Shown: positions 1 to 35,810 of the stretch, piece by piece | Numbering within the stretch: position 1 is the stretch's first letter | How the letters are laid out: every line of letters starts with the position of its first letter | NCBI GenBank assembly: GCA_945861435.1 | Contig: CAMAUX010000058.1 | Coordinates: forward strand, 1-35,810 | Direction of reading: 5' to 3' | From: Chthoniobacter flavus | GTDB lineage: Bacteria > Verrucomicrobiota > Verrucomicrobiia > Chthoniobacterales > Chthoniobacteraceae | Length of the DNA: 35,810 bases | Notes under the pieces: generated by a model | What the model saw: only the letters and a program-made list of their open reading frames with translations | Told to the model about the DNA's origin: nothing | Database searches by the model: none | Made by a program: the position numbers and the translations under genes

Positions 1-423
1 TACAATTTCAGCGTCGCGGTGTGGGTGGGGTATATCGCGCTGTTTGGCACGGCGATCCAGACCGGCGTGGTGATGGTGGTGTATCTCGAGGAGGCGCTCG
101 CCGCAAAACAGGCCGCGCGGGGTGCTGCATTCGGTTACGAGGATCTGCTCGATGCGGTGCGCGAGGGGGCGCGTCTGCGGTTGCGTCCGAAGGTGATGAC
201 GGTGGCGACGATTGTGGCCAGCCTGCTGCCCGTGATGTGGAGCACACGCACGGGCGCGGAGGTGATGAAGCCCCTCGCTGCACCAGTGATCGGCGGCATG
301 GTGAGCAGTCTTCTCCACATCCTGCTGATCACCCCGGCGATTTTTGTGTGGCTGCGTGCGCGGGAACTGCCGGGGCGCGGACGCGAGGCGCGCTCAGTGG
401 CGGAGGCGGGTGCCGGTGTGTGA
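1..423 (+). CDS. CusA/CzcA-type heavy-metal RND efflux pump, C-terminal part (5' end outside window)
   Basis: The reading frame is open from the first base and ends at 423, giving the last 140 residues of an inner-membrane RND transporter. The opening residues ([18 protein letters not shown], followed by [13 protein letters not shown]) are the typical TM10-TM11 region of CusA/CzcA proteins. [19 protein letters not shown] and the final hydrophobic stretch around [20 protein letters not shown] match the last two membrane helices. The family exports Cu(I)/Ag(I) or divalent cations from periplasm or cytoplasm through a tripartite complex with a membrane-fusion protein and an outer-membrane channel; those partners would lie upstream, outside the window. 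The metal-binding methionines or acidic residues that would settle the substrate are not in this part, so the substrate is unknown. Nothing suggests that the visible portion is broken. Confidence 0.93.
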
Positions 424-450
424 GTCCGGTTCTGGGGGGCGGAGGGAGAA

Positions 451-621
451 TTAGAAGGCTTCGAGAGCGAGTCTTATCCCGGCGCGCCGCGATGCGTCGA
501 TTTACGCCTTGTCCTTGGTTGCCAGAGGGAGGTGACGCCGCAGGGCCAGTTCGAGATAAGCCGCGTCGCAGGCGGATAATCGATGAAGCACAGTGTCACC
601 GGTCGATTCAAAATGTACCAC
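451..621 (-). pseudogene. VapC-like PIN-domain toxin remnant (C-terminal part, in-frame stop)
   Basis: Read on the minus strand from about 621, this stretch gives HFESTGDTVLHRLSACDAAY, then LELALRRHLPLATKDKA, a stop, then IDASRRAGIRLALEAF and a second stop at 451-453. The block SACDAAYLELALRR followed by LPLAT.D is the characteristic C-terminal half of VapC-family PIN RNases: the D of DAAY and the D after LAT are acidic active-site positions. The TAA at 502-504 (plus-strand TTA) interrupts the frame shortly before the family's natural C-terminus, and the residues after it stay in frame and still look VapC-like, so a nonsense change is likelier than chance. No VapC N-terminal half and no vapB antitoxin gene is recognisable upstream. 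It is therefore read as a decayed toxin relic. The left boundary of homology near 621 is approximate. Confidence 0.6.
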
Positions 622-720
622 GGATCGGGGAAAGGTGATCTTCCTGACACTTGGCGAGATCGAGAGGAGCGGAGATGGTGCAGGCGTCTCGGAGCTGTCC
701 GCCCTGCTTTGTGCACCGGT

Positions 721-770
721 GCCTTGGTATTGCGCTTGAGGGGTGGATTTTCACACCAAGACACCAAGGC
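721..770. repeat. Inverted repeat around a CACCAAGACACCAAGG element
   Basis: GCCTTGGT at 721-728 is the exact reverse complement of ACCAAGGC at 763-770. The right part contains TTTTCACACCAAGACACCAAGG, here given in two pieces: TTTTCACACC then AAGACACCAAGG (748-769). This CACCAAGACACCAAG wording resembles short repeated sequences found in the intergenic DNA of many environmental bacteria, which I know from memory and could not search. It lies about 130 bases from the VapC relic, so it may be part of the same inserted segment. Function is unknown. Confidence 0.45.
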
Positions 771-879
771 GCGGAACTACAGGGAGGGAGATAGTGCCCC
801 TGCCTTCGCCGCTTCCGAACGACACGAACAGCGGGGGCCCAATCAGGGATAGTACAGATGGGAAGCGGAGACTTGCCGC

Positions 880-1839
880 TTACTTTTTCTTCTCCAGCAC
901 CCAGATGTTGCGGAAGAAGACGGGGTTGCCGTGGTTCTGAAGCATGATGGGGCCGGGGTCGGCAGATTCCTTGAGGCCGCCGCCGGGGGTGGGGCCTCGG
1001 AGTTCGACGTTGTCTTGAACGAGGGTGCCGTTGAGGCGCACGGAGATGCGTGCGTTTTCAGTTTTGCGGCCCTCGGAGTCAAACCGGGCGGACTGGAGGT
1101 CGATGTCGTAGGTCTGCCAGGAAAGCGGGGGAAGGCAGGTGTTCACCTTGGGGCCTGCGACTTGGTAGATGCCGCCGGTTTCGTTGCTCTGGCCCTTGAG
1201 GGAGAAGGAGTCGAGGACCTGGCATTCGTAGCGGTCTTGGACGTAGACGCCGCTGTTTCCGCGGCCCTGGCCGCGGGCCTCTGGCATGAAGGGGGTGCGG
1301 AATTCGACGTGGAGGGTGCAGTCACCGAAGGTCTGTTTGGATTTGGTGCCGACGCCGAGGAGGCCGCGTTCGTCCATTTTGCCGTTCTGCCATGCATCGG
1401 CATTGGAGCCGTCGAAGAGGACGACGGCGCCTGCGGGTGGCTTCTGGCCGAGGGTGGTGGAGGTGCGGAGGGTTTTCTTGGCGGTGACGGTTTTGCCTTC
1501 TGCGTTGGTGCCGCGAAGGGTGTCGCCGGTGATTTCGCCGTTCCATTCCGGTGTGGAGAAGCGGACGACGCCGGCGGAATCGCGTTCGGCGTCGATCTCG
1601 AGGGTTTTTTCTGCATCGGGTGCTGCGCCCGGGAGTCCGTGGCTCCAGCCGACGATGTGGAATTTGCCATTACCCATGGCGAGGACTTGGGCGGCGCCGT
1701 TTTCGGCGGTGTACTCGCCCTGGATGGCGAAGTCTGGGCCGGCTGCTTCGGGTTCGGTGAAGGCGGGGGATTTATCCGCGGCGAGGAGCGCGGATGCGGA
1801 GGCGATGAGGATGGTGGGGACGAGGATGCGCGGGAACAT
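880..1839 (-). CDS. Secreted DUF1080 (3-keto-disaccharide hydrolase-like) protein
   Basis: This 319-residue protein has a signal peptide (MFPRILVPTILIASASALLAA), an N-terminal beta-rich region of about 110 residues that I do not recognise, and from about residue 137 to the end a DUF1080/LamG-like jelly-roll domain: GAVVLFDGSNADAW, then GNSGVYVQDRYECQVLDSF, a W.TYDID segment, VRLNGTLVQDNVEL, and a last strand PVFFRNIWVLEKK. Members of this family include 3-keto-disaccharide hydrolases, and many copies occur in Planctomycetes and Verrucomicrobiota. The likely location is the periplasm or outer surface and the likely substrate a carbohydrate, both by inference. The start at 1839 is the only Met before the signal peptide; the sequence before it is C-rich with no Shine-Dalgarno. 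It lies 96 bases downstream of fabF, which is functionally unrelated. A second DUF1080 gene is at 15478. Confidence 0.88.
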   Translation of the reverse strand: MFPRILVPTILIASASALLAADKSPAFTEPEAAGPDFAIQGEYTAENGAAQVLAMGNGKFHIVGWSHGLPGAAPDAEKTLEIDAERDSAGVVRFSTPEWNGEITGDTLRGTNAEGKTVTAKKTLRTSTTLGQKPPAGAVVLFDGSNADAWQNGKMDERGLLGVGTKSKQTFGDCTLHVEFRTPFMPEARGQGRGNSGVYVQDRYECQVLDSFSLKGQSNETGGIYQVAGPKVNTCLPPLSWQTYDIDLQSARFDSEGRKTENARISVRLNGTLVQDNVELRGPTPGGGLKESADPGPIMLQNHGNPVFFRNIWVLEKKK

Positions 1840-1935
1840 GGGGGGTGGGGATTGAGGTGGGTGGATAAGACGGGGGCGGGTTTTCTGCGCGCTGGGGGGA
1901 TGCAGGCGCTTTCGAGTTGCGGTGGGCGGGGTTTG

Positions 1936-3213
1936 TCAGCCGACGAAATCGCGGGCGACGAGGGTGGCGTTGTGGCCGCCGAAGCCGAAGGAGTTGTTGA
2001 CTGCGACGCGCACTTTTTTCTGGCGTGCGGAGTGGGCAACGTAGTCCAGATCGCACTCGGGATCTGGCTTATCGAGGTTGATGGTGGGGGGGACGATGCT
2101 GCTCTTGATGGCGAGGATGCAGGCGATGGTTTCGACGGCGCCGGCGGCACCGAGGAGGTGTCCGGTCATGGACTTGGTGGAGCTGACGACTGCGCCTTCT
2201 TCGCCGCTCTGGCCTGCGCGGCGGAGGTGATCGCCGAAGAGGGCCTTGATGGCCTTGGTTTCGCAGATGTCGCCCATGGGGGTGGAGGTGCCGTGGGCGT
2301 TGATGTAATCGACGTCGGTGGTGTTGAGGCCGGCTTTATTGAGGGCCATCTGCATGCAGCGGGTGGCGCCGACGCCATCGGGGTGGGGGGCGCTCATGTG
2401 ATGGGCGTCGGAGGTGAGGCCGTAGCCGATGATTTCGCCGTAGATTTGTGCGCCGCGTTTGCGCGCGTGCTCGAGTTCTTCGAGGATGACGACGCCCGCG
2501 CCTTCGCCCATGACAAAGCCGTCGCGGTCTACGTCGAAGGGGCGTGAGGCACGGGTGGGTTCGTTGTTGCGAGTGGAGAGGGCGCGCATGGCGCCGAAGC
2601 CACCGATGCCGAGGGGGATGACGGCGGCTTCTGCGCCACCTGCGGCGAAGACATCGGCATCGCCGTCGCGGATCATGCGCCATGCCTCGCCGATGGCGTG
2701 TGCGGCGGTGGAGCAGGCGGAGACGGGGGCGAAGTTGGGGCCCTGCCATCCGAATTCAATGGAGACGAGACCGCCGCCCATGTTGGAGATCATCATGGGG
2801 ATCATGAAGGGGGAGATGCGACCGGGGCCCTTGGTGATGAGATTGGTGTGTTGATCCTCGAGGGTGCGGAGGCCGCCGATGCCGCTGCCGATCATGACGC
2901 CGTAGCGGTGGGCGTCGGAGGCTGGGATTTCGAGGAGGCCGGCGTCGGTGATGGCCATGCGTGCGGCGCCCATGGCGAGCTGGGAGTAGCGATCGGCGCG
3001 GCGAGCTTCCTTGGGGGAGGAGAACCATTTGGCGGGGTCGAAGTCGCGGACTTCGCCGGCGATTTTGCAATCGTAGTCTGAGATGTCGAAAGCGGTGATG
3101 GGGCCGATGCCGCTGACTCCTTGGGTGAGGTTTGCCCAGAAGGAATGGAGATCATTGCCGACAGGCGAGAGGACTCCCATTCCAGTGATGACGACGCGGC
3201 GGTTCTGGCTCAT
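1936..3213 (-). CDS. fabF: Beta-ketoacyl-ACP synthase II
   Basis: This 425-residue thiolase-fold condensing enzyme elongates acyl-ACP with malonyl-ACP in type II fatty acid synthesis in the cytoplasm. It begins MSQNRRVVITGMGVLSPVG, the standard FabF opening. The catalytic Cys167 sits in VSACSTAAHAIGEA. The two catalytic histidines are in NAHGTSTPMGD and STKSMTGHLLGAAG, and the C-terminal glycine-rich NNSFGFGGHNA is intact. Length fits the family (about 410-420). The frame is open back to 3258 from a TTG, but the ATG at 3213 gives the family's usual N-terminus, so it is chosen. No Shine-Dalgarno is visible. Acyl carrier protein, commonly the neighbour of fabF, is not here. It follows guaB after 154 bases and precedes a DUF1080 gene, so the neighbourhood adds nothing about regulation. 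Confidence 0.96.
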   Translation of the reverse strand: MSQNRRVVITGMGVLSPVGNDLHSFWANLTQGVSGIGPITAFDISDYDCKIAGEVRDFDPAKWFSSPKEARRADRYSQLAMGAARMAITDAGLLEIPASDAHRYGVMIGSGIGGLRTLEDQHTNLITKGPGRISPFMIPMMISNMGGGLVSIEFGWQGPNFAPVSACSTAAHAIGEAWRMIRDGDADVFAAGGAEAAVIPLGIGGFGAMRALSTRNNEPTRASRPFDVDRDGFVMGEGAGVVILEELEHARKRGAQIYGEIIGYGLTSDAHHMSAPHPDGVGATRCMQMALNKAGLNTTDVDYINAHGTSTPMGDICETKAIKALFGDHLRRAGQSGEEGAVVSSTKSMTGHLLGAAGAVETIACILAIKSSIVPPTINLDKPDPECDLDYVAHSARQKKVRVAVNNSFGFGGHNATLVARDFVG

Positions 3214-3367
3214 AGAGGCGGGTACGAGAGAGGCTTTCTGATTGTGATGCAAACGCAAAGTTGGCGTTGCAGAACGGGGGATGGAGCGAGGGAAAGGGGC
3301 CCGGGGGTGAGCCTGTTGAGCTTTGTGCGGCTCGCGGGCCTCGTGGGCTGTGTGTGCCCTTTAAGCT

Positions 3368-4921
3368 TCAGGAGGCGGCTTTGACTTCGACGATGTCGTG
3401 CGGGGCGCTTTCGCGCTGGCCTGCGGGGGTGACGCGGATGTAGCGGGCGTTGGCGCGCAGTTCCGGGAGGGTGCGAGCGCCGAGGTAGCCCATGCCGCTT
3501 TGGAGTCCGCCGGCGAGTTGTGTGAGGACGGTGTCCAGAGGGGGGCTGACTTCCTTGAGTGCTTCGACGCCCTCGGCGGCGACCTTGCGCGAGGAGTCCT
3601 TGCCGGAGTGGCCGTAGCGCGCGGCGCTGCCTGCGGCCATGGCGGCGAGGCTGCCCATTCCGCGGTACTGTTTGTACATCTTGCCATTGATCTCGATGAT
3701 CTGGCCGGGGGACTCGGGGCAGCCTGCGAGGAGGCCTCCGCAGATGACGCCGTGGGCGAGGGTGAGAGCCTTGACGACGTCGCCGGATTTGGTGATGCCG
3801 CCATCGGCAAGAATTTTGACGCCGCGTCGGCGTGCGGCGATGGAGGTGACGTGGAGGGCGGTGAGCTGGGGGATGCCGACGCCGGCGACGATGCGGGTGG
3901 TGCAGATGGAGCCTGGGCCCTGACCCACCTTGATGATATTGGCACCGCAGTCGGCGAGGAAGTCGACGCCGTCGCCGCTGGTGACGTTGCCCGCGATGAT
4001 GGGGAGGTCCTTGAACCCGCCGCGGATGAGGCGGACGGTGTCGCCGACGCCTTTGCTGAAGCCGTGGGCGGTGGAGACGGCGACGACATCGAGGCCGCGT
4101 TCGACGAGGGCGCTGACGTGGGCGAGGATGCGGTCCCGGTCGAGGGCGCCTGCGGCGGTGCGTGTGGCGGAGATGGCTGCGCCGCAGAGGAGGCGGAAGC
4201 TGCTGTCGCGAGCGGGCTTGAGGTTTGCGAGGCGTTCGCTGGAGATGCGTTCGATGTCGGAGGCGGTGAAGAGGCCGCGGAGGCGGTCCTGGGAATCGAC
4301 GACGAGGAGTTTGTGAATGCCGATGTGTTCGGAGAAGAACTGGTCGGCGCGCTGGATGGGGGCGGAGGCGATTTCGCTTTCCAGGAGGGTGTGGACTGCG
4401 GAGCGCGGGTGCATGGCCTTGGCCACGGAGATGGAGGCGTAGCGAGGGCGGACGACGTGGCCTGGGAGGAGGCCGAGGAGTCGGTCGTGTTCGTCGACGA
4501 CGGGGAAGGAGCGGAAGGTGAATCCCTTTTCTTCGATGATGGCGAGGACTTCACCGATGAGAGCGGTGGGTGCGACCTTGATGGGGTCTGCGATGAGGCC
4601 GTGGACGTTGTTTTTGACGCGGCTGACTTCGTGGAGTTGCTGACGCTCCGGCATGTTGCAGTGGATGAGGCCGAGGCCGCCTGCGAGTGCGAGAGCGATG
4701 GCCATGGGGGACTCGGTGACGGTATCCATGTCGGCCGAGACGATGGGCAGTTGGAGATGGAGGCGCTCGTGGAGCGGGCTTTCGAGGATGGCCTCCCTTG
4801 GAAGAACCTCCGAGTAGAGGGTGGCGAGGGTGACGTCGTCGTAGGTGAGCGCGAGCCCGCTGTTCGCGCTGAAGAATGCGTCGGCGGCTTTGTAGAAAGT
4901 GGCGTCGGATGCTTCTGCCAT
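3368..4921 (-). CDS. guaB: IMP dehydrogenase with CBS pair, unusual NAD-site motif
   Basis: This 517-residue enzyme oxidises IMP to XMP with NAD+, the first step toward GMP. The N-terminus ([19 protein letters not shown]) and [17 protein letters not shown] are standard. Two CBS domains (about residues 110-250) include [17 protein letters not shown] and [16 protein letters not shown]. The catalytic loop is [17 protein letters not shown] with Cys340. [16 protein letters not shown], the flap RY pair in GSAARYGH and the catalytic-type E in AAEGVEAL are present, as is the C-terminal [14 protein letters not shown]. Odd: the near-invariant Asp of the family's ID(S/T)AHG motif is Ser283 here ([13 protein letters not shown]), and the segment after the flap lacks the usual PYKG. 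IMPDH is still the best call; GMP reductase is less likely because of the CBS pair and AHG rather than ANG. No Shine-Dalgarno is seen before the ATG. Confidence 0.9.
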
Positions 4922-5047
4922 GAGGAAGCCTGACAGTGGGTTTCTTGGGTGAAAAGGGGAAAGTTGTGCAGCGCGGGGCGGAGGTGGGTTCCCGAGGGGG
5001 GGCGTTGTCTGTGAGCTTTGTCAGTTTGAGAGCGAGGAGCGAGCGGT

Positions 5048-5287
5048 TCAGAGGCGCGCGAATCGAGTGCGCTCGTTTGAGGCGCCGCAGCGGGGGCACT
5101 CGGGGAGGGGGGATGGGGAGTTGTCGTGGAATTCCAGAGCGCAAAAGTGGCAGCGGACGGCGTGTTGCAGTGCGTGGCGTTCGCGGCGGCGGCGGCGGAT
5201 GGCCGCGAGGGTGTAGGCGAGGATGACAATCCCGACCATGGTCGAGAGGTAGACGATAATCAGGCCCTTGAAGGTGACGGGGATCAC
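5048..5287 (-). CDS. Small membrane protein with C-terminal zinc ribbon
   Basis: This 79-residue protein has one N-terminal membrane helix (about residues 7-30, FKGLIIVYLSTMVGIVILAY) followed by a very basic patch (AAIRRRRRERH), which puts the C-terminus in the cytoplasm. The C-terminal part has two CxxC knuckles (CHFC at about 46-49 and CPRC further on), a rubredoxin-like zinc ribbon. Its ATG overlaps the stop of the TonB-like gene in an ATGA (5284-5287), so it is the fourth gene of the exbB-exbD-tonB-like operon and probably translationally coupled. I do not recognise a named family. A role in regulating or anchoring the motor complex would be guesswork. Confidence 0.75.
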   Translation of the reverse strand: MIPVTFKGLIIVYLSTMVGIVILAYTLAAIRRRRRERHALQHAVRCHFCALEFHDNSPSPLPECPRCGASNERTRFARL

Positions 5288-6057
5288 GGTGTGGGCGCGG
5301 AGGAGTTGGAGGGCTGAGCGGGGTCTGGGGCGCGAAGGGATTCGCCCCAGTGGACGGTGGCGAATCCCCAGGTGATTTCGGTGGTGCCCGGCGCAAAGGC
5401 GATCGGTGTGAGGGCGTCCATGGCCGCGTGATCAGCCTCGGTGTTTCCCGAGGACTCCTGAAGATAGGTGAAGCGCACTTCGCCGCGTTGGGTGATGCCG
5501 AGGAGGATGCGTGCGGGTTTGAGCGGGGGGCCTGCGTGCGGGATGTTGAGGGCGGGTGGGCTTTTTGGAGTGCGCGCTGTGAGGGAGTCGGAGAACGCGA
5601 CGCGGGTGGGTTCCCCGGCGGTTGTGGGGGTGGAGGGAGGGGTGATGGGGCGCAGTTCGTCGATGGCGTCGGTGGGAGCGACTGGGGCGAGAGGGGGAGG
5701 GGTTGGGGATTGGAGGGCGGCGCGTGGCGAGGTGTGCTCAGAAAGGTAGGAGGCGTGGTAGCGCGCCTGAAAGAGGACGGAGGGGTGGAGGGGAGCCGGG
5801 CTGGCAATCCGAGCGGGATCGCGTGCATCGATCCATGCGAGGAGGGCCTTGTGGTCGGGGTTGTCGTGGTCGAGGCAGGTGATGGACGGGGGGGGCGGGG
5901 TGAGGATGACTTGTTCAGGGTAGACGATGGTGAACAGGAAGAAACTGGCGCCGTGGGCGAGCACGGAGAGGAGAAGAAAGCCGGGGAGCCAGTTAAACCC
6001 GCGCCTTTTTTCCCAGTGGAAAAGAAGGCCAGGCGTGGGTGGCGCCTGCGGTTTCAT
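5284..6057 (-). CDS. TonB-like energy-transducer protein
   Basis: This 257-residue protein has a cytoplasmic N-terminus, one membrane anchor (about residues 24-44, LPGFLLLSVLAHGASFFLFT), a long proline-rich periplasmic spacer (PPPPSI, SPTPPPLAPVAPTD, RPITPPSTPTT) and a C-terminal beta-rich segment. In that segment ARILLGITQRGEVRFTYLQ, SSGN and a run of small residues before PIAFAPG resemble the TonB C-terminal domain. The SH.AHG-like histidine in the membrane helix (VLAHGASFF) fits the TonB helix, where a His is functionally important. With ExbB and ExbD directly upstream it would transmit proton-motive force to outer-membrane receptors. It overlaps exbD by ATGA (6054-6057) and the small zinc-ribbon gene by ATGA. 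The C-terminal domain match is weak, so a TolA-like or other transducer is possible. Confidence 0.75.
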   Translation of the reverse strand: MKPQAPPTPGLLFHWEKRRGFNWLPGFLLLSVLAHGASFFLFTIVYPEQVILTPPPPSITCLDHDNPDHKALLAWIDARDPARIASPAPLHPSVLFQARYHASYLSEHTSPRAALQSPTPPPLAPVAPTDAIDELRPITPPSTPTTAGEPTRVAFSDSLTARTPKSPPALNIPHAGPPLKPARILLGITQRGEVRFTYLQESSGNTEADHAAMDALTPIAFAPGTTEITWGFATVHWGESLRAPDPAQPSNSSAPTP

Positions 6058-6458
6058 GGACGTTCCGGGGCGGTGGCGAGGACGATGGTGTAGCCGTTTT
6101 GCAGGGCGCGGTTCATGACCTCGACGACGAAGGAGTAGGGGGTGTTGCGGTCGGCACGCAGGATGAGAGAACGCTCCCGTTTTTCGACATGGCCGAGTTG
6201 CTGGACGAGTTCCTCGAGGCTGAGTTTCTGGTCGCGGTAGTAGAGGGAGGGGATGGGGGTGGAGACGATGCTGACGATTTGGGCGTCCTTTTGCGGGCCG
6301 AGGGTGAAGCGGGAGGAGGGGAGGTGGACGGCGAGGCCCGGCTGGAGGACAAAGCGGGAGCTGAGCACGAAGAAGAGCAGCACCAGAAAGAGCACATTGA
6401 CCAGCGGGAGGACGCAGGCCAGTGCCGGGTTGAATCGGAGCGAGCGGGAGAGTTTCAC
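6054..6458 (-). CDS. ExbD/TolR-type biopolymer transport protein with Asp-to-Asn change
   Basis: This 134-residue protein has a short cytoplasmic N-terminus, one membrane helix (about residues 14-34) and a periplasmic domain with the ExbD-like end SLILRADRNTPYSFVVEVMN. ExbD and TolR carry an essential Asp in the helix, in a PLIDVVFLLLIFF-like context, which cycles protons in the ExbB/ExbD motor. Here the helix reads PLVNVLFLVLLFF: the Asp is Asn21, and the codon AAT is plain at 6396-6398 on the reverse strand. The rest of the helix and domain are intact, so this is not a decayed gene. It is the second gene of the exbB operon, 27 bases after exbB and overlapping the TonB-like gene. Either another residue carries the proton or the motor is not proton-driven in the usual way. 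Confidence 0.88.
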   Translation of the reverse strand: MKLSRSLRFNPALACVLPLVNVLFLVLLFFVLSSRFVLQPGLAVHLPSSRFTLGPQKDAQIVSIVSTPIPSLYYRDQKLSLEELVQQLGHVEKRERSLILRADRNTPYSFVVEVMNRALQNGYTIVLATAPERP

Positions 6459-6485
6459 GGCCTTTGCCTTTGGGGGCTGGCCGGA

Positions 6486-7151
6486 TTAGTCGGCCTGCTG
6501 GAGGAGCGGTGTGGCCTGCGGGAAGTCGATGAGGCCGGGTTGGCGCGCCTGTTCGGAGATGAGGTTGACGACCTCGATGCCCGCGCGCTCCATGTCGTGG
6601 ATGAGGGCGTTGATCCGTGAGGAGAGGTAGACGTAGCCGATGGCGCAGGGGATGGCGACGACAATGCCGGCGGCAGTGGTGAGGAGGCTTTGGTAGATGC
6701 CGTCGGCGATTTCGTTGGAGCCGGCAAATCCGCTCTGGGTGGTGACGGAGACGAAGGCGTCAATGAGTCCCGTGATGGTGCCGAGGAGGCCGAGCATGGG
6801 GGCGACGAAGCTCAGGGCGGCGAGGGTGCCGAGGCGGCGCTCGAGGCGGTGGACCTCGAGTTGGCCGGCTTCCTGGACCACGTCCTTGAGTTCGGAGCGC
6901 GGCGCCTGATGGCGGAGGAGGGCGGAATGGATGACTCGGGAGACCGGGCCGTGGGTGGCGGCGCATTCGTGGAGGGCCTCGGCGAAGTTTCCGCGGCGGA
7001 TGAGGTTGGCCAAGCCGCGCATGAATTCACCTACCCGGATCGAGCAGCGGTGGAAGAACACGGCGCGTTCCAAGAAGATGGCGCCCGCCAGCACGCTGCA
7101 GAGGAGGATCAGCCACATCAAGGGCCCTCCTTTTTGCATGTAATCGATCAT
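6486..7151 (-). CDS. exbB: MotA/TolQ/ExbB-family proton channel subunit
   Basis: This 221-residue inner-membrane protein has three membrane helices. The first is near the N-terminus (GGPLMWLILLCSVLAGAIFL). The second is in LSFVAPMLGLLGTITGLIDAF and the third in SLLTTAAGIVVAIPCAIGYVY, with the conserved Thr of the third helix present. The family assembles as a pentamer around ExbD and powers TonB, TolA or flagellar-type work with the proton gradient. The long cytoplasmic region between helices 1 and 2 (basic, with LERRLGTLAAL) is as expected. The frame is open to 7193, but the ATG at 7151 (MIDYMQKGG) gives the family N-terminus; the ATG at 7139, preceded by GGTGGA, is an alternative. It heads a four-gene operon with exbD, the TonB-like gene and a zinc-ribbon gene. 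Confidence 0.92.
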   Translation of the reverse strand: MIDYMQKGGPLMWLILLCSVLAGAIFLERAVFFHRCSIRVGEFMRGLANLIRRGNFAEALHECAATHGPVSRVIHSALLRHQAPRSELKDVVQEAGQLEVHRLERRLGTLAALSFVAPMLGLLGTITGLIDAFVSVTTQSGFAGSNEIADGIYQSLLTTAAGIVVAIPCAIGYVYLSSRINALIHDMERAGIEVVNLISEQARQPGLIDFPQATPLLQQAD

Positions 7152-7369
7152 TCCACCGCTTATAGGCGCGCTCCCTGAGGGAGGCAAGTGCATGGGTAAT
7201 GTGCACGTGCGCGCAATGGTGTCTTTTATCCCACCCGCAGGAGGTGGGCGGTTGCGATATTCAATATGGAGGGAAGGATTTCGGAAGCGAAGGGTGGCGG
7301 GAATCTTTGGAAGCCGGACGGCAGGACGGAAGCCGGACGGCAGGCGGATTAGGTAGGTGGAGGTGGCGC
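7152..7369. other. Divergent intergenic region between exbB and the zinc-ribbon/coiled-coil gene
   Basis: These 218 bases must hold the promoters of two divergent transcripts. Visible items are a hairpin CTCCCTGAGGGAG (7171-7183), a 6-base-pair inverted repeat CCCACC/GGTGGG (7230-7235 and 7243-7248) and the dyad ATATTCAATAT (7257-7267). A 17-base direct repeat is listed separately. I could not identify a convincing -35/-10 pair in either direction. Confidence 0.4.
7309..7344. repeat. Two tandem copies of a 17-base unit
   Basis: GGAAGCCGGACGGCAGG occurs at 7309-7325 and again, identical, at 7328-7344, a period of 19 bases. It sits 25 bases before the start codon at 7370, so it would be in the 5' leader or promoter of that gene. 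It could be a duplication by slippage or a pair of protein-binding sites. Confidence 0.6.
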
Positions 7370-8470
7370 ATGGCGGAGATTAATTTTTCATGCTGGCATT
7401 GTGGACAGAACATCGTGGCGGATGTGGAAGCGGCGGGCTTGAAGGCAGACTGTCCTGGATGCGGGCGCTCGCTGGTGATTCCTGCTCCGGAGGCAGGTGA
7501 ATCGCCGTGGGCTGCGCCGGAGTCGATGGGGTTTCCTAGTCAGGGAGGGGAGGTGGGGGCGGAGGGGGTCGGGGCTGAACGGAGAAGGCTGGCGGACATG
7601 GCTGCGGAGTTGGGGTACGTGCGCGAGCAGTGGGAGGCAGCGCAGGAGCAGTGCCAGCGCATGGGGGTGGAGCGAGGGCGCTGGATGGTGGAGTGCCGGG
7701 CGTATCGCAATGAGCGTCTGATGCTGAGGGCGGAACTGGCGCGCAAGCGCAAGCAGTTGATGGAATGGGAGGAGGAAATGGGATTGGGCAGGGAGAAGGG
7801 AGAAGAGAGGGAGCGGCAGTGGGTCGCTTTTGAAAAGGATGCGCTGTTTGAGTTGGAGGCGGCGCGTGCTGGGGAGGTTGAAGCGCGTGGGGAGTTAGGG
7901 CGCATGGAGGGGCGGGTCGTGGAACTTGAAAAGGAACTGGAGGGTGGGCATTCGCTGAGGGGATCAGGGGAGGACTGCGAGAGGCCGATGGAGTCGGAGC
8001 AGGAGGTTGCGCAGCGACGGGAGGTATGGATGAGGGAAATGCAGCGGGTGCTCTTAGACACTGGCACGGGGGCGGTGGACACGGTGGTTGCCATGGTGCG
8101 TGGAGCCTTGGGGGAGGTGGATGTGGGGCTGAGGCTTGCGCATGCGGAGGTGCGGTTGCTCAGGGAGGATGAGGCGCGCAGAGAGAAGGAGCGGGAGCGT
8201 CTGGAGAGGGCGTTGGCGGAGTGTCATCAGGGGATGGTGTTGGCTGAAGAGCGGGCTCGGGCGGCTTCGCCGGAGGGGCTTGTGAGAGACAATGCGCTGT
8301 TGCGGGCGCTGGTGGACCGGCAGCGGCGGCAGGTGGAAGAACAGGGAGCGGAATTGCAGCGACTGCGCAGGGGGCGGCATCTGTGGATGAGCGTGAATGT
8401 GCTGGCCGCGCTGGTGATGGTGGGGTTGGCGGTGCTTGTGTACCAGATGCTGGCCGGGGTTCTGGGTTGA
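7370..8470 (+). CDS. Zinc-ribbon, coiled-coil, tail-anchored membrane protein of unknown function
   Basis: This 366-residue protein opens with a zinc ribbon (INFSCWHCGQNI then DCPGCGRSLVIP: CxxC, 18 residues, CxxC). A low-complexity linker follows, then about 250 residues rich in E, R, Q and L with heptad character (for example ELARKRKQLMEWEEEMG and RLERALAECHQGM). It ends in a basic patch RLRRGRH and one membrane helix (WMSVNVLAALVMVGLAVLVY). The expected topology is a cytoplasmic N-terminus with a C-terminal tail anchor. The frame is open from 7199, but the ATG at 7370 is preceded by GGAGGT (7359-7364) at a good distance and starts right before the zinc ribbon. I recognise no named family. 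Zinc-ribbon proteins of this kind are common in PVC bacteria, but no function can be read from the sequence. Confidence 0.8.
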   Translation: MAEINFSCWHCGQNIVADVEAAGLKADCPGCGRSLVIPAPEAGESPWAAPESMGFPSQGGEVGAEGVGAERRRLADMAAELGYVREQWEAAQEQCQRMGVERGRWMVECRAYRNERLMLRAELARKRKQLMEWEEEMGLGREKGEERERQWVAFEKDALFELEAARAGEVEARGELGRMEGRVVELEKELEGGHSLRGSGEDCERPMESEQEVAQRREVWMREMQRVLLDTGTGAVDTVVAMVRGALGEVDVGLRLAHAEVRLLREDEARREKERERLERALAECHQGMVLAEERARAASPEGLVRDNALLRALVDRQRRQVEEQGAELQRLRRGRHLWMSVNVLAALVMVGLAVLVYQMLAGVLG

Positions 8471-8719
8471 GAGGGATGCGGTTCGTGCAGTGGGTGGAAT
8501 CTTGGGGTTAATCCGGAAGTCACCTTTCAGGGGACAAGCGGATGAGCGCTCGACAGCATGGGTCTCCGCCTGTGGCCGAGATGAAGAAGCGCATCGGTGG
8601 TATGTGCGCTCTGATGACGACAAGGAATCTGGGGCGACGTGGCCGGTGAGCGCGGCATCACGGCGAACGGGTTTTTTGGTGGGGTTGCCACCGAGGGGGG
8701 CTCACACTATAGGGAGGCA
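8471..8719. other. Intergenic region upstream of the YihY-cNMP gene
   Basis: These 249 bases show no gene that I can support. The last 35 bases carry a promoter-like pair, listed separately. No terminator with a T-run was seen after the gene ending at 8470. Confidence 0.5.
8685..8713 (+). promoter_or_regulatory. Sigma-70-type promoter directly before the YihY-cNMP start codon
   Basis: TTGCCA at 8685-8690 and TATAGG at 8708-8713 are separated by exactly 17 bases. The A of the ATG at 8720 lies 7 bases after the -10 box, so transcription would begin at or next to the start codon and the message would be leaderless or nearly so. The AGGGAGG at 8711-8717 is only 2 bases from the ATG, too close to serve as a normal Shine-Dalgarno. 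Confidence 0.5.
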
Positions 8720-10003
8720 ATGAGAATCACTGGGCGCGATGCGCTGCACATGGCGGTTCTGGTGAGCCGTGAGTCGGTGCATTCGTTTTCGAGGAACCAG
8801 AATCTCGAGAGTGCAGCGACGCTTGCGTACTATGGGTTTCTTGCGCTGATGCCGCTTCTGTTGCTGGTGAGTTGCGTGCTTGGATATCTGCTGAATTCGG
8901 CGGCGAACATGGATGCGATGGCGGAGTTGGTGACTGCGCTGTTCCCGACTTTGGACCGGGTGGTGCTCAAGGATTTGCAGTCGCTGGCAGGGGAGCGGGC
9001 GCTGGGTTTGGTGGGGATCGGGGTGATGTTGTGGTCGGTGACACCACTTTCCGGTGCGCTGCGGAGCAGCCTGAGGAGGGTGTTCAAGTCGGAGCGGCGG
9101 TTGCCGTTCTTTTATGGGAAGGCGTTGGATCTGGGGGCCATCATGGTGACTTTGGTGACGTTCACCGGGGGGGTGTTCTGGCACGCGTACCATGCGACCC
9201 ATCCGCTCTCGATGCCTGCTGGTTGGGAGTGGTGGGAGAAGATTTTGGAGGCTGGTGTGCCGGCGATCTGCACGTTTTTGGGCGTGGCTGTCGTGCTGAC
9301 GACGTTCGCCCCGGTGCGTGTGGGCCTGTGGCACCTGTGCGCGGGTGCGCTGACGACGACGCTGCTGCTGGTGCTCATCCGGCCAGTGTTCAGCCTGATG
9401 CTCGAGTTCAACTCCGTTTACGGGTATGCGTTTGGGTCGTTGAAGGCGATCTTCCTGCTCATTGTCTGGGTGTTCTACCTGTTCGCGGCGCTCTTGTTTG
9501 GAGCGGAGGTGATGGCCAACACGCACCGCAGGGAGGCGCTGATGTTGCGGGGACTTCTCAGCGGCACGCTCAAGTCGGGGGTGTCGGGTAATCGGCTGCT
9601 TGTTCCGTTTCTGCGGGTTGTCAGGCAGGGGGACGTGCTCTTTGAGGAGGGGGCCCCCGGGCACGAGATGTTCTATGTTGCCAAGGGGGCGGTGGCCATG
9701 CGCAAGCGTGAGCGCGAGGATGCCGATGGGGCGGGCAATGACGTGGCCAGAGGCGCAGGGCGGTTGCTATGGACCGCGCGTGAGGGGAGTTACTTCGGGG
9801 AGATGTCGTTGCTCATCGACGCTCCGAGGAGTGCGTCTGCCGTGGCGGTGGCGGATACCGAGTTGGTGGTGATCTCCGAGGCGAGCTTTGACACCATCCT
9901 GCGCGAGAACCCCGGGATCGTGCACTCGCTGCTGAAGGAGCTCGCGGAGCGCCTTAGAAAGACGAGCGAGCTAATCGATTACGAAGAGGTGGGGAAGGCC
10001 TGA
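8720..10003 (+). CDS. YihY/UPF0761-family membrane protein fused to a C-terminal cyclic-nucleotide-binding domain
   Basis: This 427-residue protein has two parts. Residues about 10-285 are a YihY/virulence-factor-BrkB domain: the N-terminal helix, LESAATLAYYGFLALMPLLL, and several membrane helices ending in LKAIFLLIVWVFYLFAALLF then GAEV, the usual YihY finish. From about 300 to 415 there is a Crp-type cNMP fold with VVRQGDVLFEEGAPGHEMFY, and a phosphate-binding cassette GSYFGEMSLLIDAPRSASAV in which the ribose-binding Glu and the phosphate-binding Arg are both kept. The YihY family (once called RNase BN, an assignment later withdrawn) has no firm function. The fusion suggests gating by cAMP or cGMP, by inference. 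The ATG at 8720 is chosen for the promoter spacing; the ORF runs open from 8639. No cyclase gene is nearby. Confidence 0.88.
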   Translation: MRITGRDALHMAVLVSRESVHSFSRNQNLESAATLAYYGFLALMPLLLLVSCVLGYLLNSAANMDAMAELVTALFPTLDRVVLKDLQSLAGERALGLVGIGVMLWSVTPLSGALRSSLRRVFKSERRLPFFYGKALDLGAIMVTLVTFTGGVFWHAYHATHPLSMPAGWEWWEKILEAGVPAICTFLGVAVVLTTFAPVRVGLWHLCAGALTTTLLLVLIRPVFSLMLEFNSVYGYAFGSLKAIFLLIVWVFYLFAALLFGAEVMANTHRREALMLRGLLSGTLKSGVSGNRLLVPFLRVVRQGDVLFEEGAPGHEMFYVAKGAVAMRKREREDADGAGNDVARGAGRLLWTAREGSYFGEMSLLIDAPRSASAVAVADTELVVISEASFDTILRENPGIVHSLLKELAERLRKTSELIDYEEVGKA

Positions 10004-10071
10004 CATCATCCCTCCCGAGGGGACGGGAAGGCGGTGGCGGGTGATTTAGACGCTGGAAAGATGGGGAGGGG

Positions 10072-10380
10072 TTAGCTGATCCAGTGGGCGCGGACGGTTT
10101 CGCAGAGTTTGAGGACGAGCGGTTCTCTGACGCTGTAGAAAACGCGCTGGCCGTTGCGCTCGCGGTGGAGGACGCCGGCGGTTCCCATGAGGGAGAGATG
10201 TTTGGAGACGTTGGCTTGTGTGGAGCCTGCGGCGCGCACGATGTCGCCGACGCAGAGGGGTTGTTTGCACACGGTCTGGAGGATGCGCAGGCGCATGGGT
10301 TCGCCGAGCACTTTGAAGAGGGCGGCGATCTGCTCGAGGTGTTGGTTTGAGAGGGGGGTGGGATGTCTTGTCCTTGCCAT
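10072..10380 (-). CDS. ArsR/SmtB-family winged-helix repressor
   Basis: This 102-residue protein is a small winged-helix dimeric regulator. LRILQTVCKQPLCVGDIV covers alpha 2-3, STQANVSKHLSLM the recognition helix and HRERNGQRVFYSV the beta wing. It has three cysteines: Cys38 and Cys43 in the alpha 2-3 region and Cys93 in the last helix (LVLKLCETVRAHW). PLCVGD resembles the SmtB-type ELCVGD metal site. A Cys early plus a Cys in the last helix is also the arrangement of persulfide sensors such as BigR and SqrR. Because it faces a rhodanese and a CoADR-RHD gene, a reactive-sulfur sensor is the favoured inference; metal sensing is not excluded. The ATG at 10380 is chosen because longer starts would run into the divergent gene and its promoter. 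Confidence 0.9.
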   Translation of the reverse strand: MARTRHPTPLSNQHLEQIAALFKVLGEPMRLRILQTVCKQPLCVGDIVRAAGSTQANVSKHLSLMGTAGVLHRERNGQRVFYSVREPLVLKLCETVRAHWIS

Positions 10381-10401
10381 GTATCGTTGATTGGTTATAA
10401 G
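10374..10401 (+). promoter_or_regulatory. Promoter of the rhodanese-CoADR operon
   Basis: TTGCCA at 10374-10379 and TATAAG at 10396-10401 are 16 bases apart. The -35 box overlaps the ArsR start codon on the other strand, and the -10 box lies inside the operator. The rhodanese ATG follows 9 bases after the -10, so the transcript would have almost no leader, and no Shine-Dalgarno is present. Confidence 0.6.
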
Positions 10402-10410
10402 GTTATAACC
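10393..10410. promoter_or_regulatory. Palindromic operator, likely ArsR-type repressor site
   Basis: GGTTATAAGGTTATAACC fills most of the 30-base gap between two divergent start codons. Its right part, GGTTATAACC (10401-10410), is a perfect 10-base palindrome. The left part repeats GGTTATAA. ArsR/SmtB proteins typically bind AT-rich imperfect dyads over the promoter, and this one covers the -10 boxes of both directions. Binding by the adjacent regulator is an inference. Confidence 0.65.
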
Positions 10411-10431
10411 ATGAATGCGACGCATACTCAA
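10403..10431 (-). promoter_or_regulatory. Promoter of the ArsR-type gene
   Basis: On the minus strand TTGAGT (plus 10426-10431) and TTATAA (plus 10403-10408) are exactly 17 bases apart, pointing to the regulator gene starting at 10380. The -10 box is inside the palindrome, so the regulator would repress itself. Confidence 0.5.
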
Positions 10432-11013
10432 GGCCAACCCGAGGGGGCCTGCGGCACGGGCTCGATCGGTTCCATCCGTCCCGCCGATCTCCAGCGTCTC
10501 CGCGTCGCCGGTACGTCTTGCGAGCTTCTCGATGTACGCACGCCTCCTGAGCACGCGGCCGCGCACGTGGCGGGAACCACGCTCATTCCACTGGATTCCC
10601 TGGACGCTGCCGGTTACCTCGCGCGTCGGGCCAACCCTGCCGCGCCGCTTTATGTGCTTTGTCAGGGCGGCAACCGGGCGAGGAAGGCGGCTGAACGTTT
10701 TCGGGCCGCCGGCTTTGGAGGGGCTGTGGTGGTGGAGGGTGGCACGCAGGCTTGGATGGATGCGGGGCTTCCGACTGAGCGCGGGGAGAGCCGGGTGTGG
10801 CCGTTGATGCGACAGGTGCAGGTGGTGATCGGGGTGCTGACGGCGGGCGGAGCGGGGCTTGCGCTGGGGGTGGATTCGCGGTTTGCGGTTCTGCCGCTGT
10901 TCATGGGGTGCGGGTTGATTTTCGCCGGAGTGTCTGGGTGGTGTGGGTTGGCATTGCTGATGGCGAGGATGCCGTGGAACAGGTCGGTTGCGGCGGGTAG
11001 TTGTGTTCGTTGA
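10411..11013 (+). CDS. Rhodanese-domain protein with membrane-embedded C-terminus
   Basis: This 200-residue protein has an N-terminal rhodanese domain (about residues 20-120: CELLDVRTPPEHAAAHVAG, LIPLDSL, active-site loop CQGGNRARKA with catalytic Cys84, VVVEGGTQAWMDAGLP). After that come two hydrophobic segments (about 137-180, VQVVIGVLTAGGAGLALGV and LPLFMGCGLIFAGVSGWCGL) of the YgaP/DUF2892 type. E. coli YgaP has the same layout, a cytoplasmic rhodanese on a two-helix membrane anchor. It transfers sulfane sulfur through a cysteine persulfide. The start at 10411 follows the operator directly; the frame is open from 10363, but that would place the promoter inside the gene. The stop is 16 bases before the CoADR-like gene, so the two form an operon under the ArsR-type regulator. 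Confidence 0.92.
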   Translation: MNATHTQGQPEGACGTGSIGSIRPADLQRLRVAGTSCELLDVRTPPEHAAAHVAGTTLIPLDSLDAAGYLARRANPAAPLYVLCQGGNRARKAAERFRAAGFGGAVVVEGGTQAWMDAGLPTERGESRVWPLMRQVQVVIGVLTAGGAGLALGVDSRFAVLPLFMGCGLIFAGVSGWCGLALLMARMPWNRSVAAGSCVR

Positions 11014-11029
11014 GGGGAGATATCCAGAG

Positions 11030-12691
11030 ATGAGGAAGCCGAGAAGGATTCTGATTGTGGGGGGCGTGGCGGGTGGGGCGTCAGCGGCGGTTCGTGCGCG
11101 CCGTGTGGACGAGACCGCAGAGATTCACGTGTTTGAGCGGGGGCCGTATATTTCCTTTGCGAACTGCGGGCTGCCGTACTTCATCGCCGGGGAGATTCGT
11201 GAGCGTGGGGACTTGGTGGTGATGACGCCGGAGCGTTTCTGGTCGCGGTCGCGCATTCATGCGCATGTGCGTCACGAGGTGCTTTCGATCGACCGAGTGG
11301 CGAAGACGCTGCGGGTGAGGGGGGCTGGTGGGGTGGAACGCGACGAGGCTTACGACCGTTTGATCCTGAGCCAGGGTGCCACGCCAGTGGTGCCCGCGAT
11401 TCCCGGGGTGGACCGGCCGAACGTTTTCACGCTGCGGGATATTCCGGATATGGACCGGATCGTGCGTTTTCTCGATGAGGAGAAGCCACGGTGCGCGGTG
11501 GTGATTGGTGGTGGGTTCATCGGGTTGGAGATGGCCGAGGCGTTTCACCACCGGGGCATTCACGTGACGGTGGTGGAGCGCAATCCGCACATGCTGCCGC
11601 TGCTGGACGGGGACATGGGGTTGCTGCTGGAGGAGCGTTCGCGGCGTGCTGATTTCAGCTTTCGCGGCAATGCCACCGTCACGGCGTTTACGGAGGCGGG
11701 GGTGGATTTTGCGGATGGTCCGCATCTTGCGGCGGATCTGGTGTTGCTGAGCGTGGGGGCGAAGGCTGAGGTGGGACTGGCCCGGGAGGCTGGGTTGGAG
11801 ATTGGGGTGACGGGCGGGGTGAAGACGAACGGCCGTATGGAGTCCTCGGATCCGCACATTTACGCGGTGGGCGATGCTGCGGAAACGATCCATGCGCTGA
11901 CGGGGGCGCGGGCGCGGATCGCGCTTGCGGGGCCTGCGAACCGGCAGGGGCGTGTGGCAGGGACGAACGCTGCGGGTGGGAAGTTGATCTATCCCGGGGC
12001 GATGGGGACTTCCATTGTGCGGGTGTTGGATACGACGGTGGGTTTCGCGGGGCTCAACAGTCGGCAGGCGGCGGCGGCTGGGTTCAGCTTTTTCACGAGC
12101 ATGACGCGGGACTTCAGCCACGCGCACTACTATCCTGGGGCGACGCCCGTGGTTACCAAGGTGATTGCTGAGGAGGGCACGGGGCGGTTGCTGGGTGCGC
12201 AGGTGCTGGGTGAGGGCGGGGTGGACAAACGCACGGACGTGTTAGCGACGGCGATTGCGGGGAAGATGAGTGTGTTTGATCTGGAAACGCTGGATCTTGC
12301 GTATTCGCCTCCGTTTGGGAGTGCGAACGATCCTGTGAACACGGCGGGTTTCGTGGCGGGTCACATTGCGCGCGGCGATGTGGCGAGCGTTGCGCCCGAG
12401 ACATGGCGTGGCGGAGGTGAGTTGCTCTTGGATGTGAGGGAGTCGGAGGAGGTTCGCGAATATGGGAGTCTTCCCGGGGCTGTGAACATCCCGCTTGGGG
12501 AGTTGCGTGCCAGGGTGGGAGAGTTGCCCCATGGCCGGCGCTTGGTGACTTTTTGTCAGAAGGGGCAGCGTGGTTATCTGGCGGCGTGCGCGCTACACGG
12601 GCTTGGTTTTGAGGACGTGGCGAACCTCCGTGGAGGATTTCTTCAGGCGCGTCTCAACGGGTTGTGCAGCGGTGGTGTTGAGGCTGTGTGA
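11030..12691 (+). CDS. CoA-disulfide reductase-like flavoprotein with C-terminal rhodanese domain (CoADR-RHD)
   Basis: This 553-residue protein has an FAD-binding Rossmann motif (ILIVGGVAGGASAAVRARR), the single catalytic Cys46 in SFANCGLPYF that defines the CoADR/NADH-oxidase subgroup, an NAD(P)H motif (AVVIGGGFIGLEMAEA), the second FAD motif IYAVGDAAE and a dimerisation domain. From about residue 465 a rhodanese domain follows (LLLDVRESEEVREYGSLPG, VNIPLGELRA) with active-site loop CQKGQRGY, Cys509. Characterised CoADR-RHD enzymes reduce CoA disulfide, CoA persulfide or polysulfide with NAD(P)H, releasing sulfide. This gene should serve sulfane-sulfur handling or detoxification in the cytoplasm. 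The ATG at 11030 is preceded by GGGGAGA (11013-11019). It is second in the operon with the rhodanese membrane protein. Confidence 0.93.
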   Translation: MRKPRRILIVGGVAGGASAAVRARRVDETAEIHVFERGPYISFANCGLPYFIAGEIRERGDLVVMTPERFWSRSRIHAHVRHEVLSIDRVAKTLRVRGAGGVERDEAYDRLILSQGATPVVPAIPGVDRPNVFTLRDIPDMDRIVRFLDEEKPRCAVVIGGGFIGLEMAEAFHHRGIHVTVVERNPHMLPLLDGDMGLLLEERSRRADFSFRGNATVTAFTEAGVDFADGPHLAADLVLLSVGAKAEVGLAREAGLEIGVTGGVKTNGRMESSDPHIYAVGDAAETIHALTGARARIALAGPANRQGRVAGTNAAGGKLIYPGAMGTSIVRVLDTTVGFAGLNSRQAAAAGFSFFTSMTRDFSHAHYYPGATPVVTKVIAEEGTGRLLGAQVLGEGGVDKRTDVLATAIAGKMSVFDLETLDLAYSPPFGSANDPVNTAGFVAGHIARGDVASVAPETWRGGGELLLDVRESEEVREYGSLPGAVNIPLGELRARVGELPHGRRLVTFCQKGQRGYLAACALHGLGFEDVANLRGGFLQARLNGLCSGGVEAV

Positions 12692-12859
12692 GGGGCGCTG
12701 GGTGGCGGCGAAGGACGTGTGGAATGGTGGTGTGTGTTTGGTTGGGTTGTCCCTGCCGGCGGCTCAGTGGAATGAGGCGGCCTTCGGACTTGCGGATGCA
12801 GTGGCGGTTCAAGCGAGGCGGGACAGAGCGGGTGGAGATGCGCTAGGGGTGGAGGATTG

Positions 12860-13726
12860 ATGAAAAAGCTTCTGATTCTTCTGCTGACGGTTTGGGTGGG
12901 GGTTGCGTGTGGTGGTGCGTCAACGATCAAGGGGGTGGAGTTTGCGCGCGTGGCGGGACGTCCGCTGTTGCTTGATCTTTATGTTCCGGAGAAAGGCGCT
13001 TCCGGGCCTCTGGTGGTGTATATGCACGGGGGCGCATGGAGGGCGGGGACGCGTGCGGAGATGCCGCTCGGGGCCCTTGTGGGAAAAGGATTCGCGGTGG
13101 CGAGTGTTGATTACCGTCTTTCGACCGAGGCGCAGTTCCCGGCGCAGGTGCACGACATCAAGGCGGCGATTCGTTACCTGCGGGTGCACGCGGTGGAACA
13201 CGGGATCGATGCCTCGGTGATCGTCATCGCAGGGAGTTCAGCGGGCGCGCATCTTGCGGCGTTGGTGGGCGTGAGCAACGGGGGGCGGGAACTGGAGGGG
13301 GCGGTGGGGGCTGAGCGTTCTGCATCGAGTGACGTGCAGGGGATCCTCAGTCTTTTTGGGGCTTCGAATCTCGAGAGCATCCTTGGCCAGAGTTCGGAAC
13401 ACGGTCGCAGCGTGCGGGTGCCTGCACTGGGGCTGTTGCTGGGCGGGCAACCGGACGGGAAGCGAGAGTTGGCGAGGCTCGCGAGTCCGGTGGCACATGT
13501 GGATGCGAATGATCCGCCGCTCCTGCTCATTCATGGGGATGCGGATCCGCAGATGCCTTTTGAACAGTCGGTTGAGTTGGAGCGCGCCTACAAGGCGGCA
13601 AAGTTACCGGTCCAGTTTGAGGTGATTCATGGTGGCAAGCACGGGGGCGCGGAGTTTCACGATGCTCAGCGGAGCGCGTTGATGGAGGAGTTCCTGCGCT
13701 CGATTCGTGCGCGCGGTGGGCGCTGA
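12860..13726 (+). CDS. Secreted alpha/beta-hydrolase (esterase/lipase, HGGAW type)
   Basis: This 288-residue protein has a signal peptide (MKKLLILLLTVWVGVACGG) and an alpha/beta-hydrolase fold. It shows the oxyanion motif VVYMHGGAWRAGTR, a tyrosine-containing VDYRLSTEAQFPAQVHD, nucleophile Ser127 in GSSAGAHLAAL, an Asp in LLIHGDADPQMPFEQS, and His in IHGGKHGGAEF. This set matches the hormone-sensitive-lipase/BD-FAE-type esterases often found beside carbohydrate-active enzymes. Likely substrates are acetyl or feruloyl esters on polysaccharides, by inference. The ATG at 12860 sits 4 bases after GGAGG (12851-12855); a TTG one codon earlier is less likely. It stands before the sulfatase and DUF1080 genes in the same direction, with a 284-base gap. 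Confidence 0.87.
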   Translation: MKKLLILLLTVWVGVACGGASTIKGVEFARVAGRPLLLDLYVPEKGASGPLVVYMHGGAWRAGTRAEMPLGALVGKGFAVASVDYRLSTEAQFPAQVHDIKAAIRYLRVHAVEHGIDASVIVIAGSSAGAHLAALVGVSNGGRELEGAVGAERSASSDVQGILSLFGASNLESILGQSSEHGRSVRVPALGLLLGGQPDGKRELARLASPVAHVDANDPPLLLIHGDADPQMPFEQSVELERAYKAAKLPVQFEVIHGGKHGGAEFHDAQRSALMEEFLRSIRARGGR

Positions 13727-14010
13727 ATTCGCGGCGGGTGGGAGGGCGGTGGAACGCAGGGTTTGAGACCTTTGTGAATGGCTGCGATCGACAGTGTTTC
13801 GGGGTTCGGTGGATGGGCCGGATGCGCCTTGGGCGGCGGTGCTGAGCATGAGATTGCAATGTTCGGTTGGCAGTTTGCGGGCTCGACGGGACGCGTGTTT
13901 CGACGCAGAAGAACGGTTCGTGTGCGGCGTGGCCGTTCGTGGTTGAGGGGCGGCGCTGCGTCGCTTTTGCTGATTGCGTAGTGTCGAACCCCCTGAAGTC
14001 TTTTTTTCTT
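13727..14010. other. Intergenic region before the sulfatase gene
   Basis: These 284 bases contain no gene that I can support; the small open frames have no recognisable product. A run of seven T (14001-14007) lies just before the ATG at 14011, but there is no stable stem in front of it. No promoter pair was convincing. Confidence 0.4.
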
Positions 14011-15411
14011 ATGCGAATGCTGATGACCTGCCGGATCCTGCTGTTTTGCGTCTGTGTTTTGTTTGGGATGGAGGTTGGCCCGGCAAGGGCTGCTGGCGGG
14101 GAGAAGCCGAACATTATCTTCATTCTCAGCGACGATCTCGCGCAGGGGGATCTGGGGTGTTACGGCCAGCGGTTGATCAAGACGCCATGCATTGACCGAA
14201 TGGCGGCGGAGGGTTTGCGAACGACGCAGGCGTACTGTGGGACGACGGTGTGCGCGCCGAGTCGGACCGCGCTGATGACGGGGCTGCACATGGGGCACTC
14301 ACCCATCCGTGCGAACCGGGAGATTGGCGCAGAGGGGCAGATGCCGCTGCCGGAGGGCACTTATACGGTGGCGCAGCTTCTGAAGGGTGCGGGCTATGCG
14401 ACGGCGTGTATTGGGAAGTGGGGAATGGGGATGTTCGACACGACGGGGAGTCCGTTGAAACGCGGGTTCGATCATTTCTTCGGGTACAACTGCCAGCGTC
14501 ACGCGCACAGCTACTTCCCGAAGTATCTCTACGACGACGACCGGCGCTTTGAGATTGCGGGTAACGATGGCAACACGAAGGTGAGCGGCACAGGGGCGGT
14601 GTACGCGCAGGACTTGATTGCGGAGGAGACGCTGAAGTTCGTGAGGGCAAACCGCAGCGGGCCGTTCTTTCTCTATTATGCGGTGACCCTTCCGCACGGG
14701 ACGTTTCAGATCAACGATCAGGGCATCTACCGGGATGAGGCGTGGACGCAGGAGGAGAGGAATTACGCGGCGATGGTGACGCGGCTCGACACAGACGTGG
14801 GTCGGTTGCTGGCGCTGCTGAGGGAGTTGGGCATCGACGACCGTACGATGGTGGTGCTCGCTGGTGACAACGGGTCTTCGTTTCCTCCGGATTCGGCACT
14901 GGGCAAACGCTTTGGTCAGGCGGACAACGGGTTGCGCGGGTACAAGCGGGCGCTTTACGAGGGAGGGCTGCGCAATGCGGGAATCGTGCGGTGGCCGGGC
15001 GGCGTGCCTGCGGGGCGCGTGAGCAACGAACCGTGGGCGTTCTGGGATTTTCTGCCCACGTGCGCGGAGCTTGTCGGTGCGAGAATTCCCGAAGGGGTGC
15101 CCTGCGACGGGCTTTCGCTGGTTTCGTTCTTCAAGGGGGGGAGTGCGCCGCAGCGTCCCTTCTTTTACTGGGAACTGCACGAAGGGGCGTCGCTTCAAGC
15201 CGTGCGCTGGGGGGATTGGAAGGCGGTACGCAATGGGCCTTCGAAGCCGATGGAGATTTATGACATCAAGGGCGATGCCGGCGAGTCGCGGAACATCGCG
15301 GCCGAGCGGCCGGATTTGGCCTCCAAGGCGGAGGAGTTGATGAGAGATGCGCGTGTGGACGCGCCGGAATGGCCGATGCGTGACGCCAGGCAGCGACGGG
15401 CAGGCAAGTAG
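14011..15411 (+). CDS. Secreted sulfatase (formylglycine-dependent)
   Basis: This 466-residue protein has a signal peptide (about residues 1-29) and the alkaline-phosphatase-superfamily sulfatase fold. It shows NIIFILSDDLAQGDLGCYG with the two metal-binding Asp at 41-42, the signature CAPSRTALMTG with Cys81 as the residue to be converted to formylglycine, GKWGMGMF, LPHGTFQ and the metal ligands in VVLAGDNGSSFP. The C-terminal part (YDIKGDAGESRNIAAERPD) is typical of arylsulfatase A/choline-sulfatase-like enzymes. The Cys-type signature can be matured by FGE or by an anaerobic radical-SAM enzyme; neither is in the window. The role is probably desulfation of a polysaccharide outside the cytoplasm. 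The ATG at 14011 starts the signal peptide; the frame is open from 13867, but that would bury the signal. Confidence 0.94.
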   Translation: MRMLMTCRILLFCVCVLFGMEVGPARAAGGEKPNIIFILSDDLAQGDLGCYGQRLIKTPCIDRMAAEGLRTTQAYCGTTVCAPSRTALMTGLHMGHSPIRANREIGAEGQMPLPEGTYTVAQLLKGAGYATACIGKWGMGMFDTTGSPLKRGFDHFFGYNCQRHAHSYFPKYLYDDDRRFEIAGNDGNTKVSGTGAVYAQDLIAEETLKFVRANRSGPFFLYYAVTLPHGTFQINDQGIYRDEAWTQEERNYAAMVTRLDTDVGRLLALLRELGIDDRTMVVLAGDNGSSFPPDSALGKRFGQADNGLRGYKRALYEGGLRNAGIVRWPGGVPAGRVSNEPWAFWDFLPTCAELVGARIPEGVPCDGLSLVSFFKGGSAPQRPFFYWELHEGASLQAVRWGDWKAVRNGPSKPMEIYDIKGDAGESRNIAAERPDLASKAEELMRDARVDAPEWPMRDARQRRAGK

Positions 15412-15477
15412 TCGGAGCAATTCCGGTTCCGATTTCTGAGGCTCGACGGGGCGCGGGATTTTGGGCAGGAGAGGGGG

Positions 15478-16059
15478 ATGAGCACCCCCTTTGCAATCTC
15501 CAGAAGGCTCCTGATCGGAGCGGCCCTGTCGTGTATTTTCGCGTTGCGCGTCGTTGGTGCGGAGGTGGAGTCGGGATACGTGTCGCTTTTCAACGGCAAG
15601 GATCTGACGGGCTGGCAGTACACGGATGCGGACAAGTTTGATGGGAAGACGAGCGCCAGTGACGAGCGTTATGTGGCACGGGATGGGATGCTGGTGGTGC
15701 AGCCACAGGGTGCCGGGCCGCGTTTGCGGCAGTTGTGGACCACGCGGCAGTTCCCGAAGAATTTCACGCTGAAGCTGGAGTTCCGTGCGGCGGTGAATGC
15801 GGACAGCGGGATTTTTGTGCGCAAGCCGCAGTTGCAGTGCCGCGATTATTTGGTGGCCGGACCTTACAAGGAGTTGAAGCAGTACAAGGCGCAGGACTGG
15901 AACGAGGTGGTGATTGTGGTGCGGGACAATGTCGCGCACTGCACTTGCAATGGGGAGGTTTTGGAAGCCGCGCTGAAGCTGCCGGAGACGGGCCCCATTG
16001 GTTTGGAGGCCGACCGCGCTCAGATGGAGTACCGCAACATCCGGCTCCGCGAGGAATAA
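15478..16059 (+). CDS. Secreted DUF1080 (3-keto-disaccharide hydrolase-like) protein
   Basis: This 193-residue protein has a twin-Arg-containing signal-like N-terminus (SRRLLIGAALSCIFALRVVG) and one DUF1080 domain: GYVSLFNGKDLTGWQYTD, FTLKLEFRAAVNADSGIFV, the WNEVVIVVRDN strand, and the ending AQMEYRNIRLREE. It is shorter than the DUF1080 protein at 880, having no extra N-terminal region. It lies 66 bases after the sulfatase in the same direction, so the two may be co-transcribed. Possible function is hydrolysis or binding of an oxidised sugar derivative in the periplasm, by family inference. A GGGG run precedes the ATG at 15478. Confidence 0.9.
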   Translation: MSTPFAISRRLLIGAALSCIFALRVVGAEVESGYVSLFNGKDLTGWQYTDADKFDGKTSASDERYVARDGMLVVQPQGAGPRLRQLWTTRQFPKNFTLKLEFRAAVNADSGIFVRKPQLQCRDYLVAGPYKELKQYKAQDWNEVVIVVRDNVAHCTCNGEVLEAALKLPETGPIGLEADRAQMEYRNIRLREE

Positions 16060-16168
16060 GCGGAGTCTGCGGAGCGACTGGGTTGGTGCGGGATGGCGGG
16101 TGCGAGCGAGATCGCGGGTGGCGTGCGACCTCGCTGTGGAAGCGCACTTGTCAGCGGCCAGATGACGT

Positions 16169-16194
16169 CCGCCCTCAGGGGGCGGTTTCAGTTT
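16169..16194 (+). terminator. Possible rho-independent terminator after the DUF1080 gene
   Basis: CCGCCC (16169-16174), a 5-base loop and GGGCGG (16180-16185) form a perfect 6-base-pair GC stem followed by TTTCAGTTT. It lies between two converging genes, ending where the minus-strand gene stops at 16194. The T-rich tail is short, so the call is tentative. Confidence 0.45.
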
Positions 16195-17600
16195 CAGGGC
16201 TGGCGCTGACAGCCGAAGAAGCCCCGCTTTTTGATGATATCGGCGACTTGGTCCGGCACCATTTGCTCCCAAGAAGAGTCTCCTGCGGCGATGCGTTTAA
16301 GGACATCGCGCGAGAAGATGTTGATGTATTCCGGGCGGTAGTTGTCGAGGGCCACGAAGCGCTGGCGGCCTGCAAGGTACTGGTAGAGGGGGCGGAGTTC
16401 GGGGTTCACCTCGAGGGTGTCGATGGTGGTGACCGGTGTGCCTGGCGCGGATTGGAGCGGGTAGACGTAGAGGCGGAGGTCGTTTTTGAACAGGCGTCCG
16501 AAGCTTTCGAGAATCCCGCCGGGAAGCTGAGTGTAGTATTTTTCGTCGAACAGCTCCGCGAGGCTGGGGACGCCCATGACGATGCCGATAGGCTCCGCGG
16601 TATGGCGTGCGAGGTAACTGGCCAGGCGGTAATACTCCGAGTAATCGGAGACCAAGACGGTCATTCCGCAGGCGGAGAGAAGGTCGGCGCGGGCGAGGAA
16701 GTCGCGGCGGTCTACGGCGCCCTCGGTGAGGAGGTTGCGCATGGTGATTTCCATCACTTCAACCACCGGTTTCTGGCCGATCCGGGGGTCGTTGCGGAAT
16801 TTTTCCTCTGCGCAGCGCACCATGTCGAGGTTGACGTGGGTGACTGGGCGGAAGCTGCCGCGTGAGACGAGGACTGCGTGTTTGTAGAAGACTTCGCTGG
16901 GCTGTAGCACTTCGCGGTCCTTGCCGAACATGGCGGCGCCGGTGAGGCCGAGTTGGACGAGCTTGAGGCTCATGAGCCGGTTGTCGACGTGGCGGAATTC
17001 GATGCCACTGAACTCGATCATGTCGATTTCGATGCGGCCGGTGGTGAGCTTGTCCAGCAGAGACTCGAGCAGTGCTTCGGGCTCATGGTGGCGGAAGAAC
17101 GCGCCGTAGAGGAGGTTGACTCCTACGATTCCGAGGGCCTCCTGTTGAAGGGCGGCCTCGGTATCCAGCATCCGCACATGGAGGATGATCTGGCTGGGTT
17201 CGTCGCACGGGTGGGCCTGGAATTTCACTCCCATCCAGCCGTGGCATTCGTTGTTTCCCCTGAAGCTGCGGGCCGTGACGGTGTCTGCGAAGGCAAAGAA
17301 GCACGTGGACTCGCCGCGTTTGTCGCTGAGTCGTTCGAGGTTGAGCTGCAGTTCGTGGTCGAGCATCGAATGCAGCCTGTGGCGTGAGACGTAGCGGTCG
17401 CTGGGGCCGTAGACAGCGTCGCTCACCGTCATGTCGTAAGCGGAGATGCTCTTTGCGATGGTGCCTGCAGCGCCTCCGACGCGGAAGAACCAGCGGACCA
17501 CTTCCTGACCCGCGCCGATTTCTGCAAAGGTTCCGTACCAACTGGGATCGAGGTTGATGCGGAGCGCTTTCTGGTGGGTGTCGACGGCGGCTTCTTTCAT
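16194..17600 (-). CDS. Conserved 468-residue protein of unknown function
   Basis: A soluble protein with no signal peptide or membrane helix. It has many glycine- and aromatic-rich blocks of the kind seen in enzymes: GTFAEIGAGQEVVRWFFR, GGAAGTIAKSISAYDM, VSDAVYG, NECHGWMGVKFQ, GIVGVNLLYGAFF, FRHVDNRLMSLKLVQLG, FRPVTHVNLDM, ITMRNLLTEGAVDRRDF, GIVMGVPSLAELFDEKY and LPGGILESFGRLFKNDLRLY. I recall close full-length relatives in Bacteroidetes and other phyla whose database names (TonB-dependent receptor, or nicotinate-nucleotide adenylyltransferase) do not fit the sequence: there is no beta-barrel or plug and no clear HxGH nucleotidyltransferase motif. The function is therefore unknown. It follows an FMN split-barrel gene by 57 bases, itself 47 bases after a DEAD-box helicase, all on the minus strand. 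The ATG at 17600 has no Shine-Dalgarno. Confidence 0.85.
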   Translation of the reverse strand: MKEAAVDTHQKALRINLDPSWYGTFAEIGAGQEVVRWFFRVGGAAGTIAKSISAYDMTVSDAVYGPSDRYVSRHRLHSMLDHELQLNLERLSDKRGESTCFFAFADTVTARSFRGNNECHGWMGVKFQAHPCDEPSQIILHVRMLDTEAALQQEALGIVGVNLLYGAFFRHHEPEALLESLLDKLTTGRIEIDMIEFSGIEFRHVDNRLMSLKLVQLGLTGAAMFGKDREVLQPSEVFYKHAVLVSRGSFRPVTHVNLDMVRCAEEKFRNDPRIGQKPVVEVMEITMRNLLTEGAVDRRDFLARADLLSACGMTVLVSDYSEYYRLASYLARHTAEPIGIVMGVPSLAELFDEKYYTQLPGGILESFGRLFKNDLRLYVYPLQSAPGTPVTTIDTLEVNPELRPLYQYLAGRQRFVALDNYRPEYINIFSRDVLKRIAAGDSSWEQMVPDQVADIIKKRGFFGCQRQP

Positions 17601-17657
17601 AGCGGGTGGTGGGTTGAGATGAGGACTCCGAGGTCGGAGGACGTTTTGGGTGGTTTT

Positions 17658-18125
17658 TTAGTGAGCCGGAAGCGGAGGGGGCGTGAGCGGGACTTCCTGA
17701 TACTCGAGGGCCCATTCGTGCATGAAGCGCACACGGTTGGGTTCGACTCGGTAGATCACGAGGTCGGGATTGTCTGGCGTACCAAGATACTTTCGCAGCA
17801 GCGGATTGTCGCCCCAGATTTGAGCGAGGACGACCGGGTCTGTAACCACTTGGGCGACGCCTGTGATGCGGACCTGATCATGGCGCTCGTCCAGATAGTT
17901 GAGCTCCACTTTTGGGTTCGCTGAGATTTCGGCTGTCTTGCCGTAGCGGCGCAGGTTGGCGATGAAGATGGTGAACCCCTCTACGCGCACCGGCGAGACC
18001 GGGCGTACGCGGGGTTGGTCGCCTTCCACCGTGGCTAGCTGAGGGAACCGGGCGTTGCGGATCACCGCATGGGCGGCGGAAATGAGTTCTTCTCCCGACA
18101 GGGGTGAACCGATGGGGCCGGGCAT
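17658..18125 (-). CDS. Pyridoxamine 5'-phosphate oxidase-like FMN split-barrel protein
   Basis: This 155-residue protein has the flavin-binding split-barrel pattern: FPQLATVEGDQPRVRPVSPV, FTIFIANLRRYGKTAEISAN, KVELNYLDERHDQVRITGVAQVV in pieces, then a C-terminal VIYRVEPNRVRFM. This general pattern (a substrate-side strand, then Y..K...I..NP.V.L) is found in PNPOx-like proteins binding FMN, F420 or heme. It lacks the C-terminal PNPOx signature of true PdxH, so it should not be called pdxH. It lies between a DEAD-box helicase and the 468-residue unknown protein, with short gaps on both sides, consistent with one transcript. The substrate is unknown. Confidence 0.85.
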   Translation of the reverse strand: MPGPIGSPLSGEELISAAHAVIRNARFPQLATVEGDQPRVRPVSPVRVEGFTIFIANLRRYGKTAEISANPKVELNYLDERHDQVRITGVAQVVTDPVVLAQIWGDNPLLRKYLGTPDNPDLVIYRVEPNRVRFMHEWALEYQEVPLTPPPLPAH

Positions 18126-18172
18126 GCGGGGTGATTAGCAAAAACCGATGTGGGGTGGCAATCTGGCCGATG

Positions 18173-20140
<1,968 letters not shown>

Positions 20141-20345
20141 CGCAGCTTCTAGATCGGGTGGCTGTGGAGTGCCATAGGAAAGCAGCGGGCAGAGCGATTC
20201 AGTAGCGGGGCCATCGTGGCTTTTGGTGGAGCGGCTATGAATGATGAAGCGCCTCGGAGGGGCCATGATTGGGCTTGTCCCAGCGGGCGGGGGCTTGTGA
20301 AGGTGATGGCTTTCTCCTGCGGTTTTTTTCAGAAGGACACTCATC
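20141..20345. other. Divergent intergenic region between the DEAD-box helicase and proB
   Basis: These 205 bases must carry two divergent promoters. On the proB side, GCGGGGG (20287-20293) can pair with CTCCTGC (20314-20320, two G-U pairs), directly followed by GG and seven T (20323-20329). This looks like a weak intrinsic terminator 10 or more bases before the proB Shine-Dalgarno AAGGA (20333-20337), possibly an attenuator. No leader peptide was recognised. Confidence 0.35.
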
Positions 20346-21107
20346 ATGCGCATCGTTTTGAAATTTGGTTCCGGCATCCTAGCCAGTGCGGGGGGCAACT
20401 CATTGGACGAAGCACAGTTTGCGCGTCTGAGCGCGGAGGTGGCGGCGCTCGTGGCGGCCGGGCACGAGTGCATCATTGTTTCGAGCGGCGCGGTGGCGGC
20501 GGGCTTGATGGCGCTGGGCCTTGCGGCGCGACCGGAGGAGCTTTCGGCGAGGCAGGCGTGTGCGGCGGTGGGGCAGTCGCGACTGATGCAGCTTTACGCG
20601 CGGATGTTTGAGGGGCACGGGTTGATCGTGGGGCAGTTGCTTCTCACCCATGGGGATCTCGACAGCCGCACGAGGCATCAGAATGTGCGCAACACGCTGG
20701 AGCGCTTGATCGCACACCGCGGTGTGGTTCCGGTGATCAACGAGAACGATTCGGTGGCGGTGGAGGAGCTCAAGTTTGGAGACAACGACCGGCTCTCGGC
20801 TGAGGTGGCGGTGTTGGCGGGGGCTTCGCGCTTGCTCCTTCTCACGAGCGTGGACGGGCTTCTCGATGATGCGGGGCAAACGGTGGCTGTGGTGGATGAT
20901 ATCGACTCCGTGGCGGGGCTCGCGCGTCAGGAGAAGGGGCATTTTTCGGTGGGCGGGATGGTTTCCAAGCTGCAGGCGGTGCGCCTTGCGGTGGAGGCGG
21001 GGATCCAGACTCACATTGCGAGCGGACGCAAGCCGGGCCAGATCGGGGCGATCGTGGCGGGCGAGTCCGTGGGGTCGACGTTCCTGCGGCGTTCTTCCAA
21101 GGGTTGA
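20346..21107 (+). CDS. proB: Glutamate 5-kinase, short form without PUA domain
   Basis: This 253-residue enzyme phosphorylates L-glutamate to gamma-glutamyl phosphate with ATP, the first step of proline synthesis. The amino-acid-kinase fold is evident: MRIVLKFGSGILAS, IIVSSGAVAAGLMAL, ARQACAAVGQSRLMQ, the glutamate-site VVPVINENDSVAVEEL, FGDNDRLSAEVA, LLTSVDGLL and VGGMVSKLQAVRLAVEAGI. E. coli ProB has about 367 residues with a C-terminal PUA domain; here the protein stops after the kinase domain, as in other short ProBs. The ATG at 20346 follows AAGGA at a suitable distance. proA follows after 34 bases, so the pair forms the usual proBA operon. Feedback inhibition by proline is expected for the family. 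Confidence 0.96.
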   Translation: MRIVLKFGSGILASAGGNSLDEAQFARLSAEVAALVAAGHECIIVSSGAVAAGLMALGLAARPEELSARQACAAVGQSRLMQLYARMFEGHGLIVGQLLLTHGDLDSRTRHQNVRNTLERLIAHRGVVPVINENDSVAVEELKFGDNDRLSAEVAVLAGASRLLLLTSVDGLLDDAGQTVAVVDDIDSVAGLARQEKGHFSVGGMVSKLQAVRLAVEAGIQTHIASGRKPGQIGAIVAGESVGSTFLRRSSKG

Positions 21108-21141
21108 AGGCACCGCCGACCGCTATTTTTTCCGACAGACT

Positions 21142-22404
21142 ATGAGCACTCTTCACGATCAGATTTTTGAACTTGGGCGTCGGGCCCGTGCCGCCGCGCG
21201 TGTGCTTGCGCGCACTTCATCCGAGCAGAAGAATCAGGGGTTGCTTGCGATGGCGGATGAATTGGTTGCCGGAGGCGGCGCGATCCTCGAGGCCAACGCC
21301 GGGGATCTTGCGCGAGCGGAGGGTGCGGGGCTTTCCCGGGCGATGCTGGACCGTCTGCGCTTGGATGAGGGGAGGCTGCGTGCGATGGCGGATGGGGTGC
21401 GGGAGGTGGCGCGGTTGGAGGATCCCGTGGGCGGGGTGATTCGGCGGTGGACGCGACCGAACGGACTGGAGATCAGCAAGGTGCGGGTGCCGATCGGGGT
21501 GGTGGGGATCATTTACGAATCGCGTCCGAATGTGACGAGTGACGCGGCTGTGTTGTGCACGAAGACGGGCAACGCGACGATTCTGCGCGGGGGATCGGAG
21601 TCGATCGGATCGAACATGGCGATTGCAGCGGCGCTTAGTCGCGGGGCGGCGCGTGCGGGGTTGCCGGCGGACAGTGTGTTGCTTGTGGAGACGACGGATC
21701 GTGAGGCGGTGAAGGAGATGTGCGCGATGGACCGGTTTTTGGACGTGATCGTGCCGCGGGGTGGCAGGGGGCTCATCGAGACGGTGGTGAGCCATGCGCG
21801 CATGCCGGTGATCAAGCATTACGATGGGATCTGTGCGCTTTATGTGGACGCGGAGGCGGATCTTGGGATGGCGGAGAAGATTGTGGTGAACGCGAAGTGT
21901 CAGCGTCCTGGGGTTTGCAATGCGGTGGAGACGCTGCTGCTGCATCGCTCGGTGGCGGAGGGCTTCCTTGCGGGAGGGGGTCGGGAGCTGATCGGGCGTG
22001 GGGTGGAGATTCGCGGGGATGAGACGGTGTGTCGGATTCTTGGGGATGCGGCGCGGCCGGCGTCACCGGAGGATTTTCGCACGGAGTTTTTGGATCTGAT
22101 TCTTGCGGTGAAGGTGGTGGGGGATGTGGGGGAGGCGGTGGAGCATATCGAGGAGCACGGATCGCATCACAGCGATGGGATTATCACGGCCAACGAGGCG
22201 GTGGCGGAGCGGTTCCTGCAGGAGGTGGATAGCGCGACGGTGTATTGGAACGCGTCGACCCGGTTTACGGATGGCGGGGAGTTTGGGTTTGGAGCGGAGA
22301 TTGGGATCAGCACGGACAAGCTGCACGCGCGTGGGCCGATGGCGCTGGAGGAGTTGACCACGTACAAGTACCAGCTGCGGGGGAGCGGGCAGATTCGCGG
22401 TTGA
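21142..22404 (+). CDS. proA: Gamma-glutamyl phosphate reductase
   Basis: This 420-residue NADPH-dependent reductase turns gamma-glutamyl phosphate into glutamate semialdehyde, the second step of proline synthesis. It has the aldehyde-dehydrogenase fold: VPIGVVGIIYESRPNVTSDA, GNATILRGGSESIGSN, VPRGGRGLIETV, and catalytic Cys253 in NAKCQRPGVCNAVETLL. The C-terminal part has HHSDGIITANEAVAERFL, SATVYWNASTRFTDGGEF and LHARGPMALEELTTYKY, all family hallmarks. Length matches the family (about 417). The frame is open from 20776 inside proB, but the N-terminus MSTLHDQIFELGRRARAAAR at 21142 is clearly the right start. It is cotranscribed with proB. Confidence 0.97.
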   Translation: MSTLHDQIFELGRRARAAARVLARTSSEQKNQGLLAMADELVAGGGAILEANAGDLARAEGAGLSRAMLDRLRLDEGRLRAMADGVREVARLEDPVGGVIRRWTRPNGLEISKVRVPIGVVGIIYESRPNVTSDAAVLCTKTGNATILRGGSESIGSNMAIAAALSRGAARAGLPADSVLLVETTDREAVKEMCAMDRFLDVIVPRGGRGLIETVVSHARMPVIKHYDGICALYVDAEADLGMAEKIVVNAKCQRPGVCNAVETLLLHRSVAEGFLAGGGRELIGRGVEIRGDETVCRILGDAARPASPEDFRTEFLDLILAVKVVGDVGEAVEHIEEHGSHHSDGIITANEAVAERFLQEVDSATVYWNASTRFTDGGEFGFGAEIGISTDKLHARGPMALEELTTYKYQLRGSGQIRG

Positions 22405-22554
22405 GGTGGGTGCGGGGTGGTCGGTGTTGAACGTTAAAAGCCTGCAATGAAGGCTGTTGGTGGCCAATTGGGGCTTTACCCGCCGAGCGTCCTTCTGTTC
22501 CCTTAGGGGACGAAGGGTACAAGGCCCTTTGGGCCAATCATTTTCAACCACCCC
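22405..22554. other. Leader with overlapping short hairpins before the hybrid kinase
   Basis: Four arms in the last 60 bases can pair in competing ways. GTTCCC (22497-22502) can pair with GGGGAC (22506-22511). CCCTT (22500-22504) can pair with AAGGG (22513-22517), and the same AAGGG with CCCTT (22525-22529). GGCCC TTT GGGCC (22523-22535) is a perfect hairpin. Stems are short, so biological meaning is uncertain. No gene or clear promoter was seen in the region. Confidence 0.35.
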
Positions 22555-24954
22555 ATGGATCCCGAGACGTCTTCCGTCCGCGGAAAGCGCTCCACTGTTT
22601 CAGGCGCCGAGGAAAGCGCGTGGACGGTTGGGAGCAGTGCGATTTCGCGTTCGCTTTCCGAGGAGGGAGCGCTGCTGAGGACGCTTGTGGATGCGGTGCC
22701 GGACCTTGTTTTTTTCAAGGATCGCGAAGGGCGTCACTTGGCGATGAACGTGGCGGCGGAGCGTTTCTTTGGTGTGGAGAGTATCGGGCGCACGGTGTTT
22801 GAGAGAGGGCTGCCGCGGGAGATTGCGGAGGGCTATGCGGCCGACGACCTCCGGGTGTTGGAGACGGGTGAACCGCTTTTGAATCGGGAGGAGCCGTTTG
22901 TGGCGGCGGACGGGAGGCGCGGGGTGCTGCTGACGTGCAAGTATCCGCTCCGCGACGGCGGGGGGCGTGTGAACGGGTTGCTGGGGATTGCGCGGGATAT
23001 TTCGGAGATCAAGCGGGCGATGGCGGAGTTGGACCGTACGCAGCGGCAGTTGATCGGGCATGTGGAGAACTCGCCCCTGGCGGTGATTGAGTGGTCGGCG
23101 GATTTCCGCGTGGAGTTGTGGACGGGGCAGGCGCGGGTGTTTTTTGGTTGGGCAGCGGAGGAGGTGATGGGCCGGCATTTTGGGGAGTGGCCGCTTGTGC
23201 ATGGGGAGGACGCAGAAGCTTTTGCCGGGTATTTGGCGAAGTTGGGTGCGGCAGGAGAGCAGGGGCATGTGTTTGAAACGCGCAACCTGACCAAGGGCGG
23301 CGCTGTGCTGCACTGTGTGTGGCAGAACTCGGTGTTGCGCGATGGGGAGGGGCGCGCGGTTTCGATTCTGTCGTTAGTGAAGGATGTGACGGGGGAGGTG
23401 CTGGCGCAGCAGAAGGTGCGTGAGCACGAGCAGTTGTATTACACGCTGGTGGAGGCCACCAACACCGGTTACGTGCGCTTGGATGAGGCGGGCCGGGTGG
23501 TGGAGTGCAACGAGGAATTTTTGCGTCTGACGGGGCGCAGCGCGTCCGGCGAGCTGGAAGGAGCCAGCCTGCAGAGCTTGCTGGCACCGCAGGACCGGGA
23601 GCGTGTGATGCAGGAGTACAGCGAGGGGCTTGCGTCCGGATTCATCCGGAATCTGGAGTTGGAACTCCTTGCGCCGAGCGGGCGGATTACCCCTGTGGAG
23701 CTCAATGCGCGGGTGCGCTCCGAGGTGGGTGGGCGGAGGGTGCTGGCGTTCTGCATGGATATCTCGTCGCGGCGTGAGCGGGAGGTGGAGCGGCAGGCGT
23801 TTGATCGGCAGTTGCAGGAGACGCAGAAGCTGGAAAGTCTTGGGATCCTTGCGGGGAGCATTGCGCATGACTTCAACAACCTGCTGACCGGGATCATCGG
23901 GAATGCGAATCTCGCGCGCACGGAAGGTGGGGACAACGTGGAGCTGCAGGTGTTTCTGGACCAGATCGAGATTGCAGCGACCCGTGCAGCGGACCTGTGC
24001 CGGCAGATGCTGGCGTTTTCCGGCAAGGGCAAGTTCGTGCTGGAGATGCTCAATATCAACGGTGCCGTGGAGGAGACCGCGCGCCTTGTGCAGGTGTCCA
24101 TCAGCAAGAAGGTGGAGCTGGAGTATTCCCTGTTTCCGGAGTTGCCGAACATTCTCGCGGATGCGACCCAGATCCGGCAGGTGCTCATGAATCTGCTCAT
24201 CAACGCGGCGGAGGCGATTGGAGACGGGCGTGGGACGATTCGGGTGAGCACGCGGATGGTGTCCATCGACGAGCATTCCCCCGTGAGTAACAACTTGGTG
24301 GGGGCGCTGGCGCCCGGGCGGTATGTGTGTCTGCGCGTGCGCGATAGCGGTGCCGGGATGCCGGCGGAGGTGCGTCAGCGCATTTTCGAACCTTTCTTCA
24401 CCACGAAGGTGACCGGACGCGGTCTGGGCCTTGCAGCGGTGCTGGGGATCATCCGCAGTCACAAGGGGGCGTTGAGTGTTGAGAGTGAGGAGGGAAAGGG
24501 GACGACCTTTGAACTGCACTTCCCTTGCGCGATTGAGGTGGAGGGTGGGCCCGACCGTGGCGTGGCACTCAACAAGGGATGGACGGGCTGTGGGACGGTG
24601 CTGGTGGTGGATGATGAGGAAACGGTGCGCATCACCGTCTCGCTGATGCTCCAAGCGCTGGGCTTCCTTGTGCGGCACGTGGCGGACGGCGAGGAAGCGG
24701 TGGCCGCTGTGGCGGACCGGGATGAGGATTTTTCCATGGTGCTCCTGGACCTCACGATGCCGCAGTTGCACGGGGACGAGGCGCTTGCTGAGATGCGCCG
24801 TTACCAGCCGAATCTCAAGGCGATCGTGATGAGCGGCTACGACGAGGACGAGGTGATGGTGCGTTTTGGCAAGGAACCCGTGAATGCGTTTTTACAAAAG
24901 CCGTTCCGCCTGCCTCAGCTGCGCAGCAAGATCCAGCAGTTGCTGGCGCCCTAG
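22555..24954 (+). CDS. Soluble hybrid histidine kinase (three PAS domains, HisKA, HATPase, receiver)
   Basis: This 799-residue protein has no membrane helix, so it probably senses a cytoplasmic signal. A first PAS (about residues 38-155, LVDAVPDLVFFKDREGRHL, and IARDISEIKRAM at its end) is followed by a second (about 165-285, SPLAVIEWSADFRVELWTG) and a third (about 295-410, VEATNTGYVRLDEAGRVVE). HisKA has phospho-acceptor His438 in GSIAHDFNNLLTGIIGNA. HATPase_c carries LMNLLINAAEAI (N box), RDSGAGMP, FEPFFTTK and GRGLGLAAVLGI. A C-terminal receiver has VVDDEE, phospho-acceptor Asp732 in LLDLTMPQLHG, and FLQKPF. The HDFNN motif marks the HisKA subgroup common in soluble hybrid kinases. No response regulator or HPt gene is adjacent, so the output is unknown. 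The short gap to the next gene (42 bases) suggests possible cotranscription. Confidence 0.95.
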   Translation: MDPETSSVRGKRSTVSGAEESAWTVGSSAISRSLSEEGALLRTLVDAVPDLVFFKDREGRHLAMNVAAERFFGVESIGRTVFERGLPREIAEGYAADDLRVLETGEPLLNREEPFVAADGRRGVLLTCKYPLRDGGGRVNGLLGIARDISEIKRAMAELDRTQRQLIGHVENSPLAVIEWSADFRVELWTGQARVFFGWAAEEVMGRHFGEWPLVHGEDAEAFAGYLAKLGAAGEQGHVFETRNLTKGGAVLHCVWQNSVLRDGEGRAVSILSLVKDVTGEVLAQQKVREHEQLYYTLVEATNTGYVRLDEAGRVVECNEEFLRLTGRSASGELEGASLQSLLAPQDRERVMQEYSEGLASGFIRNLELELLAPSGRITPVELNARVRSEVGGRRVLAFCMDISSRREREVERQAFDRQLQETQKLESLGILAGSIAHDFNNLLTGIIGNANLARTEGGDNVELQVFLDQIEIAATRAADLCRQMLAFSGKGKFVLEMLNINGAVEETARLVQVSISKKVELEYSLFPELPNILADATQIRQVLMNLLINAAEAIGDGRGTIRVSTRMVSIDEHSPVSNNLVGALAPGRYVCLRVRDSGAGMPAEVRQRIFEPFFTTKVTGRGLGLAAVLGIIRSHKGALSVESEEGKGTTFELHFPCAIEVEGGPDRGVALNKGWTGCGTVLVVDDEETVRITVSLMLQALGFLVRHVADGEEAVAAVADRDEDFSMVLLDLTMPQLHGDEALAEMRRYQPNLKAIVMSGYDEDEVMVRFGKEPVNAFLQKPFRLPQLRSKIQQLLAP

Positions 24955-24996
24955 GCCGCGGAGGCCGTTGTTTGCGTGGCACTCGGAGGTGGTGTG

Positions 24997-26106
24997 ATGA
25001 GGGGAACCATTTTTGCAATCGGGTGGATGAACGTGGTGGCTCCTTTGCTTTTTGCGGTGGAGGAGGCTCCACCTACGGATGTGCGGGGATGGTTCGCGCC
25101 CCCTTTGGAAATGGCCGGGAAGCTGGCGGCGGTGCGTTCGCCGCTGGAATTTGCGGATGGATCACGGGTGGCAACGCCGGAGGATTGGGGGCGACGTCGC
25201 GCGGAGATTCGCGCGCAATGGATGCGAGTGATGGGGCCGTGGCCGCCGCTTCTGGAGCGTCCGCGCGTTGATTTCTTGGAGACGGAGGAGGACGACGCGG
25301 TTTTTCGCAGTCGGGTTTCGGTGGAGATCGCGCCGGGGATGATGAGTGCGGGCTGGTTGCTCGTGCCTGCGGGGCCTGGACGGCATCCGGCGGTGTTCGT
25401 GCCCTACTACGAGCCGGAGACGAGCATTGGGCGCGGTCAGCCCCAGAGGGACTTTGCGCTGCAGTTGGCGCGGCGCGGATTTGTGGCGCTCGCGATTGGG
25501 AGTCCGGGTGGGGATGCGCGCAAGCCGCAGCTTGGTGGGGCGCAATGCCAGCCGTTGTCTTTTCTTGCGTATGTGGGGGCCAATTGCGCAACGGTGCTGG
25601 CTGGGTTGCCTGAGGTGGATCCCGCGCGCATCGGAGTCATCGGGCATTCTTACGGTGGGAAGTGGGCGATGTTTGCCGCCTGCCTTGATGAGCGTTTTGC
25701 ATGCGGCGTGTGGTCGGATCCGGGATCGGGATTCGACGACACGCGAGGGAACATTAATTACTGGGACCCGTGGTATCTGGGGGCGGCGCCGGGCGGGGCG
25801 CGTCCGGCGGGGTTGCCGGGTGAGGGGCACCCGTTGACCGGGGCTTACCGTGAGATGCGAGAGTTGGGGATGGACCTGACTGAACTACAGTCGTTGATGG
25901 CGCCGCGTCCGTTCCTTGTTTCCGGAGGATCGGAGGACCGGGCGTCGCGGTGGTTGCATCTCAACCATGTGCGCGAGGTGTACCGGGTGCTGGGCTTGGA
26001 TTTCCGGGTGGGGATGACGAATCGTGCCGTTCACGATCCGAGCATGAAGTCCAATGCGCAGGCGTACCGTTTTCTGGAGTACTTTTTGCGCGCGGGTGGG
26101 CGGTGA
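24997..26106 (+). CDS. Secreted alpha/beta-hydrolase (acetyl-xylan/glucuronoyl-esterase-like)
   Basis: This 369-residue protein has a signal peptide-like N-terminus (IFAIGWMNVVAPLLFA) and an alpha/beta-hydrolase fold. AGWLLVPAGPGRHPAVFVPY, RRGFVALAIGSPGGDARKP and the nucleophile motif VIGHSYGGKWAMFAA with Ser218 are clear. An acidic residue in WSDPGSGFDD, and a late MTNRAVHDPSMKSN region that could supply the catalytic His, are visible. It resembles large secreted hydrolases annotated as acetyl xylan esterases, glucuronoyl esterases or dipeptidyl-peptidase-like; which of these applies cannot be decided by eye. The ATG at 24997 lies 6 bases after GGAGGT (24985-24990), which decides the start over the GTG at 24976. 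Possible role: removal of ester groups from plant or algal polysaccharides. Confidence 0.85.
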   Translation: MRGTIFAIGWMNVVAPLLFAVEEAPPTDVRGWFAPPLEMAGKLAAVRSPLEFADGSRVATPEDWGRRRAEIRAQWMRVMGPWPPLLERPRVDFLETEEDDAVFRSRVSVEIAPGMMSAGWLLVPAGPGRHPAVFVPYYEPETSIGRGQPQRDFALQLARRGFVALAIGSPGGDARKPQLGGAQCQPLSFLAYVGANCATVLAGLPEVDPARIGVIGHSYGGKWAMFAACLDERFACGVWSDPGSGFDDTRGNINYWDPWYLGAAPGGARPAGLPGEGHPLTGAYREMRELGMDLTELQSLMAPRPFLVSGGSEDRASRWLHLNHVREVYRVLGLDFRVGMTNRAVHDPSMKSNAQAYRFLEYFLRAGGR

Positions 26107-26165
26107 GATTCCGTGCCCGCGGGTTTGTTGGGGAAGCTTTCCGCCACTTCCTTTTGAAGACGACA

Positions 26166-26231
26166 GGACGGCGATCCTGCGGTTGGGCCGAATCAGCTAC
26201 GCATCACACGTGTGCTGATGGATAGCCGTCC
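26166..26231. repeat. Nested inverted repeats between two converging genes
   Basis: GGACGGCGATCC (26166-26177) pairs with GGATAGCCGTCC (26220-26231) with one mismatch in 12. Directly inside the right arm, GCTGAT (26214-26219) pairs exactly with ATCAGC (26192-26197). The loop contains the perfect palindrome CACACGTGTG (26205-26214). CAGGA/TCCTG (26164-26168 and 26175-26179) gives an alternative small hairpin with the left arm. There is no T-run, so it is not a standard terminator on either strand, though it sits where a two-way terminator would be expected. Confidence 0.5.
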
Positions 26232-26236
26232 GAGCC

Positions 26237-27334
26237 CTAGGCGGGTTCGTTGAAGCCGCGCAGTTTTAGTGCGGCGAGGGCCACGCTAATCTCGCGGTTG
26301 AGATCGGCGAGCATCTCGCGGGTGATCTCGATTTGCTCGGTCTTGTAGCTTTCCCAGGCTGCGGAGATTTCCTGGAGGCGTTTTGCGGCATCGCTGATGT
26401 ACGAGCGCGCGGCCTCGCTGAGGGCGGTGGATTCGAGCTTTGTTTCAAAGCAGCGCTGGGTTTCAGCGAGCTGGGAAAGGAGGATTTTGTCGGAGGGAAC
26501 GCGGCGCAGCTTGGAGGCGAGGCCGAGTTTGGACAGGGTCCAGATGATCCACTTGGTGGGGTCGAACTGCCAGGGCTTCACGCCGTTGCGGTAGTCGTGT
26601 TGGAACTCGTGGTGATAGTTGTGGTAGCCCTCGCCGAAGGTGAACACGGCCATGATCCAGGAGTCGCGGGCGCTGTTGCGGGTGGAATACGGACGGCGTC
26701 CGATGTAGTGGCAGAGGGAGTTGATGCAGAAGGTGCAGTGCTGGAGGAAGACGACGCGGGCGACGCCGGCGAAGAGGAGGGAGCCGAGTGCGCATTGCCA
26801 GCCGTTCCGGAGGTAACCGAGGGCGGCGGGGAAGCCGAAGGCGACGGTGAATCCGATCCAGTGGATGTAGCGGTGCTGCCACATGACGAGCGGGTCGCGT
26901 TGGAGATCGGGGACGTTGTCGAAGGGGGGCGAGGGCTTGAGTTTGAAGAGCAGCCAGCCGATGTGGGCGTGGAAGAGGCCCTTGCTGATATCGTACGGGT
27001 CCTCATCATGGTCGACGTGCTTGTGGTGGGTGCGGTGTTCGCAGCACCAGAGCAGGGCGGAGTTTTCAAAAGCACCGGCTCCGAAGAGGAGGGTAAGAAG
27101 GCGAACCACCCAGTGGGCCTGGAAGGAGAGGTGGGAGAAGAGGCGGTGATACCCGAGGGTGATCGAGAAGCCGCAGGCGCAGAACATGAAGAAGAAGAGA
27201 GGGAGCTGGAACCACCAGTCCATGCCGTATTTCCAGATGTAGAGGGGAACGGCGGTGAGTGACAGGAAGAGGGTTCCGATGAGGAAGGCGCTGGTGGTCC
27301 AGTTGACTTTGTTGAAAGGGATGCGGCGGAACAT
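26237..27334 (-). CDS. Membrane fatty-acid (acyl-CoA/acyl-lipid) desaturase
   Basis: This 365-residue membrane di-iron enzyme introduces a double bond, probably at delta 9, into saturated acyl chains. The three histidine boxes of the family are present: HRLFSH, HRTHHKHVDHDEDP (with the EHRTHH core) and GEGYHNYHHEFQ. Membrane segments surround them (LIGTLFLSLTAVPLYIW, WVVRLLTLLFGAGAF, CHYIG). The last 95 residues are a charged, heptad-like extension (for example AKRLQEISAAWESYKTEQ) beyond the core, found also in some bacterial homologues. The ATG at 27334 gives the usual N-terminus; no Shine-Dalgarno is seen. It is divergent from a DEAD-box helicase gene; both gene types are classic cold-response functions, so joint cold induction is possible. 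Confidence 0.93.
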   Translation of the reverse strand: MFRRIPFNKVNWTTSAFLIGTLFLSLTAVPLYIWKYGMDWWFQLPLFFFMFCACGFSITLGYHRLFSHLSFQAHWVVRLLTLLFGAGAFENSALLWCCEHRTHHKHVDHDEDPYDISKGLFHAHIGWLLFKLKPSPPFDNVPDLQRDPLVMWQHRYIHWIGFTVAFGFPAALGYLRNGWQCALGSLLFAGVARVVFLQHCTFCINSLCHYIGRRPYSTRNSARDSWIMAVFTFGEGYHNYHHEFQHDYRNGVKPWQFDPTKWIIWTLSKLGLASKLRRVPSDKILLSQLAETQRCFETKLESTALSEAARSYISDAAKRLQEISAAWESYKTEQIEITREMLADLNREISVALAALKLRGFNEPA

Positions 27335-27464
27335 GGGTAAGTGGTTGGGGAAAGGGATGGTTGGAAAAAGGGGGGTTCGCTGCGGAGGGGGCTCGTGCTG
27401 GGAAGCGGATCGGCTCTTGACCTGCTGGGAATACGAGGGGTGGCGGCTTCGCGCAAGCGAGCGT

Positions 27465-27474
27465 CCGTATACGG
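27465..27474. promoter_or_regulatory. Perfect 10-base palindrome in the desaturase/helicase intergenic region
   Basis: CCGTATACGG at 27465-27474 is fully self-complementary and lies between the two divergent genes, at 131 and 71 bases from their start codons. It could be an operator for one or both. A palindrome of this length can also occur by chance in 210 bases, so the call is weak. Confidence 0.3.
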
Positions 27475-27508
27475 TAAAGCGTGAGGGCGTGCAAACGGAA
27501 TTGTCTTG

Positions 27509-27538
27509 TTGTGGATAGCCCCTGTTCGCCCCTAGGTT
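27509..27538 (+). promoter_or_regulatory. Possible promoter directly before the second DEAD-box helicase
   Basis: TTGTGG at 27509-27514 and TAGGTT at 27533-27538 are 18 bases apart. The ATG at 27545 lies 6 bases after the -10-like box, the same spacing as at the YihY-cNMP gene. No Shine-Dalgarno precedes the start, so a leaderless transcript is plausible. Confidence 0.35.
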
Positions 27539-27544
27539 GTTCTC

Positions 27545-28762
27545 ATGTCATTTCAGGATTTCGGTTTTATCGACCCGGTGCTCCGGGGCATCGAGGCGAT
27601 GGGGTATGAGAGTGCGACACCGATTCAGGAGCGGTCGATTCCGGTGATCTTGAATGGGAGCGATCTGATGGGCAGTGCGCAGACGGGGACGGGTAAGACG
27701 GCGGCGTTCGCGCTCCCCATCCTGCATAAGCTGCAGGCCCATGGGGCGTGCCGCTGCTTGGTTTTGGAGCCGACGCGCGAGCTTGCGGCTCAGGTGGAGA
27801 CGGCATTTCGGGAGTACGGGAAGTTCACGGATCTGCGGGTGGCGCTCATCCAGGGGGGCGTGAGTTTCGGGCCGCAGCGTCAGCAGATTGAGCAGGGCCC
27901 CGATGTGATTGTGGCGACACCCGGGCGGTTGTTGGATTTTCTGGAGCAGGGGGAGATTTCGCTCAAGGACCTGCAGTTCCTCGTGCTGGACGAGGTCGAC
28001 CGGATGCTGGACATGGGCTTTCTTCCGCAGGTTCGCCGGATTGTGGAGAAGTGTCCCAAGAGCAGGCAGACGTTGTTTTTCTCGGCAACGCTGCCGCCGG
28101 AGATTGCGACGATGACGCAGTGGGTTTTGAAGAACCCGGAGGTGATTGAGATCGGGGCGACCCGGATGCCGGCTGATACGGTGACCCACGCGTTGTATCC
28201 GGTGGCGAAGGACCAGAAGTTTGATCTGCTCCTCGCCTTGCTGGAGCGGACGCATTACGAGAGTTGCATTATTTTCACCAGCACCAAGATTGCGGCCGAT
28301 CAGATTGCGGGCCGTTTGGAGAAGCTCAACCATGCGGTGGTGGCGTTGCACTCCAATCGGAGTCAAAGCGAGCGGGTGGAGGCGCTGGAGGGTTTCAAGT
28401 CCGGCAAGTACGAGGTTCTGGTGGCTACGGACATTGCAGCCCGCGGACTGGACATCGCCGGGGTGAGTCATGTGATCAATTATGACGTGCCCGGGCATCC
28501 TGAAGATTACGTGCATCGGATCGGGCGCACGGGCCGTGCGAAGAACGTGGGGGATGCCTTCACGATCTTCACGGCCGAGGAGATCGACACGGTGCGTTCG
28601 ATTGAGCGTTTTATTCAGGCCAAGATTCCGCGGCAGAAGTTGGAGGGGTTTGAGTACATTTACACGGCGCTTTTCAACGAGCAGAGCCTCACTCCAGGTG
28701 GGGTTGGCAAAGGGGTGCGCACGTTGAAAGGGTATTCGTTCGGAGCGCGTCGCCGTCGTTAG
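27545..28762 (+). CDS. DEAD-box RNA helicase, RhlE-like, with DEVD motif II
   Basis: This 405-residue helicase consists almost only of the two RecA-like domains, as in RhlE. It has FGFIDPVLRGIEAMGYE, Q-motif PIQERSIP, motif I SAQTGTGKTAAF, PTRELA, TPGRLLDFL, motif II LVLDEVDRMLDMGF, SAT, IIFTSTKIAADQIAGRL, motif V VATDIAARGLDIA and motif VI HRIGRTGRAKN. Motif II is D149-E150-V151-D152, that is DEVD instead of DEAD; the catalytic D, E and final D are kept, so activity is expected. The C-terminus is short and basic (FGARRRR), which could aid RNA binding. It converges with queG, ending 35 bases before its stop. It may be involved in ribosome assembly or cold response, by family inference. Confidence 0.95.
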   Translation: MSFQDFGFIDPVLRGIEAMGYESATPIQERSIPVILNGSDLMGSAQTGTGKTAAFALPILHKLQAHGACRCLVLEPTRELAAQVETAFREYGKFTDLRVALIQGGVSFGPQRQQIEQGPDVIVATPGRLLDFLEQGEISLKDLQFLVLDEVDRMLDMGFLPQVRRIVEKCPKSRQTLFFSATLPPEIATMTQWVLKNPEVIEIGATRMPADTVTHALYPVAKDQKFDLLLALLERTHYESCIIFTSTKIAADQIAGRLEKLNHAVVALHSNRSQSERVEALEGFKSGKYEVLVATDIAARGLDIAGVSHVINYDVPGHPEDYVHRIGRTGRAKNVGDAFTIFTAEEIDTVRSIERFIQAKIPRQKLEGFEYIYTALFNEQSLTPGGVGKGVRTLKGYSFGARRRR

Positions 28763-28797
28763 TTGCGGGCGGCGAGTTTTGGTGCGTGTGAGCGTTC

Positions 28798-29862
28798 TTA
28801 GCCTTCGGGGCCTTCGCGGTTTTGGGCGGGGAGATTGGGGAGTCTGCGGCGGATGGAGTCGATGGCCCAGGATGCGTGTTCTGCGATGAGAGGCTCCGGA
28901 TCAGCCGCGGCTTTCTCGAGGGCCGGGAGATCCTCGAGGGTGCCGACGTTGCCGAGAGCCACGCAGACGTTGCGCAGCAGGCCGCGGCGTTTGATGCGCT
29001 TGATGGGGGAGCCTTTGAAGAGGGCGCTGAACTCCGTTTGGTCGAGTGCAAGGAGGTCGCGCAGGCTCATGGAATGGACGAAGGGGCGCGCTTGAAATGC
29101 AACGTCTTGCGCCACTTGGGCGAAGCGGTTCCATGGGCATGCGCTCAGGCAATCGTCGCAGCCGTAGACGCGGTCGCCGATGAGGGGGCGCAGTTCGAGG
29201 GGGATGGAGCCCTTGAGTTCGATGGTGAGATAGGAGACGCAGCGGCGTGCGTCGAGTTGGTGCGGGGCGTGGATGGCGCCGGTGGGGCAGGCGTCGATAC
29301 AGCGGGTGCATTTGCCGCAGTGGTCGTTGACAGGCTGGTCCGGCGGGATGTCGAGGGTGGTGAGTAATTCAGCGAGGAAGAACCATGTGCCGAAGTCCCG
29401 GTTGATGAGCATGGTGCTTTTGCCGTGCCAGCCGAGGCCGGCGAGCGCGGCGAAGTCGCGTTCGAGCACGGGGCCGGTGTCGACGTAGAAGCGCTGCGAG
29501 CCGCCGTGGGTCGTGAGCCACTGGTCGATCTGGCGCAGGCGCGGTTCGATGAGGTCGTGGTAGTCGGCGCCCCATGCGTAACGGGCGATGCGGCCGTGTG
29601 CGGGGGCCTCCGCAGTTTCGGTGGAGGGAGCGGGGCCTTGCCAGTAGTTGAGGCCGAGGACGATGACGGAGCGCGCATTTTGAAGGACTTGTTGTGGATC
29701 GGTCCGGCGCTCGCTGTTGCGTTCCATCCACTGCATTTCTCCGTGGCGACCTTCGGCGATCCACTGGTGGAAGGCGTCCGCATGGGGGGGCGGAGTACAG
29801 GCGGCGACCTTGCAGAGATCGAATCCGATGGAGCGAGCGAAGGCTTGGAGTTCGGCCTTCAA
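28798..29862 (-). CDS. queG: Epoxyqueuosine reductase
   Basis: This 354-residue enzyme reduces epoxyqueuosine to queuosine at tRNA position 34, the last step of Q synthesis, using cobalamin and two 4Fe-4S clusters. The N-terminal domain (IGFDLCKVAACTPPP, then RSVIVLGLNYWQGP) and GWHGKSTMLINRDFGTWFFL are typical. Two ferredoxin motifs follow: CGKCTRCIDACPTGAI and CDDCLSACPWNRFA. The C-terminus is a HEAT-like repeat (RRGLLRNVCVALGNVGTLED) as in QueG of normal length. The start at 29862 overlaps the aroK stop in an ATGA (29859-29862), so it is translationally coupled to aroK. No other queuosine gene is present in the window. Confidence 0.95.
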   Translation of the reverse strand: MKAELQAFARSIGFDLCKVAACTPPPHADAFHQWIAEGRHGEMQWMERNSERRTDPQQVLQNARSVIVLGLNYWQGPAPSTETAEAPAHGRIARYAWGADYHDLIEPRLRQIDQWLTTHGGSQRFYVDTGPVLERDFAALAGLGWHGKSTMLINRDFGTWFFLAELLTTLDIPPDQPVNDHCGKCTRCIDACPTGAIHAPHQLDARRCVSYLTIELKGSIPLELRPLIGDRVYGCDDCLSACPWNRFAQVAQDVAFQARPFVHSMSLRDLLALDQTEFSALFKGSPIKRIKRRGLLRNVCVALGNVGTLEDLPALEKAAADPEPLIAEHASWAIDSIRRRLPNLPAQNREGPEG

Positions 29863-30395
29863 GTGGACGTGAGGGAGGGAAAGCGGGAGAGCGCCTCGTG
29901 TGCGATGAGTTCAGCGAGCGCCTGCTGGCCGAGGTCGGAGGTATCCACAAGGAACTGGGCTGTGTCGGCGTATAATGCGGCGCGTTCCTGAACCATGTTG
30001 TGAATGGTGCCCTGCGGGTCGGCGGTCTGGAGGAGTGGCCGTTTGGTGTTGCGCGATACGCGCTCGAAGAGGACGTCTTCGCGCGCGGTGAGAGCCACGG
30101 TGAAGCCGAGTGAGCGCAGTTGCCTGCGGTTTTCCTCGCGCAGCACGATGCCGCCGCCGGTCGCCACGACTTGGTGGCTGGTGTTTTCGAGGGAACGCAG
30201 GGTTTCTGTTTCGAGGTCCCTGAAATGGGCCTCGCCATGAAGTGCAAAGATCTGAGGGATTTCCATGCCGGCGCGCTCGGTGATGAGGTGGTCGGTATCC
30301 ACGAAGCGGAAGCCGAGGATGCGGGCAGCGCGTTTGCCGATGGAGGACTTGCCTGTGCCCATGAAGCCGATAAGGACGATGTTCTGCGGGAACAT
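29859..30395 (-). CDS. aroK: Shikimate kinase
   Basis: This 178-residue P-loop kinase phosphorylates shikimate at the 3-hydroxyl in the aromatic amino acid pathway. IVLIGFMGTGKSSIGKRAAR contains the Walker A motif at residues 10-17. The shikimate-site Asp is in FRFVDTDHLITERAG. VVATGGGIVLREENR and the LID region with NTKRPLLQT complete the family pattern. The length is normal. The ATG at 30395 is the natural start and is not preceded by a Shine-Dalgarno. It shares an ATGA overlap with queG downstream and is divergent from purE, with 102 bases between the start codons containing inverted repeats. Confidence 0.95.
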   Translation of the reverse strand: MFPQNIVLIGFMGTGKSSIGKRAARILGFRFVDTDHLITERAGMEIPQIFALHGEAHFRDLETETLRSLENTSHQVVATGGGIVLREENRRQLRSLGFTVALTAREDVLFERVSRNTKRPLLQTADPQGTIHNMVQERAALYADTAQFLVDTSDLGQQALAELIAHEALSRFPSLTST

Positions 30396-30430
30396 GAAGT
30401 GTTAGTGAGTGGCTGAATTAGGGCGGTTGG

Positions 30431-30488
30431 GCAATGCCGCATTGCGCGCTGGAGCATCCCGCTTGCCATCAGGTGGTACCCTGCTCCA
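30431..30488. promoter_or_regulatory. Inverted repeats in the aroK/purE divergent region
   Basis: GCAATG CCG CATTGC (30431-30445) is a perfect dyad. TGGAGCA (30450-30456) is the exact reverse complement of TGCTCCA (30482-30488), and TTGCCA (30463-30468) lies between those arms, 35 bases before the purE ATG. They may be operator sites or RNA hairpins. No purine riboswitch pattern is evident. Confidence 0.4.
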
Positions 30489-30497
30489 ATAAGGGGG

Positions 30498-30989
30498 ATG
30501 AACTCTGTTGAGCCCAAGGTGGCGGTGGTAATGGGGAGCCAGTCGGACTGGGAAACCATGAGGCACGCCGTGGAGGTGCTCGAGCAGTTCGGGGTGCCCT
30601 GCGAGCGCGGTGTGGTGTCCGCCCACCGGACGCCCGAATTGATGGCGCAGTTTGCGCGCGAGGCGGCGGGTCGAGGGCTCAAGGTGATCATCGCCGGGGC
30701 GGGTGGTGCTGCGCATCTGCCGGGGATGCTGGCTGCGCAGACCGTGCTTCCCGTGCTGGGGGTGCCTGTGGAGAGCCGGGTTTTGAAGGGGGTGGACTCG
30801 TTGCTCTCCATCGTGCAGATGCCTGCGGGCATTCCGGTGGCGACGCTGGCGATCGGCACAGCGGGTGCGAAAAATGCCGGGTTGCTGGCGGTGGCGATTC
30901 TTGCGTTGGAGGACGGACGGTTGGCGGAGGCTTTGAAGGAATTTCGTGCGCGGCAGACCGCCGATGTGCTGGCGGTGCAACTCCCCTGA
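30498..30989 (+). CDS. purE: N5-carboxyaminoimidazole ribonucleotide mutase
   Basis: This 163-residue class I PurE converts N5-CAIR, made by PurK, to CAIR in purine synthesis. [14 protein letters not shown], the catalytic His43 in [50 protein letters not shown] and [14 protein letters not shown] are all canonical. The presence of purK right after it (15-base gap) fits the two-enzyme route. The ATG at 30498 has GGGGG directly before it, a weak Shine-Dalgarno. It is divergent from aroK. The operon continues purK, tsaC-like and murJ. Confidence 0.97.
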
Positions 30990-31004
30990 CACCGATTACC
31001 TACC

Positions 31005-32156
31005 ATGGACTCACGGCGCGTTTTTCTTCCTGGGAGCACGATTGGAATCATGGGGAGTGGGCAGTTGGGGCGGATGCTGGCGATTGCCGCGCGTCGGATG
31101 GGGTACCGGGTGCAGACGTTTTCGCCGGACAGGCACACGCCCACGGGTGCGGTGGCGGATGTGGAGGTTTGTGCGAGTTACGAAGACAGGCGTGCGGTGG
31201 AGGCGTTCGCGAGGCAGGTGGATGTGATCACGTTTGAGTTTGAGAACATCCCCGTGGAGAGCGTGCAGTGGGCGGCGGATTTCTGTGCGGTGCGTCCATC
31301 GGGGCGGGTGTTGCACGTTTGTCAGCACCGTCTGAGGGAGAAGGAATTCCTGCGCAGGGCGGGGTTGCCGCTGGCGCCGTTTAGCCGTGTGGGCTCGGAG
31401 GAGGAGTTGCGTGCCGCCGTGGAGCAGGTTGGCCTGCCTGCGGTGCTGAAGACAGCGGCCTTCGGGTACGACGGGAAGGGGCAGTTGAAGATCCAGCTGG
31501 GGGCGGATTTGACGGCTGCATGGGCGCGCTTCGAGGGGCAGGGGGCGGTGCTGGAGAAGTGGGTGACTTTCTCAAAGGAGATCTCGGTGATCGTGGCGCG
31601 TGGAGTGGATGGGCGGATGGCAACGTTTCCCGTGTGCGAGAACGAGCATCACCGGCACATTCTCGATGTGACCAGTGTGCCTGCGACTGTGGAGCCCGAG
31701 GTGGCCGCACGAGCCGTCGCGCTGGCGGAGGCGGTTGCTGAGCAGTTGGACTTGGTGGGTTTGCTGGCGGTGGAGATGTTCCTGATGAGCGACGGGGAGA
31801 TCCTCATCAACGAGTTGGCTCCGCGGCCGCACAACTCGGGGCATTTTTCACTCAACGCGTGTGTGACGAGCCAGTTTGAGCAGCAGCTGCGTGCGGTGTG
31901 CGGCCTGCCTCTGGGGTCCACGGAGTTGGTGCGTCCTGCGGCGATGGCGAACCTGCTGGGGGATCTCTGGAGCGAGGGTGAGCCTTATTGGGCGGCTGCG
32001 TTGAGATACCCCGAAGTGAAGCTGCACTTGTACGGTAAGGATACTCCCCGTGAGGGACGCAAGATGGGGCATTTGATGGCATTTGGGCCGAGTGCGAGGG
32101 AGGCGGCTGAAACTGTGCGGGCCGCGCGTCGATCGCTCACTCCGGGGGCTGAGTAG
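31005..32156 (+). CDS. purK: 5-(carboxyamino)imidazole ribonucleotide synthase
   Basis: This 383-residue ATP-grasp enzyme carboxylates AIR with bicarbonate and ATP to give N5-CAIR. The N-terminal domain has IGIMGSGQLGRMLAIAARRM and the shared VITFEFENIPVESVQWAAD. ATP-grasp residues are in VLKTAAFGYDGKGQ and VLEKWVTFSKEISVIVARG. LINELAPRPHNSGHFSLNAC and SQFEQQLRAVCGLPLG are the typical C-terminal signatures, followed by HLYGKDTPREGRKMGHL. The length is normal. It starts 15 bases after purE and ends 3 bases before the next gene, so all are one operon. Confidence 0.97.
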   Translation: MDSRRVFLPGSTIGIMGSGQLGRMLAIAARRMGYRVQTFSPDRHTPTGAVADVEVCASYEDRRAVEAFARQVDVITFEFENIPVESVQWAADFCAVRPSGRVLHVCQHRLREKEFLRRAGLPLAPFSRVGSEEELRAAVEQVGLPAVLKTAAFGYDGKGQLKIQLGADLTAAWARFEGQGAVLEKWVTFSKEISVIVARGVDGRMATFPVCENEHHRHILDVTSVPATVEPEVAARAVALAEAVAEQLDLVGLLAVEMFLMSDGEILINELAPRPHNSGHFSLNACVTSQFEQQLRAVCGLPLGSTELVRPAAMANLLGDLWSEGEPYWAAALRYPEVKLHLYGKDTPREGRKMGHLMAFGPSAREAAETVRAARRSLTPGAE

Positions 32157-32159
32157 GCC

Positions 32160-33200
32160 ATGGAGATTGCGCGCGTGGCGACCGAGTGCCTGCCGACCGG
32201 GGGCGGGGCAGTGGAGGAGGCTGTGGAGCGTGCGGTGCGCCTGCTCCGGGATGGGCAGACGGTGGCGCTGCCGACGGAGACGGTGTACGGGCTGGCGGCG
32301 GATGCGCTGAGGCCCGAGGCGGTGGTGAAGATTTTCGAGGCCAAGGAGCGGCCTTTTTTTGATCCGCTCATTGTGCATGTACCGGGTGTGGAGTGGATTC
32401 CGAGGCTGACTGCCGCTTCGGCTCCGGTGAACGCTCGGGTGCGGGCTCTGGTGGAGCGGTTCTGGCCCGGCCCTCTGACGCTGGTGCTGCCGCGCACGGA
32501 GGAGGTGCCGGATCTGGTGACTTCGGGGATGGAAACTGTGGCGGTGCGTATGAGCGCGCATCCGGTGTTTGCGGCGGTTGTTCGTGCCTTTGGGAAGCCA
32601 CTGGCTGCTCCGAGTGCCAACCGGTTTGGGCGCATCAGTCCCACCTGCGCGGAGCACGTGTGCTCGGAGCTTTCCGGGCGGATCCCGTTGGTGGTGGATG
32701 GGGGTGCGTGTCTGCACGGGGTGGAGTCGACCATCGTGGCGGTGAGGCCCGGGGGGATGGAGATCCTGCGGGCCGGTCCTGTGACTGCGGCTGAGTTGGG
32801 GGAGTTTGGGGAGGTGGAGTTGCGTTCGCCTGCTGCGCATGCAGGCAGGAGTCTTGTGGAAGCGCCGGGTCAGCTGGCGAGCCACTATGCTCCGCGTACT
32901 CTGATGCTTTTGGCGTCTGATTTGGGAGCGGCGCGGGGCGCGTCTGAGCGTGCGGGTTTGCTCGCATGGCGTTCTGTTCCGGCCGGGCATGCGTTTGCGG
33001 CGGTGGAGGTGCTCTCCGCGTCCGGAGACTTGAGGGAGGCGGCGTCGTCGCTCTTTGCGAAGATGCGGCGTCTGGATGCGGCGGGGCTGGATTTAATCGT
33101 GGCCGAGCCTGTGCCGGAGGACGGCGTGGGTGTGGCGATCATGGACCGTCTGCGGCGGGCGAGTCACCGTGCGGTGGAGAAGGGAAGCGATGTCTACTGA
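32160..33200 (+). CDS. L-threonylcarbamoyladenylate synthase, Sua5/YrdC type with C-terminal domain
   Basis: This 346-residue enzyme makes threonylcarbamoyl-AMP from threonine, bicarbonate and ATP for the t6A37 modification of ANN-decoding tRNAs. The YrdC domain (about residues 15-205) shows GQTVALPTETVYGLAADAL, IFEAKERPFFDPLIVHV (the KxR and S/D-site region), FWPGPLTLVLP, AVRMSAHPVF, PLAAPSANRFGRISPT and GGACLHGVESTIVAV. A Sua5-type C-terminal domain follows after LVEAPGQLASHYAPRT. Length near 340 supports the Sua5 form rather than short TsaC. It begins 3 bases after purK and overlaps murJ by 11 bases, so it is likely cotranslated with both. The partner genes tsaB, tsaD and tsaE are not in the window. 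Confidence 0.94.
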   Translation: MEIARVATECLPTGGGAVEEAVERAVRLLRDGQTVALPTETVYGLAADALRPEAVVKIFEAKERPFFDPLIVHVPGVEWIPRLTAASAPVNARVRALVERFWPGPLTLVLPRTEEVPDLVTSGMETVAVRMSAHPVFAAVVRAFGKPLAAPSANRFGRISPTCAEHVCSELSGRIPLVVDGGACLHGVESTIVAVRPGGMEILRAGPVTAAELGEFGEVELRSPAAHAGRSLVEAPGQLASHYAPRTLMLLASDLGAARGASERAGLLAWRSVPAGHAFAAVEVLSASGDLREAASSLFAKMRRLDAAGLDLIVAEPVPEDGVGVAIMDRLRRASHRAVEKGSDVY

Positions 33201-34821
33201 AGGAGATTCAAAGGCGGGGGGTAAGATCAGCGCGCGCGATGCCGGGTTGGTGTCGGCGGCGGTGATGTGCAGTCGGGTGCTTGGGTTGGTGAGGGAGCTG
33301 ATCTTTGCGAAGCTTTTCGGGGCGGGTTTTGCGATGGATGCATTTGTGGCGGCGTTCCGGTTGCCGAACCTGTTGCGGGACTTGTTTGCGGAGGGGGCGT
33401 TGTCGACGGCTTTTGTGACGGTTTTTTCGCAGAAGATCGCGAGGGAGGGGGATGATGCGGCGTGGTCGCTGGCGAACAAGGTGGCGACGATGGCGGTGGT
33501 GTTGCTGAGCGTGGTGAGCATTCTTGGGGTGGTATTCACGCCGCAACTCGTCTGGCTTCTGGCGGATGGATACAGCCCGGAGAAGCAGCAATTCACGGTG
33601 CTTCTGGCGCGGATCATGTTCCCCTTCATCCTGCTGGTGTCGCTGGCCGCGCTGGCGATGGGGGTGCTGAACTCGCGCCGGGTGTTTGGTGCGCCATCGA
33701 TGGCTTCAAGTTACTTCAACCTCGGATCTATCGGAGGCGGGCTGGTTCTTGCGTGGTGGATGGATCCGCAGTTTGGGGAGCGTTCGGTGATCGGTCTTGC
33801 GCTGGGGACTTTGGTGGGCGGGCTTTGGCAGCTGACATCGCAGTTCCCGGCTTTGAGAAGGACAGGCTACAGGTTCCGGCCCGACTTTCTCTGGCGGGAT
33901 GAAGGGGTGCGCCATGTGCTTCTGCTGATGGGGCCCGCCGTGATCGCGGCGAGTGCGGTGCAGGTGAACGTGATGATCAACGGACGTTTTGCGTCCTATC
34001 TTGGGGATGGTCCGATGAGCTGGCTGAGTTTTGCTTTCCGGCTCATGCAGCTTCCGCTGGGGGTGTTTGGCGTGGCGATCGGTACGGTGAGTCTTCCGCT
34101 CATTTCGCGCAGTGCGCTGGCTGAGGATCGCGAGGAGTTCAGTGCGCTGCTGGCGCGCGGGATCCGGATGGCGTGCCTGCTTACGGTGCCGTCGACCGTG
34201 GGTTTGGTGCTGCTTGCCGAGCCGATTGTGAGCGTGATTTACGAGGGGGGGAAGTTTACGGCCGCGAGTCGGCTGGCTACGGCGTCTGCGTTGCAGTGTT
34301 ATGCGGTCGGGTTGGTGGCCTACAGTGCGATCAAGGTGCTGCAGCCCACCTTTTACGCAATCGGCAGGCGTTCACGGCCGATGTGGGTGAGTGTGGCTGC
34401 AATCGGGCTGAATCTGGTCTTCAACTGGCTCTTCACGTTCCACTGGACGATGGGGTACCGCGGGCTCGCGCTTTCCACCGGGTTTGTGGCGTTGTGCAAT
34501 TTCACGGCGCTGTACTGGATGATGGGGCGCGAGGTGCGCACGCTGCATACGGGGCTGCTGTTGCGCACCCTGGGCAAGCTCGTGGTGGCATGCCTGCCGA
34601 TGGGGGGGCTTTGCGGGTGGGCCTGGCATGCCAGTGGTGGTGCGTGGGAGCAGATGCACTTTGTCGTGCGATTGGGCTGGCTTGCGTCGGTCATCGGCAT
34701 CTCCGCTTTGAGCTTTTTTGCAGCGGCGCTGGCCCTGCGTGTCGACGGGGTGGAGGAGGTGCGCGCTCTTCTCTGGGGTAAGATGTCGCGTCTTCTCCGA
34801 CGTGGACGCCCCAAGTCTTAG
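33190..34821 (+). CDS. murJ: Lipid II flippase, MurJ/MviN family
   Basis: This 543-residue inner-membrane protein flips lipid II for peptidoglycan synthesis. It has the family N-terminus AAVMCSRVLGLVRELIFAKL, GFAMDAFVAAFRLPNLLRDL, FAEGALSTAFVTVFSQK, and about 14 hydrophobic helices including IMFPFILLVSLAALAMGVLN, QLPLGVFGVAIGTVSLPLIS and IVSVIYEGGKF. The start at 33190 lies inside the last 11 bases of the Sua5 gene; family similarity begins a little after it. The frame is open from 33130, but that is within the Sua5 coding region. Presence of murJ fits a cell with peptidoglycan. It converges with the next gene, 10 bases apart. Confidence 0.96.
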   Translation: MSTEGDSKAGGKISARDAGLVSAAVMCSRVLGLVRELIFAKLFGAGFAMDAFVAAFRLPNLLRDLFAEGALSTAFVTVFSQKIAREGDDAAWSLANKVATMAVVLLSVVSILGVVFTPQLVWLLADGYSPEKQQFTVLLARIMFPFILLVSLAALAMGVLNSRRVFGAPSMASSYFNLGSIGGGLVLAWWMDPQFGERSVIGLALGTLVGGLWQLTSQFPALRRTGYRFRPDFLWRDEGVRHVLLLMGPAVIAASAVQVNVMINGRFASYLGDGPMSWLSFAFRLMQLPLGVFGVAIGTVSLPLISRSALAEDREEFSALLARGIRMACLLTVPSTVGLVLLAEPIVSVIYEGGKFTAASRLATASALQCYAVGLVAYSAIKVLQPTFYAIGRRSRPMWVSVAAIGLNLVFNWLFTFHWTMGYRGLALSTGFVALCNFTALYWMMGREVRTLHTGLLLRTLGKLVVACLPMGGLCGWAWHASGGAWEQMHFVVRLGWLASVIGISALSFFAAALALRVDGVEEVRALLWGKMSRLLRRGRPKS

Positions 34822-34831
34822 CGCTGGCGGA

Positions 34832-35596
34832 TCATTTCTGCTGGGCCGCGGCGGAGTCTGAGTCGGCCTGAAGAGTCCGTGCTTGCTCCTTGTAGCGAGC
34901 CTCTGCCCGGCTGAACTCCGGGTCTCCGTTCCGTGGGAGATTGGCGCGCGCCTGTTCGAGGCGCTGGCGGATGCGCTCGGCAGCAGCTTTTCTCTCAGGA
35001 ATCGGCCGGGCGCGGTCGGCCATGACATGTTCGTCCGGCAGGGCCTTGGAGACGGGCTGGGAGCTGGCGGCGAGGGAGCGCAGGTGTTCGAGTTGTTCGC
35101 CTGCGCGTTCGCGCAGGTCGATGCGAACGGGCTTTCCGCCCAGCAGGCACGCGACCCAGTAGGCGGTGACAGTCAGGGAGGCGACGCCTGCGAGGAAGGC
35201 CGAGGACTGGCCGATGGTCGCCTGGTATACGGCGACCGGTGCATAGAAGAGGGTGGCCACGACGCCGAGGACGCCAACCACCACCGAGGCGAAGTAGATG
35301 CCGCCGGAATCGACTCTTGAGGATAGGTAGATTCCGCCGGCCAAGAGGCCGAGTGAAGCGAGGATTCCGAGTGCGTAGGATGCCCAGAGTTGGACTGCTT
35401 TTTTTGGGCGGTTTTCCATGCCGGGAAAGAGCAGGGAGAGAAGCCAGAAGCAGAGGATCAGGCCCGGTTGGATCGCGGCCAGCAGGAGGATGGAACTGGG
35501 GTAAGCGCCTGAGAACCACTCCATGGCGCGTTGCGCGATCCACTCTGGGGAGGTTGATTGCGGGGTGAGCGCCAAGGGTAGCGGCCACGAAAACAT
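34832..35596 (-). CDS. Multi-pass membrane protein with charged C-terminal coiled coil, unknown function
   Basis: This 254-residue protein has about four to five hydrophobic segments in its first 170 residues ([73 protein letters not shown]). A hydrophilic, E/R/A-rich tail follows ([20 protein letters not shown]). I do not recognise a family. The ATG at 35596 is preferred because the longer reading back to 35698 runs across the reverse transcriptase relic on the other strand. No Shine-Dalgarno was seen. It converges with murJ, 10 bases apart. Insertion of a retroelement directly upstream may have removed or altered its promoter. Confidence 0.75.
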
Positions 35597-35657
35597 GGGC
35601 GTTAAGAGGTTAGTGTGGAGCGCACCCTCTGACAAGGGCGGGTGCATCCTCGGATCA

Positions 35658-35810
35658 GTGTACGGAAAGAAACGGCCGCTGGGAATCCCGACTGTCAAAG
35701 ATCGCGTGGTGCAAACCGCGCTCTGGCTGGTGTTGATGCCGATCTACGAGGCGGACTTTCATCCCAATAGTTTTGGGTATCGACCCAAGCGCCGCGCTCA
35801 ACAAGCGATG
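35658..35810 (+). mobile_element. 5'-truncated group II intron reverse transcriptase/maturase, continues beyond window
   Basis: From 35658 to the last base the plus strand encodes [19 protein letters not shown], then [18 protein letters not shown] and [14 protein letters not shown]. This is the RT0/RT1-RT2 region of group II intron (LtrA-like) reverse transcriptases, where the usual wording is [17 protein letters not shown] followed by EADFHPxSFGFRPxR. The normal N-terminal 60-90 residues are not encoded upstream: the frame continues to an ATG at 35595, but its 21 residues before VYGKK have no RT character. No intron 5' end (GUGYG) or domain I could be found. The element thus looks truncated at its 5' side, as incomplete retrohoming events often are. 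The rest of the protein lies outside the window. Confidence 0.8.

Follow-up and report, generated by a model that had tools for sequence, protein, structure and literature searches.

The gene at positions 16194-17600 of the window, the whole 35,810-nucleotide stretch of Chthoniobacter flavus DNA analysed here (contig CAMAUX010000058.1 of assembly GCA_945861435.1), very probably encodes a fusion of a PncC-type domain with a NadD/NMNAT-type domain in which the classical catalytic residues of both enzymes have been exchanged, as judged from predicted structures and from residue counts in aligned homologues. PncC turns NMN into NaMN, which enters the deamidated route to NAD (PMC3855486, PMC5384747), and NadD adenylates NaMN (PMC1249556). 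Because the product of PncC is the substrate of NadD, the protein would join the folds of two enzymes that act one after the other in NAD recycling (NMN to NaMN to NaAD). We tentatively favor the view that the protein senses or regulates the NAD cycle, binding NMN, NaMN or (deamido-)NAD but not performing the classical reactions.

A conserved gene without a curated family match

A single open reading frame fills the interval exactly, from ATG to stop (468 codons). An earlier sequence-only reading had the coordinates exactly right and left unstated the strand, which is minus; the four motifs that it quoted are all found in the translation. Codon composition is gene-like, with a GC content of 0.80 at third and 0.40 at second positions in a window of 63% GC, and the protein is apparently soluble. 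The window is one contig (C58) of a 5.35-Mb genome, 96% complete, which contains one match to the protein; in the window itself neither a tRNA nor an Rfam match at the gathering threshold was found.

The proposal that this is a conserved protein lacking a curated family match was borne out. The 468-residue protein had no Pfam match at E ≤ 1 and no PHROGs match, and PADLOC, which covers anti-phage defence, gave 0 families at E ≤ 1. NCBIfam returned only two sub-threshold matches, both to NMN adenylyltransferase models over residues 431-458, the better at E 0.095 and 12.3 bits relative to a cut-off of 127, and a PDB sequence search returned one match, at chance level. Across 38 members of the family, NCBIfam models for NMN, NaMN and pantetheine-phosphate adenylyltransferases recur below threshold (best E 0.0016), and no PF02464 match was listed at E ≤ 1. 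These weak adenylyltransferase matches alone prove little, because unrelated families recur about equally in the same scans (a lasso leader model, for instance, in five members). A profile of the 38 members gave six weak matches to PDB sequences (E 0.029-1.8), four of which are phosphopantetheine adenylyltransferase or human NMNAT3 chains aligned at the RGSFRPVT motif.

Table 1. Positions in the window of the gene, its predicted domains and motif places, and the two upstream neighbors
Feature	Position	Strand	Evidence
468-residue protein: PncC-like domain, linker, NadD-like domain	16194..17600	-	ORF and translation; AlphaFold2 pLDDT 85.5, pTM 0.85
Residues 6-172: predicted CinA C-terminal / PncC (NMN deamidase) fold	17085..17585	-	VIA Z 13.5-15.9; Foldseek 2a9s_B
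E27-I28-G29-A30-G31-Q32: place of PncC AESCTGG block; nucleophile Ser replaced by Ile28	17505..17522	-	
Y55-S60: place of PncC YxNxxK block; Tyr kept, Lys replaced by Ser60	17421..17438	-	
Residues 173-238: linker segment	16887..17084	-	Modelled with helices and strands; outside most PDB matches
Residues 239-465: predicted NadD/NMNAT fold	16206..16886	-	VIA 1nup_A Z 18.0; Foldseek 8aih E 1.7e-6
G248-SFRPVTHV-N257: place of NadD GxFDPxHxGH; D13 to R251, H16 to T254, H19 to N257	16830..16859	-	
F429-SRDV-L434: place of NadD ISxTxxR; S to F429, T to R431, R to L434	16299..16316	-	
PNPOx-like (pyridoxamine-5'-phosphate-oxidase-like) gene	17658..18125	-	PF01243 E 9.6e-15; 57 bases upstream
DEAD-box RNA helicase with DbpA RNA-binding domain	18173..20476	-	PF00270, PF03880

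Predicted structures of the two domains

A full-length AlphaFold2 model was built from an alignment of 55 sequences. Searched against the PDB with Foldseek, it gave 38 matches at E ≤ 0.001, of which 37 are NadD/NMNAT chains, 8aih being the best, and the remaining one is a phosphopantetheine adenylyltransferase. VIA-align superposed 200 residues of 1nup_A on model residues 239-464 with an rmsd of 3.4. In the model, residues 239-465 carry the NadD/NMNAT fold (TIGR00482, PF01467), sharing with NadD the GxFxP turn and the helical C-terminal end. Profile-profile comparison with 18 canonical NadD sequences (hhalign) aligned the C-terminal 37 residues at E 0.0013, improving to E 0.0004 with the larger family set; these two alignments set the register of the ISxTxxR place. 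The sequence-only reading had discarded the database label 'nicotinate-nucleotide adenylyltransferase' as lacking a basis in the sequence, a judgement that this predicted fold, together with the weak motif-level similarity, does not support.

The N-terminal domain was also predicted alone, from 53 sequences (pLDDT 84.3, pTM 0.87). Ten CinA entries are listed by VIA for this model (144-152 residues, rmsd 2.6-3.0), the next fold being YjjX at Z 6.9, and within the full-length model CinA C-terminal domains match residues 6-172 at Z up to 13.6. Foldseek returned ten matches at E ≤ 0.001, all of them CinA-family chains (best E 7.7e-5). The fold of residues 6-172 is, as modelled, that of the CinA C-terminal / PncC domain. 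Against this relation it counts that it rests on predicted structure and that profile-profile comparison of the N-terminal domain with PncC fell short of significance, even when 33 PncC and 128 family sequences were used. The best local hhalign register, not significant on its own, places AEIGAGQ on AESCTGG and YDMxxS on YxNxxK without gaps and agrees with the motif map of the domain.

Exchanged active-site residues

Residues were counted in an alignment of 128 rows, comprising the window protein, 80 loci of one scan (three cut by contig ends), 25 rows from genomes of the Verrucomicrobiota sampling (nine loci listed there and 16 fetched) and 22 from other scans; L157 (the same gene as L053), L159 (partial) and L109 (a fragment) were left out. 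The register to PncC follows the spacing of the motifs and the best local hhalign alignment, not a superposition. Like PncC and the CinA C-terminal domain (PF02464; AtCinA, 2A9S), the family keeps Glu30 as E27 and Tyr58 as Y55, each in 128/128, and usually Gly46, as G43 (108/128). Unlike PncC, it has Ile28 at the place of the nucleophile Ser31 and Ser60 at that of the base Lys63, again in 128/128; G29, G31, Q32 and D56 are likewise present in every row. In AtCinA the S31A and K63A mutants are inactive, a stacking contact of Y58 with nicotinamide is predicted and Arg145 is essential (PMC5384747). By motif spacing, an uncertain guide here, the Thr at 107 found in 128/128 is perhaps the equivalent of PncC Thr105, and Arg145 is seemingly lost, its place falling on the variable T147.

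In the C-terminal domain the GxFxP turn is kept (Gly in 123, Phe in 125 plus Tyr in three, and Pro in 124 of 128), whereas the surrounding NadD signature has changed: HxGH has become TxxN in most rows, and Asp13, Asp109 and the Arg of ISxTxxR are lost. The place of Asp13 holds Asp in 0/128 and Arg in 114/128, that of Asp109 holds Asp in 2/128, and the ISxTxxR Arg is Arg in 1/128 (five gaps). At the first place of HxGH, Thr occurs in 101/128; this speaks against counting the position as a loss, Thr being permitted by the (T/H)xGH motif. The second His (His19, residue 257) is Asn in 114 rows, the window included, and His in ten, Thr in three and Gln in one. In E. coli NadD, His19, Arg46 and Asp109 have been assigned to the active site, H19A retains 0.62% of activity and the D13V allele (nadD74) lowers NAD levels (PMC1249556). 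The ten homologues with His at the second place are L094-L101, L180 and L188; among them the first place is Leu in L094-L096, Cys in L097-L101 and Thr in L188.

These counts bear directly on whether the protein is a working bifunctional enzyme that takes NMN through NaMN to NaAD by the classical mechanisms of NMN deamidase and NaMN adenylyltransferase. The two folds would fit consecutive pathway steps, and NAD-recycling domains are combined in one chain in the COG1058-PncC (CinA) and Nudix-NadM fusions (PMC3680494); there, however, the partner differs, and here both domains have had their catalytic residues exchanged. With the Ser/Lys pair absent throughout, Asp13 in no row, His19 in ten and the ISxTxxR Arg in one, and with the canonical enzymes already in the genomes, we consider such an enzyme highly improbable. 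A confident match to characterised families, which the sequence-only reading named as evidence against its view, was found for the fold but not for the active-site residues.

A nearly frozen N-terminal pocket

Invariant positions number 32 of 167 in residues 6-172, two of 66 in residues 173-238 and four of 227 in residues 239-465, figures that overstate invariance in that 80 of the 128 rows are the best matches of one scan. They include E27, I28, G29, Q32, Y55, D56, S60, T107, W122, Q128, H141 and Q152. On this pattern of aligned residues the N-terminal pocket appears to be the constrained part of the protein, nearly frozen across the sample. Four homologues from the Bacteroidota side (L189-L192, 436-438 residues) keep the N-terminal motifs, have lost GSFRPVT and end before the last C-terminal helices; they are a natural separation of the constraints on the two domains.

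Such a pocket could be an active site with a new set of residues (E27, Q32, Y55, D56, S60, D61, H141 and Q152) and a different reaction, acting on a pyridine nucleotide or some other nucleotide, with the substrate or a cofactor positioned by the C-terminal domain. We regard this as a real possibility: many of the 32 invariant N-terminal positions are polar, compared with four invariant positions in the whole C-terminal domain; the replacements I28 and S60 are themselves invariant, unlike those of drifting dead enzymes; and the C-terminal motifs vary where the N-terminal pocket stays constant. The neighboring genes, however, suggest no reaction, and the sampling bias towards the closest matches of one scan means that invariance is overstated. 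A sensor or regulator remains the most likely explanation, with new chemistry in the N-terminal pocket close behind. Slightly less likely is the fuller proposal that in Verrucomicrobiota, Bacteroidota, Planctomycetota and Myxococcota a new active site in an NMN-deamidase fold performs an undescribed pyridine-nucleotide step under allosteric tuning from what was once an NMNAT domain.

Canonical NadD and PncC in the same genomes

The genome of the window encodes an intact NadD (L111/L147), with GGSFDPVHHGHL and LSATEIR, and an intact CinA/PncC (L117). Both enzymes occur in 18/18 genomes examined, this one included, 12 of which carry the gene under study; in the alignments of these canonical genes the Ser and Lys of PncC and the His pair and Arg of NadD are invariant in 18/18. 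Among further carriers, NadD matched in 69/69, 67 of them over the cut-off, and none of the TIGR00482 places listed in these 69 is the gene under study. Sixteen further carriers had named records, of which two are labelled Verrucomicrobiota, one bears no phylum label and the rest are labelled with other phyla; NadD matched in 15/16 (12 over the cut-off) and CinA in 15/16. One metagenome-assembled genome (G171) gave neither match. In G066 the NadD match is sub-threshold only and lies inside a 462-residue frame, in G168 NadD is in two pieces on two contigs, the CinA match of G172 is borderline, and five CinA matches cover only part of the model.

We considered the protein as a stand-in for a missing NadD or PncC and rejected this, because the canonical genes are generally present in carriers; it is generally no replacement for a missing enzyme. 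Separately, the genome of the window (G000:C9:90006-90572, L152) and a second genome (G158, L151) contain a NadD-like domain in a frame of about 470 residues with what by eye is a NAD kinase (GGDGTMLRA), an apparent further NAD-related fusion in addition to the stand-alone NadD.

Distribution across phyla

Near full-length relatives with 65-81% identity are found in records labelled Verrucomicrobiota, Planctomycetota, Myxococcota, Acidobacteriota and Kapaibacterium, the nearest being labelled Spartobacteria/Chthoniobacter, of the phylum Verrucomicrobiota. Among close relatives the gene is in 29/38 genomes, its own included. It is present in 44/145 sampled Verrucomicrobiota, as listed in 43/49 of the window's class and 1/96 outside it. 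Counting in each case a centre genome chosen as a carrier, it is in 3/99 Planctomycetota, in 6/77 Myxococcota (three short and weak, one partial) and in 27/148 Bacteroidota, the phylum of the Kapaibacterium assembly. Two records labelled Actinomycetota (L010, L041) are placed among Verrucomicrobiota and may be mislabelled bins.

Strong conservation over great distance, as the sequence-only reading had it, is only partly borne out: homologues in other phyla have 65-69% identity to the window protein, those in many families of the window's own class 38-57% (family f9, 74%). A quickly built tree of 72 rows, rooted at its midpoint, with SH-aLRT as the only support measure and some long branches, puts the window in a fully supported group of 36 together with rows from Planctomycetota, Myxococcota and Acidobacteriota. 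Family f9 and the named Verrucomicrobiaceae lie inside this group; the own-order families f2 and f4 and the own-class families f5-f8, f10, f11, f13 and f14 (38-57% identity) lie outside it. One genome of the window's order (G509) has two full-length copies: one shares 74% identity with the window's, the other 57% and is interrupted by one in-frame stop. A planctomycete genome (G160, L064) also has two full-length copies. Because of this grouping, and of the two kinds found in one same-order genome, the high identity between phyla reflects in part transfer or deep paralogy.

Plasmid and phage collections gave no match to the protein. A full homologue on an IMG/VR contig (L108) is taken as bacterial because it nearly coincides with a genome copy (L182), the two end branches in the tree being 0.0097 and 0.039. 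On another IMG/VR contig, of 4873 bases, positions 15-161 (L109) encode roughly the first 50 residues of a homologue at the contig end, broken after SGGASGT, which may reflect a chimera or an insertion.

Gene neighborhood

In the window the helicase, the PNPOx-like gene and the gene under study follow one another on the same strand, with gaps of 47 and 57 bases, and co-transcription of the PNPOx-like gene with the gene under study is possible. This order is found in the window, L002, L003 and L004 only. Across 75 loci, the window included, that extend over at least 9 kb (of 107), the largest neighbor family occurs at nine. On the Bacteroidota side, an MBL-fold-like gene (start read by eye) lies divergently upstream at 11 of 20 loci and is adjacent at ten. 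Because no neighbor family is widely common, the neighborhood says little about function, and we place no functional weight on the MBL-fold-like gene. Elsewhere in the window, a BrkB/YihY-type protein with a C-terminal cyclic-nucleotide-binding domain (PF03631 and PF00027) is encoded at 8639-10003 on the plus strand, and two 3-keto-disaccharide hydrolase genes (PF06439) at 883-1839 (minus) and 15478-16056 (plus), one of them beside a sulfatase.

The lack of a genetic link to NAD genes in these neighborhoods would suit a reuse of both folds outside NAD metabolism, for another nucleotide cofactor, for RNA or as a protein-protein scaffold, as would the placement of the gene behind the helicase and the PNPOx-like gene in the window and in three close relatives; this superfamily's nucleotidyltransferases have a wide range of substrates (PMC1249556). 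Such reuse seems unlikely to us, given that the two halves belong to one pathway, which would not be favored by chance reuse, and that the PncC Glu and the pyridine-stacking Tyr are invariant.

Discussion

If the protein is a sensor or regulator, as we favor, its N-terminal pocket would hold a pyridine mononucleotide through the conserved Glu, a Gly-x-small loop, the ring-stacking Tyr and perhaps an amide-facing Thr, lacking the hydrolysing Ser/Lys pair of PncC. The C-terminal domain keeps the GxFxP turn without most of the residues for ATP binding and adenylyl transfer. The N-terminal pocket would then be the working site and the C-terminal domain an accessory nucleotide-binding or structural part, with ligand-dependent conformation or partner binding reporting on, or regulating, the pyridine-nucleotide cycle while the chemistry is left to the separate intact NadD and PncC. 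Several points tell against this. No ligand, partner, phenotype or operon ties the protein to NAD metabolism; a frozen polar pocket (E27, Q32, Y55, D56, S60, H141, Q152) is no less typical of an active enzyme than of a sensor; and mononucleotide binding becomes a weaker proposition because the Arg145 equivalent appears lost.

Precedents exist for parts of this arrangement. The E. coli proteins YdeJ and YfaY are inactive CinA paralogues with the CinA fold, replaced active-site residues and an active paralogue alongside (PMC3855486); they differ from the present protein in their replacements, and the accessible text of that source describes no NadD-like domain in them. Inactive members of another Rossmann-like class have been described as nucleotide sensors (PMC9503650). 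Among PncC fusions, those with COG1058/MocF are described, and other CinA fusions are mentioned without analysis (PMC3855486).

In the literature searched, with most subscription literature out of reach, we found no paper on an architecture of PncC-like plus NadD-like domains and, in keeping with the sequence-only reading, no published role. The bare label 'nicotinate-nucleotide adenylyltransferase' would mislead, giving the right fold for half of the chain and the wrong residues. NAD-making enzymes are essential and are drug targets. To our knowledge, it is poorly known how many bacteria sense NAD precursors. A widespread fusion in which both catalytic centres are rewritten, one of them frozen across phyla, would be a testable candidate for an NAD-precursor sensor or for a missing reaction.
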